Position numbers and translations under genes: made by a program | Notes under the pieces: generated by a model | The model's input: only the letters and a program-made list of their open reading frames with translations | Database searches by the model: none | What the model was told of the DNA's origin: nothing | Shown here: positions 1 through 64,000 of the stretch, piece by piece | Layout of the letters: every line of letters starts with the position of its first letter | How positions within the stretch are numbered: position 1 is the stretch's first letter | Source of the DNA: Rhodobiaceae bacterium | GTDB lineage: Bacteria; Pseudomonadota; Alphaproteobacteria; Rhizobiales; JAKPQE01 | Assembly: GCA_028278505.1 (NCBI GenBank) | Contig: JANQEG010000079.1 | Location: forward strand, 22,078 to 86,077 | Reading direction: 5' to 3' | DNA length: 64,000 nucleotides

Positions 1-810
1 GCCGCCGTCGGGCTGGCGCTCGCGCTCGGGGTCGCCGGTTGCGCATCGAAGGATGACGACGACGATACGATCAGCGTCGAGCCGGCGGACAAGCTCTATA
101 ATGATGGCCTCGCGCTGGCCAATCGCGGCCGCTACAGCGCCGCGTCGTCGAAGTTCGAGGAGGTCGACCGCAGTCACCCCTATTCGAAATGGGCGAAGAA
201 ATCGCTGGTGATGATCACCTTCACCAGCTACGAGGCCGGCGACTACGACACCGCCATCCAGGCCGGCCGGCGCTTCGTCACCCTGCATCCCTCGAGCCCC
301 GATGCGGCCTATGCCTATTACCTGATCGGCCAGTCCTATCTGAACCAGATGCAGGACGTGTCGCGCGACCAGGAACGCACGGAGCGGGCGCTGGCGGCGT
401 TCAACGAGGTGGTGACGCAGTTTCCGGAATCGGAATACGCCGAAGATTCGCGGCTGAAGATCCGGGTGACCCGCGACCAGCTCGCCGGCAAGGTGATGCA
501 GATCGGCCGCTACTATCTGGAACGGCGCAACTATGTCGGCGCCATCAACAGGTTCCGCGAAGTCATTACCGAACACCAGACGACCCGGCACGTGGAAGAG
601 GCGCTGATGCGCCTGACGGAAGCCTATATGGCGCTCGGCGTCGTCAACGAGGCGCAGACCGCAGCGGCGGTTCTGGGCCACAATTTCCCGGACAGCAAAT
701 GGTATCGGGACGCCTACGTGCTGTTGCAGACCGGCGGGCTTGAGCCGCGCGAAGACAAGAGTTCCTGGATTTCGCGGGCGCTGCGCAAGACCGGCCTTAC
801 CAGGCTGTAA
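1..810 (+). CDS. bamD: Outer membrane protein assembly factor BamD (5' partial)
   Basis: Frame is open from base 1; lipobox-like ..GVAGC; TPR-like YNDGLALANRGRYSAASSKFEEVDRSHPYSKWAKKS...; precedes recN as in many alphaproteobacteria. Confidence 0.9.
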   Translation, partial: AAVGLALALGVAGCASKDDDDDTISVEPADKLYNDGLALANRGRYSAASSKFEEVDRSHPYSKWAKKSLVMITFTSYEAGDYDTAIQAGRRFVTLHPSSPDAAYAYYLIGQSYLNQMQDVSRDQERTERALAAFNEVVTQFPESEYAEDSRLKIRVTRDQLAGKVMQIGRYYLERRNYVGAINRFREVITEHQTTRHVEEALMRLTEAYMALGVVNEAQTAAAVLGHNFPDSKWYRDAYVLLQTGGLEPREDKSSWISRALRKTGLTRL

Positions 811-820
811 CGGGGGGCGC

Positions 821-2488
821 ATGCTCGCCGCCCTGTCGATCCGCGACATCGTTCTGATCGAGCGGCTCGATCTGGACTTTTCCACAGGGCTGACGGTGCT
901 TACCGGCGAGACCGGCGCCGGCAAATCGATCCTGCTCGATGCGCTGGCGCTGGCGCTGGGTGCGCGCGGCGATGCGGCGCTGGTGCGCCATGGCGCCGAG
1001 CGCGGCCAGGTCACGGCCGAATTCCATCTCGATGCCAACCACCCGGTCGCGGCGCTGCTTGCGGACAATGACATCGATGCCGGCGACACGCTGATCCTGC
1101 GCCGGGTGCAGGCCGCCGACGGCCGCAGCCGCGCCTTCATCAACGACCAGCCGGTCGGCGTCAACCTTCTGCACGCGGTCGGCGCCGGCCTCGTCGAAAT
1201 CCACGGCCAGCACGCGGACCGGGCGCTGATCGATGCCGCCGCCCATCGCCGCCTGCTCGACGCGTTCGGCGGCCTTGAGGCGCAGGTCGCTTCTGTCGGC
1301 GCGGCCTGGCGGGCGGAACGCGACGCGGCCGAACAGTGTGCGGCGTATCGCCGGCGCATGGCGGAGGCGGCGCGGGAAACGGAATTCTTGCGCGACGCGC
1401 TCGACGAGCTCGACCGGCTCGAGCCGGTGGCCGGCGAGGAGGTGGCGCTGGCCGACCGCCGGCAATTGATGATGAATGCGGAAAAGATCGTTGGCGATCT
1501 CGACGATGCGTTCGAGACCCTGAACGGGTCGGCGTCGCCGATCCCGACGCTGGCCGGGGTTTTGCGCCGGCTGGAGCGGAAATCCGGCGAGGCGCCGGAA
1601 CTGACCGAGGCGGCGATTGCCGCGCTCGACCGCGGCCTTGAGGGGCTTGAAGAGGCGCGCACGGCGCTCGAAGAGGCGCTGCGCCGGGCGGCGTTCGACC
1701 CGACCGAGTTGGAGCGCACCGAGGAGCGGCTCTTTGCCCTGCGCGCCGCGGCGCGCAAGCACAAGGTTGCGGTCGACGACCTCCCGGATCTGCGGGAAAA
1801 GTTCCGCACCGCGCTTGCCGATATCGATGCCGGCGAAACACATCTGAAGGCGCTGGAGACGGCGCTCGAAGCGGCGCGCGCCGACTACAGGCAAAAGGCG
1901 GCGGCGCTCAGCCAGGAGCGCAGGGCGGTGGCGCGAGCGCTGCGCGCTATTGTCAACGGCGAACTGCCGGCGTTGAAACTCGACCGGGCCGAATTCACCG
2001 TCGACATCGAACCGGCGGCGACAAACACTTCTGAAGGAATAGATGCGGTCGAATTCTGGGTGCGGACAAATCCCGGCACCCGGCCGGGGCCGATCGTCAA
2101 GGTCGCGTCGGGCGGCGAACTCGCCCGCTTCCTGCTGGCGTTGAAGGTGGCGCTGGCCGACAAGGGCTCGGCGCCGACGCTGGTGTTCGACGAAATCGAC
2201 ACCGGGATCGGCGGCGCCGTCGCCGCGGCGATCGGCCGGCGGCTTCAGCGGTTGTCGGAGACGGTGCAGGTGCTGTCGGTGACCCACGCGCCGCAGGTGG
2301 CGGCCCGCGCCGACCATCATCTGTGCATTGCCAAGGTGGACCACCGCGACGGCGACCGGGTCGAGACCGCCGTCGAGACGGTCGCCGGCGACCACCGGCG
2401 TGAGGAAATCGCCCGCATGCTGGCCGGGGCGACGATCACCGAGGAAGCGCGCGCCGCCGCCGCACGCCTGATCGCCGGGGAGGGGTGA
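821..2488 (+). CDS. recN: DNA repair protein RecN
   Basis: Walker A GETGAGKS, LLDALALALGARGD, C-terminal VASGGELARFLLALKV and FDEIDTGIGG; ATG at 821. Confidence 0.95.
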   Translation: MLAALSIRDIVLIERLDLDFSTGLTVLTGETGAGKSILLDALALALGARGDAALVRHGAERGQVTAEFHLDANHPVAALLADNDIDAGDTLILRRVQAADGRSRAFINDQPVGVNLLHAVGAGLVEIHGQHADRALIDAAAHRRLLDAFGGLEAQVASVGAAWRAERDAAEQCAAYRRRMAEAARETEFLRDALDELDRLEPVAGEEVALADRRQLMMNAEKIVGDLDDAFETLNGSASPIPTLAGVLRRLERKSGEAPELTEAAIAALDRGLEGLEEARTALEEALRRAAFDPTELERTEERLFALRAAARKHKVAVDDLPDLREKFRTALADIDAGETHLKALETALEAARADYRQKAAALSQERRAVARALRAIVNGELPALKLDRAEFTVDIEPAATNTSEGIDAVEFWVRTNPGTRPGPIVKVASGGELARFLLALKVALADKGSAPTLVFDEIDTGIGGAVAAAIGRRLQRLSETVQVLSVTHAPQVAARADHHLCIAKVDHRDGDRVETAVETVAGDHRREEIARMLAGATITEEARAAAARLIAGEG

Positions 2489-2583
2489 GGCGCGGGCGGG
2501 CGTGGAAAACGTAGCCGTGGGCTTTCCCGAACCGAAACCTTCCGGCATCATCCGGTTTTCGCGTGGGAAAGAATCGGGCCGCC

Positions 2584-3480
2584 ATGTTGTTTTCATCGAG
2601 CGATGACTTCCGCGACTGGGACCGCAAGGCGGTCACCGTGTTCGGCATGTCCGGTGTCGGCAAGACCACGGTTGCCTCGATCCTGCAGCACGAAGGGTGG
2701 TTCCACTATTCGGTCGATTACCGCATCGGCACCCGCTATATGGGCGAGCACATCGTCGACAATTTCAAGCGCGAGGCGATGAAGAATCCGTTCCTGCGCG
2801 ACCTTCTTATTTCGGATTCGATCTACATCTGTTCCAACATCACCTTCGACAATCTCGAACCGCTGTCGACCTATCTCGGCAAGCCGGGAAATCCGGAGAA
2901 GGGTGGGCTGCCGTTTGCGGAGTATTGCCGGCGCCAGGAGCAGCACCGCAGCGCCGAGATCGCAGCGCTCACGGATGTGCCCGAGTTCATCGCCAAGGCC
3001 AACGACATCTACGGCTATCGCCATTTCGTCTGCGATTCCGGCGGCTCGCTGTGCGAGATCGTCAATCCGCACGATCCGGGCGACCCGGTGCTTTCGGTGC
3101 TCGCCGAAACAACGCTGATCCTCTATCTGCGCGGCACCGCCGAACATGCGGCCGAACTCGTCGAGCGTTTCAAGGCCGACCCGAAGCCGATCTACTACCA
3201 GCCGCAATTCCTGGCCGAGAGCTGGGCCGCGTTCAAGCGGCAGGCGGCGATCCTCGACGATGCGGCAGTCGACCCGGATGCGTTCGCGGTGTGGGCGTTC
3301 GAGCGGCTCGTCCACCACCGGATACCGCTCTATGAGGAAATCGCCGCCCGTTACGGCTATGTCGTCGACGCCGACGAGATCGAGGCGGTGCGCGATGAGC
3401 GCGATTTCCTCGACCTCATCGACCTGGCGATCGCCCGGCGCGGCAGCGCACCGGTTGCCGTCGCGGCGGCGGGCGATTAA
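2584..3480 (+). CDS. P-loop ATPase of unknown function
   Basis: Walker A GMSGVGKT near the N-terminus; likely ATG at 2584 (upstream GTG at 2563). Confidence 0.75.
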   Translation: MLFSSSDDFRDWDRKAVTVFGMSGVGKTTVASILQHEGWFHYSVDYRIGTRYMGEHIVDNFKREAMKNPFLRDLLISDSIYICSNITFDNLEPLSTYLGKPGNPEKGGLPFAEYCRRQEQHRSAEIAALTDVPEFIAKANDIYGYRHFVCDSGGSLCEIVNPHDPGDPVLSVLAETTLILYLRGTAEHAAELVERFKADPKPIYYQPQFLAESWAAFKRQAAILDDAAVDPDAFAVWAFERLVHHRIPLYEEIAARYGYVVDADEIEAVRDERDFLDLIDLAIARRGSAPVAVAAAGD

Positions 3481-3543
3481 TCAATAGCGGAATGTTCAGT
3501 ATCGTCACGCAACCGCGGACGCGGTGCGTCAGGAGTCATCGCC

Positions 3544-4461
3544 ATGCCGATCAAGATCCCCAATAACCTTCCGGCCCACAAAACGCTGGTCCAGGAAGGC
3601 GTCATGGTGATGACAGAGGACACTGCCATCCACCAGGACATAAGGCCGCTGCAGATCGCGCTTTTGAACCTGATGCCGAACAAGGTGCGCACCGAGACCC
3701 AGTTCGCCCGGCTGGTCGGGGCGACGCCGCTGCAGGTGGAGTTCACCCTGGTCAAGATCACCGGGCATACGCCGAAAAACACGCCGGCGTCGCATATGCT
3801 CGCCTTTTACCAGGACTGGGAGGAGATCAAGGACCGCAAGTTCGACGGCTTCATCGTCACCGGCGCGCCGATCGAACTGCTCGACTTCGAAGAGGTCAAC
3901 TATTGGGAGGAGCTGGCGGCGATCTTCGAGTGGACCCAGAGCCACATCCATTCGAGCTTCGGCATCTGCTGGGGGGCACAGGCGGCGCTGCACCATTTCC
4001 ACGGGGTGCCGAAATACCCGCTGCCGAAAAAGGCGTTCGGCGTCTACCGGCACCGCAACCTCAATCCCTCGTCACCCTATCTGCGCGGGTTTTCCGACGA
4101 TTTCTCGGTGCCGGTGTCGCGCTGGACCGAGGTTCGGGTCGCCGATATGCCGGAGCATGCCGGGCTCGAATTGCTGATGGAGGCGGACGAGACCGGACCC
4201 TGCCTGATCAACGATCCGGCGCACAATTTCCTCTATATGTTCAATCACATCGAATATGATTCCAGCTCGCTCGCCGAGGAGTATTGGCGCGATGTCGAGG
4301 CCGAAATCGAAATCGACGTGCCGCACCATTATTTCCCGCAGGACAATCCGCACCTGACGCCGGAGAACCGCTGGCGCAGCCACGCCCACCTGCTGTTCGG
4401 CAACTGGATCAACGAGGTCTACCAGACGACGCCCTACCGTCTCGACGAGATCGGCAGCTAG
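3544..4461 (+). CDS. metA: Homoserine O-acyltransferase (MetA family)
   Basis: [11 protein letters not shown]...[40 protein letters not shown], catalytic [23 protein letters not shown]. Confidence 0.95.
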
Positions 4462-4763
4462 GTGCCGAAACAGGGCGAGGGATGGCGGCCGGGCAATGGC
4501 CCGCAAGGGCGCCGCGAGGCACGAGCCGGGCCGAATCCACACCGCCCCCGCCGACCGGTCCGATACACCGCCTAACCCCTTGCCACGTCCGGCGTGCTGG
4601 GCTAAGCCTCACTGTGGCTGGGCGCCGCGCCGTTTGCGCACGTCCCGCGGCGGGGCGAAAGGCCCGATCATCGGGTGCTCGACAGGGGCGTTTCCGGCGC
4701 CGGCAGGGTCGCCCGATCCGAATCGCCGGCCGCCACGCCGGGGCTGGAGGATCGCAGAGCGTA

Positions 4764-5129
4764 ATGACCGAACTCCTTGCAGACTATCTCCCGGTCGTCA
4801 TCTTCATCGCGATTTCGGCAGTGATTGCCGTCGTGTTGCTGGTGGCGCCGTTCCTCGTCGCCTATTCCAAGCCCGACCCGGAAAAGCTGTCGGCCTATGA
4901 ATGCGGCTTCAACGCCTTCGACGACGCGCGCATGACATTCGACGTGCGCTTCTACCTTGTCGCCATCCTGTTCATCATCTTCGACCTCGAAGTGGCGTTC
5001 CTGTTTCCATGGGCCGTCGCCTTCGGCGATCTCGGCTGGTTCGGCTTCTGGTCGATGATGGTCTTCCTTGCCATTCTGACGATCGGCTTCATCTATGAAT
5101 GGAAGAAGGGAGCGCTTGAATGGGATTGA
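4764..5129 (+). CDS. nuoA: NADH-quinone oxidoreductase subunit A
   Basis: [50 protein letters not shown]. Confidence 0.95.
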
Positions 5130-5701
5130 GCGACCGCACCGGCACGCTCGTCGCGCCCACGCCGAAGGGCCTCATCGATCCCGCGACCGGCCGACCCGCC
5201 GGCGCCGACGATCCGTACTTCCTGGAGGTCAACGACCAGCTCGCCGACAAGGGTTTCGTCGTCACCGCCACCGATGAGCTGATCAACTGGGCGCGCACCG
5301 GCTCGCTGATGTGGATGACGTTCGGGCTCGCCTGCTGTGCGGTCGAGATGATCCAGGGGGCGATGCCGCGCTACGACTTCGAGCGCTTCGGTTTTGCCCC
5401 GCGCGCCAGTCCGCGCCAGTCCGACGTGATCATCGTCGCCGGTACGCTGACCAACAAGATGGCGCCGGCCTTCCGCAAGGTCTACGACCAGATGCCGGAG
5501 CCGCGCTACGTGATCTCGATGGGCTCTTGCGCCAATGGCGGCGGCTATTACCACTATTCCTATTCGGTGGTGCGCGGCTGCGACCGGGTGGTGCCGGTCG
5601 ACATCTACGTTCCGGGCTGTCCGCCGACGGCCGAGGCGCTGCTCTACGGCGTCCTCCTGCTGCAACAGAAAATCCGCCGCACCGGCACGATCGAGCGGTA
5701 G
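5120..5701 (+). CDS. nuoB: NADH-quinone oxidoreductase subunit B
   Basis: [56 protein letters not shown]. Confidence 0.97.
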
Positions 5702-5719
5702 GCGAGGGAGTGTCAGCGT

Positions 5720-6322
5720 ATGGATGAGGCGCTCAACGACCTCGGCGATCACATCGCAGCGCGGCTCGGCGACAAGATCGACGGCTGGAGCGTCGATTTC
5801 GGCCAGCTGACCGTCACCGTGCCGGCGGCCGAGATCGTTCCGGTGGTCCGCTTCCTGCGCGATGACGCCAATTGCCTGTTCATCTGCTTCACCGACCTTT
5901 CCGGCGCCGACTATCCGGGCCGCGAGCGGCGCTTCGAGATCGTCTACCATTTGCTGTCGCCGCAGCAGAACCAGCGGATACGCCTCAAGGTGGCGACCGA
6001 CGAGGAGACGCCGGTGCCCTCGATCACGCCGATCTTTCCGGGCGCCCATTGGTTCGAGCGCGAGGCCTACGATCTCTACGGCGTGCTCTTCACCGGCCAT
6101 CCCGATCTGCGCCGCCTGCTCACCGATTACGGCTTCGAGGGGCATCCGTTGCGCAAGGACTTCCCGCTTACCGGCTTCGTCGAGGTGCGCTACGACGACG
6201 AGCTGAAGCGGGTCGTCTACGAGCCGGTGCGGCTGACCCAGGAATTCCGCAATTTCGACTTCCTGTCGCCCTGGGAAGGGCCCGACTACGTCCTGCCCGG
6301 CGACGAGAAGGCGGGAGGCTGA
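5720..6322 (+). CDS. nuoC: NADH-quinone oxidoreductase subunit C
   Basis: [51 protein letters not shown]. Confidence 0.97.
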
Positions 6323-6325
6323 CAA

Positions 6326-6766
6326 ATGGCGGAGCGGATGAACGGCAGTTGTCTGTGCGGCGCCGTGCGGTTCACCGCCGTGCCTGAGCGGCCGAAATTC
6401 AACGTTTGCCATTGCGGCATGTGCCGGCGTTGGACGGGCGGGCCGTTCTTCGGGGTCCACTGCGGCACCGATGTCCGTTTCGAGAACGAGGACCAGGTCG
6501 GCGTGATCCAGACCTCGGAATGGGCCGAACGCGGATTTTGCACATCCTGCGGCAGTGCGCTGTTCTACCGGCTGCGCGAAGCGGGAACCTACGAAATCGC
6601 GATGGGGACGCTCGACGGCGCCGAGGCCTTCGATTTCGGCCTGCAGGTCTTTGTCGACAAGAAGCCGGAGAATTACGCGTTTGCCAACGAGACGCGGATG
6701 ATGACCGAGCAGCAGGTCATCGACTATTTCGTCAAGAGCAACACAGGCGAGGCGGACGCCACATGA
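6326..6766 (+). CDS. GFA family (CENP-V/GFA zinc-binding) protein
   Basis: NGSCLCGAVRFTA...VCHCGMCRRWTGG...FCTSCGSALFYR cysteine pattern. Confidence 0.85.
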   Translation: MAERMNGSCLCGAVRFTAVPERPKFNVCHCGMCRRWTGGPFFGVHCGTDVRFENEDQVGVIQTSEWAERGFCTSCGSALFYRLREAGTYEIAMGTLDGAEAFDFGLQVFVDKKPENYAFANETRMMTEQQVIDYFVKSNTGEADAT

Positions 6767-6858
6767 GCGCGCCGTTGCGGCCGGGAACAGTTTCGACGCC
6801 CGTGTGGCGGACAGGCAGCGTCGGCGCGACGCCGGCACTTGAGGGATGAGGCAGGGAC

Positions 6859-8049
6859 GTGGCTGAGGCGGAGCTTCGCAATTTTCAGGTCAATTTCGGC
6901 CCGCAGCATCCGTCCGCGCACGGCGTGCTGCGGCTGATCCTGGAACTCGACGGCGAGGTGGTGGAGCGCGCCGACCCGCATATCGGGCTCTTGCACCGCG
7001 GCACCGAGAAGCTGATCGAGCACAAGACCTATCTGCAGGCGATCCCCTATTTCGACCGCCTCGACTACGTCGCGCCGATGAACCAGGAGCACGCCTTCTG
7101 CCTGGCGGTCGAAAGGCTCGCCGGCATCGCGGTGCCGCGCCGCGGACAACTGGTCCGGGTGCTTTTCTGCGAGATCGGCCGTATCCTGAACCACCTTCTC
7201 AACGTTACATCACAAGCCCTCGATGTTGGTGCATTAACGCCGCCGCTCTGGGGCTATGAGGAACGCGAGAAGCTGATGGTCTTCTATGAGCGGGCCTCAG
7301 GCGCGCGCATGCATGCGGCGTTCTTCCGCCCCGGCGGTGTGCACCAGGACCTGCCCGACGATCTGATCGACGACATCTCAGATTTCTGCGATCCGTTCCT
7401 CAAGGTCTGCGATGACATCGAGGGGCTGTTGACCGAAAACCGCATCTTCAAGCAGCGCAACGTCGATATCGGCGTGGTCAGTCTCGACGACGCCTGGGCC
7501 TGGGGCTTTTCCGGGGTCATGGTGCGCGGCTCCGGCGCGCCGTGGGATCTGCGCAAGAGCCAGCCCTATGAATGCTATGACGAAATGGATTTCGACATTC
7601 CGATCGGCAAGAACGGCGACTGCTACGACCGCTATCTGATCCGCATGGAGGAGATGCGCCAGTCGGTGCGGATCATGCGCCAGTGCATCGAGAAACTCCG
7701 CGCCGATGACGGCGGCGGGCCGGTGATGTCCACCGACGCCAAGGTGGCGCCGCCGCGCCGCGGCGAGATGAAGCGCTCGATGGAGGCGCACATCCACCAC
7801 TTCAAGCTCTACACCGAGGGGCTGCACGTGCCCGCCGGCGAGGTCTATGCCGCCGTTGAGGCGCCGAAGGGCGAGTTCGGCGTCTATCTGGTCTCCGACG
7901 GCACCAACAAGCCCTATCGCTGCAAGATCCGTGCGCCGGGATTTGTGCATTTGTCGGCGATGGACTTCCTCAGCAAGGGCCACATGCTGGCCGACGTCGC
8001 CGCCATTCTCGGCTCGCTCGATGTCGTGTTCGGGGAGGTCGACCGGTAG
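6859..8049 (+). CDS. nuoD: NADH-quinone oxidoreductase subunit D
   Basis: [51 protein letters not shown] start. Confidence 0.97.
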
Positions 8050-8050
8050 G

Positions 8051-8611
8051 ATGGGCGCGCTGCCGAAAAAACGCTTGTCTGTCGACGAATTTATCCGCTG
8101 GTGGGGCGCGGAAGGTGACGATGCGCGGTTCGAACTGATCGATGGCATGGTGGTCGCCATGGGCCGCGACACTATTCGACATAACCTCGCCAAGCTGCGC
8201 GCGGTCAACGCCTTGCGCGATGCTATCCGCAGGGCCGGTGTGAATTGTACCGCGTTGACGGACGGTGTCGGTGTTTATTGCGATGCGACGAACTTTCGAC
8301 TTCCCGATGCCCTGGTCGATTGCGGAACGCTCGATCCCGAGTCCAGCATGGCGGACAAGCCGGTCATTATCGTGGAGATCGTTTCGCCGTCGAGCGAAAA
8401 TCGGGATGTCCACGAGAAGATGCGTGACTATTTCGCGATCGATTCGGTGGTGCACTATCTCATCGTTTATGAGAGCCGGGACTATCTCGTGCATCACCGG
8501 CGTACCGATGCCGGACCGATCGAAACGACATTTGTAACCTCGGGCGATATTCGACTTTCCCCGCCGGGGATCACGATAAACGCTCAAGATGTTTTCACGG
8601 AGGCGGAGTGA
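8051..8611 (+). CDS. Uma2 family (DUF820) putative endonuclease
   Basis: [11 protein letters not shown]...[59 protein letters not shown]: typical Uma2 PD-(D/E)XK layout. Confidence 0.85.
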
Positions 8612-8675
8612 TGGCAGCACTCTATGTGCCTTTTCGGAGAGTTTTGAATATCAAGAACAAAGCGGGTCGCATTCG

Positions 8676-9701
8676 ATGAGTGTCCGCCGCCTCCACGACG
8701 AGCAGCCCGAAAGCTTCGCCTTTACCGCGGAGAACTTGGCATGGGCCGAGCAGCAGCTTCTGAAATATCCGGCCGACCGGCGCCAGAGCGCGGTGATCCC
8801 GCTGCTGTGGCGGGCCCAGGAGCAGGAAGGCTGGGTGAGCAGGGCGGCGATCGAACACGTCGCCGAATTCCTGTCGATGCCGCCGATCCGGGTGCTGGAG
8901 GTCGCCACCTTCTACACCATGTTCCAGCTTCGCCCGGTCGGCGCCAAGGCCCATGTCCAGGTCTGCGGCACCACGCCGTGCATGCTGCGTGGCGCCGAGG
9001 AGATCATCAAGATCTGCAGGAAGCGGATCGCCGAACACGCCCATGAGCTGTCCGGCAACGGCGATTTCTCCTGGGAGGAGGTCGAATGTCTGGGCGCCTG
9101 CGTCAATGCGCCGATGGTGCAGGTCGGCAAGGACACCTATGAGGATCTGACGCCGGACAGTTTCAGGGCAGTGCTCGATGCGTTCGCGGCGGGCAAGACA
9201 CCCAAACCCGGCCCGCAGATCGACCGCCAGTTCGCCTGTCCGGAAGGCGGGCCGACGTCGCTGACCGATCCGGCACTCTATGACGGCAGCATGGCGGCGG
9301 CCGTAATGTCCGAAAAGGCGGCCGAGCCTGCACCGGCCGAGGCGAAGGCGCCGGCGCCGGCAGAAGACGCCGAGCTTTCGCCGGAAGAGCGCGCCGACGC
9401 CGCCGGCACCAAGCCCGACATGCTGTCCGAGCCGGCCGGCGGCATCGCCGACGATTTGAAGTGCATCGGCGGGGTCGGGCCGAAGATCGAAGACATTTTG
9501 AACGGCCTCGGCATCTTCCATTTCGGCCAGATCGCGGCGTGGACCGAGGAAAACAAGGCCTGGATCGACGGCTATTTGAAGTTCAAGGGTCGGATTGACC
9601 GGGAAAAATGGGTCGATCAGGCGAAGGTGCTCGCCGAGGGCGGCGATACCGATTTCTCCAGGCGCGTCGATGCCGGCGACGTGCCGTCGAGCCAGGAATG
9701 A
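8676..9701 (+). CDS. nuoE: NADH-quinone oxidoreductase subunit E with C-terminal helix-hairpin-helix-like extension
   Basis: [28 protein letters not shown]; extension [31 protein letters not shown]. Confidence 0.95.
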
Positions 9702-9718
9702 GGAGCGGGGTCTGACGC

Positions 9719-11017
9719 ATGCTTTCCGACAAAGACCGCATCTTCACCAATCTCTACGGCTTTCACGATTGGGGCCTGGAAGGCGCGCGCCGGCGCGGGT
9801 CGTGGTCCGGCACCAAGGAGCTGATCGACAAGGGGCGCGACTGGATCGTCAATGAGGTCAAGGAATCGGGCCTGCGCGGGCGCGGCGGCGCGGGCTTCCC
9901 GACCGGCCTCAAATGGTCGTTCATGCCCAAGCAGTCCGACGGCCGGCCCCATTACCTCGTCGTCAATGCCGATGAATCCGAGCCCGGCACCTGCAAGGAC
10001 CGGGAGATCATGCGCCACGATCCGCATCATCTGGTCGAGGGCGCGCTGCTCGCCTCCTTCGCCATGGGGGCGCACACCAGCTACATCTATGTCCGCGGCG
10101 AGTTCATCCGCGAGCGCGAGCGGCTGCAGGCGGCGATCGACGAGGCCTATGAGGCGCGGCTCGTCGGCAAGGACAATGTTCACGGCTGGGATTTCGACCT
10201 CTACGTCCACCACGGCGCCGGCGCCTATATCTGCGGCGAAGAGTCGGCGATGCTGGAAAGCCTGGAGGGCAAGAAGGGCCAGCCGCGGCTGAAGCCGCCA
10301 TTCCCGGCCTCGGTCGGTCTATTCGGCTGCCCGACCACCGTCAACAACGTTGAATCCATTGCGGTAATCCCAGAGATCCTGCGCCGCGGCGGAAGCTGGT
10401 TCGCCGGCCTCGGCAGGCCCAACAACACCGGAACAAAACTCTTTTGCGTCTCCGGCCACGTCAACCGGCCGTGCACGGTGGAAGAGGAGATGGGCATTCC
10501 CTTCCGCGAACTGATCGACAAGCATTGCGGCGGCATTCGCGGCGGCTGGGACAATCTGCTCGCCGTCATCCCCGGCGGCTCGTCGGTGCCGTGCGTGCCG
10601 GCGACCGGCTGCGACGAGATGACGATGGATTTCGACTGCCTGCGCGGGCTGCAGTCGGGGCTCGGCACCGCAGCCGTCATCGTCATGGACAAGTCGACCG
10701 ACATCATCCGGGCGATCGCGCGGCTCGCCTATTTCTATAAGCACGAAAGCTGCGGCCAGTGCACGCCATGCCGCGAGGGCACCGGCTGGATGTGGCGGGT
10801 GGTGACGCGGATGGCCGAAGGCCGCGCCAGCAAGAGCGAGATCGACCTCCTGTTCGAGGTCTCCAAGCAGATCGAAGGACACACGATCTGCGCGCTCGGC
10901 GATGCGGCGGCGTGGCCGGTTCAGGGGCTGATCCGGCATTTCCGCCCCGTCATCGAGGAGCGCATCGACGACTATTCCCGCAACAGTTCCGGCGGCCGGC
11001 TGGTGGCGGCGGAGTGA
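9719..11017 (+). CDS. nuoF: NADH-quinone oxidoreductase subunit F
   Basis: [48 protein letters not shown]. Confidence 0.97.
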
Positions 11018-11022
11018 TCATT

Positions 11023-11745
11023 ATGGATTTGCGTTCACAGAATGCATCGGGTCGGCGGAAAACTAAGCAGCGCAAGGTTGCAAATGGCGTTGCAACAAAT
11101 AATCTAATTTATAGTGCATATGCCGAGCGTAATGATAGCATTTTCCCGCGTATCCTCGATTTATATGTTAAAAAGGATAGTATTGTTGCAGATGTTACAT
11201 TTGGAAAAGGGGTATTCTGGCGAAAAATACCAGATGGTTATTATAATGTTCTTGCAACTGACATTGCTGAGGGAATCGATGCTCGGGATCTCCCTTATGG
11301 CGATAGTGAAATAGATTGTGTAGTCTTTGACCCGCCGTATATGCATACGCCGGGCGGCAGTGCCCATTCGGTACATCATCCTTTTGAGTCCTACTACAGA
11401 AATAATGTAACCGGAAACCGAACCGGGAACAAATATCACGAAGCGGTTGTTGAGCTGTATATTGATTCGGCCGCCGAAGCTTACAGAGTTCTTAGATTTG
11501 GTGGCGTTTATATCGTGAAATGCCAGGATGAAGTCTGCTCAAATCGGCAACGTTTAACACATGTCGAGATCATCAATTCTTGTGAAAAAATTGGTTTCAA
11601 TACAGAAGATTTATTTGTGGTGATGCGAAACAACAAGCCAGGCGTTAGCAGGGTTGTCCGACAGGTCCATGCCAGAAAAAACCATTCTTACTTCATTGTT
11701 TTCTGGAAACCGAGATCGAAATCTCAAATCTGGAAAAAAACATGA
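11023..11745 (+). CDS. Putative DNA methyltransferase (DPPY class)
   Basis: Motif I-like IVADVTFGKGVFW followed by CVVFDPPYMH (motif IV) and AYRVLRFGGVYIVKCQDE; markedly AT-richer than flanking nuo genes. Confidence 0.8.
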   Translation: MDLRSQNASGRRKTKQRKVANGVATNNLIYSAYAERNDSIFPRILDLYVKKDSIVADVTFGKGVFWRKIPDGYYNVLATDIAEGIDARDLPYGDSEIDCVVFDPPYMHTPGGSAHSVHHPFESYYRNNVTGNRTGNKYHEAVVELYIDSAAEAYRVLRFGGVYIVKCQDEVCSNRQRLTHVEIINSCEKIGFNTEDLFVVMRNNKPGVSRVVRQVHARKNHSYFIVFWKPRSKSQIWKKT

Positions 11746-12257
11746 GTAATAGAGATCCGGTTCAGATCATGCTTGAAGTGATTAGGGAAAATTCGCCATC
11801 GTCGAAATGGATCGGGGCACCGTTGGAACCGTTTAGAAATGTTGCCAATACAAATCGAGGAGATATTGGCGAAGAATTTGTCGCTCGATATGTTCGCGTA
11901 AATGGGATAGATGTAATCAAAGCTCCGTCCAGAAATTGCGAATGGGATATTGAAATTTTTGGGAATAAACTCGAAGTAAAGACTGCCTCGGAAGACAAAG
12001 GCGGAGCATTTCAATTCAATCACATACGCCTGGATAGAAAATATAGTTTTCTTCTATGTCTCGGCGTGCAGCCGGCATCGTTGATATTTGGCCTTTGGTC
12101 AAAAGGGCAAGTCGCGGAGGGTGAGGCTGGAACATTGGTACGAATGGCTGAGGGACAAAGTATCACTTTTAAATTGACCAAACGGCTGGAAGACTTGGAG
12201 CCGATACAGAACCTGAATAGGACTCTCAAAGAGAAGCTTGGGCAGGTGCCAAAGTGA
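11742..12257 (+). CDS. Putative restriction endonuclease-like protein (PD-(D/E)XK)
   Basis: NRGDIGEEFVARYV...CEWDIEIFGNKLEVKTASEDKGGAFQFNHIRLDRKYSFLLCLGVQP: D..ExK nuclease-like core; ATGA overlap with the methyltransferase stop. Confidence 0.65.
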   Translation: MSNRDPVQIMLEVIRENSPSSKWIGAPLEPFRNVANTNRGDIGEEFVARYVRVNGIDVIKAPSRNCEWDIEIFGNKLEVKTASEDKGGAFQFNHIRLDRKYSFLLCLGVQPASLIFGLWSKGQVAEGEAGTLVRMAEGQSITFKLTKRLEDLEPIQNLNRTLKEKLGQVPK

Positions 12258-12273
12258 TGTCAAGGATATCTCG

Positions 12274-12525
12274 ATGAGCGACGAACCGGAAAATGTGATC
12301 CTGAAACTGCTGCGGGAAATCCGGGCGAACCAGCAAGAACAGGGCGTTACCCTTCGTGAGCATGTCGAGTGGTTAAAGAGTATCGATAAGCGCATGGATG
12401 AGGTGCACGAAACCTTGTATGCCGCCTCCGGTATCGCGATGCACGCCAATGTCCGCCACGACACGGTGAGCGAGGAAATTGCGGAATTGCGGCGGCGCAT
12501 CGAGCGGCTGGAAGAGAAGGTCTGA
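12274..12525 (+). CDS. Small predicted coiled-coil protein
   Basis: ATG at 12274; MSDEPENVILKLLREIRANQQEQGVTLREHVEWLKSIDKRMDEV...EEIAELRRRIERLEEKV, heptad-like. Confidence 0.55.
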   Translation: MSDEPENVILKLLREIRANQQEQGVTLREHVEWLKSIDKRMDEVHETLYAASGIAMHANVRHDTVSEEIAELRRRIERLEEKV

Positions 12526-12531
12526 GACCAG

Positions 12532-14616
12532 ATGATCAAGGTCAACGTCGACGGCAAGGAAGTCGAGGTCCCGCCGGACTACACGCTCCTGCAGGCGTGT
12601 GAGGAGGCCGGCGGCGAGATCCCGCGCTTCTGCTTCCATGAGCGGCTGTCGATCGCCGGCAATTGCCGCATGTGCCTGGTCGAGGTGAAGGGCATCCCGA
12701 AGCCGATGACCTCGTGCGCAATGGCGGTCAGAGACCTTCGCCCCGGACCGGAGGGCGAGCCGCCCGAAGTGTCGACGAAATCGCCGATGGTCAAGCACGC
12801 CCGCGAAGGGGCGATGGAATTCCTCTTGATCAACCATCCGCTCGACTGTCCGATCTGCGACCAGGGCGGCGAGTGCGACCTGCAGGACCAGGCCATGGCC
12901 TACGGCATTGACGGCTCGCGCTATGCGGAGAACAAGCGCGCCGTCGAAGACAAGAATATGGGGCCGCTGGTCAAGACGGTGATGACCCGGTGCATCCACT
13001 GCACCCGCTGCATGCGGTTCATCACCGAAGTCGCCGGCATTCCCGAGATCGGCATGACCGGCCGCGGCGAGGACGCCGAGATCACCACCTATCTGGAGGC
13101 GGCGCTGACCTCGGAACTGCAGGGCAACATCATCGATCTGTGCCCGGTCGGCGCTCTGACCTCGAAGCCCTACGCCTTCTCCGCACGGCCCTGGGAACTG
13201 GCCAAGACCGAGACCGTCGATGTCATGGATGCGGTCGGCTCCTCGATCCGCGTCGATGCCCGCGGCCGCGAAGTCATGCGGATCATGCCGCGGCTGAACG
13301 AGTTCGTGAACGAGGAGTGGATCTCCGACAAGAGCCGGTTCATCTGGGACGGGCTTCGGACCCAGCGCCTCGACCGGCCCTATGTCAGGATCGACGGCAA
13401 ACTGACCGCCGCCTCCTGGCCGCAGGCGTTCGCAGCGGTCGCCGAAAAGGTCAAGGCGGCAGGCGGCGACAGCGTCGGCGCGATCGCCGGCGATCTGGCC
13501 AGCGTCGAGGAGATGTTCGCCTTAAAAGGGCTTGTCGAGAAGCTCGGCTCGGCCAGTCTCGACTGCCGCCAGGACGGCGCGAAACTCGATCCGGCCGACG
13601 GCCGCGCGAGCACTATCTTCAACCCGACGATTGCCGGCATCGAGGATGCCGACGCGGTGCTGCTCGTCGGCGCCAATCCCCGGCTCGACGCCTCGGTCAT
13701 CAACACGCGGCTGCGCAAGCGCTGGCGCATGCTCGACTTTCGCCTCGGCCTCGTCGGCGCCCCGGCCGAACTCACCTATACCCACGACTATCTCGGCGCC
13801 GGCCCGGAGACGCTGAAGGACATCGCCGAGGGGCGTAACGCTTTCGCCGACGTGCTCAAGAAAGCCGAAAGGCCGATCGTCATGGTCGGGCAGGGGGCGC
13901 TCTGCCGGCCCGACGGCGCGGCAATCGCCTCGCTTGCCGCCAAGATCGCCGTTGATTGCGGCGCCGTCGCCGACGACTGGAACGGCTATGCCGTGCTGCA
14001 CACGGCAGCAAGCCGGGTCGGCGGGCTCGACATCGGCTTCGTGCCGAGCGAGGGCGGCAAGGACGCCGCGGCGATGGCGGCGGGCGGCGTCGACGTGCTC
14101 ATCCTGCTCGGTGCCGACGAATTCGACGTCGCCGCGATCCCGGCCTCGACCTTCGTCGTCTATGTCGGCAGCCATGGCGACCGCGGCGCCCACCGCGCCG
14201 ACGTCATCCTGCCCGGCGCCGCCTATACCGAAAAAAGCGGGCTTTACGTCAACACCGAAGGGCGGCCGCAGATCGGCCTGCGCGCGACCTTCCCGCCGGG
14301 CGAGGCGCGCGAGGATTGGGCGATCCTGCGCGCGTTGTCGGATGCACTCGGCGCGACGTTGCCCTTCGACACGCTCGGCGAATTGCGCCGTGCGCTGATC
14401 GATGCGCACCCACATCTGGGCGAGATCGATCGCCCGGCGGCGGGCAACCCGCAAGATGTGCACCGGCTGGCGCAAAAGGACGGCGATATCGATACAGCGC
14501 CGTTCGCGGCCGCGGTCGAGGATTTCTACATGACCAATCCGATCGCGCGCGCCTCGGCGATTATGGCCGAATGCGCGAGCGATGCGGCGGCGCGGTCGCG
14601 CGAAGCGGCGGAGTGA
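12532..14616 (+). CDS. nuoG: NADH-quinone oxidoreductase subunit G
   Basis: 2Fe-2[64 protein letters not shown]. Confidence 0.97.
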
Positions 14617-14628
14617 CGGGGCGGGGCG

Positions 14629-15699
14629 ATGAACTGGATGGATGTGCTCTACTATCTCGTCGGCGTAGGTGTTTCGCCGTTCTATCTGGGCGTCGTCTGG
14701 AAGACGGTGATCCTGCTTGCCGCGCTGCTGTTGTTCATCGCCTACGTGCTCTATGCCGACCGCAAGATCTGGGCGGCGGTGCAGATCCGCCGCGGCCCCA
14801 ACATCGTCGGCCCCTGGGGGCTGTTCCAATCCTTCGCCGACATGCTGAAATTCGTCTTCAAGGAACCGACGATCCCGGACGGCGCCAATAAGGGCGTGTT
14901 CCTGCTGGCGCCGCTCGTCTCCACGACGCTGGCGCTCGCCGCCTGGGCCGTCGTGCCGGTCGACGAGGGCTGGGCGATCGCCGACCTCAATGTCGGCATC
15001 CTCTATCTCTTTGCGATCTCCTCGCTCAGCGTCTACGGCATCATCATGGGCGGCTGGGCGTCGAACTCGAAATATCCCTTCCTCGGCGCCCTGCGCTCGG
15101 CCGCGCAGATGGTCTCGTATGAAGTCTCGATCGGCTTCGTCATCATCACCGTGCTGTTGTGCGTCGGCTCGCTCAACCTGACCGAGATCGTCAAGGCACA
15201 GGAAGAGGGGCTGGCAACCGGCGCCGGCTTCGGCTGGGCCGCCTTCCTCGACTGGTTCTGGCTGCCGCTGTTTCCGATGTTCGTCGTCTTCTTCATCTCG
15301 GCGCTGGCCGAGACCAACCGGCCGCCCTTCGACCTTCCGGAAGCCGAATCCGAACTCGTCGCCGGCTTCATGGTCGAATACGGCTCGACCCCGTACATGA
15401 TGTTCATGCTCGGCGAGTACGTCGCGATCATGCTGATGTGCTCGCTGACGACGATCCTGTTTCTCGGCGGCTGGCTGCCGCCTTTCGACGTCCCGCCCTT
15501 TACCTGGGTGCCGGGCGTCGTCTGGTTCGTGCTCAAGGTCAGCCTCGTCTTCTTCATGTTCGCCATGGTCAAGGCCATGGTTCCGCGCTACCGCTACGAC
15601 CAGCTTATGCGGCTCGGCTGGAAGGTTTTTCTGCCGTTGTCGCTCGCCATGGTGGCCGTGGTGGCCGGTGTGCTCCAGATAATGGGTTGGGCCCCGTGA
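14629..15699 (+). CDS. nuoH: NADH-quinone oxidoreductase subunit H
   Basis: [65 protein letters not shown]. Confidence 0.97.
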
Positions 15700-15706
15700 G
15701 GTTGGC

Positions 15707-15964
15707 ATGGACCAGTTGTCGCTTGCCGGCATCGTCGGCGCCCTTGTCGGGCTCGTCATCGGGCTGATCGACTACCGAATTGTCGCCGGCATCGTCCGGG
15801 CGAAACTGAGAGAAAGGAGAACGTTCGCGACCGCCGAAGAAGACCGCGCCGCCGAAAGACGGCTCGACCGTTTGTTCCAGGTCGTCTTTGCCGTCACCAT
15901 CGCCGTCTTTGCGGCGCTGGGATACTGGTTCGGCGCCGTCATCGCCGGCTCAGGCTCCATGTAA
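15707..15964 (+). CDS. Small two-TM membrane protein of unknown function
   Basis: 85 aa with hydrophobic N- and C-terminal segments; between nuoH and nuoI. Confidence 0.6.
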
Positions 15965-15995
15965 GCGGGATGCGAACGTAGCTATTGGACGCGCC

Positions 15996-16484
15996 ATGAA
16001 ACTCGACCAGGCAGCCAAATCGATCTTTCTCATGGAATTCGTATCGGCCTTCTTTCTGGCCATGCGCTATTTCTTCAAGCCGAAGCCGACCATCAACTAT
16101 CCCTTCGAGAAGGGCCATGTCAGCCCGCGCTTCCGCGGCGAGCACGCGCTCAGGCGCTATCCGAACGGCGAGGAACGCTGCATCGCCTGCAAGCTGTGCG
16201 AGGCGATCTGCCCGGCCCAGGCGATCACGATCGAGGCCGGTCCGCGCCGCAATGACGGGACACGGCGGACGACGCGCTACGACATCGACATGGTGAAATG
16301 CATCTATTGCGGCTTCTGCCAGGAGGCGTGCCCGGTCGACGCCATCGTCGAGGGGCCGAATTTCGAGTTCGCCACCGAGACCCGGGAGGAACTCTACTAC
16401 ACCAAGGACAAGCTCCTGGAGAACGGCGATCGCTGGGAAAGGGAGATTGCCCGCAACATCGAGATCGACGCGCCTTACCGTTAG
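15996..16484 (+). CDS. nuoI: NADH-quinone oxidoreductase subunit I
   Basis: [54 protein letters not shown]. Confidence 0.97.
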
Positions 16485-16560
16485 GGGTAAACGGGGGCAG
16501 GCGTTTTCGGACACCGGACGGTGACGGGGAAGGGGCGAACATGACGGGGGTATCGGCGCC

Positions 16561-17175
16561 ATGATTCTTCAGGCAGCCTTTTTCTATCTTTTCGCCGCCG
16601 TGATGATCGCCGCGGCGTTCATGGTGATCGCGGCGAAGAACCCGGTCCATTCGGTGCTCTACCTGATCCTCACCTTCTTCAATGCGGCGGGGCTGTTCGT
16701 GCTGCTCGGCGCCGAATTCCTGGCGATGATCCTGATCGTCGTCTATGTCGGCGCGGTCGCGGTGCTGTTTCTGTTCGTCGTCATGATGCTCGACATCGAC
16801 TTCGTCGAACTGCGCCAGGGCTTTCTGCACTATCTGCCGATCGGGGCGCTGATCGGCATCATCCTGCTCGCCGAGCTGGCGATGGTGGTCGGCGTCTGGA
16901 TCGTCTCGCCGGAGGTCGCCGCCGAGCCGGTGGCGCCGATCCCGCCGCTCGACATCGCCTCCAATACCGAGGCGCTCGGCCGGCTTCTCTACACCCGCTA
17001 CGTCTATTTCTTCCAGGCCGCCGGCATGGTGCTCCTGGTCGCCATGGTTGGCGCCATCGTGTTGACCCTGCGCCACAAGGAAAACGTCAAGCGGCAGGTG
17101 ATCGCCGAGCAGAACGCGCGCGGGCCGGCGACCGCGATCGAAGTCGTCAAGGTGGATTCGGGCAAGGGCATCTGA
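16561..17175 (+). CDS. nuoJ: NADH-quinone oxidoreductase subunit J
   Basis: AAKNPVHSVLYLILTFFNAAGLFVLLGAEFLAMILIVVYVGAVAVLFLFVVMMLDI. Confidence 0.96.
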   Translation: MILQAAFFYLFAAVMIAAAFMVIAAKNPVHSVLYLILTFFNAAGLFVLLGAEFLAMILIVVYVGAVAVLFLFVVMMLDIDFVELRQGFLHYLPIGALIGIILLAELAMVVGVWIVSPEVAAEPVAPIPPLDIASNTEALGRLLYTRYVYFFQAAGMVLLVAMVGAIVLTLRHKENVKRQVIAEQNARGPATAIEVVKVDSGKGI

Positions 17176-17208
17176 ACCCGCCGGCACAAGGCGAGGGATG
17201 GGGGATCA

Positions 17209-17517
17209 ATGGCAATCGGACTTGGACATTATCTGACGGTGGCGGCGATCCTGTTCACGCTCGGGGTCTTCGGCATCTTCCTCAACCGCAAGAACGTCAT
17301 CGTCATCCTGATGTCGATCGAACTGATCCTGTTGTCCGTCAACATCAATCTCGTCGCCTTTTCCGCCTTCCTCGGCGATCTGGTCGGTCAGGTGTTCGCG
17401 CTCCTGGTGCTGACGGTGGCCGCCGCCGAGGCGGCGATCGGCCTGGCCATCCTCGTCGTCTTCTTCCGCAATCGCGGCACGATCGCGGTCGAAGACATCA
17501 ACATGATGAAGGGCTGA
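17209..17517 (+). CDS. nuoK: NADH-quinone oxidoreductase subunit K
   Basis: [31 protein letters not shown]...[17 protein letters not shown]. Confidence 0.96.
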
Positions 17518-17524
17518 TCCGACC

Positions 17525-19462
17525 ATGTATTCGGCGATCGTCTTCCTTCCGCTGATCGGCTTCCTGATCGCCGGCATTTTCGGCCGCGCGATCGGCGCAA
17601 AGGCCAGCGAATACATCACCTCGGGCCTGCTCGTCGTCTCGGCGGTGCTGTCCTGGATCGCCTTCTTCTCGGTCGGCTACACCGATGTCGAGCCGTTCCG
17701 GGTCGAGGTCATGCGCTGGATGTCGTCGGGCGCGCTTCAGGTCGACTGGGCGTTCCGCATCGACACGCTGACCGTGGTCATGCTGGTGGTGGTGACCACG
17801 ATCTCGGCGCTCGTGCATATCTATTCGATCGGCTACATGCACCACGATCCGCACCGGCCGCGCTTCTTCGCCTATCTGTCGCTGTTCACCTTTGCCATGC
17901 TGATGCTGGTGACGGCGGACAATCTGGTGCAGATGTTCTTCGGCTGGGAGGGCGTCGGCCTCGCGAGCTACCTTCTGATCGGCTTCTGGTATCTGCGGCC
18001 CTCGGCCAATGCCGCGGCGATCAAGGCGTTCATCGTCAACCGGATCGGCGATTTCGGCTTCGCGCTCGGCATTTTCGGCGTCTTCGTGATGTTCAATTCG
18101 GTCGACTTCGAGACCATATTCGCCAACGCGCCGTCCATGGTCGACACCAAGATCCAGTTCCTGTCCTGGGAATTCGACGCGCTGACCACGATCTCGCTCT
18201 TGCTCTTCCTCGGCGCCATGGGCAAGTCGGCGCAGTTCCTCTTGCACACCTGGCTGCCCGACGCGATGGAGGGCCCGACGCCGGTCTCCGCTTTGATCCA
18301 CGCCGCGACCATGGTGACGGCCGGGGTCTTCATGGTGGCGCGGCTGTCGCCGGTCTTTGAACTGTCGCCGACGGCGCTCGACGTCGTCACCTTCGTCGGC
18401 GCGACGACGGCGTTCTTCGCCGCCACCGTCGGCCTCGTGCAGAACGACATCAAGCGGGTGATCGCCTATTCGACCTGCTCGCAGCTCGGCTACATGTTCG
18501 TCGCCATCGGCGTCGGCGCCTATGCCGCGGGCATCTTCCACCTCTTTACCCACGCCTTCTTCAAGGCGCTCCTGTTCCTCGGCTCCGGCTCGGTCATCCA
18601 CGCCATGTCCGACGAGCAGGACATGCGCAAGATGGGCGGGCTTAGGACCCACATCCCGACCACCTATTGGATGATGGTGATCGGCACGCTGGCGCTGACC
18701 GGCTTCCCGCTGACGGCCGGTTATTTCTCCAAGGACGCGATCATCGAATCCGCCTTCGCCGGCCACAATTATTTCGCCTTCTACGCCTTCGTCCTGACGG
18801 TGACGGCGGCGCTGCTGACGTCGTTCTATTCCTGGCGGCTGATCTTCATGACCTTCCACGGCAAGCCGCGGGCCCATGCCGACGTGATGAGCCATGTGCA
18901 TGAATCGCCGATGGTGATGCTGGCGCCGCTGGCGGTGCTGGCGCTCGGCGCGCTCGTCAGCGGTTTCGTGTTCTCCGGTGTCTTCATCGGCCACGATTTC
19001 GAGCAGTTCTGGCGCACCGCGCTCTACCTCTCCGAGGACAACCACATCCTGCACGAGATCCACGAGGTGCCGCTCCTGGTCAAGCTCGCGCCGTTCGTCA
19101 TGATGCTGATCGGGTTTGCGGTCGCCTGGGCCTTCTACATCGCCTCGCCGGAGACGCCGAAGCGGCTCGCGGCGCGCCACGACCTCGCCTACAAATTCCT
19201 CCTCAACAAGTGGTATTTCGACGAGATCTACGACTTCCTGCTGGTCAATCCGGCCAAGTGGCTCGGCCGCTTCCTGTGGAAGAAGGGTGACGGCTGGCTG
19301 ATCGACGGCTTCGGCCCCGACGGCGTCGCCGCCCGGGTGCAGGACATGACCGCGCGGATCGTCAAGCTGCAGACCGGCTACATCTACCACTACGCCTTCG
19401 CCATGCTGATCGGCGTGGCGGCGCTCGCCACCTGGTTCACCTTTGCCGGGGGAGGGCAGTGA
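17525..19462 (+). CDS. nuoL: NADH-quinone oxidoreductase subunit L
   Basis: [48 protein letters not shown]. Confidence 0.97.
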
Positions 19463-20973
19463 TGACCGATTGGCCGATCCTCTCCACCGTCACCTTCCTG
19501 CCGCTCGTCGGCGCCATCCTGATCCTGCTCATCCGCGGCGACGACGCGATCGCAAAGCGCAACATTCGCAATGTCGCGCTGTGGACGACGACGGTGACGT
19601 TCATCGTCTCCTTGTTCATCTGGGCCCGCTTCGATCCTTCCGACCCCGGCTTCCAGATGGTCGAGAAGGCGGCCTGGTTCGGGCCGTTCACCTACCATAT
19701 GGGCGTCGACGGCATCTCCATGCTGTTCGTCATCCTGACCACCTTCCTGATGCCGCCCTGCATCCTGGCGAGCTGGGAATCGATCGACAGTCGCGTCAAG
19801 GAATACATGATCGCCTTCCTGGTGCTGGAGACGCTGATGATCGGCGTCTTCACCGCGCTCGATCTGGTGCTGTTCTACGTGTTCTTCGAAGGCGGCCTCA
19901 TTCCGATGTTCCTGATCATCGGCGTCTGGGGCGGCAAGCGGCGCGTCTATGCGAGCTACAAATTCTTCCTCTACACGCTGCTCGGCTCGGTGCTGATGCT
20001 GATCGCCATGATGGCGATGTACTGGCACGCCGGCACCACCGACATCCCGACGCTGCTGGCCCGGAGTGACTTCTCCGCCGACATGCAGTTCTGGCTGTGG
20101 CTCGCCTTCTTCGCCTCGTTTGCAGTGAAGCTGCCGATGTGGCCGGTGCACACCTGGCTGCCGGACGCCCATGTCGAGGCGCCGACGGCCGGCTCGGTCA
20201 TCCTCGCCGGCATCCTGTTGAAGATGGGCGGTTACGGCTTCCTGCGCTTCTCGCTGCCGATGTTCCCGCTGGCGAGCCACGATCTGGCGCCCTTCGTCTT
20301 TGCGCTGTCGGTGATCGCCATCATCTACACCTCGCTCGTCGCCTTGATGCAGGAGGACGTGAAGAAGCTGATCGCCTATTCCTCCGTCGCCCATATGGGC
20401 TTCGTGACCATGGGCATCTTCACCATGACCGCGCAAGGGGTGCAGGGCGGCATCTTCCAGATGCTCTCGCACGGCATCGTCTCGGGCGCGCTCTTTCTCT
20501 GCGTCGGCATCATCTACGACCGCATGCGCACTCGCGAGATCGCCGCCTATGGCGGCCTCGTCAACCGCATGCCGATCTACGCCTTCACCTTCATGATTTT
20601 TACCCTTGCCAATGTCGGGCTGCCCGGCACCAGCGGCTTCGTCGGTGAATTCCTGACCCTTGTCGCCGCCTTCAAGGTCAACACCTGGGTGGCGTTCCTG
20701 GCGACGACCGGCGTCGTGCTTTCCGCCGGCTATGCGCTGTGGCTCTACCGCCGCGTCGTCTTCGGGGCGATCACCAAGGAGAGCCTGAAGCCGATCCTCG
20801 ACATGAACCGGCGCGAGATCGCGATCATGATGCCGCTTGTCGCGCTGACCATCCTGTTCGGCATCTATCCCGCGCCGATCCTCGATGCCACGGCGACCTC
20901 GGTCGATCACCTGATCACCCGGTACAACGCGGCGCTGGAGGCAGCCGGCGCCGTCAAGCTGGCCGGATTCTGA
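19462..20973 (+). CDS. nuoM: NADH-quinone oxidoreductase subunit M
   Basis: [47 protein letters not shown]. Confidence 0.97.
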
Positions 20974-20989
20974 AAAAGGCAGTCCCGCA

Positions 20990-22438
20990 ATGCAGGCCGA
21001 CCTGACCCTTCCCAACTTCCTGCCGGCGCTGCCGGAGATGGTGCTCGCCGTCGGCGCACTGTTTCTGTTGATGCTCGGCGTCTTTCGCGGCGAGCGCTCG
21101 ACGCCGGTCGTCACCGGCATTGCGATTGCGCTGATCATCGCCACCGCGATCCTCGCCGGCTGGCTCGTCGAAGGCGGGACGACGTTCGGCGGCGCCTTCG
21201 TGCTCGATCCCTTCGCCCGGTTCATGAAGGTGCTGACGCTGATCGGCTCCGGCGTCGCCATTGCCATGTCGGTCGGCTTTGCCCGGGCCGAGCGATTCGA
21301 ACGCTTCGAATACCCGATACTGATCATGCTGGCGACGCTCGGCATGCTGATGATGATCTCGGCGAACGACCTCATTGCGCTCTATCTCGGCGTCGAACTG
21401 CAGTCGCTGTCGCTCTACGTGGTCGCGGCGATCAACCGGGATTCGCCGCGCGCCACCGAGGCCGGCCTCAAATATTTCGTCCTCGGCGCCCTGTCGTCCG
21501 GCATGCTGCTCTACGGCGCCTCGCTGATCTACGGCTTCACCGGCCACACCGGCTTCGCCGATATCGCCGACGCCATCGGCCATGACGGCGCCTCGCTCGG
21601 CCTCGTCTTCGGCCTGGTCTTCTTCCTCGCCGGCCTCGCCTTCAAGATCTCGGCCGTGCCGTTCCACATGTGGACGCCCGATGTCTATGAGGGGGCGCCG
21701 ACGCCGGTCACCCCATTTTTCGCCGCCGCGCCCAAGGTCGCGGCGATGGCGATGTTCGTGCGCGCAGTAATCTCCGGTTTCGAGCCGGCCGGCGATCAAT
21801 GGCAGCAGATCCTCATCTTCGTCGCCATCGCCTCGATGACGCTGGGCGCGTTCGCCGCGATCGGCCAGAACAACATCAAGCGGCTGATGGCCTATTCCTC
21901 GATCGGCCATATGGGCTACGCGCTGGTCGGGCTTGCGGCGGACTCGGAATCCGGCGTGCAGGGCGTGGTGCTCTACATGACCATCTATCTGGCGATGACC
22001 CTCGGCGCGTTCGCCTGCATCCTGGCGATGCGCCGCCAGGAGGGCATGGTCGAGGAGATTTCCGAACTCTCCGGCCTGTCGCGGACCAATCCGGCGATGG
22101 CCTATGCGCTGGCGATCATCCTGTTGTCGCTCGCCGGCATTCCGCCGCTCGCCGGCTTCTTTGCCAAGTTCTACGTCTTCCTCGCCGCGGTCGAGGCCAA
22201 GCTCTACGTGCTGGCGGTCATCGGCATCGTCACCAGCGTCGTCGGCGCCTATTATTACCTGCGCATCGTCAAGATCATGTTCTTCGATGAGCCGATCGGC
22301 GCCTTCGAGCCGATGCCCGGCGAGATCAAGGTGGTGATGGGGCTGTCCGGCGCGTTCATGCTGTTTTTCGTGCTCTTTGCCGGCCCGCTCGCCGGCATCG
22401 CCGAAACGGCGGCGAAGACCTTCTTCCCGACCCAATGA
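20990..22438 (+). CDS. nuoN: NADH-quinone oxidoreductase subunit N
   Basis: [41 protein letters not shown]. Confidence 0.97.
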
Positions 22439-23214
22439 CGGCGATCGATCGAGGACGCTGGCGAAGGCTCGCCTATGGCGATATCGGCTCGACCAATGAC
22501 GAGGCGCTGCGGCTTGCCGGCGAAGGCGAGGCGGGGGATTTGTGGATCACCGCCAGGCGGCAGCTTGCCGGACGCGGACGCCGCGGCCGCGCCTGGGTCT
22601 CCGAGCCCGGCAATCTCTACGCCACGCTCTTGATGATCGCACCGGCGCCGGCGGCCAATCTCGGCCAGCTTCCGTTCGTCGCCGCGCTCGGCGTCCACCG
22701 CGCCGTTGCCGCGCTGTTGCCGGGCGCCGATGCCGGCCGGCTCACCGTCAAATGGCCGAACGATCTGCTCTACGACGGAGCGAAAATCGCCGGCATCCTG
22801 ATCGAGAGCGGCGAGACCGGTTTCGGAAAAAGCGCCGTGGCGATCGGCTGCGGCGTCAACTGCGCCCATTGTCCCGGCGACGACGCAGCCGGCGCGACCA
22901 GCCTTGCGCGCGCCGGCCATGACATCGGACCGGAGGATGTGTTTGCGGCGCTGACGGAGGCCTTTGGCAACGTGCTCGATCTGTGGCGGCAGGGCGAGGG
23001 TTTTGCGGCGGTGCGCCGGGCCTGGCTCGATGTCGCCAGCGGCATTGGCGGTCCGATCGTCGTGCGCCTCGCCGACCGGACGCTTAAGGGTGTTTTCGAG
23101 GGGCTCGACGAGGCCGGCCGGCTCAATTTGCGCCAGGCCGACGGCACAAGGCAGACAATCGCCGCCGGCGATGTGTTCCTGCTGCCAGGGTGCGCGGCGG
23201 AGGCGGGCTCGTGA
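22435..23214 (+). CDS. birA: Biotin--[acetyl-CoA-carboxylase] ligase
   Basis: [60 protein letters not shown]; directly after nuoN. Confidence 0.93.
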
Positions 23215-24875
23215 CGGCGCCCGAATTCGTGTTCCTGCCGCTCGGCGGCGTCGGCGAGATCGGTATGAATCTGGCGCTCTACGGCTTTGGGCCGCCGCGC
23301 GACCGCCAATGGCTGATGGTCGATTGCGGGGTGGCGTTCGGCGACGAATCGGTGCCCGGCATCGACCTCGTCATGGCCGATATCCGCTTCATCGAAGAGG
23401 AGCGCGGCAGCCTTGCCGGCATCGTGCTGACCCACGCCCATGAGGACCATTACGGTGCCGTCGGCTATCTTTGGCCGCGCCTGCGCGCGCCGGTCTATGC
23501 GACCGCGTTCACCGCCGCACTGATGCAGGCCAAGCAGCTCTCCGAGCCGGGCGCGCCGCCGGTTCCGGTCGAGACGGTAGAGCCGGGCAGGGCGCTCTCC
23601 ATCGGCCCGTTCACGGTCGAATACGTGCCCGTCGCCCATTCGATCCCCGAGGCGCATTCGCTGGTGATTTCGACCGAGGCCGGCACCGCCCTTCATACCG
23701 GCGACTGGAAGATCGACGACGATCCGGTCGTCGGCGCCGTCACCGATGCGGACAAGTTCCGGGCGATCGGCCGAGAGGGCGTCGATGCGCTCATCTGCGA
23801 CTCCACCAACGTTCTGCGCGAGGGCTTCAGCGCCAGCGAGGGCGAGGTCGGCAAAACCCTCGAAACACTGATCGCCAAAGCCCCGGCGCGGGTCGCCCTC
23901 ACGACGTTCTCGTCGAATGTCGCGCGCATCCGCAGCGGGGCCGTTGCGGCCGCCAAGGCCGGGCGCGAGGTCGTCGTCGTCGGCCGGGCGATCGCCCGCG
24001 TCGTCGGCGTTGCCCGTGAACTCGGCCTGCTTGACGGCATCGCGCCGTTCCACGACGAGGAGGCGTTTGCCACTCTGCCGCGCAACAAGGTCGTGGCGCT
24101 GTGCACCGGCAGCCAGGGCGAGGCGCGGGCGGCGCTGGCGCGCATCGCCAGCGGCGATCATCCGCGCGTGGGGCTTACCGGGGGCGATCAGGTGATCTTT
24201 TCCTCGCGGACGATCCCCGGCAATGAGCGCGCCGTCAACGGGGTGATCAACGGGCTCATCACCCAAGGCATCGGGGTGATCACCGATCGCGATCATCTGG
24301 TCCACGCCTCCGGCCATCCGCGAAGGGGCGAGGTCGAGCAGATGTATGACTGGGTGCAGCCGCGCGCGCTCGTGCCCGTCCACGGCTATCCGGTCCACAT
24401 GGCCGCCCAGGCCGAGCTTGCGCGCCGCTTCGGCATCGGCCAGGTCGTGACGATCCGGAACGGCGAGATGGTGCGGCTTGCGCCGGGGCCGGCCGAGGTG
24501 ATCGACGAGGCCTTCGCCGGCCGCCTCCTAAAGGACGGGCGGATCGTGCTGACGCCGGAGGAAAGCGGTGTGGCCGAGCGCCGGCGGCTCGCCTTTGCCG
24601 GTGTCGTCCTGGTCTCCGTCGCCCTCACGCGCAAGGGCGACATCGCCGAAGACCCGCAATGCGCGCTGGCCGGGCTGCCGGAGGCGGACGAGACCGGCAC
24701 GCCGCTCGGCGTGATTGTCGAGGATGCGGCGATCGGGGCGCTGGAGAGCATTCCGCGGCCGCGCCGGCGCGATGCCGAGCTCGTCGCCGAGGCGCTGCGC
24801 CGCGCCGTGCGGGCGGAAGTCAATCGCGCCTGGGGCAAGAAACCGGTGTGCAAAGTGCTGGTGACGGTTCTCTGA
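23211..24875 (+). CDS. rnj: Ribonuclease J
   Basis: LPLGGVGEIGMNLALYG, VLTHAHEDHYGAVGYLW, HTGDWKIDDDPVVG; GTG start overlapping the birA stop. Confidence 0.93.
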   Translation: MTAPEFVFLPLGGVGEIGMNLALYGFGPPRDRQWLMVDCGVAFGDESVPGIDLVMADIRFIEEERGSLAGIVLTHAHEDHYGAVGYLWPRLRAPVYATAFTAALMQAKQLSEPGAPPVPVETVEPGRALSIGPFTVEYVPVAHSIPEAHSLVISTEAGTALHTGDWKIDDDPVVGAVTDADKFRAIGREGVDALICDSTNVLREGFSASEGEVGKTLETLIAKAPARVALTTFSSNVARIRSGAVAAAKAGREVVVVGRAIARVVGVARELGLLDGIAPFHDEEAFATLPRNKVVALCTGSQGEARAALARIASGDHPRVGLTGGDQVIFSSRTIPGNERAVNGVINGLITQGIGVITDRDHLVHASGHPRRGEVEQMYDWVQPRALVPVHGYPVHMAAQAELARRFGIGQVVTIRNGEMVRLAPGPAEVIDEAFAGRLLKDGRIVLTPEESGVAERRRLAFAGVVLVSVALTRKGDIAEDPQCALAGLPEADETGTPLGVIVEDAAIGALESIPRPRRRDAELVAEALRRAVRAEVNRAWGKKPVCKVLVTVL

Positions 24876-24950
24876 GCGCCCTATATCTGGCAATTGTGCG
24901 CCCAGTTCTGCGCGGCGGTGCCGCGGCGGCCGAAGCAAAGGAAAGCGAAG

Positions 24951-25349
24951 ATGATCGGAAAACTGAACCATGTCGCCATCGCCGTTCCCGATATCGAGAA
25001 GGCGTCGGCCGTCTACCGCAACACGCTGGGCGCCCTGGTGTCCGACAAGGTGCCGCAGCCCGATCACGGGGTGACCACCGTCTTCATCGAACTGCCGAAC
25101 ACCAAGGTCGAGCTCTTGGAGCCGCTCGGCGACAATTCGCCGATCCGCGCCTTTCTCGACCGCAATCCGGGCGGCGGCATCCACCATCTCTGCTACGAGG
25201 TCGACGATGTCGAAGAAGCCGCGACCAAGCTCGCTGGCGACGGCGCCCGCGTGCTCGGCGCGCCCAAGATCGGCGCCCACGGAAAGCCGGTGATCTTCCT
25301 GCATCCGAAGGATTTCTGCGGCACGCTGGTCGAGCTGGAAGAGGCGTGA
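24951..25349 (+). CDS. mce: Methylmalonyl-CoA epimerase
   Basis: MIGKLNHVAIAVPDIEKASAVYRNTLGA...LLEPLGDNSPIRAFLDRNPGGGIHHLCYEVDDV. Confidence 0.92.
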   Translation: MIGKLNHVAIAVPDIEKASAVYRNTLGALVSDKVPQPDHGVTTVFIELPNTKVELLEPLGDNSPIRAFLDRNPGGGIHHLCYEVDDVEEAATKLAGDGARVLGAPKIGAHGKPVIFLHPKDFCGTLVELEEA

Positions 25350-25418
25350 GACCGGACCGCGTCGACATGGACATGATCGGAGATGCGTTTGTGCAAGGAT
25401 GCCGCCCCGCTCATGGGG

Positions 25419-25506
25419 TCATTGCCGGGCTTGTCCCGGCAATCCACACTGACTTCGTTGTCAAGCTGTTAGGCCCTATGGATCACCGGAACAAGTCCGG
25501 TGATGA
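25419..25506. repeat. REP-like interspersed element, copy 1
   Basis: Hairpins attgccgggcttgtcccggcaat and atcaccggaacaagtccggtgat around a shared core; matches the reverse complement of 30661-30741. Confidence 0.75.
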
Positions 25507-25563
25507 GGCTGAGAATGGCTGCAAATCGGAGCGTAGAAGCTTCAGCCGGGAGGCCGTGGACCG

Positions 25564-25827
25564 ATGTCGCTGGTGACGGGGCTTGCGGTCTACTTCATCA
25601 TCTGGTGGGCGACGCTTTTTGCGGTGCTGCCGTGGAAGGTGCGCACCCAGGCCGAGGCCGGCCACATCGAGCCCGGAACCAATCCCAGTTCGCCGGCGCG
25701 GGCGCTGATCGCCCGCAAGCTGCTCGCCAACACGGTGCTCGCCGCGGTGTTCTTTTCGATCTTCTACTATCTGAAGGTCGTCGCCGGGTGGACGCTTGAC
25801 GACATCCCGCTGCTGCCGCGGTTCTGA
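25564..25827 (+). CDS. DUF1467-like small membrane protein
   Basis: MSLVTGLAVYFIIWWATLFAVLPWKVRTQAEAGHIEPGTNPSSPARALIARKLLANTVLAAVFFSIFYY. Confidence 0.85.
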   Translation: MSLVTGLAVYFIIWWATLFAVLPWKVRTQAEAGHIEPGTNPSSPARALIARKLLANTVLAAVFFSIFYYLKVVAGWTLDDIPLLPRF

Positions 25828-25940
25828 CCGGGCGAGAGCATTATGTTCCGGGACTGAAGCGGCGAGCGACGTCTGACGACGGCAACCTTCCGATTATGCC
25901 CGGGCGTATCACATCGTTGTCCGGTACGATACGGCACCGC

Positions 25941-26029
25941 CAATGGTTCCCCGCTTCCGCGGGGAAGGTGTGATTGGTGACCTCTGGGATTCCCTGATAC
26001 ACCGTCCCCGCGGAAGCGGGGACCCATTG
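25941..26029. repeat. Inverted-repeat intergenic element (REP doublet or MITE-like)
   Basis: 31-nt arms 25941-25971 and 25999-26029 are reverse complements with 2 mismatches; each contains the palindrome tccccgcttccgcgggga. Confidence 0.75.
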
Positions 26030-26251
26030 CCCATATCGCCACGGTATGTCGGTGGCGGGCCTTGTCGCGACGGCAAAGTCTGCGGACTGCAAGGCCCGAC
26101 GTGTTGGCCAAGAGCAGATCGCCGGGACCAGCCAGCAAAACAAGAGATGCGCCCAGACGCTTCGATCCGGGCGCAAGGGGCTCCAAACAGGCAGCGCCCG
26201 TATTTTTTGCCTTTTGGTATACGAAAGCCGCCGGGCGGGGCGCAAAAACAC

Positions 26252-26278
26252 AAAAAAAAGCAAGGCTTGCGCCTTGCT
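26252..26278 (-). terminator. Rho-independent terminator (minus strand)
   Basis: Minus strand AGCAAGG-CGCAAG-CCTTGCT stem-loop followed by TTTTTTTT. Confidence 0.75.
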
Positions 26279-26621
26279 GAACAGTTACGCGTCCTTAACC
26301 CCTTTTCCGACCACCATCGTCGAGCAACGATTGTTTTCGAACGACAACACCCGTAGTGCTGCTGGGGCAATCCTCCCAAGACTCAGACCGCGACAAACTT
26401 CCCCGGCCGAGAAAAAAATGCCGGATGTCATTATGAGCCGTATTTTAACGGCTTATCGGTCGATTGTCATCAATTTGTGCAGCAACCGACCATTTCTTGG
26501 GCATTTTCTCGGGAAAGGACGGAAGGGCGGTTTCGGGCTTGTGTTTTGATCGGCTTTACGGTTTGACTGCCCCGCGGCTCTGAACGGGCCGCGTTTGCCG
26601 ATCACCGAAGAGCGTCCACCC

Positions 26622-27938
26622 ATGCGATTGTCCCGATATTTCCTGCCGATACTGAAGGAAACGCCGAAAGAGGCCGAGATCGTCTCGCACCGGCTGATGC
26701 TGCGCGCCGGCATGGTGCGGCAGGAATCCGCCGGCATCTATGCCTGGCTGCCGCTCGGCTTCAAGGTGCTGAAGAAGATCGAGCAGATCGTCCGCGAGGA
26801 GCAGGATCGCGCCGGCGCGATCGAAATCCTGATGCCGACCATCCAGCCCGCCGACCTTTGGCTCGAGAGCGGCCGCTACAACGATTACGGCAAGGAGATG
26901 CTGCGCATAGAGGACCGGCACGAGCGCGCCATGCTGTTCGGGCCGACCAATGAGGAGATGATCACCGAGATTTTCCGCGCCTCGGTGAAATCGTACCGGG
27001 ACCTGCCGCTCAACCTCTATCACATCCAATGGAAGTTCCGCGACGAGGTGCGGCCGCGCTTCGGCACCATGCGCTCGCGCGAATTCCTGATGAAGGACGC
27101 CTATTCCTTCGACCTCGACGAGGCCGGCGCCAGGGCCGCCTATAACAGGATGTTCGTCGCTTACTTACGCACCTTCTCGCGCCTCGGGTTGACCGCGATC
27201 CCGATGCGCGCCGAGACCGGCCCGATCGGCGGCGACATGAGCCACGAATTCATCATCCTCGCCTCCACCGGCGAGAGCGAAGTGTTCTGCGACAAGGGGC
27301 TGCTCGACCTGCCGATCCCCGGCGAAGACGTCGATTTCGCGGGCGACCTGTCGCCGATCGTCGAGGCCTATACGTCGATGTACGCCGCCACCGACGAGAT
27401 GCACGACGCGGCCGCCTATGCCGCGGTTCCCGAAGACCGGCGGGTGTCGGCGCGCGGCATCGAGGTCGGCCACATCTTCTATTTCGGCACCAAATATTCC
27501 GAGCCGATGGGCGCCCGGGTCGCCGGCCCGGACGGCAGCGAGCATTTCGTCCATATGGGCTCCTACGGCATCGGGCCGTCGCGGCTGGTGCCGGCGATCA
27601 TCGAGGCGAGCCATGACGATGACGGCATCGTCTGGCCCGACGCGGTGGCGCCGTTCACGGTCGGCCTGATCAATCTGAAGCCGGGCGATGCGGCGACCGA
27701 CGGCATCTGCGAAACGCTCTACGGCAAGCTTAGTGCCGCCGGCGTCGACGTGCTCTACGACGATGTCGACCAGCGCGCCGGCGCCAAGTTCGCGACCATG
27801 GATTTGATCGGCCTGCCGTGGCAGCTCATCGTCGGGCCGAAGGGCGTCGCCGCCGGCGAGGTCGAGCTTAAGCGGCGGGCGAGCGGCGAACGCCAGACGC
27901 TGTCGCCGGATTCGGCGATTGCCGCGCTGACCGGCTGA
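26622..27938 (+). CDS. proS: Prolyl-tRNA synthetase
   Basis: [74 protein letters not shown]. Confidence 0.96.
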
Positions 27939-28068
27939 TCCCGGCGCGGCCCAAGACGGCCACAATTCTCCCCTCAAGTGCCGGGGACTTGATCCGCTTG
28001 AGGGAATCGGCACTGTGATCGGCAGTTCTTTTCCCGTGCGCCGCACGGGCGGCACGGAAGGTGCGGCA

Positions 28069-29337
28069 ATGGACGAGCCGTCCGACACGCGACCCTTTGC
28101 CCGGTTCGAATGGATGCTCGCCGGGCGCTATCTGCGCTCGCGCCGCCGCGAGACCTTCGTGTCGATCATCGCCGGCTTCTCCTTCCTCGGCATCATGCTC
28201 GGCGTGGCGACGCTGATCGTGGTGATGGCGGTGATGAACGGCTTTCGCGACGAACTGATCACCAAAATGCTCGGCTTCAACGGCCACATGCTGTTGCGGG
28301 CAATGGATGCGCCGCTCACCGATTACCGCGACCTCAGCGAGCGGGTCGGCGCGGTTCCGGGCGTCACCCGCGTCATCCCGTTCGTCGAGGGCCAGGTGCT
28401 CGCCTCCGGGCCGACGCTCGCCTCGGGCGCCATGGTGCGCGGCGTCCGGCCCGAAGACCTTAAACGCCTGACCATTGTCAGCGACAACATCCGGCTCGGT
28501 TCGCTGGAGAAGTTCGGCCAGGAGGACGGCGTGCTCATCGGCCGCCGGCTCGCCAATTCGCTGGGCATCCGGGTCCATGACCAGGTGATGCTGACGGCGC
28601 CGCGCGGTGCCGTCACCCCGTTCGGCGTGACGCCGCGGATCAAGGCCTATCCGGTGCTCGGCATTTTCGAGATCGGCATGTCGATCTTCGATTCCGGCTT
28701 CATCTTCATGCCGCTCGACGAGGCGCAGCTCTATTTCAACCTGGGCGGCGAGGTCACCGGCATCGACGTCTACACCAGGGATCCGGACACGATTGCCGAA
28801 TATTGGGGGCCGGTCGAGGCGGCGGCCGAGCGCAGCCTGCTGATTTCCGACTGGCGCATGCGCGACGTCACCTTCTTTTCCGCGCTCGAGGTGGAACGCA
28901 ACATGATGTTCCTGATCGTCGCGCTGATCGTCTTCGTCGCCGCGCTCAACATCGTCTCGGGGCTGACCATGCTGGTCAAGGACAAGGGCCGCGATATCGC
29001 GATTTTGCGCACCATGGGCGCAACCAGGGGCGCAGTCATGCGGGTGTTCTTCATCACCGGCGCCAGCATCGGCACGCTCGGCACGCTCGCCGGCCTGCTG
29101 CTCGGCACGGTGATCTGCATCAACGTGGAGTCGATCCGCCAGTTCATCGCCTGGCTGACGCGGACCGAGTTGTTTTCGGCCGAGCTTTACTATCTGAGCC
29201 GGCTGCCGGCCGACATGGACGCGCTCGAAGTGTCGGCGATCGTCGCCATGGCTTTGCTGCTGTCGTTTTTGGCCACCGTCTATCCGGCATGGCGGGCGGC
29301 GCGGCTCGATCCGGTCGAGGCGCTCAGATACGAATGA
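28069..29337 (+). CDS. Lipoprotein-releasing ABC transporter permease (LolC/E family)
   Basis: [47 protein letters not shown]; FtsX-like C-terminus; followed by lolD. Confidence 0.92.
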
Positions 29338-30080
29338 CCGAGGACGCGACCATCCCGGCCGCCGCCGACGGCCCTTCGGAACTGCCGGAAAAACCGTCGC
29401 CGGTGCTGGCGCTCGAAGGCATCGAACGCTGGTTTCCGCAAGGCAGCGACCGCCGCCTCGACGTATTGATGGGCGCCGACCTTGCCGTCTATCCGGGCGA
29501 GATGGTGGCGCTGGTGGCGCCGTCGGGGGCGGGAAAGTCGACGCTGCTCCACATTGCCGGGCTGCTGGAGCGGCCGAATGCCGGAGAGGTGCGGATCGCC
29601 GGGACCGCGGCGGCGGCCATGACCGATATCGAGCGCACCAGGGTGCGCCGGCTCGAAATCGGTTTCGTCTACCAGTTTCACCATTTGCTGCCGGAGTTCA
29701 CCGCGCTGGAAAACGTGATGATGCCGCAGCTTATCCGCGGGCTCGACAAGGTCGAGGCGCGGCGGCGGGCCGAAGAGCTCCTGACCTATATCCAGCTTCC
29801 CGATCGCGGCGACCATCGCCCGGCGCAGCTTTCCGGCGGCGAGCAGCAGCGGGTGGCGATCGCCCGGGCGGTCGCCAATGCGCCGCAGCTTCTCCTGGCC
29901 GACGAGCCGACCGGCAATCTCGACCCGCACACCTCGGCCCGCGTGTTCGCTTCGCTCGAACGGTTGGTCCACGCCTCGGGTGTCGCGGCGCTCATCGGCA
30001 CCCACAATCTCGACCTGGCCCGGCGCATGGATCGGGTGATCACGTTGAAGGAAGGCCGGATCGTCGAGATCGCGCGTTGA
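29334..30080 (+). CDS. lolD: Lipoprotein-releasing ABC transporter ATP-binding protein
   Basis: Walker [36 protein letters not shown]. Confidence 0.93.
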
Positions 30081-30152
30081 CGCCCGGTCGCAATCTGGAA
30101 AAGATGCGCTGCGCCGCCGTGTATTCCCCGGTGCGTTTCTTGGAGTCCGGCC

Positions 30153-30620
30153 ATGATCATGTATTCGCGTGAACTCACCGTCCCCTGGGGCGAGTCCGAT
30201 CCCTTCGGCCTGGTCTATTTCCCGCGCATGCTGGCCTGGTTCAACGACACCGAGCACGAATTGCTGCGGGCGCTCGGCTTTCCCACCAACAAGCTGATCA
30301 CCGAGCGCCGTACCGCCTTCGTGATGGGCGACATCCATTTCCGCTTCATCGGCCCGGCCGCCTATGGCGACCGCATCCGCACCATCATTCAACTGGCCAA
30401 GATCGGCAAGTCGACGCTGCACTGGGACTGCAAGGCGGTGATCACCAATTCCGGCGCGACCGTGACCGAAGGCCGGGCGATCCGCATCCACGCCCAGATC
30501 CAGGAGGACGGCAATCTGAAGTCCGTCGATATCCCGGAGGATTTGCGCAAGGTGCTGACGCAATCCGGCTCGCTGATCGAGACCGAGGTCAAGAACGGCG
30601 ACATCATGGACGACGATTGA
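30153..30620 (+). CDS. Acyl-CoA thioesterase (4HBT-type hotdog)
   Basis: YSRELTVPWGESDPFGLVYFPRMLAWFNDTEHELLRALG. Confidence 0.82.
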   Translation: MIMYSRELTVPWGESDPFGLVYFPRMLAWFNDTEHELLRALGFPTNKLITERRTAFVMGDIHFRFIGPAAYGDRIRTIIQLAKIGKSTLHWDCKAVITNSGATVTEGRAIRIHAQIQEDGNLKSVDIPEDLRKVLTQSGSLIETEVKNGDIMDDD

Positions 30621-30660
30621 GGGAACTTTGAAGAAAGGTCCGCCGCTGCCCCCGTCTTCG

Positions 30661-30741
30661 GTCATCACCGGGCTTGTCCCGGTGATCCATAGGGCCTGAC
30701 AGTTTGAAAGCAAAGTCAGTTTGGATTGCCGGGACAAGCCC
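30661..30741. repeat. REP-like interspersed element, copy 2 (inverted, apparently truncated)
   Basis: tcaccgggcttgtcccggtgatccatagggcctgac...aaagtcagtttggattgccgggacaagccc; homology to copy 1 stops at about 30741. Confidence 0.7.
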
Positions 30742-31003
30742 AGAGCTGTCCGATTAAGCGGTTGCTGCGGTTCATCTGTAAGGCGCAGGAACACATTGCA
30801 GTACGGCGGAAAAGGAGGGAACAACCGGGAATATCCGGGAAGAAAAGAAAAACGGCGCAATCCCAAAGGCATAACCGAGGCGGCGACGGCTGGCCGTCAC
30901 GGGGCGTTGCGCAAGATCAAATTGCACAAAAAAGGAGTGGAGCCGCGCGCCGTTACGGCGGCGGAACGATAAGGTGTTGAAAAATATAGAGAGGAGCATT
31001 GGT

Positions 31004-31117
31004 AAGTGGGACTCGATGGCGGAATCGGCGGGGCCGAGTCCCACTTCGGCTAACGCCGCGAAAAATAACGGGAAATCAGAAATCGAACGGAGAGACGGGG
31101 CCGTGAAAGTGGGACTC
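31004..31117. promoter_or_regulatory. Candidate transposase-binding end repeats of the prophage left end
   Basis: aagtgggactcg at 31004-31015, inverted cgagtcccactt at 31035-31046, aagtgggactc at 31107-31117. Confidence 0.5.
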
Positions 31118-31137
31118 TGCGATAGGCCGTAAAACGA

Positions 31138-31782
31138 TCAAATCGGCCGGCCGACCCAGCGCACGCGTCCAGCGATCCGCAACTTGGAAAGATCGGTTTT
31201 CGAAAGCCGCTCGTGGGGATATCGATCGTTGTCCGAGATGAGTTCGACCGAACCATCGGCGCGGCGGTTGATTCGCTTGACCAGAAGATCGCCATCGAGA
31301 GCGATGACGTATATGCCTCCGGAATGCGCCGTCCGTTTTGACAGGTCGACCAGCATCAATGCGCCGTCGGGAATGGTCGGTTCCATCGAGTCGCCATCGG
31401 CGGTGACGATGCCGGCCTTGTCCGGCGCCACGCCGAGCTCCCTCAACTCGTCGCGCCGGAATGGCAGCCGCTCAGCAACGTCCTCCGAAACCGGAACAAG
31501 TCCTGACCCCGCCGAGGCGCGAATTTCATACCGTGGAACGAAGACCATACCATCTGACGACGCCAACTCTGGCGTGTCCCCAAACAGTATATAGTCGGCC
31601 GAAAGGCCGCACGCTTGGGCGATCTGAGCGATAGCAGACGCCTTAGCTTCTGCTGTGCCGCTGATGTAGTGCGACAGCGTTCGCGTCGGTATACCTGTAA
31701 TTTCCGACACATGCTTTGTGCCGCCAGCTTTCTTGACAGCTGCGCTTATCCTCGAAGCAACCTCGGAAATATCAGCGGGCAT
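31138..31782 (-). CDS. Phage repressor, HTH plus S24/LexA-like peptidase domain
   Basis: HTH KHVSEITGIPTRTLSHYISGTAEAKASAIAQIAQACGLSADYI; S24 [20 protein letters not shown]...GIYVIALDGDLLVKRI; start MPADISEV at 31782 (ORF open to 31812). Confidence 0.9.
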   Translation of the reverse strand: MPADISEVASRISAAVKKAGGTKHVSEITGIPTRTLSHYISGTAEAKASAIAQIAQACGLSADYILFGDTPELASSDGMVFVPRYEIRASAGSGLVPVSEDVAERLPFRRDELRELGVAPDKAGIVTADGDSMEPTIPDGALMLVDLSKRTAHSGGIYVIALDGDLLVKRINRRADGSVELISDNDRYPHERLSKTDLSKLRIAGRVRWVGRPI

Positions 31783-31793
31783 AGATAAGCTCC

Positions 31794-31834
31794 GCCAGTA
31801 CTGGCTTGACAAAGAGCCAGAACTGGCTTCTATT
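31794..31834 (+). promoter_or_regulatory. Early promoter overlapped by paired operators
   Basis: TTGACA at 31806-31811, 17-bp spacer, TCTATT at 31829-31834; palindromes GCCAGTACTGGC (31794-31805) and GCCAGAACTGGC (31816-31827) 22 bp apart. Confidence 0.6.
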
Positions 31835-31900
31835 CACCACAGTGATTCATCCACCCGAAAAAACCGGCTTGGTCAGAAGCCGGTCTATCCGGAGAACGCC

Positions 31901-32251
31901 ATGCCGCGCGAGCGTTGGGACAAGCACGCGATCCTCGCCGAAGTGCACCGCCGCGGAAAAACCCTCGTCCAACTCTGCCGTGACGCCGGCATCGAAGAGA
32001 GTTCATGCAAGGTCGCGCTCCACCGGCCGCACAAGGCCGGTGAAAGGGCGATTGCTGATTTCCTCGGCGTCGATGTCGCGAATCTGTGGCCCGAACGCTA
32101 TTGCGACCCGACGTCCAGGAAAAAGTCTGCCACGAAGTGCGGTTGCGAATCGAGTCCGAACGATACACGCGATGCTGACAGCACCGGACGGTTCGGGTGC
32201 ACCTGCGGTCAGGGAGACGCCTTCGGCCTGACAAAGGGGGCGACTGCGTGA
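31901..32251 (+). CDS. Ner/Nlp-family HTH regulator
   Basis: MPRERWDKHAILAEVHRRGKTLVQLCRDAGIEESSCKVALHRPHKAGERAIADFLGVDVANLWPERY, divergent from the repressor. Confidence 0.85.
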   Translation: MPRERWDKHAILAEVHRRGKTLVQLCRDAGIEESSCKVALHRPHKAGERAIADFLGVDVANLWPERYCDPTSRKKSATKCGCESSPNDTRDADSTGRFGCTCGQGDAFGLTKGATA

Positions 32252-32388
32252 CCTTCCGCTCTCCCCATAACGACACGACGCCATCGCTTGCCTACGCGCT
32301 GATTGCGGCAGGTCTCTCGATCGCGATTTTCGCCGCCCTCGGCGTTGGCCTCGCCTATCTCGACATCTTCTTGCTGGGGGACAGCTGA
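32248..32388 (+). CDS. Small membrane protein
   Basis: GTG start overlapping the ner stop; ALIAAGLSIAIFAALGVGLAYLDIFLL TM segment. Confidence 0.45.
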   Translation: MTFRSPHNDTTPSLAYALIAAGLSIAIFAALGVGLAYLDIFLLGDS

Positions 32389-32460
32389 TGACCCGCCACA
32401 TCGATTTTTTTGCAAGCCGCAAATGCGGGTTTGACTTTCACCTGATCAGGCGCGGCCGCT

Positions 32461-32964
32461 TTGGTCACTGGTTCGATGTTTGGTGGTGTTGTGGATGCGA
32501 AGCCGGCCTTGCGATCGCCGGCCGCAACCTTTTCTGCATTTCACTTTAAGGGCCGTTTGATGCGCGCGATCCTGGCAAAGCCGGTGCGAGATGAACTGGT
32601 GTTTTTCACGGGCGGTATAGAGTTTGTCGCCGGAACCGGCGGCAACGTCATCGCGGTGCCTACCACTTCGCGCTTCCAGGCCGAAGCCGTTGAAATGAGA
32701 GTTGAGGATGCCCGCCCCTGGGCATCGATGTTGAATACCTACCGACCTGGTCTAAGCCTGTTTGAAGTTTTCCCCCTCCCGTCGAGGCCTATCCCTGGGG
32801 CCGTCCCGTCGACGGGAGATCGCGCCGGAGCCTTGGATTTGTCCGGGCCCGAGGGCTCCGACGCACCCCAATCCTCCCCGACTGGCCGGGCGGCTGACGA
32901 CAGCCAGCATGCCGATAAGCCTAGCCGTCCGGCCGATCTTTCTCGGGGAGCAACCGGCGAATGA
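32461..32964 (+). CDS. Hypothetical phage protein with disordered C-terminus
   Basis: ORF 167 aa, stop overlaps the following ParB-like start. Confidence 0.5.
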   Translation: MVTGSMFGGVVDAKPALRSPAATFSAFHFKGRLMRAILAKPVRDELVFFTGGIEFVAGTGGNVIAVPTTSRFQAEAVEMRVEDARPWASMLNTYRPGLSLFEVFPLPSRPIPGAVPSTGDRAGALDLSGPEGSDAPQSSPTGRAADDSQHADKPSRPADLSRGATGE

Positions 32965-33776
32965 GCGGCATTCAGAGACTCCCCATTGCGGACATACACA
33001 TACCGCCCAATCGGATTCGCGAGATCAACGAGGCCTGGGTTGAGATGTTCATCGCGAGCCTCGCGGATGGGCACGAGCTGCCGCCGATCAAGGTCCGCGG
33101 TAACGGCGATAAATTCACACTGGTCGCTGGTCTTCACCGCCTTACGGCGCATCAACGTCGCGAGGTCGATGCGATAGATGTCCATGTCGTCAACTACGAG
33201 ACCGATGACAAAGCGCGGCTCGACGAAATCCTCGAAAACGTCCTTCGAAATCCGCTAACAGCGCTTGAACGGGCGCAAAGCCTGTTCGAAATGCAGCAAA
33301 TTTATCAATGGCTCTATCCGGAGATGAAACCGGGTGGCGATCGCCGGAGCGAGAAGGTGAAAAATCAAACGGCCATTTTGGCCGTTTGGTCGGAGATACT
33401 CGAAAAAGTTGGTCTTTCGGAACGCGCCTTCAGGCGGGCCGTCGCGATATGGAAAGGCCTTGATCCGGCAATCCGCGACCGCGTCCGCGGCACATGGCTC
33501 GCTGATCATCAGGCTGGGTTGGGGCTCTTGGCCGAACAGGACGAAGAGATGCAGGCCAAGGTCTGCGACATCCTTTTCGCCGACGCGCCAAAAGCCTCCA
33601 GTGTCGCGGATGCACTGATCCTCGCCGCCAACAAAAAACTCCCGGCGCCGGCCGACAAGCTCCTCAATTCAACCCTCGGCAATATCGGCCGGCTCGACAA
33701 GACGCGGCGCGCGGCGGTCTACGACGCCTTCGAGCGCGAGATCAGAGAGCACGCCAAGACGCGGGGCTGGTTCTGA
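32961..33776 (+). CDS. ParB N-terminal domain-like phage protein
   Basis: LPIADIHIPPNRIREINEAWVEMFIASLADGHELPPIKVR...LVAGLHRLTAHQR. Confidence 0.8.
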   Translation: MSGIQRLPIADIHIPPNRIREINEAWVEMFIASLADGHELPPIKVRGNGDKFTLVAGLHRLTAHQRREVDAIDVHVVNYETDDKARLDEILENVLRNPLTALERAQSLFEMQQIYQWLYPEMKPGGDRRSEKVKNQTAILAVWSEILEKVGLSERAFRRAVAIWKGLDPAIRDRVRGTWLADHQAGLGLLAEQDEEMQAKVCDILFADAPKASSVADALILAANKKLPAPADKLLNSTLGNIGRLDKTRRAAVYDAFEREIREHAKTRGWF

Positions 33777-34234
33777 TGGTCAAGGCGCGCGGCGACAACC
33801 AGACAATGGACCTGCTCCAATGGAAGCCGCCGCAAGTCTGCATCGATCGGGGCGCCGAAGCAGCGGGAAAAGGCACGCTCGACAACAAGATAGCCCGGAT
33901 CATATCGGCCGCGCTCCGGGCCTCAAAGCGAGACCGTTCGGACGTCGCCTACGACATGACCGAGTTTCTCGGGCGCCGCGTTTCGATGGAAATGCTCGAA
34001 AAATGGGCCAGTCAGGCGGCAACAGGCCATCGCATCCCGCTCGATGCCTTCATCGCCTTGATCGATGTTACCGGCTCTCACCAACTCGTCGGATTTGTTG
34101 CCGATCAGTTCGATCTCGCGGTCATCCCTCAACAATACGCCGATGTCATCGAACTCCACCTGATCGAGGAACACGAACGCGAGGTCGCCGACCGGAAGGC
34201 CGCGCTCCAGGCGAAGTGGAGGCGTTGCCGATGA
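33776..34234 (+). CDS. Phage regulatory or accessory protein upstream of transposase
   Basis: 152 aa, coupled to neighbours; DNKIARIISAALRASKRDRSDVAYDMTEFLGRRVSMEMLEKWASQA. Confidence 0.6.
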   Translation: MVKARGDNQTMDLLQWKPPQVCIDRGAEAAGKGTLDNKIARIISAALRASKRDRSDVAYDMTEFLGRRVSMEMLEKWASQAATGHRIPLDAFIALIDVTGSHQLVGFVADQFDLAVIPQQYADVIELHLIEEHEREVADRKAALQAKWRRCR

Positions 34235-36408
34235 AGCTCTGGCTGACCGCGCAGGAGATTGCCGACGCAAAACTGCCCGGATTGCCGGCGGTAAAGCGGC
34301 CGCTCAACGCCCTTATTGATCGCGAGAGGTGGCGGGATAGCAGTCTGGCGCGGTGCCAGAAGCGTCGCGGCGGACCAATCTGGACCTACCACATCGACCT
34401 GCTGCCATTGCCGGCACGGCTCGCCTACGCGCGACGCCACCTGTTGCTAGACCAGGCCGACTTTGAGTTCGAGACGCCGGCCGAGGATGATGGGGCTGCG
34501 CTTACTGCGCGCCTGCAGGGCGATGCACGGCTGGCGGTGCTTCGCATTTGTGACCGGTTTAGGGCGAAATCCGATCTTTCGGTGACCGCCGGCGACCATT
34601 TGTTTTCAGAACTTTTCAATAGCGCTTCGATCGACCTTCCAGACTGGGTTCGAACGGCCGTCAAACGGATCAGCCCACGCACACTTGCCAATTGGCGGTC
34701 GCGGGTGAAATCCGGCGATGCGGACAAGCTAGCAGTCGATCGGGCGGCGGCGCGAAAAGGCTCCGGCGTGCTCGACCGCGCCCATGGCGGCGAGGTGAAG
34801 ACGCTGATCCTGGCGGCGATCGCCAAGAACCAGTTTCTTTTCGCCCATCACGTCCGGGCCTTGGTGCGCGACCGGTATGGCGATGAACTGGAGATGGTCT
34901 GTTCTCACACCGGCGAAATCACCTCGGTCAAACTGCCGCCCTTGCGCACCTTCCAGGATGCGATCCGGCGCTGGAAGGTCGAGCACAAGACCGAGCTCCT
35001 GAAGCTCACTGACCCGGATGGGTTCAAGTCGAAGGCGCGGTACGTCGCGACCGGCTCGACCAAGGCCGACAGGCTCAATGAGGTTTGGGAAATTGATGCC
35101 TCACCCGCCGATGTAATGCTCGTCGACGGTCGTTATTCCTTCTATTCCTGCACGGACATCTTCTCACGACGCAAGATCGCGCTCGCCTCAAAGACGCCGC
35201 GCGCCGATGCGGTCGCGCTTTTGCTGCGCAAGGCGCTGATCGCCTGGGGTGTCCCGGAAATCATCCGCACCGACCGCGGATCGGATTTCACCGCGCACTC
35301 GACAGGCCGGCTCATGGCCGCGCTCGGGATCGAAGCGGATATCTGCCCGGCCAATTCTCCCGAGCGAAAAGGTGTCGTCGAGCGCGCCATCCGCACGTTT
35401 CAGCACAGCCTGTGCCGCACGCTTCCCGGCTTCATCGGCCACTCGGTCGCCGACCGCAAAGTGATCGAGGGCCGCAAGGCGTTCTCGCAGCGCCTCGGCC
35501 TCGACGACGCGGACCTGTTCAATGTCGAACTGACCCTGCCGGAGTTCGAGGACTACGCCGACCGGTGGTGCGAGGCGGTCTATGCCCACAATAAACATGG
35601 CGGGCTTCGCGGCGTGACGCCGTTCGAAAAGGCCGCGTCCTACACGGGCAAGGTCCGGCGGATCGAAAACGAGGACGCGCTTAACCTGCTGCTGGCGCCG
35701 ATCGCCGGCAAGGACGGCTATCGTCAGATGACGAAGAGCGGTGTCCGGGTCGACGGTTATCACTACCTGCCTCACTGCCCGGTCCTTCCGGGCACGCGCG
35801 TTTTCTGTCGGCACGATCCTGCTGATCTCGGACGGCTGCACGTCTTTGCCGACGACGGCGAGAGCTTCATCGGCCATGCGATTTGCGCCGAACTCGCCGG
35901 CCTTGATCCGGCGGAAGTGGTGGCAAAGGCCCGTGCCATGCAAAAGGCGCTGATCGACGAAACGGTCAAACCGTTGCGCCGCGTGGCCCGCAGCATCGGC
36001 ACCCGCGATGTCGTTGAAGCGATATTGCGCGGGGCGGAAAAGGATCACGCCGACCTTCTCGCCTTCCCGCGTCCCATTGAAGCGCACGAAACCCCGGCGA
36101 TCCGCGCCGCGGCCGCGGCCGTTTCCGACACCGAGCCCGCGCCGACGCCGATGGATGCGCGCGCGGCGGAGCTTCACGCCGAAATCCGCCGCGACCTGGA
36201 GGGCACGCCAGCGACAACACCGGCGAATGTCCAGGCGCTGCCCGAAACCCGCGAGCAGCGGTTCCGCCGCGCGCTTGATCTGGAGCGCCGGATCGCCGCC
36301 GGCGACCTGGTCGATCCGAAAAAGGCCTTGTGGCTCGGCGGCTACCAGGCCGGGCCGGAGTACCGAGCCTTGAAGTTGATGCGTGAGGGAGCCGAGGCAC
36401 TCGGCTGA
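34231..36408 (+). CDS. Mu-type transposase A (DDE integrase core)
   Basis: N-terminal Mu DNA-binding-like WLTAQEIADAKLPGLPAVKRPLNALIDRERW; DDE core WEIDASPADVMLVDGRYSFYSCTDIFSRRK...RTDRGSDFTA...NSPERKGVVERAIRTFQHSL. Confidence 0.93.
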   Translation: MKLWLTAQEIADAKLPGLPAVKRPLNALIDRERWRDSSLARCQKRRGGPIWTYHIDLLPLPARLAYARRHLLLDQADFEFETPAEDDGAALTARLQGDARLAVLRICDRFRAKSDLSVTAGDHLFSELFNSASIDLPDWVRTAVKRISPRTLANWRSRVKSGDADKLAVDRAAARKGSGVLDRAHGGEVKTLILAAIAKNQFLFAHHVRALVRDRYGDELEMVCSHTGEITSVKLPPLRTFQDAIRRWKVEHKTELLKLTDPDGFKSKARYVATGSTKADRLNEVWEIDASPADVMLVDGRYSFYSCTDIFSRRKIALASKTPRADAVALLLRKALIAWGVPEIIRTDRGSDFTAHSTGRLMAALGIEADICPANSPERKGVVERAIRTFQHSLCRTLPGFIGHSVADRKVIEGRKAFSQRLGLDDADLFNVELTLPEFEDYADRWCEAVYAHNKHGGLRGVTPFEKAASYTGKVRRIENEDALNLLLAPIAGKDGYRQMTKSGVRVDGYHYLPHCPVLPGTRVFCRHDPADLGRLHVFADDGESFIGHAICAELAGLDPAEVVAKARAMQKALIDETVKPLRRVARSIGTRDVVEAILRGAEKDHADLLAFPRPIEAHETPAIRAAAAAVSDTEPAPTPMDARAAELHAEIRRDLEGTPATTPANVQALPETREQRFRRALDLERRIAAGDLVDPKKALWLGGYQAGPEYRALKLMREGAEALG

Positions 36409-36482
36409 ACGTGAAAAGGGCGCCGCTGCAACGGCGCCCCAAGACCGGCGCTTGGCGCAGGTCATCGCTTAGAGGAACGACC

Positions 36483-37238
36483 ATGACGAATACAGAACAG
36501 CACGTCAAGCGATCGTCGATCGCTGCCCTTACGAACGTGACGGAACTCATGGTGCTCGCCGAGACGCTCCGCGGTCGCGATCCCATGTTGCCCGGTATCG
36601 GCGTGTTCTCTGGACCGTCCGGCTACGGCAAGACCTACGCCGCGGTCTACCTGCAGAACAAGACGCGGGCGCTCCGCGTCGAGGTTGCGAAGAGCTGGAC
36701 GGGGCGCATCTTTATGCAAAATGTGCTTCGCGAAGCGGGCATCGCCAAGCCGCGCGGCTCGATCGGCGACATGGTCGAGGAAGCGGTCATGATCCTCGGC
36801 GACGATCCGACGAGGCCGCTGATCATCGACGAGGCCGATTGGCTCGTCGAGAAGCGCCTCATCGAATATGCCCGCGAGCTACACGACCGCTCCGCAGTGC
36901 CGCTGATCCTGATCGGCGAGGAACACCTGCCACTCAAGCTTTTGGATAGCGACCTCGAACGCGTCCATAACCGCGTTCTGGATTGGAAATATGCCAGTCC
37001 CTGCGGCGGCGGCGACGCCCGCGCGCTCGCCGAGATCATCTGCCCCAACCTCGATATTGCCGATGATCTGATCGCAGAGATCGTCCGCAAGGCAAGAGGC
37101 GTCACGCGCCGCGTCGTCGTCAATCTGGCGCGGATCAGCGAGTCGGCGCGCAACACCGGCGCACTTTCCCTCGACCTCGCCTCCTATCCGGAGAGTTTCT
37201 TCACCGGCGACCCTCCCACCCGCGGGAGGGCGGCGTGA
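36483..37238 (+). CDS. MuB-like AAA ATPase (transposition target selection)
   Basis: GVFSGPSGYGKTYAAVYLQNKTRALRVEV, PLIIDEADWLV; directly after MuA. Confidence 0.9.
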   Translation: MTNTEQHVKRSSIAALTNVTELMVLAETLRGRDPMLPGIGVFSGPSGYGKTYAAVYLQNKTRALRVEVAKSWTGRIFMQNVLREAGIAKPRGSIGDMVEEAVMILGDDPTRPLIIDEADWLVEKRLIEYARELHDRSAVPLILIGEEHLPLKLLDSDLERVHNRVLDWKYASPCGGGDARALAEIICPNLDIADDLIAEIVRKARGVTRRVVVNLARISESARNTGALSLDLASYPESFFTGDPPTRGRAA

Positions 37239-37822
37239 TGGGGCTGTCGGTCAAGATCAAGGCGACGGCCCGCGCGCCGGTGCTTGAAGGCCGGACGCTC
37301 TACTGGTCGGCGATGAGGGACGCCGGCGAGTTTACAATCGCGGAAATCGCCGATCGATGCGGCGTCACCCTTGGCACGATCCGCCGATACCTGCGCCCAC
37401 TCGCCAAACTCGGCTACGTGGTGACCGCCGGCCGCGGCCGCTACCGGCTGCGGGCGCGGGCGCCGATCGAGGCGCCGCTGAAGGGCACGCGGCCGGAGGC
37501 CCGTCTCACGCGCCAGCATCAGATCTGGAACGCGATACGGGCACTGAAGACGTTCACCGTCGTCGAGCTGGCGGTTGCCGCGTCGACGGAGGAGGCGCCG
37601 ATCCGGCCGCGAACGGCGAAAGACTATGTCTGTCAGCTCCGCGCGGCGGGCTACCTGCAGATCGTTCAAAGAAAGGGGTTCGCCAGCGCCCACACCTACC
37701 GGCTGCGCCCGGCAATGAGCACCGGCCCGATGCCGCCCGCAATCCTGCGGGCCAGGGTCGTTTACGACCGCAACATGAACGCGATCGTCGGCGAGGCGAT
37801 CGGCAAGGAGGTGTCGCTGTGA
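37235..37822 (+). CDS. Winged-HTH-like phage protein
   Basis: FTIAEIADRCGVTLGTIRRYLRPLAKLGYVV; second HTH-like segment. Confidence 0.65.
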   Translation: MMGLSVKIKATARAPVLEGRTLYWSAMRDAGEFTIAEIADRCGVTLGTIRRYLRPLAKLGYVVTAGRGRYRLRARAPIEAPLKGTRPEARLTRQHQIWNAIRALKTFTVVELAVAASTEEAPIRPRTAKDYVCQLRAAGYLQIVQRKGFASAHTYRLRPAMSTGPMPPAILRARVVYDRNMNAIVGEAIGKEVSL

Positions 37823-38238
37823 AACGCGGGCCAAGGCCGGGCATCCAGAATGGCGATGACCGCAACATGTTCGAAAAGGCGGTCGAGGCCTGGGCCGGCG
37901 ACCAGCCCGATTGGGTCGAGGAACTGGCGCTGCTGGCCGATCGCGAGGGTTTGAAGGCGGCGGGAAAGGCGATCAGCTATTCGCCCGCCGTCGTCTCCGA
38001 GGTTCTTCGAAAAAAGTACGCCGGGGATATCGAGCGGGTCACCGAAAAGGTGCGCGGAGCGCTCATGGGGGTTGTCGTCGAGTGCCCGATCCTCGGCGAG
38101 ATAACGCGTGATCTTTGTCTCGATCATCAAAAGGCGCCCTACGCTGCGACGAATTCGCTCCGGCCCAAACTCTACCGCGCCTGCCGCGGGCCTTGTCCGC
38201 ATTCACGGCTGAAGGGAGGCGGCGATGGCACTCAGTGA
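37819..38238 (+). CDS. Hypothetical phage protein with HTH-like segment
   Basis: GTG start overlapping previous stop; LKAAGKAISYSPAVVSEVLRKKYAGDIERVTEKVRGAL; several C-terminal Cys. Confidence 0.65.
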   Translation: MKRGPRPGIQNGDDRNMFEKAVEAWAGDQPDWVEELALLADREGLKAAGKAISYSPAVVSEVLRKKYAGDIERVTEKVRGALMGVVVECPILGEITRDLCLDHQKAPYAATNSLRPKLYRACRGPCPHSRLKGGGDGTQ

Positions 38239-38446
38239 CGGGATTCAACTGGTTCTCGATGACCTCGCACAGCACGCCGACGGCGTAACGCTCGATGCGC
38301 ATCAGGTCGGGGATCTCCGCGCGACCCTCAAATACTGGCAAACCATCGCGGCGAGCATGGAAAAGGCGCTCGACACCCTTTCCGAGTCCGGCGAGCGAGC
38401 CGCTTGGAGTGTCCCCTTGGACGGCCCGGTGAAGGGAGATCGGTGA
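38225..38446 (+). CDS. Hypothetical phage protein
   Basis: 73 aa, coupled to neighbours. Confidence 0.5.
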   Translation: MALSDGIQLVLDDLAQHADGVTLDAHQVGDLRATLKYWQTIAASMEKALDTLSESGERAAWSVPLDGPVKGDR

Positions 38447-39108
38447 TGGAAATCCAAATCAAAACGCTCGTTGATATCGTCGGTGAATACTACGGGATTT
38501 CTCAGGCCGACATCCTCTCCGACCGGCGGACGAAGGACTTTGTGAGAGGGCGCCATGTGGTCGCCTGGCTCGCTGCGACGCGCACCTCCAAGTCGTTGCC
38601 GGCGATCGGCCGGTGTTTGGGCGGCCGCGACCACACGAGCATTCTGCATGCGCGCAACAAAATCGAACGGCTTCGCCAGGAGGACAGGCGTCTGGCGCGC
38701 GAGCTTGCCGAGATCATCGAATTGGTCGAGGTGGTCGAAGCTTCGCTGAAGCAGCTCCGCATCGATGTCGCGCCCGATATCGATCCGCTCGATGTCGCGC
38801 GGCGCGTCGTTGCGCGCCCAGGATTGGCCGCCTCCATCACGGTGAATGAAATCCAGGCACTGGCCAGTTATGTCGCCGCGTTTTGCAGCAAAACCGAAGA
38901 CGACCCGAACGACGCAATTACGATCGACGGCCTTCGATACATCGCCGCATGGGAATCGCTCGCCACACCACCGCCTTCTATCCGCCGCCGCTGGCACGTC
39001 CCGCCGGTCCTGGCCGAAGGACCGGCCGCGACCGCGGTTTCGCTCGGCGATCCGCCGCCGGGCCGCTCGGCACTCGACCAAAGACAGCAATCCGAAAACG
39101 GGAGTTAG
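38446..39108 (+). CDS. DnaA domain IV-like (Bac_DnaA_C) phage protein
   Basis: LVDIVGEYYGISQADILSDRRTKDFVRGRHVVAWLAATRTSKSLPAIGRCLGGRDHTSILHARNKIERL matches the DnaA domain IV DNA-binding pattern. Confidence 0.85.
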   Translation: MEIQIKTLVDIVGEYYGISQADILSDRRTKDFVRGRHVVAWLAATRTSKSLPAIGRCLGGRDHTSILHARNKIERLRQEDRRLARELAEIIELVEVVEASLKQLRIDVAPDIDPLDVARRVVARPGLAASITVNEIQALASYVAAFCSKTEDDPNDAITIDGLRYIAAWESLATPPPSIRRRWHVPPVLAEGPAATAVSLGDPPPGRSALDQRQQSENGS

Positions 39109-39110
39109 AC

Positions 39111-39626
39111 ATGGGCAAACGCAGGGCGAAGGCCGTCGATTTTCCGGTGCCGCAGAGCGCCGCCGACGCCACCGATCAGCTTGCCGAGATCGGCAATTTA
39201 CGCCGCTCGATCGACCGGCGCGAAGCCGACATGAACGACCATCTCGCTGAAATCAAAGCGGCCGTAGAGAGCGCGGTCCAGCCCGACCGCGAGCGGTTGA
39301 AGGGCCTGGAAGAGGGCCTGCAGGTCTGGGCGGAAGCCAACCGGGCGGCGCTGACCAATGGCGGCAAGAGCAAGACCGCCGATCTCGGCACCGGCAAGGT
39401 GTTGTGGCGCCAGCGTCCGCCTTCGGTCTCGATCCGCAAGGTCGCCGACGTGATCGACCGGCTGAAGGCCGCCGGCCTTCAGCGCTTCATCCGGGTGAAA
39501 TCCGAACCGAACAAGGAAGCGATGCTTGAGGAGCCCGAAGCCGCGGACGCGATCGAGGGCATCCGGATCGTTCAGGGCGAGGAGGATTTCGTCATCGAAC
39601 CCTATGAGGCGGAGGTGGTTCGATGA
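39111..39626 (+). CDS. Gam-like host-nuclease inhibitor
   Basis: LRRSIDRREADMNDHLAEIKAAVESAVQPDRERLKGLEEGLQVWAEANRAALTNGGKSKTADLGTGKVLWRQRPPSVSI. Confidence 0.9.
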   Translation: MGKRRAKAVDFPVPQSAADATDQLAEIGNLRRSIDRREADMNDHLAEIKAAVESAVQPDRERLKGLEEGLQVWAEANRAALTNGGKSKTADLGTGKVLWRQRPPSVSIRKVADVIDRLKAAGLQRFIRVKSEPNKEAMLEEPEAADAIEGIRIVQGEEDFVIEPYEAEVVR

Positions 39627-40096
39627 CGGACAGGCAATGCCGGATTTGCGGCTGCACCGATATCACCGCCTGCCAGCACGACGACGGTACGCCCTGCGCC
39701 TGGGTCGATGACGATCTGTGCAGCGTTTGCCACGACGCTGAAATCGCGAGCGTTCAGCGCGATGCGGCGCGCTATCGGCACCTCCGTAACCGGCGAACGA
39801 CACAGGCTGATATTGACGAGGGCGGCGTCTTCGCCGGCCGCACGGCCGACAACACCATCCTCGGCGGCGAGCATTTGGACCGGGCCATAGATGCGGAGTT
39901 GGGCCTTGACGCGCCGGAAGTCGCGCCGCTGGAAACGCGGCTCGCCGATTGCCTCGCCGCCTGTGTCGACACACCGCTCATTGAGGGCCGCGACGAACTC
40001 GGCGGGCATTCGTCACCGCTGCAGCTCCGGCTCGGTTTCTTCAAGCCGGAACTCAGCAACCGCGCGGCCGAGCTTCTTGACGAGGCCGGGCGATGA
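39623..40096 (+). CDS. Cys-rich (zinc-binding-like) phage protein
   Basis: CRICGCTDITACQHDDGTPCAWVDDDLCSVCHD. Confidence 0.65.
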   Translation: MTDRQCRICGCTDITACQHDDGTPCAWVDDDLCSVCHDAEIASVQRDAARYRHLRNRRTTQADIDEGGVFAGRTADNTILGGEHLDRAIDAELGLDAPEVAPLETRLADCLAACVDTPLIEGRDELGGHSSPLQLRLGFFKPELSNRAAELLDEAGR

Positions 40097-40287
40097 GCGA
40101 ATTCCGCGACAGAGATTCGGTGGTCAAGGTCAACGGTTACCGGTTTCCGGGCGTCGTGGTTTGCTCCTTCACCACGCTCAAAGGCAGGCGGCGCTACGTC
40201 GTCGAATGCACCGCGCCCGAAGTCGAGGGGTGTTTGCACATTTTTTCCGGACGCCAACTGGCGCCGGCTCCGGAGCAGGGCTCATGA
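40093..40287 (+). CDS. Small hypothetical phage protein
   Basis: 64 aa, ATGA-type overlaps both sides. Confidence 0.5.
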   Translation: MSEFRDRDSVVKVNGYRFPGVVVCSFTTLKGRRRYVVECTAPEVEGCLHIFSGRQLAPAPEQGS

Positions 40288-40475
40288 AATCCGACCTCAT
40301 CGATCTCACCGTGATCATCCGACACTCGACAGAACGCGCGGTGCTCGTCGACCACGGCGGCGAGGAAGCCGTCTGGCTGCCGTTGAGCCAGGTCGAGATT
40401 GCCCCGAACAGCGACGGCAAGACCGTCACCCTGACGCTGCCGGAATGGTTGGCGCGCGAAAAGGGGATGGTGTGA
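40284..40475 (+). CDS. Small hypothetical phage protein
   Basis: MKSDLIDLTVIIRHSTERAVLVDHGGEEAVWLPLSQVEI...; coupled start at 40284. Confidence 0.55.
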   Translation: MKSDLIDLTVIIRHSTERAVLVDHGGEEAVWLPLSQVEIAPNSDGKTVTLTLPEWLAREKGMV

Positions 40476-40810
40476 TGGGCATTGCCAAGCCCACACTCGG
40501 CTATCCGAGCCGCACGGCCGCCGTTCTGGCCCTTCAGGAGCAGGGTTATTCCAACCGGCAAATCGCAGCTGAGATCGGGATTGCGGTCACCACGGTTTCC
40601 GCTCTTGCCTGCTCGGGCTCGCGCACGGCGATGCCGAAAACCACAGTCATTCGCGTGCCAAACCACATTTGGCGCGATCTGGAATCGGACGCAGCTGTGC
40701 GTCACGTCACGGTTCAAACCCTTATCCGCAAGCTGCTCGCCACCATCACGGGAGACGGTTTGGTCGATGCCATTCTCGACGATGCCGCCGAGGTGGATGC
40801 AAAGCCATGA
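40475..40810 (+). CDS. HTH-domain phage protein
   Basis: AAVLALQEQGYSNRQIAAEIGIAVTTVSAL; ATG at 40475. Confidence 0.6.
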   Translation: MGIAKPTLGYPSRTAAVLALQEQGYSNRQIAAEIGIAVTTVSALACSGSRTAMPKTTVIRVPNHIWRDLESDAAVRHVTVQTLIRKLLATITGDGLVDAILDDAAEVDAKP

Positions 40811-41487
40811 CCAATCCTCTCGCCGCCATCCATATCGCCAAGAAACAACTCGGGCTCGACGACGGCGACTACCGGGCGCTGCTGAAGCGCGTGACCGGCA
40901 AGAGCTCGTCCAAGAATATGACCGATGCCGAGCGCCAGGCCGTCCTGGCCGAGATGCGCCGGCGCGGCTTCAAGCCCGCCCCCAAGGGGTCTTCGAAGGG
41001 CGGTCGAAGTGCCGGCGGGCACCGTTCGCTCGAAGGCCCGTTCGCTAAAAAAGTCCAGGCGTTGTGGATTGCCGGCTGGAACCTCGGCATCGTCCGCTCG
41101 CGAGACGACAAGGCGCTGATCGCCTTCGTCAAACGCCAGACCGGGATCGACCACACAAACTGGCTGGTTTCGGCGGCGGATGCCAAGCGGGTGATTGAAG
41201 CGCTGAAAGGCTGGATGGCGCGTGAGGCCGGCGTTGACTGGACCGGCTACGACAACCCCCGCGAGGCGGTTCTCCGGGCGATCTTCAAGCGGCTTGTGGA
41301 CCTCGGCGCCTTCAAGCCGTTTGCCGGAGAACTCAACGAATCCGACATCGTTAGCTGGGCGCGGGGCGCCCAGTATTGCTGGGCCTGGAAGTTCGGCGAC
41401 TACAGCGATCAGGACTGGATCAACGTCCAGAATCGCGCCGGCGCAAAGCTGCGCGCTGCGCTGGCGAAGCAGCGGGGTGCGGCGTGA
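40807..41487 (+). CDS. GemA family regulatory protein
   Basis: LAAIHIAKKQLGLDDGDYRALLKRVTGKSSSKNMTDAERQAVLAEMRRRGF. Confidence 0.88.
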   Translation: MTNPLAAIHIAKKQLGLDDGDYRALLKRVTGKSSSKNMTDAERQAVLAEMRRRGFKPAPKGSSKGGRSAGGHRSLEGPFAKKVQALWIAGWNLGIVRSRDDKALIAFVKRQTGIDHTNWLVSAADAKRVIEALKGWMAREAGVDWTGYDNPREAVLRAIFKRLVDLGAFKPFAGELNESDIVSWARGAQYCWAWKFGDYSDQDWINVQNRAGAKLRAALAKQRGAA

Positions 41488-41630
41488 CGGAACTCTTTTG
41501 GTTCATCTTCGGATTTTCGCTCGGCGCTTTCGTGCTGGGAACGGCCATCGGTTACTTGGCCATCCGTCTCCTGATCGAGATTCTCCGCCCGCTCACCCGA
41601 TTTGGGGAACCGCGGGAGGACGAAAAATGA
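41484..41630 (+). CDS. Small membrane protein
   Basis: GTG 41484; FWFIFGFSLGAFVLGTAIGYLAIRLLIEIL. Confidence 0.45.
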   Translation: MTELFWFIFGFSLGAFVLGTAIGYLAIRLLIEILRPLTRFGEPREDEK

Positions 41631-41812
41631 AGCTGGGCCAGCAGCTCCGCACCGGCCCTGCCAAGGGCGTCCAGCGCGGCAGCTGGCGGCAGCTGGTCGT
41701 CAAGATCGATTCTGACACTTTCGAGGAAATCCGTGCCCGCGCCGAGCGCGAGAACACCAGCATGGCCGAGCAGGTGCGTTTGTTGATCGAATGGGGGCTC
41801 GAAGCCGAATGA
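41627..41812 (+). CDS. Ribbon-helix-helix-like small protein
   Basis: WRQLVVKIDSDTFEEIRARAERENTSMAEQVRLLIEWGLE. Confidence 0.6.
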   Translation: MKLGQQLRTGPAKGVQRGSWRQLVVKIDSDTFEEIRARAERENTSMAEQVRLLIEWGLEAE

Positions 41813-42039
41813 AAATCTCCCTCGGCCAGCAGATCGATGAGCTCCGCCGCGAGCTCGACCAACGCCGTTTGGTCTATCCGCGGCTGATCGCCGGCCGCAA
41901 ACTGAGGCAATCCGTCGCCGACTATCAGATGGCGCGGCTTCAGGCAGCGTTCGACACGCTCCTGTGGCTGCAGCGCCACGAGGCGGCGATCCGCGCGGCG
42001 GTGGGAAGCGAGAATGAGGGCGCAGATGGTCGCCTATAA
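41809..42039 (+). CDS. Small hypothetical phage protein
   Basis: MKISLGQQIDELRRELDQRRLVYPRLIAGRKLRQSVADYQMARLQAAFDTLLWL. Confidence 0.6.
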   Translation: MKISLGQQIDELRRELDQRRLVYPRLIAGRKLRQSVADYQMARLQAAFDTLLWLQRHEAAIRAAVGSENEGADGRL

Positions 42040-42436
42040 CTTCACGGCATCGATGGCGTCAAAGGTCGCTGGCCGTACCAAGAATCAAACAATCCGGCCA
42101 CTTGGGAGAAAACGCCATGCCCGGCCGGGCGAGGCCGTCCAGCTCTATACCGGCATGAGGACCAAGCATTGCCGCAAGCTCGTTAATCCCGATCCGATCT
42201 GCGTCGCCGCAGTTCCGGTTTGGATGACGAACAGCTTTCAACATGGCCCTGGCGTTTGGGTCGTCGACGGCATCTTTCTCGATACGAACAGAATGGAGGA
42301 GCTAGCCCTCCTCGACGGTTTTTATGACGCACCAATGCCCGTCTTCGCGATGGCCGAATTTTTCCTCTCGCACTACGGCGAGCAGTTCGAAGGCGTTTTG
42401 ATCCGCTGGCAGATCGCATCAGAGGCCGCGCAATGA
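42026..42436 (+). CDS. ASCH/PUA-like domain phage protein (tentative)
   Basis: KNQTIRPLGRKRHARPGEAVQLYTGMRTKHCRKLVNPDPICV resembles ASCH-domain phage proteins. Confidence 0.5.
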   Translation: MVAYNFTASMASKVAGRTKNQTIRPLGRKRHARPGEAVQLYTGMRTKHCRKLVNPDPICVAAVPVWMTNSFQHGPGVWVVDGIFLDTNRMEELALLDGFYDAPMPVFAMAEFFLSHYGEQFEGVLIRWQIASEAAQ

Positions 42437-42681
42437 GCAAGCGCCTGCGCCTCCCGGTCACTGATCACGCCGTGCTCCGCTATCTGGAGCGCGTCTGTGC
42501 GATCGACATCGAAGCCATTCGCCAGCGCATCTACCGCGATGTCCGGCCGGCGCTGACCAGCGGCGGCACCGGCGTGACCGTCAACGGCATTCGCTACCGC
42601 TTCAAGGGGGGGGTGGTCGCAACGGTGCTCGTCGGACCGCGCCGGCCCCGGCGCGAGCTGCCCTGGCCGGCAAAGGAGTGA
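42433..42681 (+). CDS. Hypothetical phage protein
   Basis: 82 aa; VTDHAVLRYLERVCAIDIEAIRQRIYRDV. Confidence 0.55.
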   Translation: MSKRLRLPVTDHAVLRYLERVCAIDIEAIRQRIYRDVRPALTSGGTGVTVNGIRYRFKGGVVATVLVGPRRPRRELPWPAKE

Positions 42682-42835
42682 GGGCGCGCCGGTGAACTCC
42701 TCCTACAATCTCCCCGGCCTAACGGTCACCATCGTCGAACGCTTTCGCCTCGGCGCCGATGACCTGAAACGGATTTCGGCCGGGTAGATGGTCAGGCTCT
42801 TTGACATCGTGAAGAAAAAGCCCGCGGGCGGATCG

Positions 42836-43333
42836 CTACCGGGCGGTGACCAGAACGGTCGACATAATCGGCGGCGAGACTGTCACGCTGTATCTCAAAT
42901 CAGCGCTGTTGACGGTTTTTTCGCCCTCTTTGCCAAGACTTCCGATGATTTCGCCGACAATCCCATTGCGCGCCTCGACAGAAAGCTCGGGCTCAAAGAC
43001 CGCGATCGTCATTGCGGTCGCCATCAACAGATGCACCGGCTCGGTATCGTTGCCGACGATAATCCAGACCTGGCTTGCATCCTCTTTCGGGCCTTCGGCC
43101 CCGGCGAGCATGGAGACGTTTCCGTTAACAAGATATCTGCACGATGTCATGGCCTCCGTGACGCAGTTCCGTCGCGTCATTCGAAAGGCATCGCGCGATA
43201 TGTCGAGGGCTCTCGCAGTCTTTTCATAAGCGCGAACAAGCCCATCAACGGCCACGCCGTTCAGCAGCGCTTTTTCTGCCGCCGAAGCCGAGCTTGCCAT
43301 TATCAGAATAAGGCAGGTCACCAACAAGCGCAT
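42836..43333 (-). CDS. Predicted secreted protein (moron candidate)
   Basis: Signal peptide MRLLVTCLILIMASSASA then about 145 aa; opposite strand to surrounding phage genes. Confidence 0.65.
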   Translation of the reverse strand: MRLLVTCLILIMASSASAAEKALLNGVAVDGLVRAYEKTARALDISRDAFRMTRRNCVTEAMTSCRYLVNGNVSMLAGAEGPKEDASQVWIIVGNDTEPVHLLMATAMTIAVFEPELSVEARNGIVGEIIGSLGKEGEKTVNSADLRYSVTVSPPIMSTVLVTAR

Positions 43334-43428
43334 TGGCCGGACTCCGTCAGGGTTGCGATGATTCGATCTTATCGCGATTACCGTGCACGTCACCCCTTTT
43401 TGACATTTCTTCTTCGGGGCATTGCGCC

Positions 43429-43833
43429 ATGACAGCGGCCAAAAAGCTCCGCGAGGCGGCGGACAATCTCCGCGCCATCGTCGGTGACGAAGCCGCGCTC
43501 ACCCTAATGGAACTCTACGGCGGCACGCGCCTTTACGTGCCGAAGAACGCCACGCCGGCTTCAAAGCTCTATCGAGAGATCGGGGAACCGGCGCTTGCGG
43601 CTTTGTGCGAGGAATACTCCTCTTGCCAGATCACTGTGCCGCTCGGGCGCGAGTGGCGAGCCTCGGTCTATCATGCGCTCGGCGCCTCGAATGCGGAGAT
43701 CGCACGCGCGCTCGGTTGCAGCATAGATGGTGTCCGCTTTATGTTGATTCGCGCCGGCGCCAACACCGGCAAGGCGACAAAACCACCTCGCCCCAATCCA
43801 CAGCTTGATCTCTTTCGTCGGGGACGTGCCTGA
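43429..43833 (+). CDS. Mor-like transcriptional activator
   Basis: ALTLMELYGGTRLYVPKNA...REIGEPALAALCEEYS...GASNAEIARALGCSIDGVRFMLIR; sits before the lysis module as in Mu. Confidence 0.8.
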   Translation: MTAAKKLREAADNLRAIVGDEAALTLMELYGGTRLYVPKNATPASKLYREIGEPALAALCEEYSSCQITVPLGREWRASVYHALGASNAEIARALGCSIDGVRFMLIRAGANTGKATKPPRPNPQLDLFRRGRA

Positions 43834-43912
43834 ACTCACGGGCATGTCGATCGATTGGCGTGTGCGGCAAAGTCTCCTCGAACTCAGATTGAATTTGTTT
43901 CGAGGACTCTCG

Positions 43913-44911
43913 ATGACCTTCGAAAAGCCGCGCCGGCGAGTGAAGCGTGTCTACATTCACTGCTCCGCTTCCGATCACGCCCATCACGACGATGTGTCGG
44001 TAATGGACCAATGGCACTGCAAGCGCGGCTGGTCGGAGGTCGGCTACCACTTCTTTATCAAGAAGGACGGTGAGCTTCAGCGCGGCCGGCCGATCGAAAA
44101 GACGCCGGCCGCGCAGGCGAACTACAATTCGGGAACAATCGCGATCTGCCTGCATGGCCTCGAAAAGCCAAAGTTCACCGACGCCCAGTTCGAAACGCTT
44201 CGCGAGTTGTGCGCCGAAATAGATGAAGCCTATGACGGCAAGGTCACCTTTCACGGCCACTGTGAAGTCGCCGCAAAATCCTGCCCGGTTTTCGACTACC
44301 GCGAGGTGCTCGATCTCGATGCCAAGGGCCGGCTCGGCGCCGGTTCGCAGAATTCGGTTTCCGCCGTCACCGCGCCGGACCCGGACATCATGCTTCGCGT
44401 CGGCGCCGACGGCTGGCGGGTGAAGGCGCTGCAAAAGCAGCTGACGGCGCTGGGCTATCACGTCGGCCAGGTCGACGGCGATTACGGGAGGCGCACCCGC
44501 GCCGCCGTGCTGGCGTTTCAGGCCGACAACGATCTTGATACCGACGGCATTGCCGGGCCGAAAACGCTGGCGGCGCTCGACGCCGCGCAGAAGCGTGAAG
44601 TGGGCGAGGAGCGCCAAGCGGCCGGGCTGCTTTCTCTGGCGGATGAAGGTTCGCGGATCGCCGATGCGTCGGTCAAACAGGCCAGCGCCGGCGGCATGGT
44701 CGCGGCCGGTGGCGCGCTCGGTGTCGTATCGCTTGTCGGAGAGACCATGAGCAGCGTTCGCGAGGCGGTTTCGCCGTTCTCCGGCCTGCTCGCCGAATTC
44801 GGCCCGCTCTTGGCAATCGCCGCGCTTGCGATCGGCGGCTTCATCGTCTGGCAGGCGGTCCGCGCCGGCCGCGCCCGCGTCGAGGATCACCGGACGGGCA
44901 AAACATCATGA
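43913..44911 (+). CDS. N-acetylmuramoyl-L-alanine amidase endolysin with PG-binding domain and C-terminal TM
   Basis: VKRVYIHCSASDHAHHDDV...GWSEVGYHFFIKKDGELQRGRP; PG_binding_1 VKALQKQLTALGYHVGQVDGDYGRRTRAAVLAFQADNDLDTDGIAGPKTLAAL; hydrophobic FGPLLAIAALAIGGFIVW. ORF is open from 43805. Confidence 0.88.
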   Translation: MTFEKPRRRVKRVYIHCSASDHAHHDDVSVMDQWHCKRGWSEVGYHFFIKKDGELQRGRPIEKTPAAQANYNSGTIAICLHGLEKPKFTDAQFETLRELCAEIDEAYDGKVTFHGHCEVAAKSCPVFDYREVLDLDAKGRLGAGSQNSVSAVTAPDPDIMLRVGADGWRVKALQKQLTALGYHVGQVDGDYGRRTRAAVLAFQADNDLDTDGIAGPKTLAALDAAQKREVGEERQAAGLLSLADEGSRIADASVKQASAGGMVAAGGALGVVSLVGETMSSVREAVSPFSGLLAEFGPLLAIAALAIGGFIVWQAVRAGRARVEDHRTGKTS

Positions 44912-45243
44912 TCGGATTCGGCGCGCTCCTCCAGGTCATCGGTCGACCGCTGGCGATCCTTGCGGTTGTCATCGGGCTTTACGGCGCCGGCCGATACATG
45001 GGCGCGACCAAGGCCAGCGCTGCCTGTGAGGCCAATCGGCTGCGCGCCGAAATCTCGGAACTGAAGCGGCGCTCGGCGCTCGCGGATCGACAGGTCGAAG
45101 CCGCACGCAAGCTCGCCGATGCGCGGGCGGAAGAGATTTCAATCCTGGACGAAAGGGTGGCCGCTTATGAGCGGGAGATTAAGGACCGGCCTGGTTGCGT
45201 TCTCGATGGCGCTGATGCTGACCGGTTGCGTAACATCCGGTAG
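44908..45243 (+). CDS. Rz-like i-spanin
   Basis: N-terminal TM GRPLAILAVVIGLYGAGRYMG then coiled-coil; overlapped in another frame by the Rz1-like gene. Confidence 0.65.
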   Translation: MIGFGALLQVIGRPLAILAVVIGLYGAGRYMGATKASAACEANRLRAEISELKRRSALADRQVEAARKLADARAEEISILDERVAAYEREIKDRPGCVLDGADADRLRNIR

Positions 45244-45442
45244 CACCGGGTCCGGCCTGCCGCCGCTGCCCGCCGAGTTGGCGCGCCGCTGCGCCGATCC
45301 CGGTGTCCGCGCCGGCCATGACGCCCGATCGGAGCTCGCCCGGAATCGGCGCGCGCTCGCCGTCTGCAAGAAGCGTCATGCCGACACGGTCACCTTTTAT
45401 GAGGGGATCAGGGACGCGTTTGGAAAGGGAAGGACGCAATGA
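45167..45442 (+). CDS. Rz1-like o-spanin lipoprotein
   Basis: MSGRLRTGLVAFSMALMLTGCVTSGSTGSGLPPLP lipobox LTGC; overlaps Rz out of frame. Confidence 0.7.
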   Translation: MSGRLRTGLVAFSMALMLTGCVTSGSTGSGLPPLPAELARRCADPGVRAGHDARSELARNRRALAVCKKRHADTVTFYEGIRDAFGKGRTQ

Positions 45443-45696
45443 CCGAAACCGCCGAATCCACTTCGGACGAACGCACCGCCAACAACGCGGTGCGCCATGC
45501 CTATCGGAAGCTGACCGAGGAGGAGAAGTCGCAGGTCGAGGCGATCAAGGTGCTCGGCGCCGGCTTCATTTCCGCGTTGCATGAGATCGGCGGCACCGAT
45601 CCTGGCGGCGATAAACAGGCTTCGCGCGATCTCGCCCTGGCGCAGACTCATGCCGAGGACGCGGTCATGCGCGCGGTGCGCCACATCACCAAGTAG
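45439..45696 (+). CDS. Acb2/Tad1-family-like protein (putative cyclic oligonucleotide sponge)
   Basis: NNAVRHAYRKLTEEEKSQVEAIKVLGAGFISALHEIG...SRDLALAQTHAEDAVMRAVRHITK: short helical hairpin with the SRE.SLA.T..EEAVMWAV.HI signature. Confidence 0.75.
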   Translation: MTETAESTSDERTANNAVRHAYRKLTEEEKSQVEAIKVLGAGFISALHEIGGTDPGGDKQASRDLALAQTHAEDAVMRAVRHITK

Positions 45697-45713
45697 CTGG
45701 AGTGTAGTGGATC

Positions 45714-46043
45714 GTGACGCCCGACGATCTCAGGGCCTGGCTCTCGGTCATCGCGACGCTGATCGCGATCGGAACGGCGGTCTATGCTTGGTTATCTGCG
45801 CGTTCGAAAGGCAATGAAAAGCAGCTAGCGGAGCTACAAAAGGAGATGGGCAAGTTGAGCCGCCGCGTCGATCATGTCGAGACCGAACTGACCCACCTGC
45901 CCGACAAAGACGCCGTGCACGATCTTCAGCTCGCGGTCACGCGGGTAGAGGGCACAATTTCGACAATGGCCGAGGCATTCAAGGCGATCGAGCGAACGAC
46001 GCGGCGGGTCGAGGACTACCTCATCAAGAAAGGTGGCGATTGA
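45714..46043 (+). CDS. DUF2730-like phage protein
   Basis: N-terminal TM then coiled coil; LRAWLSVIATLIAIGTAVYAWLSARSKGNEKQLAELQKEM; GTG start. Confidence 0.7.
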   Translation: MTPDDLRAWLSVIATLIAIGTAVYAWLSARSKGNEKQLAELQKEMGKLSRRVDHVETELTHLPDKDAVHDLQLAVTRVEGTISTMAEAFKAIERTTRRVEDYLIKKGGD

Positions 46044-46342
46044 TGGGCTATCGCGAGTTCATCGAAGAAAATGTTCGGCTGGTGATCCTGAAATCGCTAG
46101 CAACGGAGGTAGATTACGCGCTCAACGAACACATCCTGCTCGCCGCGCTTGAGGCTTTCGGCCACCACAAAACCCGCGACTATCTCCGCAATCAGCTGCG
46201 CTGGCTGGAGAATGAGGTCGGCGCGGTTTCGTTGAAGGAAGCCGGGTCGGTCCTGGTCGCAACGATCACGAGCGCCGGCCTCGACCACGTCGCCCGCCGG
46301 ACTGCATTGGAAGGCGTCCAGCGTCCATCGCCGGAGTCTTGA
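46043..46342 (+). CDS. Mu-like phage winged-helix-like protein (gp26/VpaChn25_0724 type)
   Basis: MGYREFIEENVRLVILKSLATEVDYALNEHILLAALEAFGHHKTRDYLRNQLRWLENEVGAV. Confidence 0.75.
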   Translation: MGYREFIEENVRLVILKSLATEVDYALNEHILLAALEAFGHHKTRDYLRNQLRWLENEVGAVSLKEAGSVLVATITSAGLDHVARRTALEGVQRPSPES

Positions 46343-46343
46343 C

Positions 46344-46934
46344 ATGGCGGCCCGCCGCCGCGGCCGCGGCCGCCTCTCCGCGATCGATCTGCTGCCATCC
46401 GAGTGCGACGTCATCGTAGCCTGGGCAGCGCAGGAACTATCGGCAATGGATCGGAACCAAACCGATATCTTTGCCGAATTCCGAGAGCGCCTGCTGGCCC
46501 TGCAAGGTGAGACGGGCGTCGCTTTCGATATCCCATCCTTCTCGGCCTTCAATCGGTATTCGACCCGGCTATCCACAATGTCCCGTCGCCTGGAGGAGGC
46601 GCGGCAGATAGCAGCTTCGTTGTCGGAGCGGCTGGATGCCGGGGCGTCCGACGATCTGACCGTCATTGCGGGCGAAGCAATCAAAACACTGGTGTTCGAG
46701 CTCCTGCAGTCGAAAGGCGAAGCCGGCATATCGACCAAGGGCGCGCAAGAGCTTGCCAATGCGCTCCGGGCGGTTGCGGCCGCCCAGAAGGTGTCGACGA
46801 CACGGCGCAAAGAGATCGAAGAGGAATTCGCCGGTCGCGTTGAAGAGGCGGTCGATAAAGTCGCAGACGAGGCAGGTCTTTCCGCGGACCAGGTCGCCCA
46901 GATCCGCAAGGATGTACTCGGGGTGCGGTCATGA
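46344..46934 (+). CDS. DUF3486 family protein (Mu gp27-like, small terminase candidate)
   Basis: RGRGRLSAIDLLPSECDVIVAWAAQELSAMDRNQTDIFAEFRERLLAL. Confidence 0.85.
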   Translation: MAARRRGRGRLSAIDLLPSECDVIVAWAAQELSAMDRNQTDIFAEFRERLLALQGETGVAFDIPSFSAFNRYSTRLSTMSRRLEEARQIAASLSERLDAGASDDLTVIAGEAIKTLVFELLQSKGEAGISTKGAQELANALRAVAAAQKVSTTRRKEIEEEFAGRVEEAVDKVADEAGLSADQVAQIRKDVLGVRS

Positions 46935-48553
46935 GCGACAACGAAGCGCCCCTCCCGATCGAGCCGGTTATTCCGCGCAATCCCCATGAGCTGCCGGAGG
47001 AGATGACGCGCGGCGCTGAAATCCCAGCCGATCTCGATCCGCTAGCCGATGGCATATTGATGGCGCACCAGGTCGCATGGCTAGAGGACAAGAGCGATCT
47101 GAAGCTGGCCGAAAAAGGCCGGCGCACGGGGATCACATTTGCCGAGGCGCTTGATGCCACACTGACCGCCGCCTCGGCGCGTTCAGCCGGCGGCGATAAC
47201 GTCTTTTACATCGGTGACACCAAGGACAAGGGCCGAGAGTTCATCGGTTACGTGGCGCATTTCGCGAAGGTCGTCGCCGGTCAGTTCGCCGAGGTCGAGG
47301 AATTCCTATTCGAGGACCGACGGAAAGACGGCTCGACCAATTACATTTCCGCTTTCAGGGTCCGGTTTTCCAGCGGGTTTCGTGTCGAGGCGCTGTCGTC
47401 GCGGCCTGAGAACATTCGCGGCCTGCAGGGCGTCGTTGTCATCGACGAAGCCGCGTTCCATAAGGATGTTCGCGGCGTTCTCGATGCCGTCAACGCGCTC
47501 CTGATCTGGGGCGGCAAAATACGGGTCATCTCGACCCATAACGGTGTCCTAAGTCCCTTCAACGAGCTGATCCGGGAAGCGCGCGCCGGAAAGGTCCCGT
47601 TCTCGATTCACCGCATTCCGTTCGCCGATGCCGTGAACAACGGCCTTTACGAGCGGGTGGCCCTCGTTCGCGGCAGGAAATGGGCGGAAGAGAATCCCAA
47701 GGAGGAATGGCTCGCCCGCATTCGCGGGTCCTATGGCGCCCGCACGGCAGCGATGAAGCAGGAACTCGACTGTATCCCAGCCGAGGCCGAGGGCGCGGCA
47801 CTGACGCGGGTGCAGATCGAGGCTTGTATGGGGCCGGTGCCCATCGTGCGATGGGCCTGCGAAGACGAGTTCAAAAACGCACCCGAACACATCCGCAAGG
47901 CCGACACACTTGATTTCTGTCGCGAGCAACTGGGCGAGCACCTCGCCAAACTCAATCCCGCCCGGCCGCATGTGTTCGGCGAAGACTTCGCTAGGAAGGG
48001 CGATCGGACATCGATCACGGTGTTCGAAATCGGAACCGACCTCGTCCGGCGCACGGTGCTGCTTGTCGAGCTGTACAACGTGCCCTTCGATCAGCAGCGC
48101 GACATCCTTTACCACGTTGTCGACCGCCTCCCGCGCCTATCCGGCGGCGCGCTGGACGCCACCGGCAATGGTGCGTATCTGGCCGAGAAGGCCGCACAGA
48201 AATACGGCGAAATCATCATCGAAGTGCATCTGACGCAGAGCTGGTACCGCGCGGAGATGCCCGCCTATATCGAGGCGTTCAGCGACAGGACGGTTCTGAT
48301 CGCGCGCGACGACGATGTTCTGCGCGACCATCAGGCGCTGCAATATGTCGGCGGCATCATCAAGGTTCCCGATGATCATAGAGCCAAAGGCGCGGACGGC
48401 CTCAACCGGCACGGAGATAGCGCGACCTCGGGCGCCCTCGGTTACTTCGCCAGCCGCCAGGACCTTCACGAATACGGCTACACCCCGGCCTCCGAACTCG
48501 ATCATGACCAAAGTCCCCTTGCCGACGAATCCGGAGGGCGCGCGCTATGGTGA
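46931..48553 (+). CDS. Phage terminase large subunit (Mu gp28-like)
   Basis: MAHQVAWLEDKSDLKLAEKGRRTGITFAEALDA; VVVIDEAAFHKDV; FGEDFARKGDRTSITVFE. Confidence 0.92.
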   Translation: MSDNEAPLPIEPVIPRNPHELPEEMTRGAEIPADLDPLADGILMAHQVAWLEDKSDLKLAEKGRRTGITFAEALDATLTAASARSAGGDNVFYIGDTKDKGREFIGYVAHFAKVVAGQFAEVEEFLFEDRRKDGSTNYISAFRVRFSSGFRVEALSSRPENIRGLQGVVVIDEAAFHKDVRGVLDAVNALLIWGGKIRVISTHNGVLSPFNELIREARAGKVPFSIHRIPFADAVNNGLYERVALVRGRKWAEENPKEEWLARIRGSYGARTAAMKQELDCIPAEAEGAALTRVQIEACMGPVPIVRWACEDEFKNAPEHIRKADTLDFCREQLGEHLAKLNPARPHVFGEDFARKGDRTSITVFEIGTDLVRRTVLLVELYNVPFDQQRDILYHVVDRLPRLSGGALDATGNGAYLAEKAAQKYGEIIIEVHLTQSWYRAEMPAYIEAFSDRTVLIARDDDVLRDHQALQYVGGIIKVPDDHRAKGADGLNRHGDSATSGALGYFASRQDLHEYGYTPASELDHDQSPLADESGGRALW

Positions 48554-50121
48554 AGTCATCCATCGTCGACCAGTACGGCCGGCCGATCGAGAAGAAGGTG
48601 CTCGGGCAAGAGATCGCGACACCGGAACTGTCCGGCGTGCGCCGTACCGCCCACGAGGCGGTCGCCTCGGGCCTTACACCGGAAGGCCTCGCCGCCCTTC
48701 TGCGCGATGCCGCCAACGGCCACGCGCGCCGCTATCTGACGCTCGCCGAGGAGATGGAGGAGCGATATCTCCACTATGCGTCGCAGCTGCAGACGCGACG
48801 GCTGGCGATCGATGGCGTCGCCGCCACCGTCGAGGTGCCGGATGGGGTGCCGACAAAAATCGTCGACGCGGTAAACGAGCTCATCGAGGCGTCCGGTTTC
48901 GAGGCTGCGGCCAGCGACTGTGGTGATGGTATCGGCAAAGGCTTCTCCGCGATCGAGATGATCTGGGACTACGCCGATCGCCGCCTCAAGCCGGTCGAGT
49001 ACAAATGGCGCGATCCGCGCTTCTTTCAGTTCGACGAGCTCTCGCTCACCGAATTGAGGCTCGCCGTCGACGGCAGCCGCAACGGCGAGGAGCTGCCGCC
49101 GGCGAAATTCATTCGCCACTTCCCCAAGACGAAGGCCGGCATTCCCTTGCGCGCAGGCCTCGCCCGTCCGGCCGCCTGGGCGTTCCTGATCCAATCGTTC
49201 GGCCTGAAAGACTGGGCGGCGTTCGCCGAGGTCTACGGTGTCCCGCTGCGGATCGGCCGCTACGGACCCAATGCGAGCGCGGCCGATAAGAAGACGTTGT
49301 TGCGCGCCGTCAAGATGATCGCCTCCGACGCGGCGGCGATCGTGCCGGACGGCATGTCGATCGAGTTCCAGAAGATCGAGGGCCAACACGGCGCAGCCGT
49401 CTTCGGCGAATTGATCGATTATGTCGATCGCCAGATTTCGAAACTGGTCGTCGGCCAGACCATGACGGCCGATGACGGTTCGTCGCTTGCCCAGGCGCAG
49501 ATCCACAACGAGGTCCGGCTTGATATTCTGAAAGCCGATTGCAAGCAGCTCGCCCAGACGCTCAACCGAGATCTGATCGCGCCTTTCGTTGCCATGAATT
49601 TCGGGCCGCAGGCGGCCTATCCGCAGGTGCTCTTTCCGGTCACCGAGCCGGAGGATGTCAAGGCGCTGACGGAGAGCGTGGCGCGGCTCGTCCCGCTCGG
49701 ATTCAAGGTCGGGCAGCGCGAGCTCCGCGAGAAACTCGGCCTTTCCGATCCGCAAGCCGATGACGAACTGCTGACGCCGCCGGCCAACGCAGCCGCGCCG
49801 GAGCCCGACACCGGAGCGCCGGAGCCGGAAAAACGCGAGCCGAAAAAGCGCGGACGCAAGAGGACGGCAATGCTTGCGGCAACGCCGCCCGCGACCGACG
49901 GCATCGACGAGGTCGCAGCGCTTACCGAGGAGATATTGGCGGACTGGGAGGACATCACCGATCCGCTCCTCGATCCGATCCGCGATGCGCTCGCCAAGGC
50001 GACCAGCTTTGAAGAAGCGCTCGCGTTGATCGAGGCGAATGGTCCGGACGGCTCGGCGCTCGCCGAAAGGCTGGCGAAGGCCACCGCGATCGCCCGAGGT
50101 ATCGGCGATCTAGAGGATTGA
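48547..50121 (+). CDS. DUF935 family portal protein (Mu gp29-like)
   Basis: RYLTLAEEMEERYLHYASQLQTRRLAIDGV; KDWAAFAEVYGVPLRIGRYGPNASAADKKTLLRAV. Confidence 0.93.
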   Translation: MVKSSIVDQYGRPIEKKVLGQEIATPELSGVRRTAHEAVASGLTPEGLAALLRDAANGHARRYLTLAEEMEERYLHYASQLQTRRLAIDGVAATVEVPDGVPTKIVDAVNELIEASGFEAAASDCGDGIGKGFSAIEMIWDYADRRLKPVEYKWRDPRFFQFDELSLTELRLAVDGSRNGEELPPAKFIRHFPKTKAGIPLRAGLARPAAWAFLIQSFGLKDWAAFAEVYGVPLRIGRYGPNASAADKKTLLRAVKMIASDAAAIVPDGMSIEFQKIEGQHGAAVFGELIDYVDRQISKLVVGQTMTADDGSSLAQAQIHNEVRLDILKADCKQLAQTLNRDLIAPFVAMNFGPQAAYPQVLFPVTEPEDVKALTESVARLVPLGFKVGQRELREKLGLSDPQADDELLTPPANAAAPEPDTGAPEPEKREPKKRGRKRTAMLAATPPATDGIDEVAALTEEILADWEDITDPLLDPIRDALAKATSFEEALALIEANGPDGSALAERLAKATAIARGIGDLED

Positions 50122-50124
50122 CCA

Positions 50125-51351
50125 ATGGCCGAGGTGAAGAAGGGATTCACCACCCCGCCGGAGGTGCTCGACTATTTCAATCAGAAAACCGATCGGCCGG
50201 CGTTTTCCTGGCTCGATGTCTGGGGCCAGGAGCATGCCTATGCGTTCACGGTCGCCAAGGCGACCGATACCGAGCTCCTGAACACCTTCAAGTCATCGAT
50301 CGCCACCGCGCTTGAGAATGGCGAGGGTTTCGAAAACTGGAAGATAAAGATTGAGGCCGATCTGCGCCGCATGGGATGGTGGGGGCCGCGCACGGTCGCC
50401 GATCCGACGGGCATCGATCCCGACACCATAGTGGACTTTTCTCGGCCGCGGCGACTGCGCACGATCTTCTGGTCGAACATGAACGCGGCCCGCGCGGCCG
50501 GCCAATGGGAGCGCATGCAGCGCACGAAAAAGGCGCTCCCCTACATCCTCTATGTCCGGACTGCAGCCGCCGATCCGCGCGAGGAACACCTCACCTGGGT
50601 CGGGACCATCCTGCCCGTCGATCACCAATTCTGGAAAACACACTTTCCGCCGAACGGCTGGGGCTGCCTGTGCTCGGTGCGGCAGATCACCGGTCGCGAG
50701 GCAGAGCGGCTGCTCGGCACCACGCCAAAGGACGATGACGCTATTACCTACACCGATCGGGCGCCGGAGACGGCATATCGGCGGTTCGTCAATCGGCGGA
50801 CCGGGAAAATCACGCGGGTCCCGGACGGGATCGATCCGGGGTGGCACACCAATCCGGGTCTGGCGCGCGCACGCACCCTGACGCAACGCCTGCAGGACAC
50901 GCTCATCGAGGCTGGTGAAAAAACCGCTCGAAACGCCATTCGAACGCTGTTCGACTCGGGTGCGCCGCGCGTTCTCGCCGGTCTTGACGAGCATCTGCGA
51001 TTGCCCGTAGCGGTCGCGCCGCGGCTGCAGGCGGGGCTCGATGCCAAATCGGGGCTCATCGTCGCCGACAATCGCATGATCCGCTCCAAGACGGCCAAGC
51101 ACCGCGAGGTTGGCTTGGATACTTTCGCCGTCGTCCAGGACATACTCGACCAGGGCACAGTCGTCGATGAAGGCCGCGGAGCGAAGCGGACCGTGTTCTG
51201 GCAAATCGGGACCACGTGGTGGGAAGTCGTCATTGCCCGGTCGGCGAACGGCTATTTGCGCATCCAGACCCTTCACGTCGTCAAGGTGGAGGATGTCCGG
51301 TCGGCGTTCGCAAAAGCCGGATTGGAGCTGCCCGAGGGTTTGAAGAAGTAA
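50125..51351 (+). CDS. Phage head morphogenesis protein (Mu gpF/gp30-like) with C-terminal nuclease-like domain
   Basis: PEVLDYFNQKTDRPAFSWLDVWGQEHAYAFTVAKATD; YVRTAAADPREEHLTWVGTILPVDHQFWKTHFPPNGWGCLCSVRQI; distinct C-terminal KHREVGLDTFAVVQDILDQGTVVDEGR..RTVFWQIGTTWWEVVIA. Confidence 0.9.
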   Translation: MAEVKKGFTTPPEVLDYFNQKTDRPAFSWLDVWGQEHAYAFTVAKATDTELLNTFKSSIATALENGEGFENWKIKIEADLRRMGWWGPRTVADPTGIDPDTIVDFSRPRRLRTIFWSNMNAARAAGQWERMQRTKKALPYILYVRTAAADPREEHLTWVGTILPVDHQFWKTHFPPNGWGCLCSVRQITGREAERLLGTTPKDDDAITYTDRAPETAYRRFVNRRTGKITRVPDGIDPGWHTNPGLARARTLTQRLQDTLIEAGEKTARNAIRTLFDSGAPRVLAGLDEHLRLPVAVAPRLQAGLDAKSGLIVADNRMIRSKTAKHREVGLDTFAVVQDILDQGTVVDEGRGAKRTVFWQIGTTWWEVVIARSANGYLRIQTLHVVKVEDVRSAFAKAGLELPEGLKK

Positions 51352-51413
51352 GTGGCGGGGGGACGCAACTCCCCGCGGGTGCAGTACCCGGCTTCCCGAC
51401 TTTGCGCCGCCAC
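51352..51413 (+). ncRNA. Candidate three-way-junction RNA element
   Basis: Closing stem GTGGCGG (51352-51358)/CCGCCAC (51407-51413); hairpins ggggacgcaactcccc (51359-51374) and cgggtgcagtacccg (51376-51390). Confidence 0.35.
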
Positions 51414-51454
51414 GGCCTAAAGATGGCGACATCCGCGACCGAAATCAAGCTGGA

Positions 51455-51889
51455 TCAAAATCCGCGCGGCAGAGGCCGGCGGTATATAGCCGCGAAGATC
51501 GCGCTCGCCTGCGCGCGGGCGGTGGCGCGATCGGTCCGGTCGAGCTTCCCGCATTCATAGTCGTAGCTGGCCCGGTCGGAGGAATCGATCTTCGGACTCC
51601 CGGAGGCGAGGATCACGATCCGCCATGCACACCCGAGTGTGGGTTTGTGTTGGATGGCGCCGTCGCATGTGCTCGACAGGCAAAAGGCGACGTTGCGCTG
51701 CCCCTGATAGTCGCCCTGGAACGCCCTTTCATATTCGGCCGGGAAGACCGTGCGGGCGTATTCGCATGCCGCCTCGTATTTTCCGGTGCACGGGATGGGC
51801 ATGATGAAATCGGACGCCGGCGGCAGTTCCGCCGCTGCAGCTCCTCCCGCGAACAATACGGCCCCAAACCATGCTGCTGCGATCCGCAT
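51455..51889 (-). CDS. Predicted secreted Cys-containing protein (moron candidate)
   Basis: Signal peptide MRIAAAWFGAVLFAGGAAAA; several Cys; minus strand amid plus-strand head genes. Confidence 0.65.
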   Translation of the reverse strand: MRIAAAWFGAVLFAGGAAAAELPPASDFIMPIPCTGKYEAACEYARTVFPAEYERAFQGDYQGQRNVAFCLSSTCDGAIQHKPTLGCAWRIVILASGSPKIDSSDRASYDYECGKLDRTDRATARAQASAIFAAIYRRPLPRGF

Positions 51890-51998
51890 CGCACACCTCC
51901 GCCTCTCACTTATCACGAATGCGGATCGACGTTCTACCCGCGCCCCTCTATCCTATTGTCCTCAACGAGACCGATCACAAGCGAGGAGTCCGGGGGCA

Positions 51999-52412
51999 AT
52001 GGGCGAGACGGGGCGTGCGGTACTGGTAGCTGTGGTGACATCGGTCGTCGCGGTCACCGGGACGATCTGGGCGTCGTCATTGGGTTATTTCAACAAGGAC
52101 CGCGAGCTCGACATCCGCATGGTCGAGATCAGCCTTTCCATTCTGAAGGGCGAGAACAAGGGGACGGACTCCGCCCATGCGCGCCGCTTCGCGCTTAGGG
52201 CGCTGCGAAAATACTCTTCTATCGATCTGTCCGATGACGAGCTCGAATCCTGGGTGGAGTCGGGTGACCTGCCATACGAAACCGTATCCGAGGTATTGGG
52301 CCACTATGATCTCGGAGGCTACGGAGGCGGATGGGCTGATGATCTTGAGTCGAATAAAACCGGCGCCCAAACACTTAATCCGCAGCTCGGCGAAGACCGC
52401 AAAAAGAAGTGA
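51999..52412 (+). CDS. Membrane-anchored hypothetical protein (moron candidate)
   Basis: MGETGRAVLVAVVTSVVAVTGTIWASSLGYFNKDRELDIRMVEISLSILKG; ATG 51999. Confidence 0.6.
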   Translation: MGETGRAVLVAVVTSVVAVTGTIWASSLGYFNKDRELDIRMVEISLSILKGENKGTDSAHARRFALRALRKYSSIDLSDDELESWVESGDLPYETVSEVLGHYDLGGYGGGWADDLESNKTGAQTLNPQLGEDRKKK

Positions 52413-52564
52413 AACACGGATCGACCCACAATCGCCGTGCCGGCGTTTCGGCACCATCCCCCGCACAATCCCTCTCTGGCGGCTCTACCCCGTTCGAAAC
52501 CCGTTCAACGCCGCGATTTTTGCGCTGCTCTCGATAGCGATCCGAGGTCGGGCCGGACTCTGGC

Positions 52565-52586
52565 GGGGCTGACGCGCGTCAGCCCC
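52565..52586. repeat. Perfect 22-bp palindrome
   Basis: GGGGCTGACGC|GCGTCAGCCCC in the non-coding gap before the protease gene. Confidence 0.8.
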
Positions 52587-52620
52587 CTATCGCCGACGGT
52601 GGCAGGCGTAGATTGCCGCC

Positions 52621-53631
52621 ATGACGCGACCGAGCGCAACCCCTCCGGAAAAGAACCGGCTGCCGGCGAACACCGCAGCGGGAACCGTGCTGCTTGAAGT
52701 CGCTGCTGCCGGCGCCGATGGCGGGTCTCCGCCCGAGATGATCAAGGTCACGCCGGTCGGTCAAGTCGAGACCCGCGACGGTCGCAAATACAGCTTCGAC
52801 CCGGCAATGCTCTCCGCGCGCTTCGCCAAAGACGGCGTCGATATACCGGTCGATGTCGATCACGGCATCTCGAAAAAGGCGATGTGGGGCGAGCGCGCGG
52901 ATGCGGTCGGTTGGGTCAAAGAGCTCGTCGCCCGCGATGACGGCCTCTACGCCCGAATTGAGTGGCTGGAGGCCGGGCGCGAAATCCTGTCGGCAAAAAC
53001 GCACCGTTACGTGTCGCCGACGTTCCGTCACAACGATCTCGGTGAGGCCCAGTGGCTGCACTCGATCGCGCTCGTCGCTGCGCCCGCTCTCGCTCTGCCG
53101 GCGGTCGCCGCCGCCAATCCCGCAATGGAGACCTCTATGGACACCTTCAAGAAAATTGCCGCGGCGCTCGGCCTCGGCGAGGCCGCCGATGAAGCGGCCT
53201 GTCTTTCGGCCATCGCCGATCTGCAGGCGAGCAAGGTGGACAACGCCGTTCACGACGAGACGCTTGCGACGCTCTCGGCCACCAAGACCGAGCTCACCGA
53301 GCTGAAGGCGTCGATCCGCGACGACGAAGTCGAGACCCTGATCGAGGGCGCCTTGAAGGCCAAGAAGATCGTGCCGGCACAGCGCGAACAGTACGTCGCT
53401 CTTTGCGCCACCGATGACGGCCTCGCCCAGGTGAAGGCGCTGCTTGAGGTAACGCCCGAGGGTCTGCCGGGCTCCGGGCTCGATACCAAGACGCCGGCCG
53501 GCGACGACACCGAAATCGATCCGGCCGCACTCGCCGCGGAGGCCAGGACCCATATGGCCGATCTCGCCGCCAAAGGCATCACCATCTCGATCGCCGAAGC
53601 GGTCGCGGCCGTAAAGGAGAAGCGCGCATGA
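52621..53631 (+). CDS. Phage protease/scaffold (Mu gpI-like)
   Basis: VTPVGQVETRDGRKYSFDPAMLSARFAKDGVDIPVDVDHGISKKAMWGERADAVGWVKELVARDDGLYARIEWLEAGREILSAKTHRYVSPTF. Confidence 0.92.
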   Translation: MTRPSATPPEKNRLPANTAAGTVLLEVAAAGADGGSPPEMIKVTPVGQVETRDGRKYSFDPAMLSARFAKDGVDIPVDVDHGISKKAMWGERADAVGWVKELVARDDGLYARIEWLEAGREILSAKTHRYVSPTFRHNDLGEAQWLHSIALVAAPALALPAVAAANPAMETSMDTFKKIAAALGLGEAADEAACLSAIADLQASKVDNAVHDETLATLSATKTELTELKASIRDDEVETLIEGALKAKKIVPAQREQYVALCATDDGLAQVKALLEVTPEGLPGSGLDTKTPAGDDTEIDPAALAAEARTHMADLAAKGITISIAEAVAAVKEKRA

Positions 53632-54005
53632 CGCCGAACTTCATCAAATCCCACGAGGCGGCGGCCGATATCGAGCGGTATCGCTTCGTCGCCTTTTCCG
53701 GCACCGGCAAGCTGGTGACCACGGCCGCCGCCGCCACCGATCCGATTATCGGGTCATCCGATACGTTCGGCGCCGAGGCCGGTCAGATGGCCGACATCAT
53801 TCAGGGCGGCTGGGGTTCGATCGAGGCCGGCGGCACGTTTGCGGCCGGCGATCCGCTGACCGCCGATGCTGATGGAAAGGCCGTCAAGGCCGAGCCCGTT
53901 GCCGGTTCGATCGTCCGTATTGGCGGCTTTGCCCAGGATGCCGCCGTTGACGGCGATATTGTCGACTATCTGGTCGCACCGGGCATCATCAACACCCCGG
54001 CCTAG
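53628..54005 (+). CDS. DUF2190-like capsid cement/decoration protein
   Basis: NFIKSHEAAADIERYRFVAFSGTGKLVTTAAAATDPIIGSSD...GGTFAAGDPLTADADGKAVKA. Confidence 0.85.
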   Translation: MTPNFIKSHEAAADIERYRFVAFSGTGKLVTTAAAATDPIIGSSDTFGAEAGQMADIIQGGWGSIEAGGTFAAGDPLTADADGKAVKAEPVAGSIVRIGGFAQDAAVDGDIVDYLVAPGIINTPA

Positions 54006-54041
54006 GACGCCCGGTAGAACTCAAGAGGAAGGAATTCATCC

Positions 54042-55001
54042 ATGGCGCCGAACCGCCCCTTTCCCGTCGACCCGGTTCTGACCGCAATTGCCATCGGTTA
54101 CTCCAATCCGGCCCAGTCGCTGATCGCGGACCAGGTTCTGCCGCGTATGCCGGTCGGCCAGGAGACCTTCAAGTGGACCGAATACCCGCTGGCCGAGGCC
54201 TTCACGCTACCCGACAATCGCGTCGGCCGCCGCGGTCAGGTCAACCAGATCGAATTCACCGGCGAGGAGCGCGAAAGCTCGGTCGAAGATTTCGGTCTCG
54301 ATACGCCCATTCCCTATTCCGATATCACGGCCGCTGCGGCTGCGCGCGCCGGCAAGCTGTCCGCCTACGATCCGGAAGCGCACAGCACGGAATGGCTGAC
54401 AAAGATCAACGAGCTCCTCCGCGAGGTACGTGTAGCGAACCTGATCCAGGACCCGAGCATCTATGCTGCCGAACGGCAGGTGCAGTTGTCCGGCGCGTCG
54501 CAGCTCTCCGACTACGAAAACTCCGACCCGATCGGCGTGCTCCTGGCGGCGGTCGAAGGCACGCTGATCTTCCGGGCCAACAAGCTGGCGATGGGCCAGC
54601 CGACTTGGGCGGTGATCCGGCGCCATCCGAAGCTGATCAATGCGGTCAAGGGCGGCCTGACCACGGAAGGCCTTATCCGCCGCGAGCAGCTCGCTGATCT
54701 CCTCGAAATCCAGGAGGTCCTGGTCGGCGAGGCATACGTCAACACCGCAAAGCCCGGCCAGACGGCAACGATGGCGCGAGCCTGGGGCAAGAGCATCGCC
54801 GCGCTCTACATCGATCCGGCGCCCGGGCCGAACGATATTACCTTCGGCTTCACCGCCCAGTTCGGCACTAAGATTGCCGGCCGGATCGAGGACAAGGACA
54901 TCGGCCTTGAAGGCGGCGTCCGGATTCGCGAGGGCGAGCGGGTCAAGGAACTCGTGGTCGCCAAAGACGTCGGCTACCTCATCGAGGATGTTGTCGCGTA
55001 G
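54042..55001 (+). CDS. Phage major capsid protein
   Basis: PVDPVLTAIAIGYSNPAQSLIADQVLPRMPVGQETFKWTEYPLAEAFTLPDNRVGRRGQ; position after protease and cement genes. Confidence 0.9.
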   Translation: MAPNRPFPVDPVLTAIAIGYSNPAQSLIADQVLPRMPVGQETFKWTEYPLAEAFTLPDNRVGRRGQVNQIEFTGEERESSVEDFGLDTPIPYSDITAAAAARAGKLSAYDPEAHSTEWLTKINELLREVRVANLIQDPSIYAAERQVQLSGASQLSDYENSDPIGVLLAAVEGTLIFRANKLAMGQPTWAVIRRHPKLINAVKGGLTTEGLIRREQLADLLEIQEVLVGEAYVNTAKPGQTATMARAWGKSIAALYIDPAPGPNDITFGFTAQFGTKIAGRIEDKDIGLEGGVRIREGERVKELVVAKDVGYLIEDVVA

Positions 55002-55012
55002 GGGAGAAAACC

Positions 55013-55348
55013 ATGGCGAAGACACGGGCACCGGCCGCGGAGGCCAAAACCGCGACTGCCGCAGAGAAGGCCGAGGTGGAAGCGGCGGCAAAGGCCGCAG
55101 CCGAGAAGGCCGCTGCCGAGGAGCAGGCCAAGGCGGACGCGGCGGCAAAGGCCGCGGCCGAGAAGACGACGGCCGAGGGAAAGGCCGAAGCGGACGCCGG
55201 CGAACGGAAGACAATCCTCGTCTTCAAGCGCGTCTTGCATGACGGCCGCACCTTCGAAATCGGCGCAGAGGATATGAACCGGGCGGAATTCGAAGCTCTG
55301 AAAAAACTCAACGCGGTCGCCCTGGACGAGTGGGGCGACTACGACTAG
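55013..55348 (+). CDS. Ala/Lys/Glu-rich helical phage protein
   Basis: Low-complexity AAKAAAEKAAAEEQAKADAAAKAAAEKTTAEG N-terminus, unique C-terminal ILVFKRVLHDGRTFEIGAEDMNRAEFEALKKLNAV. Confidence 0.75.
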   Translation: MAKTRAPAAEAKTATAAEKAEVEAAAKAAAEKAAAEEQAKADAAAKAAAEKTTAEGKAEADAGERKTILVFKRVLHDGRTFEIGAEDMNRAEFEALKKLNAVALDEWGDYD

Positions 55349-55571
55349 CGGAATTGAGAGCCGCGACGGCGTGGGAGGAAAGCGAGACAGAGCCGTTTGT
55401 ACCACGTCGCCGAGCCGCTGAGGGGGAGTGATCGGTCCTGTTGAAGCGGTCGAAGGCACCGAAAGGACAGGCCGGTCCCGGCGTCTAAAGAATCGGGTGA
55501 AGCGGGCGAGACACACCCGCCGAGACCAGTGGAAGGCTGGCACATAGATCCTCAGAACTTCCGGGTACACG
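55349..55571 (+). ncRNA. Candidate structured RNA in the capsid-gp36 gap
   Basis: 223 nt without a plausible ORF; paired segments GCGAC(ggc)GTGG/CCACGTCGC, GGAC..GTCC, GCGGG/CCCGC, CCAG/CTGG; purine-rich linkers. Confidence 0.45.
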
Positions 55572-56027
55572 ATGCAGTATCTCACAATCGCGGATCTCGA
55601 AGCCCGCTACCCGGCGGAACTGATCAGGCTTGCCGCCGACGAAAACACCGGGCTCCGCGACGATACGCGCATCGAAGCGGCGATCGCCGCCGCAACCGCG
55701 GAGGTCAGGGCCGTGCTGAAGGCCCGGTACTCGGCCGACGAACTCGATCGCCCGGATGCGGACAGCCTGGAGACCCTCAAGGTTTTCACGATCGACGTTG
55801 CGCTCTATCGCATCGCCATCGCCTTTTCGCGGCTGAGCGAGGAAATCAAGGACCGCTACGACGCGACGATCAAGCGCCTGGATGCGATCGCCGCCGGCCG
55901 CGGCGGGCTTTCCTTCGACGGCGGATCGGCCGATCCATCCGATCCGGACGGCGCGATCTCGCCGAACGAAGTCATCATCGACGCGCCCGATCGCGTCTTT
56001 TCCCGCAACCGGGCGCGGGGGATGTGA
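55572..56027 (+). CDS. DUF1320 family protein (Mu gp36-like)
   Basis: MQYLTIADLEARYPAELIRLAADENTGLRDDTRIEAAIAAATAEVRAVLKARY. Confidence 0.88.
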   Translation: MQYLTIADLEARYPAELIRLAADENTGLRDDTRIEAAIAAATAEVRAVLKARYSADELDRPDADSLETLKVFTIDVALYRIAIAFSRLSEEIKDRYDATIKRLDAIAAGRGGLSFDGGSADPSDPDGAISPNEVIIDAPDRVFSRNRARGM

Positions 56028-56506
56028 TGGCCGGCGTTTCCATCACGGTCGATGTCGACGGGCTCGATAGGGTCCTGAAGAAGCTCGATCCGATCTTCAA
56101 TTTCGAGCCTTTGCCGCTGATGGAGGCGATCGCCGCACTCGGCGAAAGCCAGACCCGCCGGCGCATCACGGACGAAAAGACCGCACCGGACGGCACCGCC
56201 TGGCCCGAGAACCTCGAAGGGACCTCGATCCTCCTTCGAACCGGCGGACACCTGCTCGCCTCCTTGGCCTGGGTCGCCTCTGCGACCGAAGCCGAATGGG
56301 GCGCGGGCTGGGAATACGCGCACGTTCACCAGGACGGCGCCGTGATCGAGCCGAAATCCGCCAACCTTTTGGCCTTCGAAATCGGTGGCTTGCCTGTCTT
56401 TGCCAAGAAGGTCGTGATCCCGCCGCGGCCATTTGTCGGGATCTCCGCGGAGAACGCGGTCGAGATCGAGGATCTCATCACCGACTATCTCGGGGTGCTG
56501 CAATGA
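56027..56506 (+). CDS. Phage virion morphogenesis protein (Mu gpG/P2 gpS-like)
   Basis: ALGESQTRRRITDEKTAPDGTAWPENLEG...LRTGGHLLASLAW...WGAGWEYAHVHQDGAVI. Confidence 0.85.
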   Translation: MAGVSITVDVDGLDRVLKKLDPIFNFEPLPLMEAIAALGESQTRRRITDEKTAPDGTAWPENLEGTSILLRTGGHLLASLAWVASATEAEWGAGWEYAHVHQDGAVIEPKSANLLAFEIGGLPVFAKKVVIPPRPFVGISAENAVEIEDLITDYLGVLQ

Positions 56507-57138
56507 TCGCGGCCAAAACCCTTGATGAGATGATCGCGGCAAGTCGCCTGGGCGAAGCGATCACAGCCGCGGTCGCGACCGTCGACGGCCTGATGACCGG
56601 GGTCCATGTGGAAGCCCATCCGGGCAAGCTCGACATTTACGATATCGTCAAGCGCGAGGTCGTTGCGGCGCCTGGCGTTGCCATTGGCTGGTCGCGCATC
56701 CGCGCGGCCCGAGAGGTCGACGGCGATTATCAGACGCCGATCGAATTCACGGCCTACATCGTCGCGGAAGACTACGCCAATCTCACCGAAAAGCGGCGCA
56801 TCCCTAGAGAGACGGTTGCCCACGGAATCGGCAACTACCTCCTCGATATCCTGCACGACCACGAAGCCGCCTATTGGGGATTAGCGGGGATTACAGCTCC
56901 ATACGAAACGCCGCCGCCGGAAATGCGGCCGGTGTTCACGGCCAAGGCCTATGAGCAGGGGGCGTGCTTCTACGCGGTGACCTGGACACAAGGGCTGATC
57001 GGTGTTGGTGCGTCGCATTTCGCCGGCGCGACGCCGGCGGTCGACGAGGACGGCCAGCGCCTCGTCTTTCCCGACGATGAAAGCATCCCGGAATGGATCG
57101 AAGCGGTTGTCGGCGATACCGACGAGGAGGCGCCATGA
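56503..57138 (+). CDS. DUF1834/Mu gp37-like protein
   Basis: Position after gpG; MIAAKTLDEMIAASRLGEAITAAVATVDGLMTGVHVEAHPGKLDIYDI. Confidence 0.65.
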   Translation: MIAAKTLDEMIAASRLGEAITAAVATVDGLMTGVHVEAHPGKLDIYDIVKREVVAAPGVAIGWSRIRAAREVDGDYQTPIEFTAYIVAEDYANLTEKRRIPRETVAHGIGNYLLDILHDHEAAYWGLAGITAPYETPPPEMRPVFTAKAYEQGACFYAVTWTQGLIGVGASHFAGATPAVDEDGQRLVFPDDESIPEWIEAVVGDTDEEAP

Positions 57139-57701
57139 GACCGCTTGTCGCCTCGGAACTTCGCCGCCTGCACCGAAAGGTCGCGCAGGTCGATCGTCGG
57201 CTGGCGCTTGTCGAGCTGCCGGGAAAGGTCGTGCCCGGCAGCCAGGATCTGGAAAAGCGCACGGTCCGCCTGGAGATCGGCGAGTCGGCAGACGGCCGCA
57301 AGGTGATTTCACCGCCGGTCCGCTGGCAGCAGCCTGGCGCCGGCAAGCTGAAAACCCACGCGGTCCCGGCCGACAACGAACAAATGGTGCTGCGGTCGCC
57401 ATCCGGCACGATCGGCTCCGGCTCCCATGCCGACTGGGGCACCTATGACGATGACACCCCGCCCCCCTCTGAAAAGGCCGACGAGACCGTCACGGAATAT
57501 GGCGAGACGCGAACCACCATCCGCGACGATGAGCATCGAACGAAAACGCCGCGCGCGGTCGTCGAATCCGATGATGTGAACCTCGGTGGCGAGGACGGGC
57601 CGCGCGTCGCCCGAATAGGCGACCTTGTTCACGTCCAGGCCGGGTCGTCTGCGGGGCATTGGCCGATCGTCACAGGATCAGAAAAGGTAAAAGCGAAATG
57701 A
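57135..57701 (+). CDS. Phage baseplate assembly protein V (Mu gp45/P2 gpV-like)
   Basis: LRRLHRKVAQVDRRLALVELPGKVV...VRWQQPGAGKLKTHAVPADNEQMVLRSPSG; followed by W, J, I genes. Confidence 0.8.
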   Translation: MRPLVASELRRLHRKVAQVDRRLALVELPGKVVPGSQDLEKRTVRLEIGESADGRKVISPPVRWQQPGAGKLKTHAVPADNEQMVLRSPSGTIGSGSHADWGTYDDDTPPPSEKADETVTEYGETRTTIRDDEHRTKTPRAVVESDDVNLGGEDGPRVARIGDLVHVQAGSSAGHWPIVTGSEKVKAK

Positions 57702-58081
57702 CTGACACGAAAACCTACGTCGCCACGAAGCTCGCACCGCCCCGCGTCGCCGGACGCCGGATGAAGCCGGGAGAAGAACTCAAACTCACCGAGGCGGAAG
57801 CGCGGTCGGAGCTGCGGGCCAGCCACATCGTGAAAAAGGATGGCAAAGCCGACCCGGAAAATCCTTTCGGCAAGCCGACGGCGAAGCTTGCAGAGATCCA
57901 GGCTCGCGCTCGGGGAGAGGTTAAACCGGCGGCCCCGCCCGAGGATCAATCGGGGTCGGACGGCGCAGAGGAGGAGAGCGTCGGCGTTGAGGCACGAGAT
58001 GACGCAGGCGGCGGCGATGCTCGCGCCGGCGATGAAGGTGCTGGCGGCCGCTCGCGCAAAGGCCGCTCCAAGGCCGATTGA
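57698..58081 (+). CDS. Hypothetical phage protein
   Basis: YVATKLAPPRVAGRRMKPGEELKLTEAEARSELRASHIVKKD then acidic/disordered tail. Confidence 0.6.
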   Translation: MTDTKTYVATKLAPPRVAGRRMKPGEELKLTEAEARSELRASHIVKKDGKADPENPFGKPTAKLAEIQARARGEVKPAAPPEDQSGSDGAEEESVGVEARDDAGGGDARAGDEGAGGRSRKGRSKAD

Positions 58082-58103
58082 AGGTCGTTCGAAGAGGCTT
58101 CAA

Positions 58104-58511
58104 ATGCAGGCGATCCGGTACAGGACGGGGACTGACGAGGCGACGGGAAAGCTATTGAGCGGCTGGCCTCATGTCGAACAGTCCCTGCGTAAAATCTGGA
58201 CGACCCGCACCGGCCTGCGGGTCATGCGTCTGGATTTTGGCTCGGAGCTGCGGGCGTTTCTGGGCGAGGACATTACGCCGGCCCTTGCGCTCGATCTCTA
58301 TGACGCGCTGGTTACGGCGGCTCACGCATGGGAACCGGAGTACCGAATTCGCGGCCTGCAGCTCGTCCATCTGACGCGCCTCGGTTCCCTCGGCCTGCGC
58401 CATTCGGGGACCTACTATCCGGAGGGCCGGTTCGGAAACTACGAAATCGCGTTCGATGCCGGCAGCATTGCGGCGCTGCAGCGCTTCCAAAATCTCGGGA
58501 GGGCGGCGTGA
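58104..58511 (+). CDS. Baseplate protein W (GPW/gp25 family)
   Basis: GWPHVEQSLRKIWTTRTGLRVMRLDFGSELRAFLGEDITPALALDLYDALVTAAHAWEPEYRI. Confidence 0.88.
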   Translation: MQAIRYRTGTDEATGKLLSGWPHVEQSLRKIWTTRTGLRVMRLDFGSELRAFLGEDITPALALDLYDALVTAAHAWEPEYRIRGLQLVHLTRLGSLGLRHSGTYYPEGRFGNYEIAFDAGSIAALQRFQNLGRAA

Positions 58512-59395
58512 CCCGATTTGATGTCCTTTCGCTGGGAGGGCTCCCTGCACCCGACGTAATCGAGGAGCTGGATTACGAGGTCCTCCTTGACGAGGGTAAG
58601 GCGAAATTCTCTGAATTCTGGGAAATCCTGCGCGCCGAAAACCCAGGTCTTGTTGAGTTCGATACGCTGATGATCGAGTCCGAGCAGGTGACGATCTGGC
58701 TCGAAGCGCTGGCTTATCGCGAGACGTTGCTCCGCGCGCGGGTTAACGATGCAGCCCGCGCGGTGATGGTCAGGTTCGCAAAAGGCGCCGATCTGGAGAA
58801 TCTCGCCGCGCTCTTCCCTGTTGTGCGCCAGCCCGGCGAAACCGATGAGCGACTTCTCGAACGGCTTCTTTTGGCGCCCGAGGCCTACTCGGTTGCTGGT
58901 CCCTATGGAGCCTACCGGTTCTTCGCGATGACGGCCGCGCCGTCCGTCAAAAGCGTCGCCGTGTTTAAGGAAGGTGTCGGCGACGATGAAAAGATCGTGG
59001 TGGTGCCGCTCGATGGGGCTGGGGACGGTGTGCCGTCGCAAGAGACGCTTGATGCAATCCGGGTTGCTCTGGATCCGGAAACCAGCATTCCCGCGACCGC
59101 CGTGGTCGTCGTTCGTGCCCCGACAGTCGACGCGTATGACGTGACGGCTCAATTGCTGATCCCGCACGGAGCGGATGCGAACGTCATCCTCGCCGAGGCG
59201 GAAAAGTCGCTGCGAGCATATGCGGACAAGCGCCATAAGGGCGGCGTCAAGGTCTACCGCAACGGCCTGATCGCGGCGCTGAAGGTATCACCGGTCGAGG
59301 ATGTCACTTTGAGCGAGCCGCTCGCCGATGTAGAGCCGGCCATGGACGCTGCGGCGTGGCTTGATCAGGTCTCGCTAGCAGCGGCGGTAATCTAA
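58508..59395 (+). CDS. Baseplate J-like protein
   Basis: LRARVNDAARAVMVRFAKGADLENLAALFPVVRQPGETDERLLERLLLAPEAYSVAGPYGAYRFFAMTAAPSVKSVAV; GTG start. Confidence 0.92.
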   Translation: MTRFDVLSLGGLPAPDVIEELDYEVLLDEGKAKFSEFWEILRAENPGLVEFDTLMIESEQVTIWLEALAYRETLLRARVNDAARAVMVRFAKGADLENLAALFPVVRQPGETDERLLERLLLAPEAYSVAGPYGAYRFFAMTAAPSVKSVAVFKEGVGDDEKIVVVPLDGAGDGVPSQETLDAIRVALDPETSIPATAVVVVRAPTVDAYDVTAQLLIPHGADANVILAEAEKSLRAYADKRHKGGVKVYRNGLIAALKVSPVEDVTLSEPLADVEPAMDAAAWLDQVSLAAAVI

Positions 59396-60594
59396 TGTTG
59401 GCCTCCGAAACCCACCTCCAGCCAACGAACGCGCCGCCGCTTGAACAGGCGGCGGCCGGCACGACGGTTTTGATTGACGGTATTCCCGTCCCGATCCGCG
59501 ATCTATGGGACCCGTGGACGTGTCCTGAAAGCCATCTGCCCTGGCTGGCCGAAACGCTTTCTGTTGATTTTTGGGATGAGAGTTGGCCTCTGCTCAAAAA
59601 GCGAGCGGTCGTTGCCGAGTCGCTTGCCCTGCACCGCAAGAAAGGATCGATATTTGCGCTTCGGCGGTACGCGGACCTCGCCGGTGGCGAAGTCACGAAG
59701 GTCATTCGTCCGCCCCAAAAGGTCTATTCCGGAGCTTCGCTGACGCGAAGCGAGCGGGACGCCTGGCACGAGACCTTACCGCAGGTCCGCGTCTGGCGCC
59801 GGCGGGATATCCGATCGCGACCCTATCTCCTGATATCCGGGGGACCAGGGAGGTCCGCCTTTTTCGAGGGGAAATTCGCACAGCCGTCGACGCCGATGGA
59901 GCGGGTGGCAAGGTACGTCGTAGACGGTGTCGAAAAGGATGCCGAGGTGACGGACTTCGGATCATACTATCGGGTCCACATTCCCTCGACACGCGGTGCC
60001 GCCGTCTTCTCCGGTGACATTTTGGGGCAGCGTTTCTGGATACCGTCCCGCGCTGGCGAACGCCTGTTCACCGTACAGCCGCGGATGGCGATGCCATCCA
60101 GGGCGGCGCTTGGTCCGCGGCTGCGGGCTGTCACGGCGGAACCCTATCTGGTCGCCGAAAATGCGCCCCGCGGCTATGGCGTGTTCGCCGGCGACATTCT
60201 CGGACGGCAGTTCTGGGTGCCGACGGATGCGCACGAACGGCTCTACCACCGCTGGCCGATCCTGCTACCGGGCTCGCCCATCCGCCGGGCCATCAACCGC
60301 ATGGCATGCCAGTTTATGGGCGTCGGCTTCTATCGATGGCCTCGACACACATTGCGCCTGCACGTCCGGCTTCCCGGAAAGAGGAGTCCGCGTCAGGCCG
60401 GCGAAGGGATCATCGTACCGCACAGCCGGTTCTGGCTGAAGCACGATCCGCGGCCGCTTCGAATGCTTCGACGCGCGTTGACTGCCGCCAAGAGCGGTCA
60501 CGACACGATCTATCTGAGGACAGCAGAGGCGGCCGGCCTGCGTATCGGCAAGCCGCTCCTCGTTGGTGACCGACTGATCGTCGGCCGGCCGTAA
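59395..60594 (+). CDS. Phage tail protein I with long C-terminal extension
   Basis: IRDLWDPWTCPESHLPWLAETLSVDFWDESWPLLKKRAVVAESLALHRKKGSIFALRRYADLAGG. Confidence 0.9.
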   Translation: MLASETHLQPTNAPPLEQAAAGTTVLIDGIPVPIRDLWDPWTCPESHLPWLAETLSVDFWDESWPLLKKRAVVAESLALHRKKGSIFALRRYADLAGGEVTKVIRPPQKVYSGASLTRSERDAWHETLPQVRVWRRRDIRSRPYLLISGGPGRSAFFEGKFAQPSTPMERVARYVVDGVEKDAEVTDFGSYYRVHIPSTRGAAVFSGDILGQRFWIPSRAGERLFTVQPRMAMPSRAALGPRLRAVTAEPYLVAENAPRGYGVFAGDILGRQFWVPTDAHERLYHRWPILLPGSPIRRAINRMACQFMGVGFYRWPRHTLRLHVRLPGKRSPRQAGEGIIVPHSRFWLKHDPRPLRMLRRALTAAKSGHDTIYLRTAEAAGLRIGKPLLVGDRLIVGRP

Positions 60595-60610
60595 GGAAAG
60601 GACGCTACCC

Positions 60611-62878
60611 ATGGAGAAACAAGTCATCTTTCGCGAATACCATTCGCAGGAAGCTAGAGATCACAACAATATCCAGAAATACGCCCAGGCGGCCGTCGAT
60701 CATGTCGTCTACGACGCGGTCACGCAATCGCGCCGCTATGCCGGCTTTGCGGTAACAAAAACCGGCCAGGCCGAGATTACGGTGGCGAAAGGTCGGATGT
60801 ACTCGAACGACGGCGCCATCTACGGCCGCGAGTCGGCTCTCGTACAGTCCATGCTCGGCTATCTGGCGGCAGCTTCTCAGCGCATTGTCTCGGTCTCTGT
60901 CTACGGTGGTATCGTGGAGACCGATACGGAAACCCGCGACAAACTGATCAACGAAGAGACCGCCGACACCACCCCGGTGGCTGTCGACACGACGAGGTTC
61001 AGGCAGGCAACGCTCACGCTGACGCAGGGTGCGGAGAGCGCCGACCCGCAGCCTCCGGCGCTGCCGGTAGAGCACGTCGAGATTGCGCGGGTGCTGCTCG
61101 ATGCGACGCAGGTCGTTTCCATCACGATGATGGTGGCCAATGAAGTACCTTCGGCCGAGCGCCTGGACAGCCGCACAGACGACCTGGAGGCATGGAAGGA
61201 GCAAATCGGACCGCGGGTGTCGGGCCTCGGCGCGGACCTCGCCGACCTCGCCAACCGCGTTGGCGCTGGCGCCGAACGGCATTCGATGATATCGATCAAG
61301 CGCGATCTCGCGCGGCTGAAAGAGACCGTGCAGTTGCCGTCCACCGCCGTCGACTATGGCGCCGATTTCTATCTCATACAGGACGACGGCGACGACTATA
61401 ACGACACACTGTCGCTCGGGTATGCCGCCCGTGTCGAGGAGGGCATCCGGTTTCCCGACGCGAACGCGGACGAGTTCGAGATTGCCTTGTTCTCATCGCT
61501 CGATCCGAACGCGTCGATCCAGAACGGCATCTTGCTGCCGAAGTACACCGAAGCGGTCAAGTTGGCCAACGAGTCCTACCACGCGCCGCTCGGCATGGCA
61601 CAGTACGGGTTCCAGAACCACGACGTTAAGGTCGGCTATATGAGCCGGTCTCGTCTGCGTTATGGCGGTGGCCGGGCGGTCTGCTCCAACGGCGCCATGT
61701 GGGATGTGCCCGGTAATGGTGTCCCGGCCGCTTTCAGCCTCTATGAGTTCGAGACCCAGCAGATCATCACGACGCAGCTTCTCGACGCCAATCCCAGCCA
61801 CTTTGTTTATCGCCAGGACGGTTACTGGTTCGATACGTGGAAGGAGCCGTTTCTTTACACGGAAACGACCGACCACGCGATCATCGGCGCGGAGATTGCC
61901 CAAACCTTTCCGGTCACCAACGACATGTGGGCGACCGCCGTCTCGGTCTACATCGTTGCCAAGGGTGGTGCCGAAAACATCCACATGGCGCTTTGCGAAG
62001 TTACGAACGGCCAGCCGGACAAATCGAAGACGGTCGCTTACGCGGTCCTGGACGAAGGTGACATCGTTGCCGGCTGGAACAAAATCGCTATCCCGCCAAC
62101 CTTCCTCGCCAAGGGAAGGCGGTATGGCATCGTGCTCGTCTCCAATGCCGATCACCAGGTCGGGATCTCGTCCGGTCAGACCTTCCTCGACGGAACCTTC
62201 TTCTATTCGACGGATGGCGCCTACTATCTGGGCGACCTGACTAAGGACTTGAATTTCCGTATCTACGGGGCCGAATTCGCGGCGCCGCAGGTGACGCTGG
62301 AATTCGAGACCATCAATCTCGACGGCGGATTCCGGGATATCGATATCCTCGCGCACATGTGGGTGCCCGACTCGTGCCAGCTCATTTTCGAGGTCCGCCC
62401 CGGCGGCGCCGGCGACTGGCTGCAATTGACCGAGGAGAACCTCGACGCGCTTTCCGGAGCGCCCGTCCTGGCGCAGTTCCGCGGCCGCTTCGTCGGCACG
62501 CGCGACATGATGCCCGCGCTGCGCTTGACCGACAGCCGGGTCAAGGTTTCGCGGCCGGCGACGGCGGCGAAGCACGTCTCTTCGGAAATCACGATGGGGA
62601 CGCCTTCCGACACGCTCACCTTCGAGATGATTTTGGAGGGCTTCGATGACACGCCCCACGATCATGACCTGATGATTAAACCGAATGGGGCGGCAATCGA
62701 GACTGCCGATACGGTCACCACCACGCTGCTCGATGCGGCTGCCAAGCGGTACAGGCGGACCTATGAGTTCACGATCGCTGGCGGCCCGATCACCACTTTC
62801 GCCATCATCCAGGATATGGCGACGAACTCGGCGGCGAACCTTTTCCATGTCGCCGAACAGTTCTGGTACAGCAACTAA
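60611..62878 (+). CDS. Tail fibre/DUF4815-like structural protein
   Basis: QEARDHNNIQKYAQAAVDHVVYDAVTQSRRYAGFAVTKTGQAEITVAKGRMYSNDGAIYGRE; 755 aa after tail protein I. Confidence 0.75.
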   Translation: MEKQVIFREYHSQEARDHNNIQKYAQAAVDHVVYDAVTQSRRYAGFAVTKTGQAEITVAKGRMYSNDGAIYGRESALVQSMLGYLAAASQRIVSVSVYGGIVETDTETRDKLINEETADTTPVAVDTTRFRQATLTLTQGAESADPQPPALPVEHVEIARVLLDATQVVSITMMVANEVPSAERLDSRTDDLEAWKEQIGPRVSGLGADLADLANRVGAGAERHSMISIKRDLARLKETVQLPSTAVDYGADFYLIQDDGDDYNDTLSLGYAARVEEGIRFPDANADEFEIALFSSLDPNASIQNGILLPKYTEAVKLANESYHAPLGMAQYGFQNHDVKVGYMSRSRLRYGGGRAVCSNGAMWDVPGNGVPAAFSLYEFETQQIITTQLLDANPSHFVYRQDGYWFDTWKEPFLYTETTDHAIIGAEIAQTFPVTNDMWATAVSVYIVAKGGAENIHMALCEVTNGQPDKSKTVAYAVLDEGDIVAGWNKIAIPPTFLAKGRRYGIVLVSNADHQVGISSGQTFLDGTFFYSTDGAYYLGDLTKDLNFRIYGAEFAAPQVTLEFETINLDGGFRDIDILAHMWVPDSCQLIFEVRPGGAGDWLQLTEENLDALSGAPVLAQFRGRFVGTRDMMPALRLTDSRVKVSRPATAAKHVSSEITMGTPSDTLTFEMILEGFDDTPHDHDLMIKPNGAAIETADTVTTTLLDAAAKRYRRTYEFTIAGGPITTFAIIQDMATNSAANLFHVAEQFWYSN

Positions 62879-62889
62879 GCGAGGAATTC

Positions 62890-63054
62890 ATGCCGAAGCT
62901 TCCCACCTTCAAGGACGGCGAGCGCTATCGCGTGCGGCTGGCCAAACCGGTGACGGTCCGGGGGCGGGTGCGCCGCCCCTCCGACAGCCACGTCTTCAAG
63001 GGCAAGGTCTGCCGGGAGATCATCGACGCCATCGAGAGTGCTGAAAAGGTCTGA
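62890..63054 (+). CDS. Small hypothetical phage protein
   Basis: MPKLPTFKDGERYRVRLAKPVTVRGRVRRPSDSHVFKGKVCREIIDAIESAEKV; below ORF-track length cutoff. Confidence 0.55.
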   Translation: MPKLPTFKDGERYRVRLAKPVTVRGRVRRPSDSHVFKGKVCREIIDAIESAEKV

Positions 63055-63056
63055 TC

Positions 63057-64000
63057 ATGGCAAAACGCTATGACCGGTACGCGCTCAGTCCGGGCGACGA
63101 CATCGGTGACCCTACCGTCTTGAACACCGTTCTCCGGGACATCGACAACCGCCTGCATACGGTCGAGGCGCAGGGCGCTGTCATAGAAGAAAAGGCGGAC
63201 GATCTCGAAGCCGTCGCACTCTCGCGGCTCAACGATGTCTTCACTGGCGCGCTGCAGACCGCCCAGGACCGGGCAAACGAGGTCGGGGCGAGTTTCCGGG
63301 CCGAGAGTGCCACGGACGTGACGGTCGGGCTCGGCGAGAAGACGTTCACGCTCACCGCGGCAACTATGGGCGGCTTTGTCGCTAGCGAATATTTGATAGC
63401 GGTGTCCGCGGCCGATCCGGACCAGTGGATGCGTGGCCGGCGCGTCTCGTACAACGTTGTCGACGGGATACTGGTCGTCGATGTCGATGCGGTGTTCGGA
63501 TCTGGCGAGAGTGCGGCCGATTGGCTGATACGCCCCGCAGCGCCGGGTGATGCGGAGCACGCGGCACGGACCGACAACCCGCACGGCGTGACAGCCGGAC
63601 AGGTCGGCACTTATCCAACTGCGGCTGTCGACCAGATGGTTGCCGCCGTCATCGGCACGGCGAGTGGTGCGTTCGATACGCTCGGAGAGGCGGAGTCGCG
63701 TGTACTCGCTGCAGAAGCTGACCTTTTAACGAAGCTGCCGCTTTCCCGTCCGCTTTTCATGGGCCAGCGCACCGGTTCGACGCAGACAGCGTCCGGGGCT
63801 TTCGTTGTCGACAATGTTTGGCTGGACAGCGCATCTGCCTACAACACTTCGAATGGCCGCTTCACCTGTCCCGTTTCGGGCTATTATGAAGTGCACGCGC
63901 ACATATTGTTGAGTAACGGCCCTGTAAATGCCTGGGCGGATATGGCGGTTTGGAAGAACGGCGTTCTGCAGGGCCAACAATTCGCCTACAGCGTGCTTTA
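63057..64000 (+). CDS. Tail fibre-like protein with C1q/TNF-like C-terminal domain (3' partial)
   Basis: Open frame from ATG 63057 to window end; DNPHGVTAGQVGTY fibre motif; GAFVVDNVWLDSASAYNTSNGRFTCPVSGYYEVHAHILLSN C1q-like. Confidence 0.75.
   Translation, partial: MAKRYDRYALSPGDDIGDPTVLNTVLRDIDNRLHTVEAQGAVIEEKADDLEAVALSRLNDVFTGALQTAQDRANEVGASFRAESATDVTVGLGEKTFTLTAATMGGFVASEYLIAVSAADPDQWMRGRRVSYNVVDGILVVDVDAVFGSGESAADWLIRPAAPGDAEHAARTDNPHGVTAGQVGTYPTAAVDQMVAAVIGTASGAFDTLGEAESRVLAAEADLLTKLPLSRPLFMGQRTGSTQTASGAFVVDNVWLDSASAYNTSNGRFTCPVSGYYEVHAHILLSNGPVNAWADMAVWKNGVLQGQQFAYSVL

Follow-up and report, generated by a model that had tools for sequence, protein, structure and literature searches.

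A probable cyclic-oligonucleotide sponge of the Acb2 family, encoded in the late operon of an alphaproteobacterial Mu-like prophage

The window analysed here, the whole stretch of 64,000 nucleotides, contains a gene that very probably encodes an Acb2-family cyclic-oligonucleotide sponge; a Mu-like prophage carries it, as a moron, within its late operon. Such a sponge would soak up the cyclic nucleotide alarm signals by which bacteria trigger suicide against viruses. The gene is located as follows:

45439..45696, plus strand: Acb2-type sponge gene, 85 aa, ATG start, TAG stop

Its product is MTETAESTSDERTANNAVRHAYRKLTEEEKSQVEAIKVLGAGFISALHEIGGTDPGGDKQASRDLALAQTHAEDAVMRAVRHITK, and both the open reading frame (ORF) and the 85-aa protein are present exactly as an earlier sequence-only reading of this DNA had described them. 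The ORF is a real gene, as indicated by its relatives (28 from viral contigs, 80 from contigs of bacterial genomes), by dN compared with dS, and by a strong match to a curated Pfam model. Against its nearest relatives, dN was 0.22-0.38 and dS 0.7-1.3 (dN/dS ~0.17-0.45), and the gene is under purifying selection. Family membership, the hairpin prediction, the conservation of contact and hexamer residues, and the late-gene position were computed directly.

The sponge protein was confidently assigned by its sequence to the Acb2 family, a known family of which it is clearly a new member. In the HMM check that the sequence-only reading had proposed, the full model of PF24729 (Acb2/Tad1 hairpin) matched residues 21-85 with 61.7 bits (E 7.8e-17), above the curated cut-off of 27 bits. 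PHROG 717, which groups T4 Vs.4 with its homologues (PMC10097602), matched with an E-value of 4.2e-5. A PDB profile search with 21 relatives gave the PaP2/PaMx33 Acb2 chains (8h2j/8ixz) as the best match (E 0.004), followed among the relevant chains by T4 Vs.4 (E 0.15) and Tad1 (E ~0.36). When the relatives' profile was aligned by hhalign with PaMx33 Acb2, T4-type Vs.4, and three phage homologues, the E-value was 4.7e-11, and it was 1.8e-14 when short Pseudomonas-phage forms replaced Vs.4. HMMs of these two alignments, which contained no sequences other than Acb2 homologues, some of them characterised, scored the sponge protein at 17.8 and 31.3 bits; chance is excluded, since the best of ~5000 shuffles reached 9.9 bits. 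Single-sequence phmmer against the PDB returned chance matches only (spidroin, TetR), NCBIfam had no matching model, and a BFVD search placed several "Acb2/Tad1 hairpin" proteins near the top with no significant E-value.

The sequence-only reading had named Acb2 and Tad1 together, with anti-Thoeris activity and gcADPR among the possibilities. The Acb2 part stands on Pfam, PHROG 717, hhalign, the PDB profile search, and the fold search, while Tad1 membership was rejected because the 85-aa protein has no β domain. Tad1 (PDB 7UAV, 8KBE, 8SMD) has the C-terminal two-helix hairpin (PF24729) in common with the sponge protein, but its N-terminal β-sheet domain is absent from the latter, in which only 21 residues precede the hairpin and no strand is predicted. 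Because the gcADPR pocket of Tad1 is made of loops of this β-sheet domain together with the helices (PMC12043709), gcADPR binding and anti-Thoeris activity are not supported. A Tad1-like sponge sequestering gcADPR might still be argued from the span of PF24729 over both families, the weak Tad1 matches in the PDB profile search, and the occurrence of ThsB TIR in 12 of 61 genomes (own plus relatives, mostly at order level), as against SMODS above cut-off in four of the same 61; given the missing domain and the higher scores of Acb2 structures than of Tad1 in both sequence and fold searches, we consider it highly improbable.

The two-helix hairpin claimed in the sequence-only reading was borne out by AlphaFold2 (62 relatives), which predicted two long antiparallel helices without an extra domain, at pLDDT 90-98:

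45517..45591, plus strand: helix 1 of the hairpin (residues 27-51), AlphaFold2 prediction, containing K37
45625..45690, plus strand: helix 2 of the hairpin (residues 63-84), containing R63, A68/T70/A75/A79, and the variant set D64/H71/D74/R78/R81

Residues 1-15 were largely disordered in the monomer model, and the N-terminal motif described below was predicted to be disordered. A fold search of this monomer against 350,542 PDB chains gave T4 Vs.4 or Acb2 chains as all of the seven best matches (probability 0.63-0.95, E 0.19-0.54), with the next match at E 2.6; the E-values are weak because the hairpin fold is short, while the ranking is clear. A first model, from 21 sequences, had given weak fold matches, and Acb2/Vs.4 took ranks 1-7 with the second, from 62 sequences.

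Vs.4 of T4 contacts cGAMP through Y8, H11, K23, R79, and F82 and requires L29, A66, A73, and A77 for its hexamer (PMC10097602), and the T68M substitution reduces its ligand binding (PMC12657230). In the alignment of this Acb2 protein (PDB 7UQ2) with the sponge protein (~20% identity), Y8, K23, and R79 are identical to Y22, K37, and R81, whereas H11 and F82 are changed to L25 and T84, and W76 to R78. The hexamer alanines A66, A73, and A77 are identical to A68, A75, and A79, L29 is conservatively replaced by F43, and T68 is identical to T70, so that three of five ligand contacts and three of four interface residues are retained, plus T70. PaMx33 Acb2, a validated sponge, also has no equivalents of H11 and F82 (L14 and A88 instead). 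K37 corresponds to K23 of Vs.4 and K26 of PaMx33 Acb2, and it is found in all 106 homologues, with Y22 in 102 and R63 in 105. We take R63 to be the counterpart of R67 in the trinucleotide pocket of PaMx33 Acb2.

The Acb2 proteins of PaMx33 and PaP2 (gp24/p26; PDB 8H2J, 8H2X, 8IXZ) have the same hairpin-only architecture and resemble the sponge protein in the start of helix 1 (GYRDLS / YRKLT), the Tyr and Lys of the cyclic-dinucleotide pocket, the Arg opening helix 2, and the Arg of the C-terminal helix. They differ from it (~24% identity) in having a shorter loop, D/T/A in helix 2 where the sponge protein has H/D/R, and a C-terminal PDSF tail, which the sponge protein lacks, while the latter has an added N-terminal RTxNNxxRH motif. 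Short Acb2-like proteins of the Pseudomonas phages MKPT02, MR5, and HHBS14_1 (35-38% identity) carry a near-identical helix-2 set, RDLALARTHxEDACxRxVR; unlike the sponge protein, they have the canonical Acb2 N-terminus (MDNQHRKIQxYR), a C-terminal RPxxPW tail, and no RTxNN motif. The Acb2-like ORF of MKPT02 (L035:4001-4231) is unannotated on its own strand, with the deposited gene calls on the opposite strand, and the MR5 protein (gp57, L126:2971-3201) and its relatives carry the name "NAD/FAD-utilizing enzyme apparently involved in cell division", which is likely a misannotation of an Acb2-like hairpin protein.

The genes around the sponge gene form a Mu-like prophage, with the following features in window coordinates:

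31138-31812, minus strand: CI-like repressor
33820-36408: Mu A-like transposase (PHROG 310, E 2.5e-93)
36411-37238: transposition protein B-like
43333..43833, plus strand: Mor/C-like activator of late transcription, ahead of the lysis-packaging operon (PHROG 836, E 3.7e-19)
43805..44911, plus strand: endolysin (Amidase_2 and PG_binding_1, Pfam)
44908..45243, plus strand: Rz-like inner-membrane spanin, overlapping Rz1 (PHROG 1026, E 2.8e-5)
45119..45442, plus strand: Rz1-like spanin lipoprotein of the outer membrane, with a lipobox (LTGC) and its likely start at 45167 (PHROG 456, Rz-like spanin, E 4.6e-4; Pfam LysC E 1.2e-3, below cut-off)
45714..46043, plus strand: DUF2730 gene, next after the sponge gene (PF10805, E 7e-11)
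46344..46934, plus strand: Mu gp27-like small terminase (PF11985, E 1.3e-36; PHROG 426)
46931..48553, plus strand: large terminase (PHROG 2, E 8.8e-36)

The large terminase is followed by a portal, a gp30-like minor head protein, a head protease, and a major head protein, and the sponge gene is thus phage-borne, in a prophage with transposase, repressor, late activator, terminase, portal, and head genes. Because the lysis genes, the sponge gene, and the terminase lie in one plus-strand run from the late activator onward, the sponge gene most likely belongs to the late genes. The stop codon of the Rz1-like gene and the ATG of the sponge gene overlap (ATGA at 45439-45442), and a purine-rich, AAGG-type ribosome site lies upstream, so that translational coupling to the spanin gene, as the sequence-only reading had claimed, is plausible.

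Two other regions of the window deserve mention. A 185-aa ORF with a signal-peptide-like start (42836-43393, minus strand) lies antisense within the prophage, just ahead of the late activator; it has no Pfam match and is a possible lysogenic-conversion gene. At 11114-12525, an AT-richer insert with ORFs of 171 and 95 aa, neither with a significant Pfam match, separates nuoF-like and nuoG-like genes and is possibly a small island inside the nuo operon.

Close homologues of the sponge protein (64-75% identity) are found in phages and prophages of Paracoccus, Gemmobacter, Salipiger, Thalassovita, and others, and shorter W-type forms (Trp at position 78) in Rhizobiales, Sphingomonadales, and Caulobacterales. 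Its close homologues lie in unrelated phages, which is the pattern of a moron, here one that favours late modules. Many homologues adjoin terminase, portal, or head genes, which would suit a small accessory protein, structural or for assembly, that belongs to the head-packaging module and resembles Acb2 in its hairpin fold only. However, the placement varies: behind the spanins here, between large terminase and portal in two Mu-like relatives (L017, L018), after lysin and Rz again in HHBS14_1 and MR5, and elsewhere after the portal, before terminase, protease, or head genes, or near regulatory or early-type genes. Moreover, when 14 prophage proteins of the window were searched in the viral-contig loci, most loci had the sponge alone in common, and packing alone does not require the 96-100% conservation of Y22 and K37. 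A packaging accessory is therefore, in our judgement, very unlikely.

Acb2-hairpin genes in unrelated phages repeatedly adjoin lysis (lysin, Rz) or packaging and head (terminase, portal) genes (L125:2522-3664, L126:308-3201, L124:1-670, L017/L018, L069/L079/L091/L093); counter-defence genes are usually expected to be early. A homologue of the alphaproteobacterial-phage type (48% identity) was also found in HQ332136 (L034:15001-15231), which is labelled "Dunaliella viridis virus SI2", an algal virus, and is probably a bacteriophage.

The protein is probably functional as a cyclic-oligonucleotide sponge, and an Acb2-type ligand range, cyclic di- and trinucleotides, is expected. We infer that it would be made with the lysis and packaging proteins during lytic growth and that the 85-aa hairpins would form a compact hexamer. 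Cyclic dinucleotides would be held in pockets between head-to-head protomers (Y22, K37, R81), and cyclic trinucleotides probably at the trimer interfaces, on the R63 side. The bound signals would be kept from CBASS-type effectors, and the host would not abort the infection.

The host MAG (150 contigs, 85% complete) has one copy of the sponge gene and no detectable CD-NTase SMODS, ThsB TIR, TIR_2, or type III Cas10; a search for the DncV-like family was uninformative, as the controls gave no match either. Since no CBASS, Thoeris, or Cas10 was detected, the sponge is probably of use in other hosts, or else the system that it targets was missed in, or is missing from, the MAG. We counted this result against the sponge reading, together with the two Vs.4 contacts that are not conserved, the monomeric state of the model, and the weak fold E-values, but it weighs less because the MAG is incomplete and the phage may infect other hosts. 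The same result would suit a cyclic-nucleotide binder in regulatory use, e.g., one that senses a host signal to time lysis and has no part in counter-defence, as would the position in the lysis cassette, the start-stop coupling to Rz1, and the lysis-adjacent homologues in HHBS14_1 and MR5. The protein, however, has no DNA-, RNA-, or protein-binding domain, its homologues occur in many gene contexts, and its characterised relatives are stoichiometric sponges. We regard regulatory use as very unlikely and retain the reading as an Acb2-family sponge.

The sequence-only reading had pointed to an Arg in place of the Trp of AVMWAV and to an insertion in the loop:

45592..45621, plus strand: insertion GTDPGGDKQA in the loop between the helices (residues 52-61), which about half of the family lacks

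The Arg is present (AVMRAV), but since PaMx33 Acb2 has Ala at this position, Trp is no validated consensus from which the Arg would depart; the insertion is also present, but as a clade trait and not a peculiarity of this protein. Both are common to the whole clade. The K37-R63 spacing is 25 residues in 41 of the 106 homologues and 16 residues in 50, and the longer spacing occurs in 36 R-type (Arg78) and five W-type proteins, so that insertion and substitution are separable. Arg78, found in 39 of 106, is always accompanied by Asp74 and Arg81 (Asp64 in 35, His71 in 37), whereas Trp78 (66 of 106) occurs mostly with Glu64 (65), Lys71 (56), Glu74 (61), and Lys81 (63). The distant MKPT02 homologue, with its canonical Acb2 N-terminus, also has D/H/D/R/R at these five positions, and the residue set may therefore be old or recurrent. 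On the tree of the 106 homologues, which has too few columns to resolve the origins of the R type, at least five changes are needed, and one origin is also compatible.

A second trait characterises the whole branch:

45457..45507, plus strand: N-terminal motif S7-x-S-D10-x-R12-T-x-N15-N16-x-x-R19-H20-x-Y22-R23, ending at the putative ligand-contacting Tyr

The motif (SxSDxRTxNNxxRHxYR) is conserved as strongly as the hairpin, with S7, D10, R12, N15, N16, R19, H20, and Y22 at 86-96% among the 106 homologues, and is absent from T4 and PaMx33 Acb2. The whole alphaproteobacterial-phage branch is without the short C-terminal tail of Acb2. Because two protomers contribute N- and C-terminal segments to the cGAMP pocket of Acb2 (PMC10419184), the motif may take the place of the missing tail in the pocket. 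It is conceivable, though we think it rather unlikely, that the branch is a separately evolved sponge class, in which the N-terminal motif replaces the C-terminal tail and which includes the D64/H71/D74/R78/R81 type with the loop insertion, and that its remodelled pockets select a cyclic nucleotide not bound by T4 or PaMx33 Acb2. If this were true, the ligand might, for instance, avoid triggering guard systems such as Panoptes.

Our analysis adds a confidently assigned Acb2 homologue, from an alphaproteobacterial Mu-like prophage. Its close relatives are common among the phages of Rhodobacterales, Hyphomicrobiales, and sphingomonads, and are mobile there; no characterised Acb2 from these phages was found in the literature searched. 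The protein is ordinary in kind, and the branch that it represents is uncharacterised, widespread in alphaproteobacterial phages, and set apart by its N-terminus and by helix-2 residues that co-vary. Pocket specificity matters because sponges aid phages against CBASS yet trigger Panoptes (PMC12657218, PMC12657230), and the N-terminal motif and the tightly co-varying helix-2 set make the branch a natural experiment on what determines ligand specificity in sponge pockets.
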